This document shows, piece by piece, positions 1 to 38,513 of a stretch of 38,513 nucleotides of DNA; within the stretch, counting starts at the first letter, position 1, and each line of letters starts with the position of its first letter. The stretch comes from an uncultured Oscillospiraceae bacterium (GTDB lineage Bacteria; Bacillota; Clostridia; Oscillospirales; Oscillospiraceae): the NCBI GenBank assembly GCA_947589745.1, contig CANQCS010000020.1:1-38513 (forward strand), read 5' to 3'. The position numbers and the translations under genes were made by a program. The notes under the pieces were generated by a model that worked only from the letters and a program-made list of their open reading frames with translations, was not told where the DNA came from and ran no database searches.

Positions 1-1
1 C

Positions 2-70
2 GGCGTTGACAATCGGAATCACTGCACGTTCTGGTTTGAGCTTCCGGCCTGTTCCAATGTTGTTGCGTGA
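2..70 (+). CDS. 3' end of a probable sensor histidine kinase (partial)
   Basis: Only the last 22 codons are in the window. The frame from base 2 reads to a TGA at 68-70 and ends in the residues HCTFWFELPA. This resembles the usual end of a histidine kinase ATPase domain, where a G-x-G-S-T-F-x-F-x-L-P strand closes the fold. A strong hairpin with a T-rich tail on the same strand follows at 117-159, as expected for the end of a plus-strand transcript. The match is short, and the other frames are also partly open, so this is a tentative call. The rest of the gene lies left of the window. Confidence 0.35.
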   Translation, partial: GVDNRNHCTFWFELPACSNVVA

Positions 71-116
71 GGCCGCGTCGATAGACAGCCCTACCGCATA
101 AGCCACCTAAACCAAG

Positions 117-165
117 CGCCCCTCTCCGATGCGGCCGGTTGAGCCGCCGGAGAGGGGCGTTTCGT
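117..165 (+). terminator. Rho-independent terminator
   Basis: An 11-bp perfect stem (117-127 with 149-159) is followed by TTTCGTTT on the plus strand. It probably ends transcription of the gene that enters from the left edge. The T-rich side is on the plus strand only. Confidence 0.6.
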
Positions 166-195
166 TTGATACTTTTTCTTTCAAGAAAAAGTATC
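160..195. repeat. Short hairpin repeat, copy 1 (diverged)
   Basis: A T-rich lead-in is followed by a perfect stem (168-180 with 183-195) of the GATACTTTTTCTT type. This is the terminal hairpin shared by six copies in the window. The upstream half of the family consensus (CGTTACCGTG and the AGCGA-TAAAGTTC block) is absent here and is replaced by the terminator at 117-159. It lies 8 nt beyond the stop codon of the minus-strand YciI-like gene. Confidence 0.6.
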
Positions 196-203
196 GGCCC
201 GGC

Positions 204-500
204 TTATTTCCCGACTTTTTCCCCGTTCACGATGACCACGTTCATGGGCTCCACGTGGACCTTTTCCCAGACGTGCTCCAGAATGTACGGTTCAGAGGCG
301 AGGTACTGCTCCAGCCCGGCGCGGCTGTCAAACTCCATGACCAGCACAGAGCCCTTCATCTTTCCGCTGTCGTCCAGCAGTCCACCGGCGCAGATGACCT
401 TGCCGTCCACCTTGCCCATGTTCTCCAGGTGGCGGCACCGCACCGCCAGACGCTTCTCCAGCATGTTCTCGCCGTCATAGGCCCTGATGATAAATTGCAT
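204..500 (-). CDS. YciI-like protein
   Basis: This is a 98-residue single-domain protein of the YciI/DGPF fold: small ferredoxin-like alpha/beta proteins that dimerise and are usually of unknown function. The sequence shows the family layout. An N-terminal strand (MQFIIRAYDG) is followed by a helix with the pattern RxxHLENM. Then comes a G-x-x-x-x-AGGLLDDSGKMKGSVLVMEF strand pair, a helix, and an EPYILEHVWEKVHVEPMN tail. The start is supported by GGGAGG about 10 nt upstream. It appears monocistronic, with its own promoter at 522-551. The family is sometimes tied to dioxygenase or dehydrochlorinase-like chemistry, but nothing here defines a substrate. Confidence 0.8.
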   Translation of the reverse strand: MQFIIRAYDGENMLEKRLAVRCRHLENMGKVDGKVICAGGLLDDSGKMKGSVLVMEFDSRAGLEQYLASEPYILEHVWEKVHVEPMNVVIVNGEKVGK

Positions 501-521
501 GGTGCTTATCCTCCCATATTG

Positions 522-551
522 ATTTTATTTTCTGTTGATAATGTTCTTCAA
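522..551 (-). promoter_or_regulatory. Promoter of the YciI-like gene
   Basis: Reading the minus strand, TTGAAG (546-551) and TAAAAT (522-527) are separated by 18 nt. They lie just upstream of the GGGAGG ribosome site of the gene starting at 500. Confidence 0.55.
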
Positions 552-651
552 TGAAAGCTGTGTATCGTTCAAAAAAGAGTATCACAGGCTCATATCGCCG
601 CCCTGGGCGCGTCATTTGGCCGGGGCGTTCTCCCGTGAGTCTCTGCCGTTT

Positions 652-1281
652 TTATCCCCTGAGCAGAGAGCGGGCGATCAGGGCGGCCAGCACTGCCATA
701 AAAGCCCCCGCCAAAAGCAGAGGAATCATCCCGTCCACATATCCCGCCCGGTCGTCAAGGCCGTAATACAGCACATAGCAGACCATGCTCACCAGTGCCG
801 CCATGACAGCTGCCGCCAACAGGACGGCCGCGCCGCTCCGGGCCACGGCCCCCAGGCCATAAAGCGCGTTGACCTCCAGCGCGGTCAACACCGTCCAGCC
901 CACGATCAGGAAAAGCTCCGTTGTGACCTGGCGGTGGAGGGCAAAGCGGGTCAGGAGCAGCAGCGCCGCATAGGAAACCACGCCGGCCAGGAGGACCGTC
1001 CCGGCGGAAAAGAAGCGGTTTGCGCCGTTCCCCCCTACGGCTCCCCGGACGATCAGGACTGCCGAGGCGCAGCCAAGAAGGAATGCCGGGATCAGCAGCC
1101 AGCCGGACCGCATCCCTTTTACCGCGCCTGTGGGCCGGAACGCCAGAATCCACCAGAGCAGGTAGAAAACACAGCAGCCCACCAGCAAAATGTCGCCCCA
1201 GAACATCTGGCGGGCCGGGCCGCCCGCTCCGTGGACCGCCGCCTCCGCCGTTCCGCGAAGCGCTTTACAAAAGAATCCCAT
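652..1281 (-). CDS. Six-helix integral membrane protein, unknown function
   Basis: This 209-residue protein is not recognised. After a short polar N-terminus it shows about six hydrophobic segments, each near 20-25 residues, separated by short basic or polar loops. Examples are the WGDILLVGCCVFYLLWWILAF segment and the later LLLAGAFMAVLAALIA segment. The ATG at 1281 is chosen because GGAGGT lies 5 nt before it; a TTG four codons upstream would overlap that site. The protein ends in a short basic tail (RSLLRG), which suggests a cytoplasmic C-terminus. There is no operon partner on this strand. The tRNA-Pro gene is immediately upstream in the same direction but has its own terminator. Confidence 0.65.
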   Translation of the reverse strand: MGFFCKALRGTAEAAVHGAGGPARQMFWGDILLVGCCVFYLLWWILAFRPTGAVKGMRSGWLLIPAFLLGCASAVLIVRGAVGGNGANRFFSAGTVLLAGVVSYAALLLLTRFALHRQVTTELFLIVGWTVLTALEVNALYGLGAVARSGAAVLLAAAVMAALVSMVCYVLYYGLDDRAGYVDGMIPLLLAGAFMAVLAALIARSLLRG

Positions 1282-1329
1282 ACTTACCTCCAACCGATCC
1301 GGTCCTTATCTCGCGTCACTGTCCGCATG

Positions 1330-1361
1330 AAAAAGCCGGCTGAGAACGCTTCTCAGCCGGC
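1330..1361 (-). terminator. Terminator of tRNA-Pro
   Basis: A 12-bp perfect GC-rich stem (1335-1346 with 1350-1361) has a 3-nt loop. On the minus strand it is followed by five T. It lies 4 nt beyond the encoded CCA of the tRNA. Confidence 0.85.
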
Positions 1362-1364
1362 GTC

Positions 1365-1439
1365 TGGTCCGAGTGAGGTGACTCGAACACCCAACCTCGA
1401 CATCCCAAATGTCGCGCCCTACCATTGAGCTACACCCGG
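1365..1439 (-). tRNA. tRNA-Pro (anticodon UGG)
   Basis: The minus strand folds as a complete cloverleaf. The 7-bp acceptor stem is CCGGGTG with CACTCGG, including one G-T pair. The D arm contains AGCTCAATGGTAGGGC. The anticodon stem CGACA/TGTCG carries the loop TTTGGGA, with TGG at positions 34-36. The T arm is GGGTG-TTCGAGT-CACCT. The discriminator is A73 and CCA is encoded. The C1-G72 pair fits proline tRNAs. It would read CCN proline codons, chiefly CCA. Confidence 0.93.
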
Positions 1440-1665
1440 ATATTCCGTTTTGCGCATCCCGCGACCGCCGGACTGTGCCCAGCCTGCGGCGACGCCGTTA
1501 TTATACCAGCCGGGCCGGAAAATTGCAAGCCCTTCCTGCCGCCGGGACAGGGCCGGAAGGAAAATTTTTTGCCGCCGCCGGGGAGGGGAATACCGACGCC
1601 CCGGCGCGGAGAAAATTTTTTTGACAAAAAGCGGCGGACCTCTTCCATTTTATGCACGCCGCGTC

Positions 1666-1671
1666 TATAAT
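1666..1671 (+). promoter_or_regulatory. -10 box upstream of the oligogalacturonate lyase gene
   Basis: A perfect TATAAT lies 37 nt before the start codon. The nearest good -35 (TTGACA at 1621-1626) is 39 nt away, too far for a normal pair. Either the -35 is poor (TTCCAT at 1643-1648) or the promoter needs an activator. The stretch 1440-1665 otherwise holds only GC-rich inverted segments and no gene. Confidence 0.4.
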
Positions 1672-1708
1672 GATGCCGAAATCCAATGCTTTTCAGGAGG
1701 TCCTATCA

Positions 1709-2857
1709 ATGAAAGCCTATCAGGTGTATCCCTCGGAGAAGCGCACATACCGGGACCGCGTCTCCGGCGCCAGCGTCACCCAGCTGACCAACTACCTGGG
1801 CCACAGCAACCACGCCTATTTCACCAACAACGGCTGGTGGGACGAAGGCCGCCGCCTGCTGTTCTGCGGCGACCGGGAGAACGCCTCCAACCTGTTCTCC
1901 GTGGAGATCGAGAGCGGCGAGATCAGCCGCCTCACCGACTTTCCGGCGGGCGGGCCCCACCCCCATTTCACCAACGACGTGAACCCCGCGCGGCCGGAGA
2001 TCTATTACACCCTGGACAACCGGCTCTATGCTCTGGACCTGGTCACCCTGGAGAGCCGGTTCCTCTACGAGCCCAAACCGGGGTTCAACCTCCACGGCGG
2101 ACTGGTGGGGGCGGACGGCAAATATACTTATGTCACCCTGATGGAGGACCTGTCCGGCCGGATCTACGCCGACCTGAACGCCAGCTACGTGGGCATGGAG
2201 GACATCTTCCGGGCTGCTCCCGACTGCCGCATCGTCCGGGTGGACACGGAGAACGGCGGCGGCGAGGAGCTGTGGCAGGAGAACTGCTGGATCGGCCACG
2301 TGAATCCCTCGCCCACCCGGCCCACGCTGCTGACCTTCTGCCACGAGGGACCCTGGAATCTGGTGGACCACCGCATCTGGGTCCTGGACACGGAGACCTG
2401 CCGCCCCGTGAAGCTCCGCCCCCGCCAGGTGGAGGGGGAGATGGTGGGCCACGAGTACTGGTACGCCGACGGCGTCCGGGTGGGCTACCAGGTCCACCGG
2501 CTGGACGAGGGCAGGTCCTGGTTCGGCGTGGTGAACTGCGACGGCAGCGGCCAGACGGAGGCCCCCTGCATCCCCTTCCCCAGCCCGGACCACATCCACT
2601 CCAACGACTTCCGCCTCATCGTCAGCGATTCGGGCAGCACCATCAAGCTCTACCGCTACAACGGCACGGACTTCGACGAGGCCCGGGTGCTGTGTATGCA
2701 CGACGGCAGCTTCTTCTACGGCAGCCACCACCCCCACCCACGGTTCACCGCCGACGGGAAGCAGGTGCTCTTCAACAGCAACGTCAGCGGCTACTGCCAG
2801 CTCTACCTGGCCGACGTGCCCGAGGACGTCCGGGCCCTGCCCAAGGTGAGGCCGTGA
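1709..2857 (+). CDS. ogl: Oligogalacturonate lyase family protein (PL22-like)
   Basis: This 382-residue protein has the length and features of oligogalacturonate lyases. These are cytoplasmic seven-bladed beta-propellers that cleave short pectin fragments by beta-elimination to 5-keto-4-deoxyuronate. Family signatures are visible: the N-terminal Q-L-T-N-Y-x-GHSNHAYFTNNGWW segment, repeated blade strands (LLFCGDRENASNLFSVEIESG), a GHEYW motif, DHIHSND, and the C-terminal HPHPRFTADGKQVLFNS. In the known Yersinia enzyme, histidines in these last motifs bind Mn2+ and the GHE-type histidine takes part in catalysis. The ATG at 1709 is chosen for the AGGAGG 8 nt upstream; earlier in-frame starts lack a ribosome site. 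No other pectin genes are nearby, and a MATE exporter gene follows after 37 nt. Confidence 0.85.
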   Translation: MKAYQVYPSEKRTYRDRVSGASVTQLTNYLGHSNHAYFTNNGWWDEGRRLLFCGDRENASNLFSVEIESGEISRLTDFPAGGPHPHFTNDVNPARPEIYYTLDNRLYALDLVTLESRFLYEPKPGFNLHGGLVGADGKYTYVTLMEDLSGRIYADLNASYVGMEDIFRAAPDCRIVRVDTENGGGEELWQENCWIGHVNPSPTRPTLLTFCHEGPWNLVDHRIWVLDTETCRPVKLRPRQVEGEMVGHEYWYADGVRVGYQVHRLDEGRSWFGVVNCDGSGQTEAPCIPFPSPDHIHSNDFRLIVSDSGSTIKLYRYNGTDFDEARVLCMHDGSFFYGSHHPHPRFTADGKQVLFNSNVSGYCQLYLADVPEDVRALPKVRP

Positions 2858-2894
2858 CGGAGACACAGCGCGCCGCCGCCGGGGAGGGCCGGGG

Positions 2895-4256
2895 ATGAAG
2901 GCGGCAAAGACAGACCTCTTCGAGCGCGCCCCCATCCGGCGGGCGGTGCTCTCCCAGATCGTCCCGGCGGTGGCCAGCCAGATGATCGTGCTGACCTACA
3001 ACCTGGCGGACACCTGGTTTGTGGGGATGCTGAACGACCCGGTACAGACCGCGGCGGTCACCGTGGTGTACCCCTCCTTCGTCATGCTGACGGCCCTGTC
3101 CAACCTGTTCGGCGTGGGCGGGGCCGGCGCCATCGCCCGTGCCCTGGGCCGGAAGCGGCCGGACCAGGCGGGGGAGATCGCCTCCCTGGCCTTCTGGGGC
3201 GGGCTGGGGATCGGGCTGCTGTTCTCCCTGGTGTTTGCCCTCTTCTCCGCGCCGCTGCTCACCCTCTGCGGCGGAAAGCCTGACACCATGGCGGCGGCCT
3301 TCGGCTACGCCAAGTGGGTCGTCATCATCGGAGGGCCGGCCACGGTGCTCAGCACCCTCCTGGCCAACCTGGTCCGCAGCGAGGGCGGCGCGGCCCAGGC
3401 CTCCCTGGGCGTGTCCCTGGGGAGCGTCCTGAACATCCTCCTGGACCCCGTTTTCGTCCTGCCCCGGTTCCTGGGCTTTGCGGCGGCGGGGGCGGGCATG
3501 GCCACGGCGGTGTCCAACGCCGTCTCCGCCCTGTACTTCCTGCTCTGCCTCCTCCGGCGGCGGGGGACCACGGTACTCTCCATCCACCCCCGGCTGCTGG
3601 GGCGGGCTGGGGCCCACCTGGGGAGCGTCCTCTCCACGGGTATGCCCTCGGCGCTGCAGAACGCCCTGACGGTGGTGGCGGTGGCGGCCCAGGCCCGGTT
3701 CGTCTCCCGCTACCCCACGGAGGCGGTGGCGGCCCTGGGCATTGCGAAGAAGCTGGACCAGCTGCCCCTCTACTTCTCCATCGGCGTGGCCAACGGCCTG
3801 CTGCCCCTGCTGGCCTTCAACCACGCCTCCGGGGACCTGCGGCGGCGGAGGGACGCCTTCCGGCTGGGGACGGCCATCTCCCTGGGCTTCGCCCTGTTCT
3901 GCCTGGCGCTGTACGAGGCCCTGGCCCCCGCTTTGGTGGGGTGCTTCATCCGGGACGGGGCCACGGTGGCCTACGGCGCCCGGTTCCTGCGCCTCATGGT
4001 CACGGCCATGCCCATGATGTCCGTGTGCTACCCCATGATCATCCAGTTCCAGGCCATGGGGCGGGCCAGGGAGTCCCTTATCTGCTCCGTGCTCCGCAAG
4101 GGCGTCTTGGATATCCCGCTGCTGTTCCTGCTGGACCGGCTGCTGCCGCTGTACGGCTGTATGCTGGTGCAGCCCCTGGTGGACACCCTGTCCCTGGCGG
4201 TGGCCCTGGGGCTGTACCGGCGCGTCCGGCGGGAGGAGGACGGAAAAAATTCCTGA
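2895..4256 (+). CDS. MATE family efflux transporter
   Basis: This 453-residue membrane protein has two similar six-helix halves typical of MATE (DinF/NorM-type) exporters, which use Na+ or H+ gradients to expel cationic drugs or metabolites. Recognisable family positions include an N-terminal LSQIVPAVASQMIVLTYNLADTWFVG helix, the GGAGAIARALGRK loop and GPATVLSTLLANLVRSEG. Later come a Q-N-A-L helix opening the second half and AMGRARESLICSVLRKGV near the C-terminus. It starts 37 nt after the lyase gene with a GAGGG site, so the two may be co-transcribed; a shared function is not evident. The substrate cannot be read from sequence. The gene ends just before the thiamine operon promoter. Confidence 0.88.
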   Translation: MKAAKTDLFERAPIRRAVLSQIVPAVASQMIVLTYNLADTWFVGMLNDPVQTAAVTVVYPSFVMLTALSNLFGVGGAGAIARALGRKRPDQAGEIASLAFWGGLGIGLLFSLVFALFSAPLLTLCGGKPDTMAAAFGYAKWVVIIGGPATVLSTLLANLVRSEGGAAQASLGVSLGSVLNILLDPVFVLPRFLGFAAAGAGMATAVSNAVSALYFLLCLLRRRGTTVLSIHPRLLGRAGAHLGSVLSTGMPSALQNALTVVAVAAQARFVSRYPTEAVAALGIAKKLDQLPLYFSIGVANGLLPLLAFNHASGDLRRRRDAFRLGTAISLGFALFCLALYEALAPALVGCFIRDGATVAYGARFLRLMVTAMPMMSVCYPMIIQFQAMGRARESLICSVLRKGVLDIPLLFLLDRLLPLYGCMLVQPLVDTLSLAVALGLYRRVRREEDGKNS

Positions 4257-4263
4257 CCGCCTC

Positions 4264-4292
4264 TTGCAATCGCCCCTGCCGCGGTGTATAAT
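4264..4292 (+). promoter_or_regulatory. Promoter of the thiamine salvage operon
   Basis: TTGCAA (4264-4269) and a perfect TATAAT (4287-4292) are spaced by 17 nt, giving a predicted start near 4299. That is just before the TPP aptamer and only a few bases after the MATE stop codon. Confidence 0.8.
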
Positions 4293-4310
4293 CATACCTG
4301 ACAATCGAAT

Positions 4311-4397
4311 GGGGAGCTTGTGTGACAGGCTGAGAGGAAGGTGGACCTTCGACCCAGGACCTGATTTGGATAATGCCAACGTAGGGAAACGTCAAGA
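4311..4397 (+). promoter_or_regulatory. TPP (THI-box) riboswitch aptamer
   Basis: The conserved core elements of the thiamine pyrophosphate riboswitch are present in order. These are GGGGAGC opening stem P1/P2, then CTGAGA, then ACCTGAT-TTGGATAATGCCAACG, then TAGGGAA. It lies between a good promoter and an intrinsic terminator and is followed by thiM. In this class, ligand binding stabilises the terminator, so thiamine pyrophosphate should switch the operon off. Confidence 0.95.
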
Positions 4398-4406
4398 CAC
4401 AGTCAG

Positions 4407-4440
4407 CGCGCGCGTACCGCTTTGGTATGCGCGCGTTTTC
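4407..4440 (+). terminator. Riboswitch expression-platform terminator
   Basis: A 12-bp stem (4407-4418 with 4424-4435, one G-T pair) has a 5-nt loop and is followed by TTTTC and further T-rich sequence. It lies 10 nt beyond the aptamer and 60 nt before thiM. This is the expected layout for control by premature termination. Confidence 0.88.
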
Positions 4441-4500
4441 TGTTTGCCTGCATTTTTCTGCCGGGATCGGTTGTCATTTTATACTGAAGGAGGAACTTCA

Positions 4501-5322
4501 ATGCTGGAACAGTGTATCACCAACGTGCGCGCCGCCGTGCCCCTGGTCCACAACATCACCAATTATGTGACGGTGAACGACGTGGCCAACATCCTGCTGG
4601 CCTGCGGCGGCAGCCCCATCATGTCCGACGAGCCGGAGGACGTCAGCGACATCACCTCCATCTGCGGCGGGCTGAACATCAACATCGGCACCCTCAACCA
4701 GCACAGCATCGAGGCCATGTTCGTGGCGGGCCGCCGGGCCAACGAGCTGGGCCACCCGGTGCTGCTGGACCCCGTGGGCGCGGGGGCCAGCGCTCTCCGC
4801 ACCAACACCGCCGTGAAGCTGATGGAGGAGCTGAAACTGGACGCGATTCGGGGGAACGTCTCCGAGATCAAGACCCTGGCCCTGGGCAGCGGCACCACCA
4901 AGGGCGTGGACGCCGACGCCGCCGACGCGGTGACGGACGGGAACCTGGACGCCATGGTCCGCTTCGCCAAGGACTTCGCCGCCAAGGCGGGGGTCATCGT
5001 GGCCATCACCGGGGCCATCGACCTGGTGGCGGACGGGAACACCTGCTACGTCATCCGCAACGGCCGGCCCGAGATGGGGCGGATCACCGGCACCGGCTGC
5101 CAGCTCTCCGGGATGATGACGGCTTTCTTAGTCGCCAACCCGGACAACAAGCTGGAGGCCGCGGCCGCGGCGGTGTGCGCCATGGGCCTCGCCGGGGAGA
5201 CCGGCTGGAGCCACATGCGGCCCGAGGACGGCAACTCCACCTACCGCAACCGCATCATCGACGCGATCTCCCACATGGACGCGGACACGCTGAGAGAGGG
5301 CGCGAAGTATGAGGTGCGATAA
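4501..5322 (+). CDS. thiM: Hydroxyethylthiazole kinase
   Basis: This 273-residue kinase phosphorylates 4-methyl-5-(2-hydroxyethyl)thiazole (THZ), the thiazole salvage step of thiamine synthesis. Family landmarks are VPLVHNITNYVTVNDVAN at the N-terminus and GGSPIMSDEPEDV. They continue with LLDPVGAGASALRT, the GNVSEIKTL substrate-loop motif, AITGAIDLV and the GTGCQLSGM motif (near residue 196) that holds the catalytic Cys region. The ATG follows AAGGAGG at 8 nt. It is the first gene after the TPP riboswitch and overlaps thiE by 14 nt, so translation is probably coupled. Confidence 0.95.
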   Translation: MLEQCITNVRAAVPLVHNITNYVTVNDVANILLACGGSPIMSDEPEDVSDITSICGGLNINIGTLNQHSIEAMFVAGRRANELGHPVLLDPVGAGASALRTNTAVKLMEELKLDAIRGNVSEIKTLALGSGTTKGVDADAADAVTDGNLDAMVRFAKDFAAKAGVIVAITGAIDLVADGNTCYVIRNGRPEMGRITGTGCQLSGMMTAFLVANPDNKLEAAAAAVCAMGLAGETGWSHMRPEDGNSTYRNRIIDAISHMDADTLREGAKYEVR

Positions 5323-5950
5323 GAAGGACCTGCTGCTCTACGCGGTGACGGACCGGACCTGGCTGCACGGCGCGGCCCTGGAGGACCACGTGGAGCGGGC
5401 CCTGAAGGGCGGGGCCACCTTCGTCCAGCTCCGGGAGAAGGAGCTGGACCACGACGCGTTCCTGGCGGAGGCCTTCCGGCTGAAAGCTCTCTGCGCCCGG
5501 TACGGCGTGCCCTTCGTCATCAACGACGACGTGGGTATCGCCCTGGAGTGCGGCGCGGACGGCGTCCACGTGGGCCAGAGCGACATGGAGGCCGGGGACG
5601 TGCGGGCCAGGCTGGGCCCGGACAAGATCGTGGGCGTCTCCGCTCAGACCGTGGAGCAGGCCATCCTGGCGGAGCGGAGGGGCGCGGACTACCTGGGGGT
5701 GGGGGCGGTGTTCCCCACGGGCTCCAAGGCCGACGCCGACGACGTGAGCCACGAGACCCTGAAAGCCATCTGTGAGGCGGTGTCCATCCCGGTCATCGCC
5801 ATCGGCGGCATCGGGGCGGGGAACGTCCACGAGCTGGCGGGCAGCGGCATCTGCGGCGTGGCGGTCATCAGCGCCATCTTCGCCCAGCCGGACATCGAGA
5901 AGGCCACGGCGGAGCTGAAAGCCCGGACCCTGGCGGCGGTGGAGCCGTGA
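5309..5950 (+). CDS. thiE: Thiamine-phosphate synthase
   Basis: This 213-residue TIM-barrel enzyme joins hydroxymethylpyrimidine pyrophosphate and thiazole phosphate to form thiamine monophosphate. Active-site strands are all visible: YAVTDRTW, FVQLREKEL (Arg/Lys binding pyrophosphate), FVINDDVGIA (Asp for Mg2+), DGVHVGQSDM, GVSAQTVEQ, YLGVGAVFPTGSK, and PVIAIGGIGAGN binding the thiazole phosphate. Its start overlaps the end of thiM and its stop overlaps the GTG start of the next gene by 4 nt. This places it firmly in the operon. Confidence 0.95.
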   Translation: MRCDKKDLLLYAVTDRTWLHGAALEDHVERALKGGATFVQLREKELDHDAFLAEAFRLKALCARYGVPFVINDDVGIALECGADGVHVGQSDMEAGDVRARLGPDKIVGVSAQTVEQAILAERRGADYLGVGAVFPTGSKADADDVSHETLKAICEAVSIPVIAIGGIGAGNVHELAGSGICGVAVISAIFAQPDIEKATAELKARTLAAVEP

Positions 5951-6606
5951 TCCGCGCCGCCGTCTTCGACGTGGACGGGACCCTGCTGGACTCCATGCCC
6001 ATCTGGCGGGACGTGGGGGCCCGGTATCTGCGGAGCCTGGGGCTTGCTCCTGAGCCGGGGCTGGCGGATATCCTGTTCCCCATGAGCTTCGAGGAGGGGG
6101 CCCGGTATCTAAAGGATCGGTATGGCCTGGGGCAGTCCCGGGAGGAGGTCCAGGCCGGTGTGTCCGCCATCATCGACGGCTTCTACCGCCGGGAGGTGGC
6201 GTTGAAGCCCGGCGCGGCGTCGTTCCTGGCTGAACTGGCGGAGCGGGGCATCCCCATGGCCCTGGCCACCACCGGGGACCCGCCCCTGGTGGCCGCCGCC
6301 CTGGAGCGGCTGGGGGTGGCGGGATACTTCTCCCGCACCTTCACCTGCGCGGAGCTGGACACCACCAAGCGCCGGCCGGACATCTACCTGGCCGCCGCGG
6401 CGTACCTGGGCGTGGCCCCGGCGGAGACCGCCGCCTTTGAGGACGTGCTCCATGCCCTGCGGGCGGCGGGGGACGCGGGGTTCTTCACCGTAGCGGTGGA
6501 GGACGCCGAGAGCAGGGGAGACCGGGAGGCCATCCGGGCCTGCGCGAAGGTTTATTTGCGTGATTTCCGGGACTTCGCCAGCTTCTGGAAGCTGGCGGGG
6601 ACTTGA
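5947..6606 (+). CDS. HAD-superfamily phosphatase in the thiamine operon
   Basis: This 219-residue protein has the beta-phosphoglucomutase-like HAD fold. Motif I is DVDGTLLDSMP near residue 8 (nucleophile and acid Asp). A helical cap covers roughly residues 20-90. Motif II Thr lies in LATTGDP, the motif III Lys in DTTKRRPD, and motif IV in AFEDVLHALRAA. It starts with GTG, overlapping thiE by 4 nt, so it is co-translated with thiamine genes. The family acts on many phosphorylated metabolites. The context suggests thiamine monophosphate or a pyrimidine/thiazole phosphate as substrate, which is an inference. Motif IV has a single acidic pair (ED) followed by V rather than the more usual S or T. 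Confidence 0.85.
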   Translation: MIRAAVFDVDGTLLDSMPIWRDVGARYLRSLGLAPEPGLADILFPMSFEEGARYLKDRYGLGQSREEVQAGVSAIIDGFYRREVALKPGAASFLAELAERGIPMALATTGDPPLVAAALERLGVAGYFSRTFTCAELDTTKRRPDIYLAAAAYLGVAPAETAAFEDVLHALRAAGDAGFFTVAVEDAESRGDREAIRACAKVYLRDFRDFASFWKLAGT

Positions 6607-6623
6607 GGTCAGCAGGGCAGCCG

Positions 6624-6715
6624 GTCGCCGTGCGGCAGACTGCCGGACAGATCAGACTCTCAGAGCGAGAGTAAAAATCTCTTTTTGGCCACTTTTTCTC
6701 TTGAGAAAAAGTGGC
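6624..6715. repeat. Short hairpin repeat, copy 2 (diverged)
   Basis: This copy carries the GCCGTGCGGC lead, an AGAGCGAGAGTAAAAATCTCTTTTTG middle block and the terminal hairpin. Here the hairpin reads GCCACTTTTTCTC (6688-6700) with GAGAAAAAGTGGC (6703-6715). Both arms differ from the other copies but still pair, so the structure has covaried. It lies between the HAD phosphatase and thiD inside the thiamine operon. Confidence 0.6.
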
Positions 6716-6810
6716 GCGGCGGATCGGGGGCACCACCTTCCGTCGCGTAAGAAAACTTCAATGCTTGTAGTCAGAGCCTGGAAAGACGGGCTCAAAGGAA
6801 AGGAGTCAAC

Positions 6811-7617
6811 ATGAAAAAGACAGCATTGACGATCGCTGGGAGCGATTCCAGCGGAGGCGCCGGGATTCAGGCCGATCTGAAAACGATGACCCTGAATGGG
6901 GTGTTCGCCATGAGCGCCATCACGGCGCTGACGGCCCAGAACACCACCGGCGTAACAGGCATTCTGGACGTAACGCCTGAGTTCCTACAACTTCAAATCG
7001 ACGCGGTGTTCGACGACATCCGGCCCGGCGCGGTCAAGATCGGCATGGTCTCCGCCTCCGCCCTCATCCGGGTCATCGCGGACCGGCTGCGGCACTACGG
7101 CGCGGAGAACATCGTGGTGGACCCGGTGATGGTGGCCACCAGCGGAGCCCGGCTCATCAGCGAGGACGCCATCGGCACCCTCCAGGCCGAGCTGCTGCCC
7201 CTGGCCGCCGTCATCACCCCCAACATCCCGGAGGCGGAGGTCCTCTCCAGCCTGACCATCCGCTCCGAGGCGGACATGGAGGCGGCGGCGCGGAAGATCG
7301 GGGACGCCTGGGGCTGCGCCGTCCTCTGCAAGGGGGGCCACAGCCTCAGCGACGCCAACGACCTGCTCTACGACCACGGCGCCCTCACCTGGTTCCGGGG
7401 CCGCCGCATCGACAACCCCAACACCCACGGCACCGGCTGCACCCTGTCCAGCGCCATCGCGGCGAATCTGGCCAAGGGCTTTGACCTGACGGAGTCCATC
7501 CGGCGGGCCAAGGACTACATCTCCGGGGCCCTGGGGGCCATGCTGGACCTGGGCGCGGGCCGGGGGCCCATGGACCACGCCTTTGATCTGGGCGGGCGGT
7601 TCGCGGAGGAGGCGTGA
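6811..7617 (+). CDS. thiD: Hydroxymethylpyrimidine/phosphomethylpyrimidine kinase
   Basis: This 268-residue ribokinase-fold enzyme phosphorylates hydroxymethylpyrimidine twice to the pyrophosphate used by ThiE. Diagnostic motifs are LTIAGSDSSGGAGIQADLKT at the N-terminus, AQNTTGV, KIGMVSA, VVDPVMVATSG and TPNIPEAEVL. They continue with CKGGHS and the C-terminal NTHGTGCTLSSAIAANLAKG with the catalytic Cys and anion hole. The ATG follows AAAGGAG. It is 204 nt beyond the HAD gene with the hairpin repeat between, so it may depend on read-through or on an unseen promoter. It ends 3 nt before the transporter gene. Confidence 0.95.
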   Translation: MKKTALTIAGSDSSGGAGIQADLKTMTLNGVFAMSAITALTAQNTTGVTGILDVTPEFLQLQIDAVFDDIRPGAVKIGMVSASALIRVIADRLRHYGAENIVVDPVMVATSGARLISEDAIGTLQAELLPLAAVITPNIPEAEVLSSLTIRSEADMEAAARKIGDAWGCAVLCKGGHSLSDANDLLYDHGALTWFRGRRIDNPNTHGTGCTLSSAIAANLAKGFDLTESIRRAKDYISGALGAMLDLGAGRGPMDHAFDLGGRFAEEA

Positions 7618-7620
7618 GAG

Positions 7621-8805
7621 ATGGAGATGAAACGCACCTCTGTATTTGAAAACGGCCTTATCTGGTTCGGGGCCGGTGTGTCCATCGCGGAAATTCTGAC
7701 GGGCACCTACTTCGCGCCCCTGGGCTTCTCCAAGGGCCTGCTGGCTATCCTGGTGGGCCACGTCATCGGCTGCGGGATGCTGTTCCTGGCGGGCCTCATC
7801 GGCGGCAGAGCCCGGAAGAGCGCCATGGAGACTGTGAAGATGAGCTTCGGCCACAAGGGCGGCCTGCTCTTCGCCCTGCTGAACATCCTCCAGCTGGTGG
7901 GCTGGACCGCCATCATGATCTACGACGGGGCCCTGGCCGCCGGAGGCGTGTGGGACGCGGGCCGGTGGGTCTGGTGCCTGGTCATCGGCGGTCTCATCGT
8001 GGTGTGGATCCTGGTGGGCATCACCAACCTGGGCAAGGTCAACACCGTGGCCATGGCGGCGCTGTTCATCCTGACCCTGGTGCTGTCCGGGGTGATCTTC
8101 ACCGGCGGCGGCGCCCTGGCCCCGGACGACAGCATGACCTTCGGCGCGGCGGTGGAGCTGTCGGTGGCTATGCCCCTGAGCTGGCTGCCCCTCATTGCCG
8201 ACTACACCCGTGAGGCCAAAGAGCCCGGGAAGGCCACCGCCGTCAGCGCCCTGGTCTACGGCGTGGTGAGCTGCTGGATGTACGTCATCGGCATGGGCGC
8301 GGCCATCTTCACCGGGGAGTCCGATATCGCCCAGATCATGGTGAAGGCGGGCCTGGGCATCGCGGGCCTCCTCATCATCGTGTTCTCCACCGTCACCACC
8401 ACCTTCCTGGACGCCTGGTCCGCCGGTATCTCCAGCGAGTCGGTGTTCGCCAGGCTCAACGGCAAGTGGGCGGCGGTGGTCACGGCGGTGATCGGCACGG
8501 CCGGGGCCATCCTGTTCCCCATGGACGATATCACCGATTTCCTGTACCTCATCGGCTCCGTGTTCGCCCCCATGATCGCCATTCAGATCGCGGACTTCTT
8601 CTTCCTAAAGCGGGACCTCAGCGGCCGGGCGGCGGACGTGCGGAACCTGGTCATCTGGGTCGTCGGCTTCGCGCTGTACCGGTATCTCATGACCGTGGAC
8701 ATTGTGGTGGGCAACACCCTGCCGGACATGGCCGTCACCGTGGCCCTGTGCCTGGCGGTGGACTGGGCCGCCAAACGCTTCGCGCCTAACGCGAAACGCG
8801 CTTGA
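7621..8805 (+). CDS. cytX: Putative hydroxymethylpyrimidine transporter, CytX-like (NCS1 family)
   Basis: This 394-residue protein has about twelve transmembrane helices with the NCS1 nucleobase:cation symporter fold. Family positions are the N-terminal LIWFGAGVSIAEILTGTYFAPLGF and QLVGWTAIMIYDGA. Further matches are a mid-protein PLSWLPLIADYTREAKEP and TTTFLDAWSAGISSE. CytX members of this family are found beside thiamine genes and are thought to import the pyrimidine moiety. Its position 3 nt after thiD under TPP riboswitch control supports that. GGAGG within the end of thiD serves as ribosome site. A hairpin at 8831-8864 closes the operon. Confidence 0.88.
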   Translation: MEMKRTSVFENGLIWFGAGVSIAEILTGTYFAPLGFSKGLLAILVGHVIGCGMLFLAGLIGGRARKSAMETVKMSFGHKGGLLFALLNILQLVGWTAIMIYDGALAAGGVWDAGRWVWCLVIGGLIVVWILVGITNLGKVNTVAMAALFILTLVLSGVIFTGGGALAPDDSMTFGAAVELSVAMPLSWLPLIADYTREAKEPGKATAVSALVYGVVSCWMYVIGMGAAIFTGESDIAQIMVKAGLGIAGLLIIVFSTVTTTFLDAWSAGISSESVFARLNGKWAAVVTAVIGTAGAILFPMDDITDFLYLIGSVFAPMIAIQIADFFFLKRDLSGRAADVRNLVIWVVGFALYRYLMTVDIVVGNTLPDMAVTVALCLAVDWAAKRFAPNAKRA

Positions 8806-8830
8806 ACATCATAGCGAGACCAAACATAAA

Positions 8831-8864
8831 AGCGGCGGGCCTCCCTTGATGGAGGTCCGCCGCT
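8831..8864. terminator. Bidirectional terminator between cytX and hxlR
   Basis: A 14-bp stem (8831-8844 with 8851-8864, one G-T pair) has a 6-nt loop. TTTATGTTTG follows on the minus strand and CTGTCTGT on the plus strand. It separates the convergent cytX-like and HxlR genes. Confidence 0.7.
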
Positions 8865-8875
8865 CTGTCTGTCCA

Positions 8876-9208
8876 TTAGAGCCTATTCTTGTCGCCCCAC
8901 TCGCACATCTGGTCCAGGATGGGGATCAGGGACCGGCCCCGCTCCGTGAGGCGGTACTCCACCTTGGGCGGGATCTGTGGGTACTCCCGCCGGTCCACCA
9001 GCCCGTCCGCCTCCAGCTGCTTCAGGGCGGTGCTGAGGGTCTTGAAGGTGATGCCGCCGATGTACCGCTGCATCTCGTTGAAGCGCACCACCTGGTACTC
9101 CATCAGGGTGTACAGGATGAACATTTTGTATTTTCCCTGGATGAGGGACATGGTGTAGTGGAACCCCGTGTCCTCCAGCCGTCCGTTGGCGATGCAGTCC
9201 CGGTTCAT
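8876..9208 (-). CDS. HxlR-family transcriptional regulator
   Basis: This 110-residue winged-helix protein shows the HxlR/YodB layout. Cys5 is followed by an N-terminal helix and the ISGKYK-like SLIQGKYKMFILYTL segment. The recognition helix region is VRFNEMQRYIGGITFKTLSTALKQLEADGLVDR, and the wing is PQIPPKVEYRLTERGRSL. In YodB and HypR the N-terminal Cys senses quinones, aldehydes or hypochlorite; here a Cys at residue 5 is compatible with that. It is divergent from a flavin reductase gene across 147 nt holding a palindrome at 9223-9237, the likely operator. It probably controls both itself and the reductase. Confidence 0.9.
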   Translation of the reverse strand: MNRDCIANGRLEDTGFHYTMSLIQGKYKMFILYTLMEYQVVRFNEMQRYIGGITFKTLSTALKQLEADGLVDRREYPQIPPKVEYRLTERGRSLIPILDQMCEWGDKNRL

Positions 9209-9222
9209 AACGCTTTCCTCCC

Positions 9223-9237
9223 GGATAGTACCTATCC
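9223..9237. promoter_or_regulatory. Palindrome, likely HxlR operator
   Basis: GGATAG (9223-9228) and CTATCC (9232-9237) are perfect inverted arms 3 nt apart. They lie 14 nt upstream of the hxlR-type start codon and 14 nt before the -35 box of the divergent reductase promoter. That position suits autorepression. Confidence 0.5.
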
Positions 9238-9250
9238 TCTATGTGCGTAC

Positions 9251-9279
9251 TTGCAATTGGGGCCTTTACCCGCTATGAT
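9251..9279 (+). promoter_or_regulatory. Promoter of the flavin reductase gene
   Basis: TTGCAA (9251-9256) and TATGAT (9274-9279) are 17 nt apart. A further inverted repeat with 8-bp arms (GGCGGGAA, 9310-9317, with TTCCCGCC, 9323-9330) lies in the transcribed leader. It could be an operator or an RNA hairpin. Confidence 0.6.
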
Positions 9280-9355
9280 AATAGCACCCAGCGGCAGGAA
9301 AGTCAACCCGGCGGGAACGCTGTTCCCGCCCTATTGTTTGAAGGGAGTATTTGTT

Positions 9356-9928
9356 ATGAAGAAGGATTTCGGAGTCAAGCCCTATCTGTTCCCCATGCCC
9401 GCCTACATGATCGGCACGTACAACGAGGACGACACCGTGGACGTGATGATGATGGCCTGGGGCGGCATCTGCGCCGGCGACATGGTGGCGCTGAACCTGG
9501 AGGAGGAGCACAAGACCGTGGCCAACCTCAAGGCCCGGGGCGCGTTCACCCTGGCCATGCCGGGGCGGGACACCCTGGAGGTGTCGGACTTCCTGGGCAT
9601 CGCCTCCGCCAACAAGATGCCGGACAAGTTCGAGCGCACGGGCCTCCACGCGGTGAAGAGCAGCCGGGTGGACGCGCCGGTCATCGAGGAGTACCCGGTG
9701 ACCCTGGAGTGCACGGTGGAGAAGATGGAGGACGAGCCCTACGGCCTCCGGGTCCTGGGCCGGATCGTCAACGTGATGGCGGACGAGAAGGTGCTGGACG
9801 AGCAAGGCCGCATCGACGCGGGGAAGATCGACACCTTCCTCTTTGACCAGATGCGCAGCGGCTACTACGCCGTGGGGGAGAAGATCGGCCAGGCGTGGCA
9901 CAGCGGCGCGGGGCTGATGAAGAAATAA
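9356..9928 (+). CDS. Flavin reductase family protein (FMN-binding split barrel)
   Basis: This 190-residue protein matches small flavoproteins with the FMN-binding split-barrel fold. These use NAD(P)H to reduce flavin or act as oxidoreductases. Visible family stretches are VKPYLFPMPAYMIGTYNEDDTVDVMMMAWGGICAG near the N-terminus and FTLAMPGRDTLEVSDFLGIAS. Later come FERTGLHAVKSSRVDAPVIEEYPVTLECTVE and a C-terminal region binding the flavin. The ATG at 9356 follows AAGGGAG. The divergent HxlR regulator suggests induction by electrophile or redox stress, an inference from how that regulator family works. A strong terminator follows. Confidence 0.85.
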   Translation: MKKDFGVKPYLFPMPAYMIGTYNEDDTVDVMMMAWGGICAGDMVALNLEEEHKTVANLKARGAFTLAMPGRDTLEVSDFLGIASANKMPDKFERTGLHAVKSSRVDAPVIEEYPVTLECTVEKMEDEPYGLRVLGRIVNVMADEKVLDEQGRIDAGKIDTFLFDQMRSGYYAVGEKIGQAWHSGAGLMKK

Positions 9929-9949
9929 AGAGGAGCGCCAGAGGATTGC

Positions 9950-9990
9950 AAAAGAGCACGCCGCCCAAAAGTAGGGCGGCTTGCTCTTTT
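9950..9990 (+). terminator. Rho-independent terminator of the flavin reductase gene
   Basis: A 17-position stem with one mismatch (9950-9966 with 9974-9990) has a 7-nt loop and ends in TTTT on the plus strand. Confidence 0.85.
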
Positions 9991-10026
9991 ATCAGCTTAT
10001 ACTATTCTTCAATTAAAACAATATAA

Positions 10027-10113
10027 CGTTACCGTGCGAAAAATGCAGGAATTGCAACGCTTTGGTAGCGATATTAAAGTTCTTTTGATACTTTTTCTTT
10101 CAAGAAAAAGTAT
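10027..10113. repeat. Short hairpin repeat, copy 3
   Basis: The copy runs from CGTTACCGTG (10027) through TTTGGTAGCGATATTAAAGT to the terminal hairpin ATACTTTTTCTT (10088-10099) with AAGAAAAAGTAT (10102-10113). The last hairpin base is the first base of the reversed stop codon (10113-10115) of the LysR-type gene on the minus strand. Confidence 0.75.
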
Positions 10114-11018
10114 TATTCGGTTGCCAGCGTTTCCCGCTCGGGCGCGGAAAACGCCTCCCGCACCCGCTCCAGGAACCGCTCCGCCACGGGCGTGAAGACC
10201 TGATACTTCTTCCAGATGAGATAGATCTTCGTCTCCAGCCGGGGCTCCAGGGGCCGGAACACCAGGCCGCTGTCCGGCCCGGTGTCGATGAGGTGGGCGA
10301 AGGTCAGCAGATACCCCAGGCCCTCCCGGGCGAAGACGGAGCCGTTGTAGGCCAGCCGGAAGGAGCCCTCCAGCCGCAGCCCGTCCATCCTGCCGCCGCA
10401 CCACCGGGGGATGTCCCGGTCCCAGGCCTGCTCGGAGCAGAACAGGGGCAGGCCCGTCAGGTCCTCCGCACGGATGGCCTCCCGCTCCGCCAGCGGGCAG
10501 TCCGCGGGCATCACCAGCCCCCACACGTCCGCCTGGGGGAAGGGGAGGAAGCGGTACCTGGCCGGGTCCGGCTCGTCGGCCAGCACCGCGAAGTCGATGA
10601 CCCCCTTGTCCAGCTTCTCCGTCACCTGCTCGGTGTCGCCGCTGGTGATGTGGTAGCGGAGGCCGGGGCACTCCTCCCGGAACCGCTTGATCTCCCTGGC
10701 CAGATACCGGATCTGCCAGGACTCCGCCAGGCCGAAGTACAGGTCCCCGCCGGTGACGTCGTCCAGGGCGGCGAACTCGCCGGTGAGCTTGTCCGCCAGC
10801 TTCACCAGGTCCTCCGCCCGCTTGCGCAGCAGCACCCCCTCCTCGGTGAGGCGGATGCTGAAGCTGCGGCGGGTGAAGAGCTTCTTGCCCAGCTCGTCCT
10901 CCAGGCTCTTCAGCTGCTTGGAGAGGGTGGGCTGGGTGACGTGCAGCTGCTCTGCCGCACGGGTCATGTTCTCCTCCCTGGCCACCGCCAGGAAGTAGCG
11001 CAGCGTCCGGATCTCCAT
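10113..11018 (-). CDS. LysR-family transcriptional regulator
   Basis: This 301-residue protein has the standard LysR architecture. An N-terminal winged helix-turn-helix covers roughly residues 1-60 (MEIRTLRYFLAVAREENMTR, then AAEQLHVTQPTLSKQLKSLE). A periplasmic-binding-protein-like effector domain begins at the DLYFGLAESWQIRYLAREI strand. The ATG at 11018 has GGAGGT just upstream. It is divergent from the gene set 11134-14304, which is its probable target. A 12-bp perfect palindrome (11051-11062) lies between them. The stop codon is contributed partly by a hairpin repeat. The effector is unknown. Confidence 0.93.
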   Translation of the reverse strand: MEIRTLRYFLAVAREENMTRAAEQLHVTQPTLSKQLKSLEDELGKKLFTRRSFSIRLTEEGVLLRKRAEDLVKLADKLTGEFAALDDVTGGDLYFGLAESWQIRYLAREIKRFREECPGLRYHITSGDTEQVTEKLDKGVIDFAVLADEPDPARYRFLPFPQADVWGLVMPADCPLAEREAIRAEDLTGLPLFCSEQAWDRDIPRWCGGRMDGLRLEGSFRLAYNGSVFAREGLGYLLTFAHLIDTGPDSGLVFRPLEPRLETKIYLIWKKYQVFTPVAERFLERVREAFSAPERETLATE

Positions 11019-11050
11019 GGGCCGTACCTCCTATGATATTCCTGAAACGC

Positions 11051-11093
11051 ATATCATGATATAAATTTTAACCATTAGCGGGGCAAAAGTCAA
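11051..11093 (-). promoter_or_regulatory. lysR promoter with overlapping palindrome
   Basis: Reading the minus strand, TTGACT (11088-11093) and TAAAAT (11065-11070) are 17 nt apart. Just downstream is the perfect palindrome ATATCATGATAT (11051-11062). Its dyad placement at the start of transcription fits autoregulation by the LysR protein. For the plus-strand genes a TATGAT (11099-11104) is seen, without a good -35. Confidence 0.55.
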
Positions 11094-11133
11094 TATGGTA
11101 TGATACTGCCAGATTCAGAGAGGAGGCGGTCCC

Positions 11134-11373
11134 TTGGAGGATATGGCGCGGAGCCTTCTGGACGCCGGGTGCCCCGTCGAGCAGATCCGGCGCATCTGCC
11201 GGTGCTACGAGGCGGGGCAGGTGGGGGAGACGGTGCGGGCCCTGCGGCAGCACCGGCGCGGCCTCATGGACGACCTCCACCAGTGCCAGGAGCGGGTGGA
11301 CTGCCTGGACTACCTGCTGCGGCAGCTGGAAAAGGAACAGAAAACAACAAAACAGGAAAGGACGGCAACATAA
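11134..11373 (+). CDS. Small helical protein, unknown function
   Basis: This 79-residue protein is predicted to be wholly helical. The residues IRRICRCYEAGQVGETVRALRQHRRGLMDDL are followed by a heptad-like CLDYLLRQLEKE segment. The pattern recalls the C-terminal dimerisation helix of MerR regulators, but there is no DNA-binding domain. A TTG start at 11134 is preferred because GAGGAGG lies 9 nt before it; an ATG at 11143 is possible but has only a crowded site. It ends 1 nt before the hydrolase ATG, so the two are almost certainly co-translated. It could be a small partner or regulator of that hydrolase. Confidence 0.6.
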   Translation: MEDMARSLLDAGCPVEQIRRICRCYEAGQVGETVRALRQHRRGLMDDLHQCQERVDCLDYLLRQLEKEQKTTKQERTAT

Positions 11374-11374
11374 C

Positions 11375-12379
11375 ATGGAGAACACGATCGATCTGAACCT
11401 GACGGAGCAGTGGGACAAGACCTTCGCCAAGAGCGACAAGGTGGAGCACCGGAAGGTGACCTTCCCCAACCGCTACGGCATCACCCTGGCGGCGGACCTG
11501 TATGCCCCCAAGGGCGCGGCGGGGAGGCTGGCCGCCATCGCGGTGTGCGGGCCCTTTGGCGCGGTGAAGGAGCAGGCCGCCGGGCTGTACGCCCAGACCA
11601 TGGCGGAGCGGGGGTTCCTGACCTTGGCCTTCGACCCCTCCTTCACCGGCGAGAGCGGCGGGACGCCCCGGTACATGGCCTCCCCGGACATCAACACCGA
11701 GGACTTCATGGCGGCGGTGGACTTCCTGTCCGTGCAGGACAGCGTGGACCCGGAGAAAATCGGCATCATCGGCATCTGCGGCTGGGGCGGCATGGCCCTG
11801 AACACCGCCGCCCTGGATACCCGGGTCAAGGCCACGGCGGCCATGACCATGTACGACATGGCCCGTGTCAACGCCAAGGGCTACTTCGACGCCGAGGACT
11901 CCGCCGATGCCCGGTACGCCAAGAAGCAGGCGTTGAACGCCCAGCGGATCGCCGATTTCAAGGCCGGCACCTACGCCCTGGGCGGCGGTGTGGTGGACCC
12001 GCTGCCGGAGGACGCCCCCTTCTTCGTGAAGGACTACTACGCCTACTACAAGACCCCCCGTGGCTACCACCCCCGGAGCCTCAACTCCAACGGCGGCTGG
12101 AACGTCACCGGCTGCATGAGCTTCCTGAACCAGCCTATTCTGCAATACTCCAACGAGATCCGCAGCGCGGTCCTCATCGTCCACGGGGAGAAGGCCCACT
12201 CCTGCTACTTCAGCCGGGACGCCTACGCCGCCATGGTGAAGGACAACCCCTGGTCCGGCAACAAGGAGCTGCTCATCATCCCCGGCGCGGTCCACACCGA
12301 CCTGTATGACGGCGGCGGGAAGGATGCGATCCCCTTCGACAAGCTGACGGACTTCTTCCGTGCCGCCTTGGGAGCGTAA
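11375..12379 (+). CDS. Alpha/beta hydrolase with a Cys at the nucleophile position
   Basis: This 334-residue protein is related to dienelactone-hydrolase/YcjY-type alpha/beta hydrolases. It has an N-terminal strand pair (VTFPNRYGITLAADLYAP), an oxyanion-region CGPFGAVKEQ, and FDPSFTGESGG. The nucleophile elbow is GICGWGG with Cys135 where serine hydrolases have Ser. The acid is probably Glu in VHGEKAHS, and His307 in GAVHTDLYD is the likely base. Cys at this place is normal in dienelactone hydrolases, so it may be active. It sits in a LysR-linked set with a small helical protein and a flavodoxin-DUF362 lipoprotein. The substrate is unknown. Confidence 0.82.
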   Translation: MENTIDLNLTEQWDKTFAKSDKVEHRKVTFPNRYGITLAADLYAPKGAAGRLAAIAVCGPFGAVKEQAAGLYAQTMAERGFLTLAFDPSFTGESGGTPRYMASPDINTEDFMAAVDFLSVQDSVDPEKIGIIGICGWGGMALNTAALDTRVKATAAMTMYDMARVNAKGYFDAEDSADARYAKKQALNAQRIADFKAGTYALGGGVVDPLPEDAPFFVKDYYAYYKTPRGYHPRSLNSNGGWNVTGCMSFLNQPILQYSNEIRSAVLIVHGEKAHSCYFSRDAYAAMVKDNPWSGNKELLIIPGAVHTDLYDGGGKDAIPFDKLTDFFRAALGA

Positions 12380-12384
12380 CGGCC

Positions 12385-14304
12385 ATGAGGATGCGGAGAA
12401 GGGTGCTGGGCCTGCTGCTGGTGCTGGCTTTGGCGGTCACCGCCTGCGGCGGGAGCGCGGCCAGCGTGGGGGACGTGCAGGCCACTAGTGGCACAGAGTC
12501 CCCGGCGCCCCTGGCCGGGGAGAACTGCCGGGAAGAGAAGACCGGGCCGGAGGAAACCGATCCGGCAGGAGACGGAACAGAGGAGGCTGGGATGGAACAC
12601 AGCGGAAAGACCCTGGTGGCGTACTTCTCCGCCACGGGCACCACGCGGACCCTGGCGGAGTACGCCGCCGAGCTCCTGGGGGCGGACCTGTATGAGATCG
12701 TCCCGGAGGAGCCCTACACGGACGCGGACCTGGACTACTACAGCGGCGGCCGGGCGGACCGGGAACAGGCGGACCCCTCCGCCCGCCCCGCCATGGCCGG
12801 GGAGGTGGGCGACCTGGAGGGCTATGACGCGGTCCTGCTGGGCTACCCCATCTGGCACGGGCAGGCGCCCCGGATCGTCAGCACCTTCCTGGAGGCGGCG
12901 GACCTCTCCGGCAAGACCGTGGTGCCTTTCTGCACCTCCCACTCCAGCGGCATCGGCTCCAGCGCGGAGGACCTGCACCCCCTGGCCCCGGACGCGGACT
13001 GGCAGGACGGGAAGCGGTTCCCCGCCGGGACCACCAGGGCGGAGATGCGGGCCTGGCTGGACACCCTCCCGCTCTCGGCGGCCCATCCGCCCTACGACGG
13101 CGTGTATCCCCAGCATGCGCCCTACGGCGCCGGCGTGGGGGCCATGCCCGGCCGGGTGGTGTGGGCCTACGACCCGGACAGCGTGGACTGGGACGGCAGC
13201 GGATACTGGTGGGAGCTGGACCACTTCGATGAGAGCGCCATCCTAGCGATGGTCAACGGCAGCATCGCCGCCCTGGGCGGGAAGGAGAATGCCGAGGACG
13301 GCTGGGCGGCGCTGTTCCAAAACCACAACGGCGGAACAGGCTATCAGCCCGGTGAGAAAATCGCCATCAAGGCCAACATCAACGGCTCCGCCGTCTACGA
13401 CGACGACACCTCCGGCGAGACGGCCATGAGCTACACCAACCCGGTGCTGCTGAAAGCCCTGCTCACCTCCTTGGTGGAGAAAGCGGGGGTAAAGCCCGCC
13501 GACATCACAGTGTACGACGTATCCCGGCTGTTCCCGGACTACATGGTGGAGCTGTGTACCCAGGGGGCGCTGGAGGGCGTGCGGTTCGTGGACCGGGACA
13601 CCGGCGTGGCGGATAAGTCCGCCCCCATCGTCTGGTCCTACTCCTTCAGCGGCAAGGTCAACTACCTGCCCACCTGTGTCACCGAGGCGGACTACCTCAT
13701 CAACCTGGCCAACCTGAAGGGCCACAGCTACGGCATCACCCTCTGCGGGAAGAACCACTTCGGCTCTTTTATCAACGGCAATACCATGCGCCCGCCGGAG
13801 GGGGCCAACCTCCACCAGTGGCTGACCCGGAACGAGATGGGCATTTACAGCCCCCTGGTGGACCTGATGGCCCACGCCGAACTGGGCGGTAAGACCGTGC
13901 TCTACATGCTGGACGCCCTCATCTGCGCCCCCAGCGAGGGTGCCTCCATCACCGCCGAGAATGCCAAGTGGCAGCAGTCCCCTTTCAATGGGGACTACAC
14001 CTCCAGCGTCTTCGTCTCCCAGGACCCGGTGGCCATCGACTCCGTGGGGGCGGACTTCCTCATGGCGGAGCCCGCCGTGACCAGCCGCAACGGCGCGCTG
14101 CGGGACGACCCCACGGTGGAGAACTATCTCCACGAGGCGGGGCTGGTGGCGGACGCGCCCTCCGGCACCGTCTACACGGACAGCCAGGGGAACATCGTCA
14201 CCAACCTGGGCGTCCACGAGCACTGGAACAACTCGGAGGAGAAGCTGTACAGCCGCAACCTGGGTGCGGCGGAGGGCATCGAGCTCATCCGCACCGGGCC
14301 ATAA
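12385..14304 (+). CDS. Lipoprotein with fused flavodoxin and DUF362 domains
   Basis: This 639-residue protein starts with a lipoprotein signal: basic MRMRRR, a hydrophobic core, then VTAC with Cys21 as lipid anchor. An acidic, low-complexity linker covers about 25-70. Residues about 74-230 form a flavodoxin-like domain, with the FMN phosphate loop SATGTTRTLAEYAAE at residues 81-95, GYDAVLLGYPIWHGQAPR, and FCTSHSSGIGSS. Residues about 260-639 match DUF362, with GEKIAIKANINGS, VYDVSRLFPDY, INLANLKGHSYGITLCGKNHFGS and QDPVAIDSVGADFL. DUF362 proteins often accompany redox cofactors. Surface anchoring implies an extracytoplasmic flavin redox role, an inference. It follows the hydrolase by 5 nt and probably shares its LysR control. 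Confidence 0.82.
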   Translation: MRMRRRVLGLLLVLALAVTACGGSAASVGDVQATSGTESPAPLAGENCREEKTGPEETDPAGDGTEEAGMEHSGKTLVAYFSATGTTRTLAEYAAELLGADLYEIVPEEPYTDADLDYYSGGRADREQADPSARPAMAGEVGDLEGYDAVLLGYPIWHGQAPRIVSTFLEAADLSGKTVVPFCTSHSSGIGSSAEDLHPLAPDADWQDGKRFPAGTTRAEMRAWLDTLPLSAAHPPYDGVYPQHAPYGAGVGAMPGRVVWAYDPDSVDWDGSGYWWELDHFDESAILAMVNGSIAALGGKENAEDGWAALFQNHNGGTGYQPGEKIAIKANINGSAVYDDDTSGETAMSYTNPVLLKALLTSLVEKAGVKPADITVYDVSRLFPDYMVELCTQGALEGVRFVDRDTGVADKSAPIVWSYSFSGKVNYLPTCVTEADYLINLANLKGHSYGITLCGKNHFGSFINGNTMRPPEGANLHQWLTRNEMGIYSPLVDLMAHAELGGKTVLYMLDALICAPSEGASITAENAKWQQSPFNGDYTSSVFVSQDPVAIDSVGADFLMAEPAVTSRNGALRDDPTVENYLHEAGLVADAPSGTVYTDSQGNIVTNLGVHEHWNNSEEKLYSRNLGAAEGIELIRTGP

Positions 14305-14377
14305 GGCGGCGGACAGGTTCGTCCGAAAAAAGCGCGAAACTGACAAAAAATTGATACGGTGAGGCCAGGGGCGCAAA

Positions 14378-14406
14378 TTGACAAGCCCCCGCCGTTGTGC
14401 TAGAAT
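14378..14406 (+). promoter_or_regulatory. Strong sigma-A-type promoter
   Basis: A perfect TTGACA (14378-14383) and TAGAAT (14401-14406) are 17 nt apart, with a predicted start near 14413. They drive the class II aldolase-like gene 60 nt downstream. Confidence 0.8.
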
Positions 14407-14473
14407 GTGCGCGAAAGCGCTCCCGAGGCCGCAGGGCCATTTTGACGGGAACCAAACAGAAAGGGGTTTTTCC

Positions 14474-15766
14474 ATGAATATCCAATACATCCACCCCGCT
14501 GACCAGCTGGTCATGTTCATGCAGCGCATCTACGACAAGGGCCTCACCACCATGTCCGGCGGCAACCTGTCCATCATGGACACCGACGGCAACATCTGGA
14601 TCACCCCCGCCAGCGTGGACAAGGGGACCCTGACCCGGAAGGACATCATCTGCGTCCACCCCGACGGCACCACCGACGGGCCCCATAAGCCCTCCTCCGA
14701 GCTACCCTTCCACCAGTCCGTGTACCGGATGCGCCCGGACCTGAAGGCCGTGCTCCACGCCCATCCTCCGGCGCTGGTGGCCTTCTCCATCGTCCGCCGG
14801 GTGCCCAGCCTGGACCTGCTGCCCACGGTGCGGAAGGTGTGCAAGGACGTGCGCATCGCCACCTACGCCGTCCCCGGCAGCGAGGAGCTGGGGGAGAACA
14901 TCGGCAAGGTCTTCGCCGAGGGCTGCGACATCGCCCTGCTGGAGAACCACGGCGTCTGCGTGGGCGCGCCGGATATGTTCACCGCCTTCCAGCGGTTTGA
15001 GACCCTGAACTACAGCGCCGCCCTGGAGACCCTGGCGGGCAAGCTGGGCAAGGCCAACGAGCTGCCCCTGGACGCCTACCGGGCCACCGAGACCAGCCAC
15101 CACACCAAGATGGACGACTTCATCCCCAACTCCCACACCTCCGAGGAGCTGGCCGCCCGGCGGGACATGATCACCCTGATCCACCGCTCCTACAAGATGG
15201 GCCTCTTCACCGCCACCCACGGCACCTACTCCATGCGCCTCAGCGACGGCAGCTTTATCATCACGCCCTTCGGCTGCGACCGGGCCTACCTGGAGGAGGA
15301 TGACCTGGTCCGGGTGAAGGCCGGCATGAAGGAGCTGGGCAAGACCCCCTCCCGGGCCGTGTACCTCCACCAGAAGATTTACGACAAGCACCCGGACATC
15401 CACGCGGTGCTCATCGCCCACCCGGTCCACGCCATGGCTTTCGCCGTCACCGACGCCCAGCTGGACCCCCGGACCATCCCGGAGAGCTATATCCTCCTGC
15501 GGGATGTGAAGAAGCTGGGGTATCAGGAGTTCTATCAGAACCCCGACGCGGTGGCGGAGCAGTTCGACGAGGCCCACCCGGTGCTGATGGCCGCCAACGA
15601 CTGCGTCATCGTCACCGGCGACTCCCTGCTGAAGGCCTTCGACCGCCTGGAGGTCATGGAGTCCACCTGCCACTCCATCCTGGACAGCCTGGGCTTGGGG
15701 CCGGTGGTGTACATCTCCGACAAGGAGGTGGCGGACCTCAAGGAGGCCTTCCATCTGAAGGACTAA
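14474..15766 (+). CDS. Tandem class II aldolase/adducin-domain protein
   Basis: This 430-residue protein consists of two consecutive class II aldolase/adducin domains (about 1-205 and 225-430). The family contains Zn2+-dependent sugar-phosphate aldolases and epimerases. The first copy keeps the metal and catalytic residues: Glu in SSELPFH, the HAHP pair and the later ENHG histidine. In the second copy the same places read AVYLH, IAHP and ANDC, so the Glu, one His of the pair and the last His are lost. It is preceded by a strong promoter and AAAGGGG and followed by a terminator, so it is a single-gene unit. The substrate is probably a phosphorylated sugar, but there are no sugar genes nearby to name it. 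Confidence 0.82.
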   Translation: MNIQYIHPADQLVMFMQRIYDKGLTTMSGGNLSIMDTDGNIWITPASVDKGTLTRKDIICVHPDGTTDGPHKPSSELPFHQSVYRMRPDLKAVLHAHPPALVAFSIVRRVPSLDLLPTVRKVCKDVRIATYAVPGSEELGENIGKVFAEGCDIALLENHGVCVGAPDMFTAFQRFETLNYSAALETLAGKLGKANELPLDAYRATETSHHTKMDDFIPNSHTSEELAARRDMITLIHRSYKMGLFTATHGTYSMRLSDGSFIITPFGCDRAYLEEDDLVRVKAGMKELGKTPSRAVYLHQKIYDKHPDIHAVLIAHPVHAMAFAVTDAQLDPRTIPESYILLRDVKKLGYQEFYQNPDAVAEQFDEAHPVLMAANDCVIVTGDSLLKAFDRLEVMESTCHSILDSLGLGPVVYISDKEVADLKEAFHLKD

Positions 15767-15792
15767 CGGATTCCCGAATCATACCGTCAAGA

Positions 15793-15824
15793 AAGGCCGT
15801 CTGCCCAAACGGGCAGACGGCCTT
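15793..15824. terminator. Bidirectional terminator
   Basis: A 14-bp perfect stem (15793-15806 with 15811-15824) has a 4-nt AAAC loop. TTTCTTG follows on the minus strand and CGCCTATATGTTTT on the plus strand. It serves the convergent aldolase-like and DUF2344 genes. Confidence 0.8.
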
Positions 15825-15888
15825 CGCCTATATGTTTTCTGGAAAGTCATCATCGGCGATTACCTGCCGCCAAGGCGGAGTCCCGCGG

Positions 15889-16551
15889 TCACCGGAAGCT
15901 GGCCCCGCTGCCGTCCAGCACAGCCAGCCGTCTGACCCGGACAAAGTCGGGAGAAAGTTCCGGCAGGTATTTCTCCACCGCCGCCGCCAGCAGGGCGGGA
16001 TTCAGCCCCGGATTCTGGGCGGATACCACGGCGTACAGGCGCAGAACTCCCGGCGCTTCCTCCAGCCGGAGGTCCCGGATCATGGGCCGGATATCCACGT
16101 CCGCCAGGGACTTGTGCTTGGTGCGCTTTTGGATCACCACGCTCCCGCCGCCCAGCAGGGCGGCGATTTTTTCCGCCGCGCCGCTTGGTACGCAGCTGTC
16201 GTAAAGTAAATCCACCTTGCAGGACAGCGCCGCCAGCTCCCGCACCGGCAGCACCGGTTCCGCGCAGGCCAGCGCCGCGATCCCCTCCGGCATCCCACTG
16301 TTCAGCCGCGCCGGCAGCGCGGCGGTGTCGATGTCGCCGTTGGTCTCGAAGTCCAATATCTCGCAGTCGCTCTCTTGGCCCACCGGCAGGGGCATGGCAA
16401 AGGAGATGATGGGGTGGGGATGGAACCCCTGGGAGTGCCGCAGGACGATGCCCTCCCGCAAAAATACCCGCTGGAACGTCCGCAGCAGGTCCAGGTGGGA
16501 GATGTACGCCGCCCGGCCCTCCTTCACGAAAAACAGCCGCAGCTTACCCAC
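15889..16551 (-). CDS. TIGR03936-type radical-SAM-associated protein (DUF2344)
   Basis: This 220-residue protein matches the DUF2344 family that nearly always partners or is fused to the radical SAM protein encoded just upstream. Typical stretches are LRLFFVKEGRAAYISHLDLLRTFQRVFLR, LRHSQGFHPHPIISFAMPLPVGQES, and the later KRTKHKSLADVDIRPMI. It begins with GTG at 16551, overlapping the end of the radical SAM gene by 8 nt, so the two are translated together. The pair is often followed by ribonuclease G and ribosomal protein L21 genes in Firmicutes. Here those are absent and a terminator follows. The exact function of the pair is not established. Confidence 0.88.
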   Translation of the reverse strand: MGKLRLFFVKEGRAAYISHLDLLRTFQRVFLREGIVLRHSQGFHPHPIISFAMPLPVGQESDCEILDFETNGDIDTAALPARLNSGMPEGIAALACAEPVLPVRELAALSCKVDLLYDSCVPSGAAEKIAALLGGGSVVIQKRTKHKSLADVDIRPMIRDLRLEEAPGVLRLYAVVSAQNPGLNPALLAAAVEKYLPELSPDFVRVRRLAVLDGSGASFR

Positions 16552-18379
16552 GGTAGCACTCGCCCCCTTCCACGCAGCTGGCCCCGCAGCCGCCGCACTG
16601 CGTGCGGCAGTCCGGGGTGGTCACAGACCGGTAGGCCAGCTCCCGCTGATGCCACAGGTACTGGTCCGACACGTAGCAGGAGATCACGCTCCAGGGCATG
16701 ATCTCGTCCCGGCTCCGCTCCCGGTTGGCGTAGAACGCCGGGTCCAGGCCGCACTCCGCAAAGGCCTCCAGCCAGCGGTTCAGATCAAAACAGTCCGACC
16801 AGGCGTCAAGCTTAGCGCCTTTACGGAACGCGGTTTCCAACACTTTGCACAGCCGCCGGTCGCCCCGGGCCAGGATGGCCTCAAGAAAGCTGGTGTCGCC
16901 GTCGTGCCAGTTGTAGGTGACGGCCTTGGCGGTGATGGCCTCCCGCAGCAGCTTCACCCGGCGCTCGTACTCCTCCCGGCTGATCTGGGCCTCCCACTGG
17001 AAGGCGGTGAAGGGCTTGGGCACGAACCAGGAGGTGGACACGGTGATCCGCAGGCCCCGGTTCTTGTTGCTGGCGTACTCCCGCCAGGTGTGGACGGCGT
17101 GCTTGGCGATCTCCGCGATGCCCAGCACGTCCTCGTCGGTCTCCGTGGGCAGGCCCAGCATGAAATACAGCTTCACGCTGTTCCAGCCGCCGGAGAAGGC
17201 GGTCTTGAGGCTCTCGGTCAGCTCGTCCTCGGTGACGTTCTTGTTGATGGCGTCCCGGAGGCGCTGGGTGCCCGCCTCGGGGGCGAAGGTGAGGCCGGCC
17301 TTGCGGCCGTTCTGGAGCCGCTGCATCAGCTCCATGGAGAAGTTGTCCGCCCGGAGGGAGGGCAGGCTCAGGTTGACGTGGTGGTCCTCGCAGAAAGCGC
17401 TGAGGCCGTCGCAGAGCCGGACCAGGCCGGGGTAGTCGCTGGTGGACAGGGAGGCCAGGGTCATCTCCTGGTAGCCGGAGTCCCGCACGGCCTCCTGGCC
17501 GTACTGGATGAGCTGGTCCACGCTGCGGTTCCGCACCGGGCGGTAGACGTACCCGGCCTGACAGAACCGGCAGCCCCGGATGCAGCCCCGGAACACCTCC
17601 AGGGTCACCCGGTCGTGGACGATCTCGGTGGAGGGGACGATGGTCCTGGCGGGGTAGTAGGACTTGTCCATGTCGTGGACCACCCGCTTGTAGACCCGCT
17701 CCGGGGCCCCGTCAAGGGGCGTGATGGCCGCGATGGTCCCGTCCTTGTGGTAGGTCACGTCATAGAGGCTGGGCACGTAGACGCCGCCGATGCGGCAGGC
17801 CGCCCGGAGGAACCGGGGCTTGTCCCAGCCCTCTTTTTTCGCCCTGCGATACAGCTCGATGAGCTCGGGGAGCTGGTCCTCGCCCTCGCCGATGAGGGCC
17901 AGGTCGATGAAGTCGGCCACGGGCTCGGCGTTGTACATGGCGGTGCCGCCGGCCACCACCAGGGGGGAGAGGCCCGGCCGGTCCGCGCTCCGCAGGGGGA
18001 GGCCCGCCAGGTCCAGCATATTGAGCATGGCGGTGTAGGCCATCTCGTAGCCCACGGAGAAGCCGATGATGTCGAAGTCCGCGACGCTGTCGCCGGACTC
18101 CAGGGCGAAGAGGGGGATGCCGTTGCCGCGCAGCTCCGCCTCCATGTCGGTCCAGGGGGCGAAGACCCGCTCGCACCACACGCCGGGCATGTCGTTCATC
18201 ACGCCGTAGAGGATGCGGAAGCCCAGGTTGGACATACCGATCTCATAGGTGTCGGGGAAGCAGAAGGCGAAGCGGACGTCCACGTCCGCCTTGTCCTTCA
18301 TGACGGCGTTGTACTCCCCGCCCACATACCGGGCGGGCTTCTGGACCTTCGGAAGGATCCGTTCCAATCGTCTATCCAC
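16544..18379 (-). CDS. TIGR03960-type B12-binding/radical SAM protein
   Basis: This 611-residue protein has an N-terminal cobalamin-binding-like region (about 1-200, with FCFPDTYEIGMSNLGFRILYGVMN and FDIIGFSVGYEMAYTAMLNML). A radical SAM domain follows. The cluster-binding motif is EVFRGCIRGCRFCQAGY (Cys-x3-Cys-x2-Cys, about residues 265-272), and LTFAPEAGTQRLRDAINK is another family signature. Near the C-terminus are further cysteines (CRTQCGGCGASC) that could bind a second cluster. It starts with GTG at 18379 after AAGGAG. Immediately upstream of that site is a 15-bp perfect hairpin (18396-18435). The large repeat element lies beyond. Confidence 0.9.
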   Translation of the reverse strand: MDRRLERILPKVQKPARYVGGEYNAVMKDKADVDVRFAFCFPDTYEIGMSNLGFRILYGVMNDMPGVWCERVFAPWTDMEAELRGNGIPLFALESGDSVADFDIIGFSVGYEMAYTAMLNMLDLAGLPLRSADRPGLSPLVVAGGTAMYNAEPVADFIDLALIGEGEDQLPELIELYRRAKKEGWDKPRFLRAACRIGGVYVPSLYDVTYHKDGTIAAITPLDGAPERVYKRVVHDMDKSYYPARTIVPSTEIVHDRVTLEVFRGCIRGCRFCQAGYVYRPVRNRSVDQLIQYGQEAVRDSGYQEMTLASLSTSDYPGLVRLCDGLSAFCEDHHVNLSLPSLRADNFSMELMQRLQNGRKAGLTFAPEAGTQRLRDAINKNVTEDELTESLKTAFSGGWNSVKLYFMLGLPTETDEDVLGIAEIAKHAVHTWREYASNKNRGLRITVSTSWFVPKPFTAFQWEAQISREEYERRVKLLREAITAKAVTYNWHDGDTSFLEAILARGDRRLCKVLETAFRKGAKLDAWSDCFDLNRWLEAFAECGLDPAFYANRERSRDEIMPWSVISCYVSDQYLWHQRELAYRSVTTPDCRTQCGGCGASCVEGGECYRG

Positions 18380-18395
18380 AGGGGGTGATCTCCTT

Positions 18396-18435
18396 GGTAA
18401 AATGGTTTTTCTTTTTCGGTAAAAACCATTTTACC
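18396..18435. other. Perfect 15-bp hairpin abutting the radical SAM ribosome site
   Basis: GGTAAAATGGTTTTT (18396-18410) pairs perfectly with 18421-18435 around a 10-nt loop. On the minus strand the hairpin ends directly at the AAGGAG ribosome-binding site of the gene starting at 18379. The composition is AT-rich compared with the surroundings. Confidence 0.7.
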
Positions 18436-18456
18436 TTGTTTTGCGGGATTTTGCAA

Positions 18457-19159
18457 GGGGGCCTCCGGCCCCCGGGACGGTTTTTTGCACCTTGCAGGTG
18501 CGGCGGGCCCCTGGCCTACTTTTCCCCCACGGGAAAAGTAGGCAAAAGCGTGCTCAAGGGGGCCTTTGGCCCCCTTGAGAATCCCCTCCGTGGGGAAGGG
18601 CGTTAAGGGCAGATGGCCGGTTTAGACTAGGGGCCAGGGAAAGCATTCATCGGGGGTGCTGGTTTGTTTTTTGCCGTAGTCGATACTACTGGTTGCTCCG
18701 TTCCACTACGCAATTGATGAATGTTTCTTGTCGGGCCGTCAGCGAAAATCTGTCCTGTGCGTAGTGGAACGGAGCAGGACGCAGTACGATTCAGGCCGTG
18801 TACGGAAATGTATCAATTGCGTAGTGGAACGGAGCAACCAGCAGTTGGACAAGCACAAAAACGACCAGCGCACCCAATGTTTCGGTTTCGCCGCCCCAAG
18901 CGGCGAAACTTGCGCCGCAGAAGGATCTCCTTGGGGACATAGTTGGATAGCCGCAGAATCCCATACACGGGACTCGGCACGGTTTAGGCAAAACCAGCCA
19001 CAGGGGGAGCGCAAAACAAAAAAATAATGAGGAAAGATTCTCAAGAAAACCTCGGTTTTCTTGAGCGTGCTTTTGGTTACTTTTCCCACGGGGGAAAAGT
19101 AACCCAGGGGCGCACCCATCGGGGGTGCACATCAGACCTGGTGGGGGCCGGAGGCCCCC
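18457..19159 (+). mobile_element. Large hairpin-rich MITE-like element, copy A
   Basis: This 703-nt stretch fills most of the gene-free interval. Both ends carry the same series of hairpins in mirror order. The outermost is GGGGGCC-TCC-GGCCCCC (18457-18473 and 19143-19159). Next is a GCACC/GGTGC hairpin, then a xxxTACTTTTCCC hairpin (18514-18543 and 19075-19104), then a CTCAAG hairpin (18553-18579 and 19040-19065). Inside, TGCTCCGTTCCACTACGCA (18694-18712) is inverted at 18758-18776 and again at 18818-18836, exactly 60 nt later. No transposase is encoded. Short open frames exist but lack ribosome sites. The element is most likely a non-autonomous mobile repeat or structured RNA; boundaries are approximate. 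Confidence 0.72.
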
Positions 19160-19887
19160 AGCACCTGCTCCAGCGTGATCCCGCCCTGGGCGTATATGGC
19201 CGCGGCCAGTTGCTCCCGGTCACAGTTGTCCTCCACCCGCCCCTCCAGGGCGGGTGGCAGCGCCAGGGGCAGCCGCCCCCGGCCCGCTTCTCCGCCGGGA
19301 TACAGCGTATAATATATGGGGTTGTTTCCCGTCAGGTCGCCCCTGGGGGCGAAGAGCAGCAGCGCGTCCGCCCGCTCCAGCTGCTCCACCGTGGGGGAGA
19401 GCAGCAGAGAGATGCCGTATTCCCGCCGGAGGCTCCTGGCCAGCTCCTCGCCGCCGGAGCGGACGCTGAGCAGCACATATCGGTAGCTGAGAGCCAGGGA
19501 CTTGGCGGCCTCCGCCGTCTCCTGGCTGGCCCGGCTGCCGGACACCGCCGCCACCGCCTGGGTGGGGCCCAGCCCCAGGGCCTCCAGCCGCCGCTTGGCC
19601 AGCGGTGCCGCCAGCGCCCGCCGCAGCGGCAGCGTGTCCACCGGGTACACCCCCTCCCGGATGAAGAGGGCACTGTACGGGAAGTCCACCGGGAACACCG
19701 CCGTCCGCACCCCCAGCCCCTTCAGCTGCCGGGCCGCCAGCACCGCACGGCGGCGGGCCAGGGGACTGCCCGGATGCTTCGCCCGGCCCATGCGCAGCGA
19801 GGCAAAGACCGCGCCGGGGAACTGCTTCTCTCCCAATTCGATCCCCTTGGCCGGGGCCCCTTCGCCGTAAGTGATATATCCCACCAT
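19132..19887 (-). CDS. Conserved-looking protein of unknown function after the M23 peptidase gene
   Basis: This 251-residue protein is not recognised. It has alternating hydrophobic strands and helices, for example TQAVAAVSGSRASQETAEAAKSLA, YRYVLLSVRS and ADALLLFAP. This suggests a Rossmann-like alpha/beta fold with two lobes. There is no signal peptide or membrane segment. The ATG at 19887 is chosen because GGGAGG lies 8 nt upstream. That ribosome site is inside the 3' arm of the hairpin 19889-19931. It follows the M23 peptidase gene on the same strand and may belong to the ftsEX unit. The last 5-6 codons lie inside the terminal hairpin of repeat element A, so the C-terminus (ASGPHQV) is repeat-derived. 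Confidence 0.6.
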   Translation of the reverse strand: MVGYITYGEGAPAKGIELGEKQFPGAVFASLRMGRAKHPGSPLARRRAVLAARQLKGLGVRTAVFPVDFPYSALFIREGVYPVDTLPLRRALAAPLAKRRLEALGLGPTQAVAAVSGSRASQETAEAAKSLALSYRYVLLSVRSGGEELARSLRREYGISLLLSPTVEQLERADALLLFAPRGDLTGNNPIYYTLYPGGEAGRGRLPLALPPALEGRVEDNCDREQLAAAIYAQGGITLEQVLGASGPHQV

Positions 19888-19888
19888 C

Positions 19889-19931
19889 AAAACCGCCTCC
19901 CAAGCCAGCTTATGGCCTGAGAGGCGGTTTT
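19889..19931 (-). terminator. Hairpin containing a ribosome site, terminator-like
   Basis: An 11-bp perfect stem (19889-19899 with 19921-19931) ends in TTTT on the minus strand, right after the M23 peptidase gene. Its 3' arm carries the GGAGG of the next gene, whose ATG is at 19887. It could terminate the ftsEX transcript partially and also hide the ribosome site. Confidence 0.6.
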
Positions 19932-19953
19932 ATGTGCTTTGATGTCGCGGGGC

Positions 19954-21153
19954 CTACCATGCCTGGATATAACCAGGAAGGTACTGGAGCGGGTCCACGC
20001 GGGAGCCGTTCTCGGTGATCTCGTAGTGGAGGTGGGGACCATTGGAGATGCCGGTGCAGCCGGTGATGCCGATGACCTGGCCTTGGGAGACCACGTCGCC
20101 CTCCTTCACCAGCCGCTTGCTCATGTGGGCGTAGAGGGTGGTGTTGCCGGTGCCGTGGCTGATGACCACGTAGTTGCCGTAGGACGACGACAGCTCGGAC
20201 TTGATCACCACGCCGGCCTTGGTGGCGTAGATCTCACTGGTGTAGTATACGCCGCCGATATCCACGCCCTTGTGGTTAGTGGACGCGCCGGGGATGCCGG
20301 TGTTGCGCCCGCCCATGGGGGAGGTGATGCGCTTACTGGTGCTCACCGGCCAGATGTAGCCGCCCGCGGAGGCCTGCCCCCAGCCCATCTGCCGGGCCAG
20401 CTCCTCGGTCTTCTCCAGGATCTCATCCTGGATGGCGTCCTCCTCGGCGTCCAGCTGGGCCCACAGCTCCTGATACTCCTCGATGTTGGCCTCGATCTCC
20501 TCCACCAGGGCGTTGGACTCCTCCCGCTGGCTCTCCAGGTCCGCCTCCTGCTCCTCCAGGGTGGCCTTGGCCTCGGCCATGTCCGCCTTCAGATCCTCCT
20601 GCGTGGCCTGCTTCTCCTGGATCTGGGCCCGGATGTCCCGCAGGTTGTCCAGCACGCTCTGGTCGTAGTTCAGCACCTCCTGGATATCCGACAGGCGGCC
20701 CAGCAGGTCGGAGAAGCTCTCCGCCTGGAACAGCACCGCCCAGTAGGACACGGTGCCCGCCTCCTCCATCACCCGCGCCCGCTCACAGAAGAGGGCGTAA
20801 CACCGCTCCTCCTCCTTCTGGTTCTCGTCCAGCTCGTAGGCGGTCTGGGCCAGGAGCACGTCGAAGCCGGCGATCTTGCTCTCCGTCACGGCGATCTCGT
20901 CCTGGGTGATGTTGATTTGCTGGGTCAGCAGGTTGATGCGCTGGAGCATGGTGGACCGGTCGTCCCGCAGGCTGGCCAGGTCCTGCTCCACCTGCTTGCG
21001 CTGGCGCTTTAAATTTTTGGCCTCCTCCTCCAGTTCGTCGATCTCCTCCTGGGTCACCGCCTGGGCGGTGGGGACCAGGGGAGCGGCAGGGAAGAGGGCC
21101 GCCAGGAACAGCGCCGCCAACAGCAGCGCCGTCAGCTTTACGATTTTTTTCAT
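19954..21153 (-). CDS. M23-family murein hydrolase with coiled coil, EnvC-like, FtsEX-linked
   Basis: This 399-residue exported protein has a signal peptide (MKKIVKLTALLLAALFLAALF, cleavage near AQA-VT). A long coiled coil covers about residues 28-270 (EEIDELEEEAKNLKRQRKQVEQ and following). A C-terminal LytM/M23 domain covers about 285-399. The zinc ligands appear intact: His and Asp in NHKGVDIG and HxH in GPHLHYEI. The gene lies directly after ftsE and ftsX. In bacteria the FtsEX ABC complex controls a coiled-coil hydrolase or activator across the membrane (EnvC in E. coli, PcsB in streptococci); this is the likely partner here. The start at 21153 is chosen for the signal peptide; an ATG 3 codons upstream is possible. 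Confidence 0.9.
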   Translation of the reverse strand: MKKIVKLTALLLAALFLAALFPAAPLVPTAQAVTQEEIDELEEEAKNLKRQRKQVEQDLASLRDDRSTMLQRINLLTQQINITQDEIAVTESKIAGFDVLLAQTAYELDENQKEEERCYALFCERARVMEEAGTVSYWAVLFQAESFSDLLGRLSDIQEVLNYDQSVLDNLRDIRAQIQEKQATQEDLKADMAEAKATLEEQEADLESQREESNALVEEIEANIEEYQELWAQLDAEEDAIQDEILEKTEELARQMGWGQASAGGYIWPVSTSKRITSPMGGRNTGIPGASTNHKGVDIGGVYYTSEIYATKAGVVIKSELSSSYGNYVVISHGTGNTTLYAHMSKRLVKEGDVVSQGQVIGITGCTGISNGPHLHYEITENGSRVDPLQYLPGYIQAW

Positions 21154-21206
21154 GCACAGCATCCCTTTCCAACAAGATAGAAACATTCCCAACGGGGGAA
21201 CCAGTG

Positions 21207-22100
21207 TCAGACTTGGAGGAATTTGCGGATGGCGGAGAGGCTGCCGCCCACGCCGATGAGCATTCCGGCCCCGGCGAAGATGGCGGCTACGTAGGTCCAC
21301 ATATTCTCAAAGGGCACGATGTTGATGAGATTGATGGTGTCGTTGCTGGCCACGGACCGAGCCACCGCCACATACAGCCCCCACTGGAGGAAGAAGGCGA
21401 TGACCGCGGAGAACACCCCCAGCAGGAACCCCTCGAACACGAAGGGCCACCGGATGAACCAGTTGGTGGCGCCCACCATCTTCATAATGGCGATCTCGTC
21501 CCGGCGGTCGAAGGTGGTGAGCTTGATGGTGTTGGCGATGATGAACACGGACACCAGGAACAGCACCGCGATCAGCACCGCGCACACCACCCCCGCCACG
21601 TTGCGGATGGTGATGAAGCCCTGGGCCTCCACCTCGGCGGCATTGACGTTGCCGGGGCCGATGCCGGGGATCGCCTCCAGCGCCGCCTTGGTCTGAGCGA
21701 TCAGGCCGATGTCCTTCAGGTCGATGGCATAGCGGTGGCGGTAGTTGCTGTCGGGGATGCCGGTGTAAAGCTCCTCGCCTTCATAGCGCTCCCGGAACGC
21801 CGCCGCCGCCTCAGAGTTGGAGATGAAGGTGGCCTTGGCCACGTTGTCGATCTTGAGGATCTCCCGCTCCAGCTCCCGGGCCTCCTCCTCGGTGAGGCTC
21901 TTGTCCACGAAGGCCAGCATCTGGTTCTGGTCCTCCAATTCCTCCAGCATGGCGTTGGCGTTCACCGCCACCAGGGTGAAGGTGCCCATGATGATGAGGC
22001 AGGCCACGGTGATGCCCACGGCGGCGAAGGACATGAAGCCGTGGCTGAACATATTGTAAGCGCCCTCCCGGGCGAAGTAGAAAATATTGCGTCCGATCAT
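21207..22100 (-). CDS. ftsX: Cell division protein FtsX
   Basis: This 297-residue membrane protein is the permease-like half of the FtsEX complex. It has an N-terminal cytoplasmic segment (MIGRNIFYFAREGAYNMFSHGFMSFAAVGIT) leading into helix 1. An extracellular domain follows (about 45-170, with LEDQNQMLAFVDKSLTEEEARELEREI). Three further helices complete it, with the cytoplasmic DRRDEIAIMKMVGATNWFIRWPFVFEG loop typical of FtsX/MacB-type transporters. Its start overlaps the ftsE stop by 4 nt. The extracellular loop should bind the coiled coil of the M23 protein encoded next. Confidence 0.95.
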   Translation of the reverse strand: MIGRNIFYFAREGAYNMFSHGFMSFAAVGITVACLIIMGTFTLVAVNANAMLEELEDQNQMLAFVDKSLTEEEARELEREILKIDNVAKATFISNSEAAAAFRERYEGEELYTGIPDSNYRHRYAIDLKDIGLIAQTKAALEAIPGIGPGNVNAAEVEAQGFITIRNVAGVVCAVLIAVLFLVSVFIIANTIKLTTFDRRDEIAIMKMVGATNWFIRWPFVFEGFLLGVFSAVIAFFLQWGLYVAVARSVASNDTINLINIVPFENMWTYVAAIFAGAGMLIGVGGSLSAIRKFLQV

Positions 22101-22783
22101 TCCGCTTTCCTCCCGCTGTAGCCCTTTCCGTCCGCCACCACGCGGCCCCGCTCCAGCTTGACCACCCGCTTGTCGAAGCGGTTGACCAGGTCCTTCTCGT
22201 GGGTCACCACCAGTACCGTGGTGCCCAGGGCGTTGATGTGGCCCAGCAGCCGCATGATCTCCAGGGACCGGGCGGGGTCCAGGTTGCCGGTGGGCTCGTC
22301 GGCGATGATGGTGCTGGGGTTGTTGAGGAGGGCCCTGGCGATAGCCACGCGCTGCTGTTCGCCGCCGGACAGCTCCGAGGGGTGGCGGCGGCTCTTGTTC
22401 TCCAGCCCCACCAGGTTGAGGCAGTAGGGGACCCGCTTGCGGATCTCCTTGGGTCCCGCGCCCACGGCCCGCATGGCGAAGACCATGTTGTCGTAGACGG
22501 TCTTGTGCTCGATGAGCCGGAAGTCCTGGAAGATGACGCCCACGGTGCGGCGCATATAGGGGATCTGCCGGTCCCGGATGTTGCGGAGAGAGAAGCCGTT
22601 GACCATGACCCGGCCCTCGGTGGGCTCGATCTCGCCGATCAGCAGCTTGATGACCGTAGATTTGCCGCTGCCGGAGGGGCCCACCAGGAACACGAACTCG
22701 CCGTCATGGATCTCCAGGCTGAGGCCGTTGAGGGCGTGGGTGCCGTTGGGGTAGTCCTTGTATACATCTATGAGTCGAATCAT
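22097..22783 (-). CDS. ftsE: Cell division ATP-binding protein FtsE
   Basis: This 228-residue ABC ATPase drives FtsX. All motifs are present: Walker A GPSGSGKS (residues 35-42), a Q-loop in VIFQDFRLIEHKTVYDNM, signature LSGGEQQR, Walker B TIIADEPTGNLD, and the H-loop VTHEKDL. The DYPNGTHALNGLSLEI opening and the PSELSGGEQQRVAIARALLNNPS block are characteristic of FtsE rather than other ABC ATPases. It is the first gene of the unit ftsE, ftsX, M23 peptidase, with a promoter at 22869-22897. Confidence 0.96.
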   Translation of the reverse strand: MIRLIDVYKDYPNGTHALNGLSLEIHDGEFVFLVGPSGSGKSTVIKLLIGEIEPTEGRVMVNGFSLRNIRDRQIPYMRRTVGVIFQDFRLIEHKTVYDNMVFAMRAVGAGPKEIRKRVPYCLNLVGLENKSRRHPSELSGGEQQRVAIARALLNNPSTIIADEPTGNLDPARSLEIMRLLGHINALGTTVLVVTHEKDLVNRFDKRVVKLERGRVVADGKGYSGRKAE

Positions 22784-22868
22784 TCCAAAGCATATCCTTC
22801 CCAGCTGTCACAGGCTGAAACTTTATGTAAACTGGTTTCCGGCGAAAACCGCTAAAAACCACACTGAC

Positions 22869-22897
22869 ATGATACACAAATCGACGGCTCCCGTCAA
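22869..22897 (-). promoter_or_regulatory. Promoter of the ftsEX operon
   Basis: On the minus strand TTGACG (22892-22897) and TATCAT (22869-22874) are 17 nt apart, about 85 nt before the ftsE start. Confidence 0.6.
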
Positions 22898-22924
22898 GGG
22901 AATATCGGCAAAAACAAAAAATAA

Positions 22925-23046
22925 TTGCCCCCGCCGGGGGCGGGGGCTGCGGGGGCGCAGCCCCCATAACAGGTGCGCCGCAGGCGCAACTGTTAATTTT
23001 TGGAGGGGTCTCGACAACCCCGGCGAAAATCCAAATGCTGTGCGTA
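22925..23046. other. GC-rich hairpin cluster beside element B
   Basis: No gene is seen. A GGGGGCTGC/GCAGCCCCC stem (22942-22950 with 22957-22965) is followed by a 12-position stem with one mismatch around GCA (22968-22979 with 22983-22994). These may be an extra end module of the neighbouring repeat element B or separate intergenic hairpins. Confidence 0.5.
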
Positions 23047-23707
23047 GGGGCCTCCGGCCCCTGCCACCTCTTTATTTTGTCGCAGCTTCGCCGCGCACCC
23101 TGGGGTACTTTTTGTACAAACAAAAAGTACCCAAAAAGTTGCCAGCCCTACGGGCTGGACCCCCTTACATTTTTTGATTTGTTTTGCGCTCGCCCTGTGG
23201 CCCGTATTGTCTAAACCGCGCCGGGTCCCGTGTATAGGGGCGAAGCGGCTACCCTAGTCTGTCCCCAAGGGGATTGAAGCGCTGGTGCGGGGGCTCATTG
23301 GGTGCGTTGGTCGTTTTCCTTAGTCCAACTGCCGGTTGCTCCGTTCCACTACGCAATTGGTAGATTTCCGAATACGGCTCGGGACCGACTGCGTCCTGCT
23401 CCGTTCCACTACGCAAAAGACAGATTTCCGTATACGACCCGAAAAGAAACATCCATCAATTGCGTAGTGGAACGGAGCAACCAGCAGTAAGAATAAGGAA
23501 AAAACAAGGCGGCACCCCCGATGAATGCTTTCTCTGACCCCTAGTTCAACCATCCATCTGTCCTTAACCGTCATCCCGGAGGGATTCTTAAGGGGGCGAA
23601 AGCCCCCTTAAGCGCACTTTTGGTGACTTTTCCTGCGAGGGAAAAGTCACCGGGGGATGGCAGGCACCCCCAGGGTGCCTACTAGCCCGGTAGGGGCCGG
23701 AGGCCCC
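23047..23707 (-). mobile_element. Large hairpin-rich MITE-like element, copy B
   Basis: This is the same architecture as copy A but in inverse orientation. The outer hairpins GGGGCC-TCC-GGCCCC lie at 23047-23061 and 23693-23707. TACTTTT-type hairpins lie at 23103-23132 and 23622-23651. Inner hairpins lie at 23142-23158 and 23587-23612, the latter CTTAAGGGGGC-type. The core 19-mer lies at 23337-23355 and 23397-23415 (60 nt apart), with its inverse at 23461-23479. The palindrome from 23397 to 23479 is 83 nt, as in the other copies. The stems differ in sequence from copy A while pairing is kept. No credible coding gene is inside. Confidence 0.72.
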
Positions 23708-23715
23708 TGCCCCCA

Positions 23716-24327
23716 TTATAGAATATTCTCTCCGGTTAGGAACCCCGCAATGCAGGCTGCCATTTCATGGCAGCCCCTTGCATTGGGATGGACGCCGTCC
23801 TGGAACCACTCCGGGTGGTACGCCGTAAGGGCGTACAGGTCGATGACCGGAATGCCCAGCCGGGCCGCCGCGGCCCGCACACCCGGGCACACGCCGTCCC
23901 GGAGGACGGCGGCGTCAACGCTGTAGGCCACCGGCTCCCCGTTTACAGAGAACGCCCTGGGGGGCAGCATCCCGATGACCGTCGGGCGGTTCGGGAGAGC
24001 GAGGTAGCTCCTGGCAAATTGCTCCCACTCCCGGGGGAACGCCTCGGGGTCCCAGTTGCGGGCCTTGGAGTCGTTGGTCCCCAGCATGAGAAGATAGACG
24101 CTGGCGGCCCGCTCCAGCGAGCGCCGGTAGATCTCTTCGCTGCGGTAGGGACAGTCCCCGCCGGACAACAGCGTCCGGCCGGAGAGGCCATAGTTGTATA
24201 CCCGGCAGCGCCAGCCCAGCAGCCGTCCCAGCACACGGGGATAGCTGTCCCGCCAGCGGAATTTCAGGCCGAAGCCGTAGGTGATGCTGTCGCCCACACA
24301 GGCGACAACGGTGGGTTTCCGTCTCAT
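23716..24327 (-). CDS. SGNH/GDSL-family hydrolase
   Basis: This 203-residue protein is an SGNH hydrolase, a family of esterases, lipases and carbohydrate deacetylases. The four consensus blocks are visible. Block I is CVGDSITYG with nucleophile Ser14, and block II Gly lies in YNYGLSGRT. Block III is LGTND with Asn85, and block V is DGVHPN with Asp177 and His180. There is no signal peptide, so it probably acts in the cytoplasm. The ATG at 24327 is chosen because GGGAGG precedes it and the GDS block then sits close to the N-terminus, as usual. The in-frame extension to 24501 looks non-coding. It ends 9 nt from repeat element B. The substrate is unknown. Confidence 0.87.
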   Translation of the reverse strand: MRRKPTVVACVGDSITYGFGLKFRWRDSYPRVLGRLLGWRCRVYNYGLSGRTLLSGGDCPYRSEEIYRRSLERAASVYLLMLGTNDSKARNWDPEAFPREWEQFARSYLALPNRPTVIGMLPPRAFSVNGEPVAYSVDAAVLRDGVCPGVRAAAARLGIPVIDLYALTAYHPEWFQDGVHPNARGCHEMAACIAGFLTGENIL

Positions 24328-24499
24328 GGTTGGGAGACCTCCCGAAAGAGATATGCCCCGCGCTGTTTGCAGGGAAGAAGACGGCGGGGCGGACGCCCGG
24401 TTGACATTTCCCGGGACATATTTTATCATGGTATCGCCGGATTGGGTATGATCTTGCGGACGTTGCTGCAAGGGACAAGGAAAGTCAAAAGGTGATATC

Positions 24500-24586
24500 A
24501 TGCTTTCGCTACAGAGTTACTTTGATCGAAACGATGAAAGGCAAATCGGGATCGCAGGGGGGAAATGGGAATGGCCTCAAGGATGA
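24500..24586 (+). CDS. Short open frame, possible leader peptide or gene remnant
   Basis: A 28-codon frame starts at an ATG with AAGGTGAT upstream and encodes a polar peptide (MLSLQSYFDRNDERQIGIAG, continuing GKWEWPQG). Its stop lies 16 nt inside the following gene, so translational coupling is possible. It shares the AT-richer composition of that gene. It may be the surviving tip of a transferred gene. I recognise no family. Confidence 0.3.
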   Translation: MLSLQSYFDRNDERQIGIAGGKWEWPQG

Positions 24587-25203
24587 TCCATCTGGCAATA
24601 ACAGATCTCATATCAAAGGAATATGAATACAAAGATAAAAACAGACTGGCGCTTGGTTCCGTTTTGCCTGATGCTGCAACAAGTGGAAATAGTCATTTGA
24701 AAATCTGCATCAACGATGGAATGAAAAAAACATATGATTTGACAGGCTTCCGTTCCGGTTTTCTTCCCAAAATTCTTGAAGATGACTTATATCTTGGCTA
24801 CTATCTTCATTTGGTACAGGATCTATTTTTTAGAGATTTTGTGTATGATCAGTATCAGTGGGATCCATTACCATCGGGAAATGTCGAAAGATTACATAAT
24901 GACTACGCACTGATCAATCAATATGTGATCCAAAAATATGCGCTTTCAAATACCATTACGGTTCCTGTTTCATTTGAGGAAGAACCTCTGAATAAATTAG
25001 CTTCTTTTTCGATTTATGAATTTCTTACTGATATGAAAGCTGACTTCCAAAGCCATTTGACCGGTACAACATTCTTCTTCACAAAGGAAATGGCTGATGA
25101 ATTTATTGCGTATGCTTGTGAAAAGTGTAAGCGGGAGATATATTCGCTGTTTCATGATTTGGATTGCCTAGATGAAAGAGCGCTGGCATGGCAGAGAAGA
25201 TAG
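24571..25203 (+). CDS. Zinc-dependent phospholipase C-like protein, AT-rich
   Basis: This 210-residue protein is tentatively placed near the zinc-dependent phospholipase C fold. The pattern is MASRMIHLAITD at the N-terminus (His in helix 1), LALGSVLPDAATSGNSHLK and then LGYYLHLVQDLFFRDF (His-x3-Asp). These could supply metal ligands, as in that family; this is a motif reading only. No signal peptide is present. Of two ATGs the one at 24571 is preferred because GGGGGG lies 8 nt before it. The gene is strikingly AT-rich compared with all neighbours, with codons such as AAA, ATA and TTT common, which points to recent acquisition. The stop is followed by 76 nt to the esterase. Confidence 0.6.
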   Translation: MASRMIHLAITDLISKEYEYKDKNRLALGSVLPDAATSGNSHLKICINDGMKKTYDLTGFRSGFLPKILEDDLYLGYYLHLVQDLFFRDFVYDQYQWDPLPSGNVERLHNDYALINQYVIQKYALSNTITVPVSFEEEPLNKLASFSIYEFLTDMKADFQSHLTGTTFFFTKEMADEFIAYACEKCKREIYSLFHDLDCLDERALAWQRR

Positions 25204-25279
25204 ATCCCGGTTTTCTATTTGTATCAAGATCACAAAGAACATAAAGCCATCCTGCGGCATAGAAACGGAGGCGCGGGCA

Positions 25280-26116
25280 ATGTCAAGGGGATATCAAGTC
25301 CAGAAACGGACCATCCCGTCCGCCGGGCGGGAGATAAAAGCATTGCTTCTGCGTCCGGCGGAGCCGGTCCCCGGCCGGAGGCCGCCGGGCATTTTGTGGA
25401 TCCACGGCGGAGGCTACGTCACCGGCATGGCGGGGATGGTATATATGTCCCGGGCCCTGCCACTGGTGAAGAAATACGGCGCGGTGGTGCTGTCGCCGGA
25501 GTACCGGCTGGCGGGGGAGGCCCCCTATCCGGCGGCGCTGGAGGACTGCTACGCCGCGCTGGTCTGGCTGAGGGACCACGCCGGGGAGCTGGGCATCGCG
25601 CCCAACCAGATCATGGTGGGCGGGGAGAGCGCCGGAGGCGGCCTCACCGCCGCGGTGTGTATGCTGGCCCGGGACAGGGGAGAGGTCCGGGTGGCCTTTC
25701 AGATGCCCCTGTATCCCATGATGGACGACCGGGACACGGAGAGCTCCCGGGACAACCACGGCTTCGTCTGGAACACCCGCCGCAACCACATGGGCTGGCG
25801 GGCGTACCTGGGGGAGCTGTGGGGCGGGGAGGACGTGCCCGTCTACGCCGCCCCCGCCCGGCAGACCGACTGCCGGGACCTGCCCCCGGCCTACACCTTT
25901 GTGGGGACCGGGGAGCCCTTTTACCGGGAGACCCTGGACTACATCGCGGCCCTGCGGAGGGCCGGGGTGGAGGCGGAGGCGGATATCTACCCCACCGCCG
26001 TCCACGCTTTCGACATGCTCCTGCCGTTCCGGCGCATCAGCCGGGAGGCCGCCGCCCGGTTCGAGCAGCGCTACCAATACGCCGCGGCCCGCTATTTCGC
26101 GGAGCAGCCCCGGTAG
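25280..26116 (+). CDS. Alpha/beta hydrolase, hormone-sensitive-lipase-type esterase
   Basis: This 278-residue esterase has the HSL-family signature. The oxyanion motif HGGG is at residues 42-45, and the nucleophile elbow GESAGG has Ser117. An acidic residue (Glu212) lies in GTGEPFYRE where the acid is expected, and the catalytic His242 is in AVHAFD. The LSPEYRLAGEAPYPAALEDCYAALVWL stretch is typical of this group. It probably hydrolyses short acyl or aryl esters in the cytoplasm. The ATG at 25280 follows a GGAGGCG site. Base composition returns to the GC-rich norm here. The gene is convergent with the patatin gene, with 21 nt between stops. Confidence 0.9.
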   Translation: MSRGYQVQKRTIPSAGREIKALLLRPAEPVPGRRPPGILWIHGGGYVTGMAGMVYMSRALPLVKKYGAVVLSPEYRLAGEAPYPAALEDCYAALVWLRDHAGELGIAPNQIMVGGESAGGGLTAAVCMLARDRGEVRVAFQMPLYPMMDDRDTESSRDNHGFVWNTRRNHMGWRAYLGELWGGEDVPVYAAPARQTDCRDLPPAYTFVGTGEPFYRETLDYIAALRRAGVEAEADIYPTAVHAFDMLLPFRRISREAAARFEQRYQYAAARYFAEQPR

Positions 26117-26137
26117 GCCGGCGCCGGGTGCGGCGCT

Positions 26138-27010
26138 TCAGGGCGTCTCCGGGCCGCCGGACTCCCCGGCGGCCCCGATAAACGCCTGGATGAGAGGCCC
26201 GTCCGCATAGCCCTTTTTGTACAGTTTGTGCAGGGCGGTCTTGTCCTTTTTCAGCGTGTCCACGCCGCAGGTGTCGTCGGGCGCCACGATGAGCACCCGC
26301 CCCTGGGCCTCATACTCCTTGGCCAGGGCGACGCCCCGGTTGTACGAGTCCGCCCGCTGCCGCATTTTTTCAGCCGCCCTGGGATAGCGGGGCTGGATGA
26401 GCTGCGCCAGCTTCCGGTCCTTGTCCGGGGTCCGCAGCACGTCCCTGGGCTTGGTCAGGAGCAGCACCACCTTGTCGCAGCCCCACTGGAACGCCTTCTC
26501 AATGGGGATCGTGTCCCCCAGCGCGCCGTCAAAATAGGGCACTCCGTTCACCCGGTAGGGGCGGCAGACGCCCGGGATGGCGCTGGACGCCTTCAGAACG
26601 CTGTAATCGTCCTTGGGAATGTCGCTCTTGGTGAAGTACTTGGGCAGGCCGGTCCGGGCGTCCGTGGCCACGGCCAGGAACCACATGGGGTCCGCCAGAA
26701 AGCGCTCGTAGTCCAGAGGGTTCTCCCCGCCGGTGACGCTCAGGGTCCCATAGATATAGTCCAGGTCCAGATAGGACCCCTTCCGGAGCAGATTGCCGGC
26801 GCTCATGTATTCCTTCCGGAAAGGGTACTTCACGTAGAAGGGGTAGTTCCGGCGGGCCTGTCCCGCGATAAAGGAGATGATGTTGGCGCTGCCCGCCGAT
26901 ACCCCGATGCCGATGTCAAACCGGATGCCCTGGTCCAGGCAGTAGTCCAACACCCCGGCGGCGTAGATGCCCCGCAGGCCGCCGCCCACGTCAACGATAC
27001 CAATTTTCAT
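26138..27010 (-). CDS. Patatin-like phospholipase
   Basis: This 290-residue protein is a bacterial patatin-like lipid acyl hydrolase. The glycine-rich oxyanion loop GGGLRGIYAAGVLD begins at residue 9. The nucleophile motif GVSAGS has Ser38, and the second dyad residue is Asp161 in DGALGD. The length and the VATDARTGLPKYF and LKASSAIPGVCRPY stretches fit the YjjU/RssA-like group, which acts on phospholipids or acts as a regulator. No signal peptide is seen. It has its own promoter (27115-27142) and a leader of roughly 100 nt with two strong hairpins. The ribosome site is AAGGAGG. Confidence 0.9.
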   Translation of the reverse strand: MKIGIVDVGGGLRGIYAAGVLDYCLDQGIRFDIGIGVSAGSANIISFIAGQARRNYPFYVKYPFRKEYMSAGNLLRKGSYLDLDYIYGTLSVTGGENPLDYERFLADPMWFLAVATDARTGLPKYFTKSDIPKDDYSVLKASSAIPGVCRPYRVNGVPYFDGALGDTIPIEKAFQWGCDKVVLLLTKPRDVLRTPDKDRKLAQLIQPRYPRAAEKMRQRADSYNRGVALAKEYEAQGRVLIVAPDDTCGVDTLKKDKTALHKLYKKGYADGPLIQAFIGAAGESGGPETP

Positions 27011-27035
27011 CCAATGTCCTCCTTACAAATGTTGC

Positions 27036-27103
27036 GGCGGCCCCGTCCGGGCCGCCGGTATTGTCCATCCGCCGCCGGAACGCAGCTGTGACGCTCCGGC
27101 GGC
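27036..27103 (-). promoter_or_regulatory. Two GC hairpins in the patatin leader
   Basis: Stems lie at 27036-27043 with 27049-27056 (8 bp, GGCGGCCC) and 27071-27079 with 27095-27103 (9 bp, GCCGCCGGA). They lie between the promoter and the ribosome site. Neither has a T-tract, so they are not simple terminators. Confidence 0.5.
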
Positions 27104-27114
27104 CTGTTTCATCC

Positions 27115-27142
27115 ATTATATCCCTTTTCCGCCGGTTGTCAA
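27115..27142 (-). promoter_or_regulatory. Promoter of the patatin gene
   Basis: On the minus strand a perfect TTGACA (27137-27142) and a perfect TATAAT (27115-27120) are 16 nt apart. Confidence 0.8.
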
Positions 27143-27187
27143 GGCGGAGACCAAAGTGAGAAAAATCCGGCCCACTAGCGGCAGCAG

Positions 27188-27224
27188 AATGCGGCCGGCA
27201 GGGCCAAAGCCTGCCAGCCGCATT
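27188..27224. terminator. Intergenic hairpin, possible ribU terminator
   Basis: A 15-position stem (27188-27202 with 27210-27224, one G-A mismatch or wobble position) has a 7-nt loop. It stands alone in the interval 27143-27308, which otherwise shows no gene. On the plus strand it is followed by TTCTACG only, so terminator function is uncertain. Confidence 0.4.
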
Positions 27225-27308
27225 TTCTACGAAGGTACATGCAGTACCGCGGGTGCGGGCCGCGGAGCACGCCATTTTCTCCATACGGTCCTTCCGCCAG
27301 AACGATCC

Positions 27309-27398
27309 ACCGTCACCGTGCGGCGGAAGATGGTGCCGCGGCGCGTTGAGAGCGGTGTGAAAGTTCTTTTTGATTCTTTTTCTTTCAAGAAAAAGAAT
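27309..27398. repeat. Short hairpin repeat, copy 4
   Basis: The copy runs from CCGTCACCGTGCGGCGGAAG through GAGAGCGGTGTGAAAGTTC to the terminal hairpin ATTCTTTTTCTT (27373-27384) with AAGAAAAAGAAT (27387-27398). The last base is the first base of the reversed stop codon of ribU. Confidence 0.75.
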
Positions 27399-27988
27399 TA
27401 CTGGTGGAGCAGGGGGGAGAGGGGCTTGTAAATCAGGAAGGCCAGGGCGGTGTCCAGGAGGCCTTTGAGGATGGTGAAGGGCATGTTGAAGCCGGCCAGG
27501 CAGGCCGGCAGGCTGCTCACCGCCGGAAGGATCTGCTGGTACGCCGCCAGGATGTCGTCCAGGGACATGAACTTCATGTAGATGGGGTAGGTGAGGTAGT
27601 AGTTCAGGGGGATGGACAGCACGCCCATGCACACCGCGCCCACCAGGGCCGCCAGGAGAGCGCCGCCCCGGGTCTTCTTGGCCTTATAGATGAGGCCGGT
27701 GGGCACCACGAAGCAGACGCCCAGCAGGAAGTTGGCCAGCTCGCCCACGCCGCCGGTGGAGGTGAACATCAGGTTGATGAGGTTTTTCACGAGGCAGACC
27801 GCCACGCCCCACAGGGGCCCCAGGCTGTAGGCCGCCAGTAGGGCGGGCAGCTCGGAGAAGTCCATCTTGATGAAGGCCGGGATCAGGAAGGGGATGGGGA
27901 AGTCCAGGAACATGAGGACGGCGGCCACCGCGCTGAGGACGGCGGCCACGGCGACGCGGCGGGTGTGCTGTGCGGATTTGGTTGACAT
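27398..27988 (-). CDS. ribU: ECF transporter substrate-binding subunit for riboflavin
   Basis: This 196-residue membrane protein has about six helices and the RibU-type S-component sequence. The N-terminal VAAVLSAVAAVLMFLDFPIPFLIPAFIKMDFSELPALLAAYSLGP includes the conserved DFSELP motif. KNLINLMFTSTGGVGELANFLLG and a C-terminal GFNMPFTILKGLLDTALAFLIY follow. S-components capture the vitamin and dock onto a shared ECF energising module encoded elsewhere. Control by an FMN riboswitch directly upstream supports riboflavin as substrate. The ATG follows AAAGGAG. The stop codon overlaps a hairpin repeat. Confidence 0.94.
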   Translation of the reverse strand: MSTKSAQHTRRVAVAAVLSAVAAVLMFLDFPIPFLIPAFIKMDFSELPALLAAYSLGPLWGVAVCLVKNLINLMFTSTGGVGELANFLLGVCFVVPTGLIYKAKKTRGGALLAALVGAVCMGVLSIPLNYYLTYPIYMKFMSLDDILAAYQQILPAVSSLPACLAGFNMPFTILKGLLDTALAFLIYKPLSPLLHQ

Positions 27989-28044
27989 GACAGATACGCT
28001 CCTTTCAAATTGTCCGAAGGCGAGCCATCCTCAAAGTGGACGCG

Positions 28045-28109
28045 AACAGCGCGCTGCCGTCTCTCGAAAAAGGGCGGCAGCGCGCTGTTTCGGGGTCCCG
28101 GAGCCGCCC
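28045..28109 (-). terminator. FMN riboswitch expression platform with overlapping hairpins
   Basis: On the minus strand GGGCGGC (28103-28109) pairs with GCCGCCC (28072-28078) and is followed by five T (28067-28071), a terminator. The 3' part of that hairpin also lies in a second, perfect 15-bp stem, AACAGCGCGCTGCCG (minus-strand 28075-28089) with 28045-28059. The two folds cannot form together. Confidence 0.65.
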
Positions 28110-28138
28110 AAGGGGGCCGCGCCGGACCTGTATGCGCA

Positions 28139-28254
28139 CATCTTCTTCCATCCAGACTGTCACTGTCGGTACCGGACTCACACCGGTTCAACGCCTCGCG
28201 GCGCTCGCGGACTCTACCGCCGGTGGGGACTTGCACCCCGCCCTGAAGATGATC
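28139..28254 (-). promoter_or_regulatory. FMN (RFN element) riboswitch aptamer
   Basis: On the minus strand the conserved RFN blocks appear in order: ATCTTCAGGGCGGGGTGCAA, GTCCCCACCGGCGGTAGAGT, CCGCGAGC, ACCGGTGTGAGTCCGGTACC, GACAGTGACAGTCTGGATGG and the closing AAGAAGAT. It lies between a good promoter and ribU. Flavin mononucleotide binding should lower ribU expression. Confidence 0.96.
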
Positions 28255-28274
28255 CGATTCGGTTGTCATTCCCC

Positions 28275-28302
28275 ATTATAGCCGCGGCACGAAAAAATGC
28301 AA
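28275..28302 (-). promoter_or_regulatory. Promoter of the FMN riboswitch-ribU transcript
   Basis: On the minus strand TTGCAT (28297-28302) and a perfect TATAAT (28275-28280) are 16 nt apart, just ahead of the aptamer. Confidence 0.75.
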
Positions 28303-28355
28303 GCCCTATTTTCAGAAAACCTGTAAAAAGCTCCGCCGTTTTGCCCACATGGAAA

Positions 28356-28384
28356 TTGACAGATTGTCATAAATCAGGTAAAAT
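28356..28384 (+). promoter_or_regulatory. Promoter of the ABC exporter operon
   Basis: A perfect TTGACA (28356-28361) and TAAAAT (28379-28384) are 17 nt apart. The transcript would start near 28391 and carry a hairpin repeat at its 5' end, before the gene at 28540. Confidence 0.78.
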
Positions 28385-28403
28385 AGGGGGCGCTATGGTC
28401 ATT

Positions 28404-28494
28404 GATACTTTTTCTTGAAAGAAAAAGTATCAAAAAGAACTTTAACATCGCTGCCAAAATGCTGCCAGTCTTTTGTTTCCCACACGGTAACGAT
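28404..28494. repeat. Short hairpin repeat, copy 5 (inverse orientation)
   Basis: This copy reads in the opposite direction. The hairpin GATACTTTTTCTT (28404-28416) with 28419-28431 comes first. CAAAAAGAACTTTAACATCG and the end CACACGGTAACGAT follow. It forms most of the 5' leader of the ABC exporter transcript. Confidence 0.75.
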
Positions 28495-28539
28495 ATATGG
28501 TTCTAATGGAAGAATCGCATTTGAAAGGGAGGAGATCCT

Positions 28540-30291
28540 TTGCGCCTCATTTTCCGGTCCTTGAACCGGTATCGGAACAGCGTGCTCTGGGTCATTGTTG
28601 TCAAATTTCTGGGCACCATGACGGAGCTGGCGCTGCCCTATATCCTCAAGCACCTCATCGACGAGGTGGTCCCCCTGGGCCGGCTGGGGCCGGTGCTGCT
28701 GTGGGGACTGCTGATGGCCGCGGCGGCCCTGGCCACCCGGCAGCTGAACGTCGTCGCCAACTCCCGGGCCGTGGACAACGCCCACAACATCGCCTACGAC
28801 GTGCGGCAGGCCCTGTTCCGGAAGACGGTGAACCTGACGGGGGCCCAGGTGGACGCCTTCGCCCTGCCCAGCCTAATCTCCCGCATGACCAGCGACAGCT
28901 ACAACGTGCAGAACTGCGTCCGGGCCATCCAGACCCTCTGCATCCGGGCCCCCATCCTGCTGCTGGGCAGCGTGATCCTGGCCCTCACCATGGACTGGCA
29001 GCTGGCCATGATCCTGGTGGTCATGCTGCCCATCCTGGTGACGGTGTGCGTGGGCATCTCCCGCTTCGGCATCCCCCTCTTCCACAAGGTCCAGGAGCGG
29101 CTGGACGACGTGGTGCGGATCATGCGGGAGAACATCACCGGCATCCGGGTGGTGAAGGCCCTGACCAAGGAGTCCTACGAGCGCCGCCGCTTCGACGAGG
29201 CCAACGACGCCATGACCGCCAGCGACATCCGCGCCGGTATGGCCATGGCCATCCCGTCCCCGCTGATGCAGCTGTTCCTGAACACCGGCCTGACCCTGGT
29301 GGTGATCTTCGGCGCCTACCGGGTCAACGCCGGAGAGATCGAGCCCGGCGTCATCCTGGCCCTGCTGACCTACTTCAACATGGTCATGAACGGCGTCATG
29401 GGCGTCAACCGCATCTTCGTCATGCTCAGCAAGGCCTCCGCCTCCGCCAACCGCATCGACGAGGTGCTCCAGGCCCTGGAGGGCCCCCTGGTCCTGGCGG
29501 ACACCGCCGGGCCGGAGGGGGAGGAGTACATCCGCTTTGAGCACGTCAGCTTCCGCTACGGCGAGAGCGCGGACCCCAGCCACGAGGGCTTCGCCGGAGG
29601 GGAGCGGGAGAAGTGCCTGGACGATATCACTTTCTCCATCCGCCGGGGGGAGAGCCTGGGCATCATCGGCCCCACCGGCTGCGGCAAGACCACCATCCTG
29701 AACCTGCTCATGCGCTTCTACGACGCGGAGGAGGGGGCGGTATACGTGGACGGCCGGGACGTGCGCGCCTACGGCAAGGATGAGCTCCACCGGAAGTTCG
29801 GCGTGGTATTCCAGAACGACATGGTCTTCAACGACACCCTCCGCCGGAACATCGACTTCGGCCGGGGGCTGGAGGAGGACGCCATCCTCTCCGCCGTCTC
29901 CGACGCCATGGCCGCCGAGTTCATCGGCGAGCTGGAGGGCGGCCTGGAGTACATGGCGGACATCAAGGGCGCCAACCTGTCCGGCGGCCAGAAGCAGCGG
30001 CTGCTGATCGCCCGGGCCCTGGCCGGGGAGCCGGAGATCCTCATTCTGGACGACTCCTCCTCGGCCCTGGACTACCGCACCGACGCCGCCCTCAGACGGG
30101 CCATCTTCGCCCGCCACCGCAGCGCCGCCACCATCATGGTGGCCCAGCGGGTCAGCTCCATCCAGTCCATGACCAACATCCTGGTGCTGGACGACGGGCG
30201 CTGCATCGGCTACGGCAGCCACGCCAGCCTGATGGCGACCTGTCCCGCCTACCGGGAGATCTACGAGGCCCAGATGGGCGCTTTAGAATAA
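28540..30291 (+). CDS. ABC exporter half-transporter, subunit 1
   Basis: This 583-residue protein has six transmembrane helices (about 1-310) and a C-terminal ATPase domain. Walker A is GPTGCGKTT, the signature is LSGGQKQR (consensus) and Walker B is ILILDDSSSALD, with Asp where the catalytic Glu normally stands. Its partner encoded next has the complementary defect, the pattern of asymmetric heterodimeric exporters such as TM287/288 or BmrCD. The protein starts with TTG at 28540, after GGGAGGAG. An unusual insertion with ESADPSHEGFAGGEREK lies at the start of the ATPase domain. The substrates are probably drugs, lipids or peptides and cannot be specified. Confidence 0.92.
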   Translation: MRLIFRSLNRYRNSVLWVIVVKFLGTMTELALPYILKHLIDEVVPLGRLGPVLLWGLLMAAAALATRQLNVVANSRAVDNAHNIAYDVRQALFRKTVNLTGAQVDAFALPSLISRMTSDSYNVQNCVRAIQTLCIRAPILLLGSVILALTMDWQLAMILVVMLPILVTVCVGISRFGIPLFHKVQERLDDVVRIMRENITGIRVVKALTKESYERRRFDEANDAMTASDIRAGMAMAIPSPLMQLFLNTGLTLVVIFGAYRVNAGEIEPGVILALLTYFNMVMNGVMGVNRIFVMLSKASASANRIDEVLQALEGPLVLADTAGPEGEEYIRFEHVSFRYGESADPSHEGFAGGEREKCLDDITFSIRRGESLGIIGPTGCGKTTILNLLMRFYDAEEGAVYVDGRDVRAYGKDELHRKFGVVFQNDMVFNDTLRRNIDFGRGLEEDAILSAVSDAMAAEFIGELEGGLEYMADIKGANLSGGQKQRLLIARALAGEPEILILDDSSSALDYRTDAALRRAIFARHRSAATIMVAQRVSSIQSMTNILVLDDGRCIGYGSHASLMATCPAYREIYEAQMGALE

Positions 30292-30308
30292 GAGGGGAGG
30301 GAAGTCAT

Positions 30309-32084
30309 ATGCCTGGACCCGGAGACCGGGGCGGACGGGCCAAGCCCCGGGACGCCCGCGGCACCCTGCGCCGCGTTCTGCGCTACCTGGCGGAGTACCG
30401 CTGGGTGGTATTCGTCCTCCTGCTGTGCGCCTTTGCCAGCAATATCGGCAGCCTCCTGGGCCCCTCCTTCGCCGGAAAGGCCATCGGCGAGGCGGAGGCC
30501 GGACCCGGAAACGTCAACTTTGAGCGGGTGTTTTTCTACGCCCGATGGATGTTCATTGCCTACGTGGGCGGCAACCTCCTGGGCTTCCTGGTGAACCAGG
30601 GCATGATGCGGGTCAGCCGCCGGGTGGCGAAGAAGATGCGCAAGGACGTGTTCGACAAGCTCATGCGCCTGCCGGTGAAGTATTTTGACCGCAACCAGGC
30701 CGGCGACATCATCAGCCGGGTGTCCTACGACATCGACGTGGTGTCCACCTGCCTCTCCACCGACGTGGTGCAGATCCTCACCAGCGTGGTGACGGTGGTG
30801 GGGGCATTCCTGATGATGTGCGTCACGTCCCTGCCCCTGGTGGTCTGTATGCTGCCCACCATCCCGGCGTCGATCCTGTTCACCCGGTACATGGGTCGCC
30901 GCACCCGGCCCCTCTACGCCAAGCGCAGCGCCGCCTACGGCCGCATGAACGGCTTCGTGGAGGAGATGTTCACCGGCCAGAAGACCATCGTGGCCTACGC
31001 TCACGAGGACGGCGTGTGCGAGGAGTTCAGTGAGATCAACCACGCCGCCGCGGACGCCTACTGCGCCGCCGACACCCTGGGCGCCCAGACCGGCCCCTCG
31101 GTGAACCTCATCAACAACCTGGGCCTCTCCGCCATCGGCCTGGTGGGGGCGGTGCTGTACCTGTGGAAGATCGTGAACCTGAGCCAGATCTCCACCTTCG
31201 TCCTCTACTCCCGCAAGTTCTCCGGCCCCATCAACGAGGTGGCCAACATCATGAACGAGATCTACTCCGCCCTGGCCGCCGCCGAGCGGGTGTTCCAGCT
31301 CCTGGACCAGCCGGAGGAGGCGGCAGATATAGCAGACGCAGAAGTCCTGACCCGGCCGGAGGGGGACGTGCGGGCGGAGCACGTGGCGTTCCGCTACCTG
31401 CCGGACAAGCCGGTGCTGCGGGACCTGAGCCTCACCGCCCGGCCCGGGCAGACGGTGGCCATCGTGGGCCACACCGGGGCGGGGAAGACCACGGTCATCA
31501 ACCTGCTCATGCGCTTCTACGACGTGGACGAGGGGCGGATCCTGGTGGACGGAAAGGAGATCCGGGGCCTCACCCGGGACAGCCTCCGCCGGGCCTACGC
31601 CATGGTGCTCCAGGACACCTGGCTCTTCCGGGGCACCATCTTCGAGAACATCGCCTACGGCAAGGAGAACGCCACCATGGTCGAGGTGGTGGCCGCCGCC
31701 AAGGCCGCCCGCATCCACAGCTACATCATGCGCCTGCCAGAGGGCTACCACACCGTCATCAGCGAGGACGGCGGCAACATCAGCAAGGGCCAGAAGCAGC
31801 TCCTGACCATCGCCCGGGCCATGCTCTACGACACCCGGATGCTGATCCTGGACGAGGCCACCAGCAACGTGGACACCCACACCGAACAGGAGGTCCAGCG
31901 GGCCATGGGAGAGCTGATGAAGGGCAAGACCTGCTTCGTCATCGCCCACCGTCTCAGCACCATCCAGCACGCGGACCACATCCTGGTGATGGACCACGGC
32001 GACGTGGTGGAGCAGGGAAAGCACGAGGAGCTGATGGCCCGGAGGGGCGCCTACTACCGCATGTACGCCTCTCAGTTTGAATAA
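30309..32084 (+). CDS. ABC exporter half-transporter, subunit 2
   Basis: This 591-residue protein has six transmembrane helices (about 30-330) and an ATPase domain. Walker A is GHTGAGKTT. The signature is degenerate, ISKGQKQL instead of LSGGQ, and Walker B is MLILDEATSNVD with the catalytic Glu. Combined with subunit 1, one composite ATP site would be fully consensus (this Walker B with the partner's LSGGQ). The other would be degenerate. It follows subunit 1 by 17 nt with GGGAGGG upstream, and the methyltransferase gene follows at 25 nt. The N-terminal 25 residues are Gly/Arg/Pro-rich and cytoplasmic. Confidence 0.92.
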   Translation: MPGPGDRGGRAKPRDARGTLRRVLRYLAEYRWVVFVLLLCAFASNIGSLLGPSFAGKAIGEAEAGPGNVNFERVFFYARWMFIAYVGGNLLGFLVNQGMMRVSRRVAKKMRKDVFDKLMRLPVKYFDRNQAGDIISRVSYDIDVVSTCLSTDVVQILTSVVTVVGAFLMMCVTSLPLVVCMLPTIPASILFTRYMGRRTRPLYAKRSAAYGRMNGFVEEMFTGQKTIVAYAHEDGVCEEFSEINHAAADAYCAADTLGAQTGPSVNLINNLGLSAIGLVGAVLYLWKIVNLSQISTFVLYSRKFSGPINEVANIMNEIYSALAAAERVFQLLDQPEEAADIADAEVLTRPEGDVRAEHVAFRYLPDKPVLRDLSLTARPGQTVAIVGHTGAGKTTVINLLMRFYDVDEGRILVDGKEIRGLTRDSLRRAYAMVLQDTWLFRGTIFENIAYGKENATMVEVVAAAKAARIHSYIMRLPEGYHTVISEDGGNISKGQKQLLTIARAMLYDTRMLILDEATSNVDTHTEQEVQRAMGELMKGKTCFVIAHRLSTIQHADHILVMDHGDVVEQGKHEELMARRGAYYRMYASQFE

Positions 32085-32109
32085 GACCCAAGCAAAGGAG
32101 CGCGACCCC

Positions 32110-32940
32110 ATGACACTGTTCCGCTGTCCCATCTGCGCGTCCCCACTGGCGCGGCGGGAGAACGCCCTCCGCTGCCCCAAGGGCCACAGCTTCGACCTGG
32201 CCAGTGAGGGCTACGCCTACCTCCTGCCCCCAGACAAGAAGCACTCCAAAGCCCCCGGCGACGACAGGGAGATGGTGGCCGCCCGCGCCGCCTTCCTGGA
32301 GAAGGGCTACTACCTGCCCCTCCGGGAGGCGTTGCAGCGGCTCTGCGTACACCTGACGGAGGGCTGTCCCGCCCCCATGGTGGTGGACAGCGGCTGCGGC
32401 GAGGGCTGGTACACCGCCGGGGTCCACGCCGCCCTCGCCGCGGCGGGCCGGGAGCCCTGTATGGCCGGGGTGGATATCTCCAAGTTCGCCGTCCGCCGGG
32501 CGGCGAAGCGGCTGCCGGAGGGCCGGTTCGCCGTGGCCTCGGCCTACCGCCTGCCCCTGCCGGACGGCTGCGCGGACCTGCTACTGAACGTCTTCTCCCC
32601 CTTGGCGGCGGAGGAGTTCGCACGGGTGCTGCGGTCCGGCGGGCACTTCCTCTACGTGGTCCCCTCCGCCCGGCACCTGTGGCAGATGAAGGAGGTCCTC
32701 TACGACCGGCCCTACGAGAACCCGGTGAAGGTGGAGCAGTACCCCGGCTTTGACTTCCTGGGGGCCACGCCGGTGCGTTATACCGCCGCCCTGGAGGACA
32801 GCGCCGATGTCATGGCTCTCTTCCGCATGACCCCCTACGCCTGGAAGACGCCCAGAGCGGGGGTGGAGCGGCTGGAGCGGCTGACCGGCCTCGCCACGGA
32901 GATCGGCTTCGATATCCACCTCTACCGGCGGAAAATATAA
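32110..32940 (+). CDS. rlmA: RlmA-type 23S rRNA (guanine-N1) methyltransferase
   Basis: This 276-residue SAM-dependent enzyme has an N-terminal zinc ribbon (FRCPICASPL, then LRCPKGHSFD) followed by a class I methyltransferase domain. Motif I is VVDSGCGEGWYT, and GVDISKFAVRRAAKR and LLNVFSPLAAEEFARVLRSGGHFLYVVP complete it. RlmA enzymes methylate G745 or G748 in 23S rRNA helix 35; in Gram-positives the RlmA-II form (TlrB) can give macrolide resistance. Its place right after a drug-type ABC exporter is suggestive, but the sequence does not show which base is modified. The ATG at 32110 follows AAAGGAG. Confidence 0.87.
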   Translation: MTLFRCPICASPLARRENALRCPKGHSFDLASEGYAYLLPPDKKHSKAPGDDREMVAARAAFLEKGYYLPLREALQRLCVHLTEGCPAPMVVDSGCGEGWYTAGVHAALAAAGREPCMAGVDISKFAVRRAAKRLPEGRFAVASAYRLPLPDGCADLLLNVFSPLAAEEFARVLRSGGHFLYVVPSARHLWQMKEVLYDRPYENPVKVEQYPGFDFLGATPVRYTAALEDSADVMALFRMTPYAWKTPRAGVERLERLTGLATEIGFDIHLYRRKI

Positions 32941-32950
32941 CAGAGCATAA

Positions 32951-32987
32951 AAGGGCTGCCCTTCCTTTCGGAAGGACAGCCTTTTTG
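32951..32987 (+). terminator. Rho-independent terminator after rlmA
   Basis: A 15-position stem with one mismatch (32951-32965 with 32970-32984) has a TTTC loop and continues into a T-run and GTTG. It ends the ABC exporter-rlmA operon. Confidence 0.85.
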
Positions 32988-33010
32988 TTGCTAACATTCA
33001 GAACGATATT

Positions 33011-33100
33011 ATCGTTACCGTGCGGCGAATGCGGATGCCGCAGCGCCTTGGGAGCGAGAATAAAGTTCTTTTTGATTCTTTTCCTTTCAAGAAAAAGAAT
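33011..33100. repeat. Short hairpin repeat, copy 6
   Basis: This is the clearest full-length copy. It holds ATCGTTACCGTGCGGCGAAT, then GATGCCGCAGCGCCTTGGGA, then GCGAGAATAAAGTTC. The terminal hairpin is ATTCTTTTCCTT (33075-33086) with AAGAAAAAGAAT (33089-33100). The last base is the first base of the reversed stop codon of oadA. Confidence 0.78.
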
Positions 33101-34557
33101 TAAATACTCTTGTCGTCCACGTACAGCTCGCGCACCGCGTTGGGATCGACAGCGGGCTTGGCGGGAGCGGCGGGCTTGGGCGGCTCCTTGGGGCCGTCGC
33201 GCCACTTGAGGAACTTGGGGGCCACCTGGGGGAAGAGGGCCAGGGACAGCACGTCCTCCTCGCTCTTGGCCAGGTCCTTGTACTCCTCCTTGTACTTCTC
33301 AAGCTCCGGCTCCAGCAGGTCCGCGGGACGGCAGGTGATGACGTCCTCGGGCTTGATGCCGGCCTTGGCCCGGACGGCCTCGTTGACCTTGCCGGGCAGG
33401 GCGCCGTACTCGCCTTTCAGCACCGCGCGGGACTCCTTGGTGAAGGTCTTGTACCGCTCGCCCATGATAATGTTCATCACGGCCTGGGTGCCCACGATCT
33501 GGCTGGAGGGGGTGACCAGCGGGGGATAGCCGTAGTCCTCGCGGACACGGGGGATCTCCGCCAGCACCTCGTAGTACTTGTCCTCCTTGCCGGCCTGCTT
33601 CAGCTGGCTGATGAGGTTGGAGAGCATACCGCCGGGCACCTGATAGAGCAGGGTGTTGGTGTCCACGTTCAGGACCTTGGGGTCCAGAGCGCCGGTGTCC
33701 TTCAGCCGCTGGGCCACCTTGCGGAAGTGGACGGCGGCGTCGCTCATCTTGTTGAGGTCCAGGCCGGTGTCGCGGACCGTGCCCTGGAGGGTGGCCACCA
33801 GGGACTCGGTGGCGGGCTGGGCCGTGCCGTTGGCCAGGGGGCTGAGGGCGGTGTCCACGATATCCACGCCGGCGGCGGCGGCCATCAGATACACCATGTC
33901 GCCGGTGCCGGTGGTGTTGTGGGTGTGGAGGTGGATGGGCATATTGACGCTCTCCTTCAGCCGCTTGACCAGGCTGTAGGCGTCCATGGGCAGCAGGAGG
34001 TTGGCCATGTCCTTGATGCAGAGGGTGTCGGCGCCCATCTGCTCCAGCTCCTTGGCCATCTTCACGAAGTAGTCCTCGCTGTGGATGGGGGAGATGGTGT
34101 AGCTGAGGGTGGCCTCCACGGTGCCGCCGTACTTCTTGGTGGACTTGATGGCCTGCTCCAGGTTGCGCACGTCGTTGAGGGCGTCGAAGATGCGGATGAT
34201 GTCGATGCCGTTCTCGATGCTCTTGCGGCAGAAGGCGTCCACCACGTCGTCGGCGTAGTGCTTGTAGCCCAGGATGTTCTGGCCGCGGAACAGCATCTGC
34301 AGCTTGGTGTGGGGCAGGTGCTTGCGGAGGGTGCGGAGCCGCTCCCAGGGGTCCTCGTTGAGGAAGCGCATGCACACGTCGAAAGTGGCGCCGCCCCAGC
34401 ACTCCAGGGAGTAGTAGCCGATGGAGTCCAGAATCTCCAGGGCGGGCAGCATGTCGCCGATGGTCATGCGGGTGGCGGCCTGGGACTGGTGGGCGTCGCG
34501 GAGGATGGTGTCCGTGATCAGCAGGGGCTTATCAGACAGGAAGTTGAATTTTTCCAT
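33100..34557 (-). CDS. oadA: Oxaloacetate decarboxylase alpha subunit (carboxyltransferase), without biotin domain
   Basis: This 485-residue TIM-barrel carboxyltransferase has the pyruvate-carboxylase/OadA signatures. These are ITDTILRDAHQSQAATRM at the N-terminus (metal Asp), LECWGGATFDVCMRFLNEDPWERLR, LFRGQNILGYKHYADDVV and DALNDVRN. They continue with CIKDMANLLLPMDAY (Lys that takes the carboxyl group) and HLHTHNTTGTG (metal histidines). It moves the carboxyl of oxaloacetate to biotin in the Na+ pump. The usual fused C-terminal biotin domain is missing. The chain ends in a Pro/Ala-rich tail (KEPPKPAAPAKPAVDPNAVR), and the carrier is a separate gene (35866-36204). It is the last gene of the operon. 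Confidence 0.92.
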   Translation of the reverse strand: MEKFNFLSDKPLLITDTILRDAHQSQAATRMTIGDMLPALEILDSIGYYSLECWGGATFDVCMRFLNEDPWERLRTLRKHLPHTKLQMLFRGQNILGYKHYADDVVDAFCRKSIENGIDIIRIFDALNDVRNLEQAIKSTKKYGGTVEATLSYTISPIHSEDYFVKMAKELEQMGADTLCIKDMANLLLPMDAYSLVKRLKESVNMPIHLHTHNTTGTGDMVYLMAAAAGVDIVDTALSPLANGTAQPATESLVATLQGTVRDTGLDLNKMSDAAVHFRKVAQRLKDTGALDPKVLNVDTNTLLYQVPGGMLSNLISQLKQAGKEDKYYEVLAEIPRVREDYGYPPLVTPSSQIVGTQAVMNIIMGERYKTFTKESRAVLKGEYGALPGKVNEAVRAKAGIKPEDVITCRPADLLEPELEKYKEEYKDLAKSEEDVLSLALFPQVAPKFLKWRDGPKEPPKPAAPAKPAVDPNAVRELYVDDKSI

Positions 34558-34580
34558 CGTTTATCTCCTTTCCGTTCTCA

Positions 34581-35840
34581 TCAGCCGAAGAGCGCCATGA
34601 GGACGCCGGCGGCGATGGCGGAACCGATGACGCCGGCCACGTTGGGGCCCATGGCGTGCATCAGCAGGAAGTTGCCGGGGTTCTCCTTCTGGCCCTCCAC
34701 CTGGGAGACGCGGGCGGCCATGGGCACGGCGGAGACGCCGGCGGAGCCGATCAGAGGATTGATCTTCTCCTTCAGGAACAGGTTCATGAACTTGGCCAGC
34801 AGGACGCCGCCGGCAGTGCCGAAGCCGAAAGCCACGACGCCCATGCACATGATGGCGATGGTCTGGAGGCTGAGGAAGGTGGTGGCGGTGGCGGTGGCGC
34901 CCACGGAGATGCCCAGGAAGATGGTGACAATGTTCATCAGCTCGTTCTGGGCGGTCTTGTTCAGACGCTCCACCACGCCGGACTCCTTAAAGAGGTTGCC
35001 CAGCATCAGGCAGGCGATCAGGGGACCGGCGGAGGGCACCAGCAGGGCCACGAACACGGTGACCATGATGGGGAAGATGATCTTCTCACGCTTGGACACG
35101 GAGCGCAGAGGCCGCATGACGATCTGGCGCTCGGCCTTGGTGGTGAGCAGGCGCATGATGGGCGGCTGGATCACCGGCACCAGGGCCATGTAGCTGTAGG
35201 CGGCGACGGCGATGGGCCCCAGCAGGTGGGGGGCCAGCTTGGAGGTGACGAAGATGGCCGTCGGGCCGTCGGCGCCGCCGATGATACCGATGGAGGAGGC
35301 CTCCACGGCGTTGAAGAGGCCGGAGACACGGCAGCCCACATAGGTCATGAAGATGCCCAGCTGGGCGGCAGCGCCCAGGAGCAGGGTCTTGGGGTTGGCG
35401 ATCAAGGGACCAAAGTCGGTGCCCGCGCCCACGCCCATGAAGATGAGGCAGGGATAGACGCCCAGCTTGACGCCCAGGTAGAGGACGTCAATGAGGCCCA
35501 CGGAAATGGTCTCGCCCACCTGGACCGTACTTCGCACCGCCTCGGACACGCCCATGGCCTCCAGTTCATTGAGGAACTCCTGGGTGATGGGAGCCCCGCC
35601 GAAGAAGGACCAGTTGACGTGGCCGCCGGCGAACAGGATCTCGTGGTACATCCCAGCGCCGGGCAGGTTGGTGATCAGCATACCGAAGGCGATGGGGAGC
35701 AGCAGCAGAGGCTCGAACTTCTTGACGATCGCCAGATACAGCAGGGCGAAGGCAATGACCATCATGATCAGCACCTTGAAGTCGCCGGTGGCGATGCGGT
35801 AGAAGCCGGTCTCCTGAACGAATCTCAAGATAGCTTCCAT
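34581..35840 (-). CDS. oadB: Na+-pumping decarboxylase beta subunit
   Basis: This 419-residue polytopic membrane protein decarboxylates carboxybiotin and exports Na+. Family-defining stretches are LLLPIAFGMLITNLPGAG, LIFMGVGAGTDFGPLIANPKTLLLGAAAQLGIF and SIGIIGGADGPTAIFVTSKLAPHLLGPIAVAAYSYMALVPVIQPP. The last contains the conserved Asp of the ion path and the GGADGPT motif. Near the C-terminus are FLGISVGATATA and FLLMHAMGPNVAGVIGSAIAAGVLM. It lies 23 nt upstream of oadA and 25 nt downstream of the biotin carrier gene. Confidence 0.95.
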   Translation of the reverse strand: MEAILRFVQETGFYRIATGDFKVLIMMVIAFALLYLAIVKKFEPLLLLPIAFGMLITNLPGAGMYHEILFAGGHVNWSFFGGAPITQEFLNELEAMGVSEAVRSTVQVGETISVGLIDVLYLGVKLGVYPCLIFMGVGAGTDFGPLIANPKTLLLGAAAQLGIFMTYVGCRVSGLFNAVEASSIGIIGGADGPTAIFVTSKLAPHLLGPIAVAAYSYMALVPVIQPPIMRLLTTKAERQIVMRPLRSVSKREKIIFPIMVTVFVALLVPSAGPLIACLMLGNLFKESGVVERLNKTAQNELMNIVTIFLGISVGATATATTFLSLQTIAIMCMGVVAFGFGTAGGVLLAKFMNLFLKEKINPLIGSAGVSAVPMAARVSQVEGQKENPGNFLLMHAMGPNVAGVIGSAIAAGVLMALFG

Positions 35841-35865
35841 GTACGTATCCTCCCAGAGACAGGCG

Positions 35866-36204
35866 TCAGGAGAGCACGCACAGCAGGGTGCCGGACTCCA
35901 CGGAGGAGCCCTTGCTGGTGCTGAGGCCCGCCACAGTGCCGTTGCAGGGGGCCATGATCTCGTTCTCCATCTTCATGGCCTCCAGGATGAAGAGCACGTC
36001 GCCTTTCTTGACGGCCTGGCCGTTGGCGACATTGACCGCCAGGATGGTGCCGGGCATGGGGGCGGTGACCTTCTCACCGCCGGCGGGAGCGGCGGCCGCG
36101 GGGGCAGCGGCAGGGGCGGGGGCGGCCACGGGGGCGGCGCCGTCGATGGCCTCGATGGCGATCTCATAGACTGTGCCGTTGACGTTCACTCTGTACTTCT
36201 TCAT
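35866..36204 (-). CDS. Biotin carboxyl carrier subunit of the decarboxylase
   Basis: This 112-residue protein has an N-terminal strand segment ([20 protein letters not shown]) and a flexible Ala/Pro-rich linker (about residues 22-45). A biotinyl domain with the EAMKMEN motif follows, with Lys78 as the biotinylation site. The [22 protein letters not shown] stretch is typical. It shuttles the carboxyl group from OadA to OadB. In many species this domain is the C-terminus of OadA; here it is free-standing, like GcdC or MmdC. It starts 22 nt after oadG. Confidence 0.93.
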
Positions 36205-36226
36205 AGCTCTTTTCTCTCCTCGATCA

Positions 36227-36511
36227 TTAAAGTTTTTTGATGGACAGGATGCGGATGCCGGTGAGATCGGTGCCCTCTTCCTCCGCGATGGCGGCGGAGA
36301 TGGCGGCGATCATGGCCTGACGGTTGGGGATGACGTCCGCTGCGGCGGGAGCTGCACTGGCCGCGGCCGCGGCGGGAGCCGCTGCGGCGGGCTTTTCCGT
36401 CCCTTTGAGCAGGGCGCTCATGCCCATGGTCAAAAAGACGATGCAGACAAGGCCGAAGAAGACGGTCCCGATACCCATCAGCACGACGAACAGATTGGAC
36501 ACTTCAGGCAT
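36227..36511 (-). CDS. oadG: Na+ pump decarboxylase gamma subunit
   Basis: This 94-residue protein has one N-terminal transmembrane helix ([28 protein letters not shown]) and an Ala/Pro-rich linker (about 40-60). A short C-terminal cytoplasmic domain, [36 protein letters not shown], follows. This is the standard OadG layout, where the small subunit ties the carboxyltransferase to the membrane subunit. It is the first gene of the operon, with AAGGAGG 10 nt before the ATG and a good promoter upstream. Confidence 0.88.
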
Positions 36512-36622
36512 GCAGGATTTCCTCCTTCATAAATGTTTGCGCGGGACCGGCGGACAGGGGTCGGTACCGCGCTGTATTTCTCCGCAGGAGACAAACGCCT
36601 CCCAGTCCGCGAAATTAACCCA

Positions 36623-36651
36623 ATTATATCAGAGAGCACCGGGAATTTCAA
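36623..36651 (-). promoter_or_regulatory. Promoter of the oad operon
   Basis: On the minus strand TTGAAA (36646-36651) and a perfect TATAAT (36623-36628) are 17 nt apart, about 110 nt before oadG. Confidence 0.78.
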
Positions 36652-36754
36652 TAGTTTTTCCCATACATTTCCCACAAGATTTCCATAGTTTTTTCCCATC
36701 TTCCCTTTTCCCCGCCGGTGTGGTATGATGCGGGGCGAGAGAGGGGGAGAGGCC

Positions 36755-37441
36755 ATGGAATACCGGGATGTGCGGGCGGGGACGTTCCTCTCCCGGCCCA
36801 ACCGCTTCATCGCACAGGTGGAGCTGGACGGAGCGGAGGAGACCTGCCACGTGAAGAACACGGGCCGCTGCCGGGAGCTGCTGACGCCGGGGGCCAGGGT
36901 CTACCTGGAGCGCAGCGCCAATCCGGCGCGAAAGACGCGGTACGACCTCATCGCCGTGGAGAAGGGGGACCTGCTCATCAACATGGACGCCCAGGCCCCC
37001 AACCGGGTGTTCCGGGAGTGGGCCGCCGGTGGGAATTTTTTGCCCGGCCTGACCGCCCTCCGCCCGGAGTTCACCTGGGGGGACTCCCGCTTCGACTTCC
37101 GCCTGGAGGACTCCAAAGGGATGTACCTGGTGGAGGTGAAGGGCGTGACGCTGGAGGAGGACGGCGAGGCCCGCTTTCCGGACGCCCCCACGGAGCGGGG
37201 GGTGAAGCACCTCCGGGGCCTCATCCGGGCGGTGGAGGCGGGGCACCGGGCGGCGGTGTTCTTCGTCATCCAGATGAAAGGCGTCACCCATTTCCGCCCC
37301 AACGACGCCACCCACCCCGCCTTCGGCGAGGCCCTCCGGGCGGCAGCCAGGAGCGGGGTAGGCGTCTACGCCTACGACTGCAAAGTCACGCCGGACAGCC
37401 TGACGCTGGACGCGCCGGTCCCCATCGACCTACAACCCTAG
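36755..37441 (+). CDS. sfsA: SfsA family DNA/RNA nuclease
   Basis: This 228-residue protein carries the SfsA signatures. These are FLSRPNRFIAQVELDGAEETCHVKNTGRCRELLTPGARVYLE near the N-terminus, RKTRYDLIAVEKGDLLINMDAQAPNRVF, and the nuclease core SRFDFRLEDSKGMYLVEVKGVTLEEDGEARFPDAPTERGVKHLRGL. The last contains the E-V-K catalytic motif of the PD-(D/E)xK fold. FFVIQMKGVTHFRPNDATHP near the C-terminus is also typical. SfsA was first described as a sugar-fermentation stimulation protein and is now viewed as a nuclease. The ATG at 36755 has GGGGGAGA upstream. A TATGAT at 36724-36729 may be its -10. Confidence 0.93.
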   Translation: MEYRDVRAGTFLSRPNRFIAQVELDGAEETCHVKNTGRCRELLTPGARVYLERSANPARKTRYDLIAVEKGDLLINMDAQAPNRVFREWAAGGNFLPGLTALRPEFTWGDSRFDFRLEDSKGMYLVEVKGVTLEEDGEARFPDAPTERGVKHLRGLIRAVEAGHRAAVFFVIQMKGVTHFRPNDATHPAFGEALRAAARSGVGVYAYDCKVTPDSLTLDAPVPIDLQP

Positions 37442-37929
37442 TCCGGCCTTATCACGACCTGGCCGGAGGCCAGGGAGGCGGGCACGTCGATGACCCGCTG
37501 GTTGCGGCTGCCCCGCCAGGGGAGGGCCAGGGTCCGCTCGGCCAGGACGAAGGGGCCGTCCACCAGCATGTCCAGCTCCCGGAGGAGGGCTTTCTGGGCC
37601 TCGGTCCCCTGATCCCGGAGGTACTCGAAGGTCCAGCCGGAGTAGCTCCACACGTTGAGGTGGTGGACGTGGGCGGCCTTTGCCAGCTCGAGGCAGGCCT
37701 CGGGCTGGGCGAAGGGCTCGCCCCCGGTGAGTGTGAGGCCGTCGGTCATCGGGTTTTTCAACAACTCGTGGGCCACCTGTTCGACAGTCATCTCCCGGCC
37801 TCCGGCCGGGTCATGGCTGTCCGGGTTATGGCATCCGGGGCAGTGGTGGGGACAGCCCTGGACAAAACAGGAGAACCGGAAGCCCGGGCCGTCGACAATA
37901 GAATCCTGTACCAAACCGTAGATTCGCAT
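37438..37929 (-). CDS. nrdG: Anaerobic ribonucleotide reductase activating protein
   Basis: This 163-residue radical SAM enzyme makes the glycyl radical on the class III ribonucleotide reductase NrdD. It has the N-terminal MRIYGLVQDSIVDGPGFR, the cluster motif GCPHHCPGCHNP (Cys26, Cys30, Cys33), GLTLTGGEPFAQPEACLEL and a C-terminal LVDGPFVLAERTLALPWRGSRNQRVIDV, all diagnostic of NrdG. AAAGGAG precedes the ATG at 37929. Its usual partner nrdD is not in the window; it would lie upstream, beyond repeat element C. Its stop codon overlaps that of sfsA on the other strand in a shared CTAG. Confidence 0.94.
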   Translation of the reverse strand: MRIYGLVQDSIVDGPGFRFSCFVQGCPHHCPGCHNPDSHDPAGGREMTVEQVAHELLKNPMTDGLTLTGGEPFAQPEACLELAKAAHVHHLNVWSYSGWTFEYLRDQGTEAQKALLRELDMLVDGPFVLAERTLALPWRGSRNQRVIDVPASLASGQVVIRPD

Positions 37930-37990
37930 AACAAATAACTCCTTTCTGATAGTCGGGGTGCAAGGGGCTCCGCCCCCACCGGGTCCTGGT

Positions 37991-38513
37991 AGGGACCTCC
38001 GGTCCCTGCTGTCCCCTGGTGACTTTTCCCTCGCAGGAAAAGTCACCAAAAGTGCGCTTAAGGGGGCTCGCGCCCCCTTAAGAATCCCGGCCGTTTGGAG
38101 GGACGTTAAGGGCAGATGGATGGTGGAACTAGGGGCCAGGGAAAGCATTCATCGGGGGTGCTGTTTTTTGCCGTATTCCTACTGCTGGTTGCTCCGTTCC
38201 ACTACGCAATTGATGGATGTTTCTTGTCGGGCCGTCAACGGAAATCTGTCCCGTGCGTAGTGGAACGGAGCAGAACGCAGTTTGTCAACAAAAACGACCA
38301 ACGCACCCAATGAGCCCCTGCACCAGCGCTTCACTCTCCTTGGGGACATACTCACTGTAGCCGCAACGCCTCATACAACGGGAGCGAGTCCGGTTTAGAC
38401 AAAACCAGCCACAGGGGGAGCGCAAAACGAAACAAAAAATATGGTTATCCCTTTGAATCAGCAGGAATAGAAAGAGCAATAGCGACAAGGAGGCGCTCGG
38501 GGAGAGCGGCAGG
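37991..38513 (+). mobile_element. Large hairpin-rich MITE-like element, copy C (runs off the window)
   Basis: This copy has the same orientation and order of parts as copy A. The outer hairpin AGGGACC-TCC-GGTCCCT (37991-38007) keeps the TCC loop although the stem differs. It is followed by a GGTGACTTTTCC hairpin and a CTTAAGGGGGC hairpin, then the conserved interior. The core 19-mer lies at 38190-38208 and its inverse at 38254-38272, again 83 nt overall. The extra 60-nt unit present in copies A and B is absent. The right end is beyond the window. A further GGGGC-TCC-GCCCC stem at 37964-37976 may belong to it. Confidence 0.7.

Follow-up and report, generated by a model that had tools for sequence, protein, structure and literature searches.

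The DNA analysed here, called the window, is a stretch of 38,513 nucleotides from an uncultured Oscillospiraceae bacterium. It carries three long, hairpin-rich elements of a common architecture, copies A, B and C, and the question raised by this locus is what they are. In the first-pass annotation, they were considered to be a non-autonomous mobile element, a large non-coding RNA, or both, without a transposase and outside any named family. Further copies, covariation, empty sites in relatives and target-site duplications were named there as the signs to look for. All three copies and their hairpins are present at the positions reported, and it was borne out that none of them encodes a transposase. 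The absence of a named family with such a layout agrees with our literature search, whose scope left out preprints and most subscription papers.

Copy A is located at 18457–19159 on the forward strand, with a span of 18515–19103 from hairpin 1 to hairpin 1, and the following features lie on that strand. The left end is composed of an outermost GC-rich hairpin (18457–18473), a GCACC/GGTGC hairpin (18487–18501), seen in the sequence and different among the copies, and hairpin 1, CCTACTTTT..AAAAGTAGG (18515–18542). Next comes a CAAAA linker with GCGTGC (18543–18553), a portion of which pairs with the hairpin-1 loop as a pseudoknot, and then hairpin 2, CTCAAG..CTTGAG (18553–18579), supported by covariation. 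The left internal arm (18685–18718), after which the passenger gene comes in cargo copies, has its complement in the right internal arm (18812–18845). The conserved right-core motif CGGTTTAG..GCGCAAAAC (18980–19017) is common to related species. At the right end, hairpin 2 (19040–19065), hairpin 1 (19076–19103), a GCACCC/GGGTGC hairpin (19112–19128) and an outermost GC-rich hairpin (19143–19159) are found in turn. An additional copy of the right arm lies at 18758–18776.

Copy B is located at 23047–23707 on the reverse strand (hairpin-1 span 23104–23650). Copy C occupies 37964–38513 on the forward strand, with its hairpin 1 at 38019–38046; its right end is absent and the contig stops inside it. 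The boundaries proposed earlier held for A and B, whereas copy C begins nearer 37964 than 37991. The up to four mirror-ordered hairpins reported at each end were confirmed in part: xxxACTTTT and CTYAAG recur and are diagnostic, whereas the outer GGGGCC and GCACC hairpins vary in number and type. Several other features were seen in the window. A separate short hairpin repeat, GATACTTTTTCTTTCAAGAAAAAGTATC, occurs at 168, 6688 (variant), 10087, 27377 (variant) and 28404, and may be a small relative of hairpin 1 because CAAAAAGAAC comes after the copy at 28404. Another GC-rich hairpin repeat, like aacagttgcgcctgcggcgcacctgtt, adjoins several elements (about 22935–23000 by copy B, and the flanks of loci L018, L028 and L033). 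Ordinary RNAs of the window are a TPP riboswitch (4300–4404), an FMN riboswitch (28136–28254) and a tRNA gene (1368–1439).

The genome of origin (G000) is an assembly of 4.05 Mb in 252 contigs and is 98.8% complete. An end pattern consisting of hairpin 1, CAAAA, the linker and CTYAAG, which leaves ends with a different second hairpin uncounted, was matched four times in the window and in none of 100 shuffles. Throughout the genome, 197 exact matches were obtained, split 99 to 98 between the strands; the pattern read backwards gave none. Therefore, the three dispersed copies of the first-pass annotation are real, but the number is a great undercount. A similarity search of this genome with copy A returned 274 candidate places, of which 40 were scored. 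Forty stretches around matches, one of them repeating part of the window, were fetched from this genome, and then 40 more. From these stretches and the window, 71 complete elements were paired by script; with 28 from other genomes, the set reached 99.

The order of an element is as follows: outer GC hairpins of varying kind and number, hairpin 1, the CAAAA linker, hairpin 2, a left core, an internal arm, optional cargo, one or two opposite arms, a right core, and the end modules reversed. Overall sizes range from about 400 bp to 3 kb. In this genome, the median hairpin-to-hairpin length is 527 bp and 7 of the 71 elements exceed 700 bp, a proportion that may overstate the share of cargo because about half of the stretches were picked for an end without a partner within ~700 bp. 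Pairwise identity among 58 copies in this genome has a 5th percentile of 73%, a median of 80% and a maximum of 92%. With copies this diverged, either the elements moved long ago or identical copies were lost in assembly. Contigs C20, C44, C3, C7, C15 and C22 of this genome start or stop inside or at an element; the assembly is therefore probably broken up by these repeats, and copies that are nearly identical may be hidden.

Each end has a 12-bp hairpin-1 stem that is variable but paired, with ACTTTT/AAAAGT in the middle of the stem and free paired bases around it. The pseudoknot, in which the hairpin-1 loop forms 3 bp with bases after CAAAA in the linker, is a new addition absent from the earlier description of the hairpins. 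Among 79 distinct ends, 97.3% of 1185 cells of the hairpin-1 stem and pseudoknot are paired, a figure in which six of the twelve stem pairs were set by the search expression. This expression fixed ACTTTT, AAAAGT and CAAAA and required two of three outer pairs with G-U allowed, and the positions so constrained do not count as evidence; neither the inner stem nor the pseudoknot entered into the selection. The 79 ends include two that resemble another small repeat. For the pseudoknot alone, 97.0% of 237 cells are paired and 62 two-sided changes were counted, compared with 13.6 in shuffles, and controls with slid positions gave far lower values than the true register. Where both hairpins were considered (51 ends), pairing is kept in 98.3% of 1166 cells, and two-sided changes number 273 against 75.8 in shuffles; these ends were selected for a second hairpin of at least 7 pairs, which biases the percentage paired and affects the two-sided changes less. 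They were taken from 65 ends, 14 having been removed by eye for an odd second hairpin or as near-duplicates, and two were trimmed by one 3' base. The controls are much lower in percentage paired, in cells with a two-sided change and in covariation score. Other counts stay near the shuffles: in the 79-end set, 9 pairs have a two-sided change against 8.7, and pair types are 22 against 20.2. In the 51-end set, the shuffles have more pair types than the real ends (35.1 against 30), in keeping with the scarcity of G-U. The earlier observation that stems differ while pairing is kept thus holds at 97–98% of cells with many two-sided changes, and selection for structure is supported for the element ends by the covariation of the hairpins and the pseudoknot, which lies far above shuffles.

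The composition of the pairs and the loops gives further information on the folding. G-U accounts for 6 of 840 standard variable pairs in the ends and for 15 of 187 in nine tRNA genes from the fetched loci. Since a G-U pair becomes A-C on the opposite strand, this scarcity suggests that the pairs form in DNA, or on both strands, and DNA pairing is favoured over RNA pairing. The most frequent loop of the left end (37 of 71) is not found among the eight most frequent on the right, and left and right loops are identical in only 2 of the 71 elements. In most elements, pairing between the two ends would therefore be poor, and each end folds independently.

The family extends well beyond this genome. 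Matches to copy A occur in 16 of the 25 genus genomes (the present one among them), the listed matches being mostly over the end modules, and in 10 of 150 genomes of the family, for each of which three candidates were scored. With a covariance model built for the end, this module was detected at E<=1e-5 in 55 of 200 genomes from the family and in 39 of 106 genera, with 26 scored candidates for each genome. At E<=1e-6, it was detected in 25 of 295 genomes of the order, in 18 of 149 genera and nine families; these order-wide E-values are rough and single weak matches may be chance. The ends recur around cores that copy A does not match. In a genome of another genus (G179), they appear as inverted pairs around cores differing from copy A, and in two genomes of another family (G249 and G267), an inverted end pair, 399–466 bp across, surrounds other cores at 16 of 20 loci; of the four loci without such a pair, three run into a contig end. 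The right core is conserved across the genus, and its pattern was found in 21 stretches of named records from Oscillibacter, Oscillospiraceae and Clostridia MAGs. IMG/VR viral contigs had no match to two exact patterns, phage records had none, and plasmids had one irrelevant 39-bp match. At three loci of G022 (L076, L077 and L079) and at one of this genome (L151), the right core is inverted at both ends in a long foldback form.

Evidence of movement was sought with the joined flanks of five sites (L034, L040, L044, L026 and L035) within the genus. Uninterrupted sites were found. At the L034 site, the element separates a stop codon from the gene that follows. Of 24 relatives, 14 match there without a break at the junction, three have both flanks with an insert, two have one flank and five have none; in an alignment of 14 loci fetched for this site, the flanks nearly touch in 12. 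These uninterrupted sites come from other species and are too diverged to fix the junction bases. The inserts of the other relatives are 965 bases in G021, 187 bases in G022 and 104 bases in G009. A methyltransferase-like gene, judged by eye, stands in G021 (L247) where 14 relatives have nothing, and the small hairpin repeat GATACTTTTTCTTTCAAGAAAAAGTATC occupies the site in G022 (L248). As the inserts of G021 and of the present genome differ, this spot takes varied inserts. The L040 site is uninterrupted in G002; in 11 more relatives both flanks are on one contig, 33–242 bases over the query, and in G021 they are 624 bases over it. For the L044 site, both flanks were found in G022 with 102 bases between them. 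The L026 and L035 sites were uninformative. The target-site duplications hoped for were not found consistently in the 99 elements: 24 share at least 8 bases, the shuffled mean being 19.9 (sd 3.8), and no peak was obtained at fixed offsets in the 65 elements with recognisable outer hairpins, the exact borders being uncertain in both analyses. A symmetric repeat of 9 bases was noticed in the L020 copy, but by itself it does not count as evidence of duplication.

Most copies inspected hold only a lineage-specific, apparently non-coding core, and a few hold genes, which in this genome lie between the internal inverted arms; the arm repeat extends further in such cargo copies. The passenger genes in this genome encode BspA-type LRR proteins that resemble one another at the C-terminus (L018, L043 and L042), GNAT acetyltransferases (L152 and L169) and a DUF6809 protein accompanied by an HTH_3 gene (L167); L165, L030 and L025 hold frames to which no Pfam family matched. 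In relatives, HTH_3 genes (L096, L099 and L113) and an unmatched frame (L053) are carried, and a 3-kb element, L109, contains a resolvase along with a frame that resembles a lipoprotein and matches Lipocalin_4. A single arm of the pair was seen in L167, L024 and L025, and only the left one in L169. No transposase recurs among the passenger genes of the elements inspected.

The search for a mobilising enzyme by profiles, at recombinase loci and among frames near the ends identified none. The Y1 transposase profile PF01797 has no match in this genome, whereas 5 of 14 control genomes match, and a Y1/IS200 enzyme was rejected as the mover. Among 30 serine recombinase loci with 1.5-kb flanks, the end hairpin was detected by regular expression only at L109, and the recombinase gene is present in 8 of the 9 genus genomes without a copy A match; both results speak against a serine recombinase. 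Just a short GATACTTTTTC repeat was found at the recombinase locus L118. As for a passenger transposase, a single weak DDE-like fragment (L170:829–1407, E 0.00056, under the curated cut-off) was found and is not shared. The frames near ends in other genomes belong to host-type families (45 of 145 listed frames and two L109 proteins), and transposases are absent among 25 of 30 families listed for those frames, except for the known L109 resolvase. No autonomous transposon with the same ends was present among the loci inspected, the genomes being sampled by locus.

Taken together, copies A, B and C are probably non-autonomous mobile elements of an order-wide family, recognised by their folded DNA ends. 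The ends fold with covarying pairs and stand inverted around different cores, the elements are dispersed, relatives have uninterrupted sites, and some copies carry passenger genes. A trans-acting enzyme would recognise the folded ends rather than their sequence, most likely on single-stranded or extruded, cruciform DNA, and would move whatever stands between two such ends, so that passengers may travel with them. Against this reading stand the lack of a mobilising enzyme and of a consistent target duplication, and the divergence of the copies leaves recent movement unsupported. Of the two proposals of the first-pass annotation, the mobile element is sustained by the dispersal, the uninterrupted sites and the passenger genes, whereas the large structured non-coding RNA is not supported. 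Apart from the end hairpin, RNAalifold with 35 of 90 right-core sequences yielded nothing but a weak helix of 4 pairs, thus no consensus RNA fold of this part of the interior, and no Rfam family covers the element at curated thresholds, weaker matches being unconvincing; the G-U deficit points the same way.

An RNA-based origin, in which a structured transcript with pseudoknotted ends is copied to DNA by a reverse transcriptase, is disfavoured and appears very unlikely. A-rich linkers next to an A/T-rich stem suit RNA pseudoknots, and this genome has seven PF00078 matches at E<=0.001, of which six exceed the family cut-off. The scarcity of G-U pairs and the right core without a consensus fold argue against it, as do the inverted end modules, by which a single transcript cannot show the same fold at both ends. 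Somewhat less improbable, and still unlikely, are non-mobile intergenic structures such as terminators, mRNA stabilisers or nucleoid sites, kept by local function and spread by recombination. In their favour, pairing is retained in copies that have diverged, and the L034-site element is placed after a stop codon and ahead of the next gene; however, that site is uninterrupted in 14 of 24 relatives, passenger genes are present, and the ends form inverted pairs even around other cores.

We give about the same low probability to an oversized REPIN moved by a single-copy IS200-like TnpA-REP (RAYT) that is too diverged for Pfam or missing from the assembly. The high copy number of this genome agrees with it. 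PMC3116915 describes REPINs as inverted palindrome pairs thought to be moved in trans, and PMC6006769 describes REP hairpins and IS200/IS605 ends as recognised in the form of folded DNA. Against it, PF01797 is missing from a genome that is 98.8% complete while 5 of 14 controls match, the elements reach from about 400 bp to 3 kb and some carry genes, and in none of the 99 elements does GT[AG]G occur within 2 nt 5' of the foot of hairpin 1, the hairpin examined, on the left or on the right.

The preferred reading, a non-autonomous mobile family with folded ends, has practical consequences. Should recognition act on folded DNA ends, the 79 natural variants already indicate which bases have to pair and which are free, so that the recogniser can be fished for and directly tested. 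With 197 exact ends in 4 Mb of genome, the elements are abundant, and they probably break short-read assemblies; the contig of the window itself stops inside one. Genes for surface proteins, acetyltransferases and regulators are carried in a form that transposase-based surveys would miss. More tentatively, and with the odds against it, these elements may represent a new transposable element class, common in the order, with ends read as pseudoknotted DNA by an enzyme outside the known transposase families and with internal inverted arms serving as a swappable gene slot.

Among the known systems, REPINs with RAYT/TnpA-REP are similar in the inverted palindromic hairpin pair, the many copies and the lack of an enzyme inside the element (PMC3116915). 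Two inverted units, as in a REPIN, were observed at the 16 of 20 G249 and G267 loci and at other strong matches, whereas the 99 script-paired elements were paired left to right by design and are no test of this. The present elements differ in the lineage-conserved core, the passenger genes of some copies, the length of 0.4–3 kb and the loop-linker pseudoknot, and they are not filed as REPINs because the Y1 enzyme and the GT[AG]G guide were not found. IS200/IS605 elements insert 3' of a fixed short target without duplicating it, and their ends act on one strand. They and their derived non-autonomous elements are alike in having ends recognised as folded hairpins (PMC6006769), and unlike in that the end modules here are inverted, no TnpA was found and the covarying pairing runs from loop to linker, not from guide to cleavage site. 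MITEs and passenger-carrying non-autonomous transposons share the terminal inverted modules, the lack of a transposase and the dispersal; in contrast to them, the two ends here share a fold rather than a sequence, and neither a target duplication, with the borders uncertain, nor, among the loci inspected, a parent transposon was found. Integron gene cassettes (attC) differ from these elements, which have two inverted ends each and were not seen in arrays. The likeness to the cassettes lies in a fold that is kept more than the sequence and in a variable gene payload.
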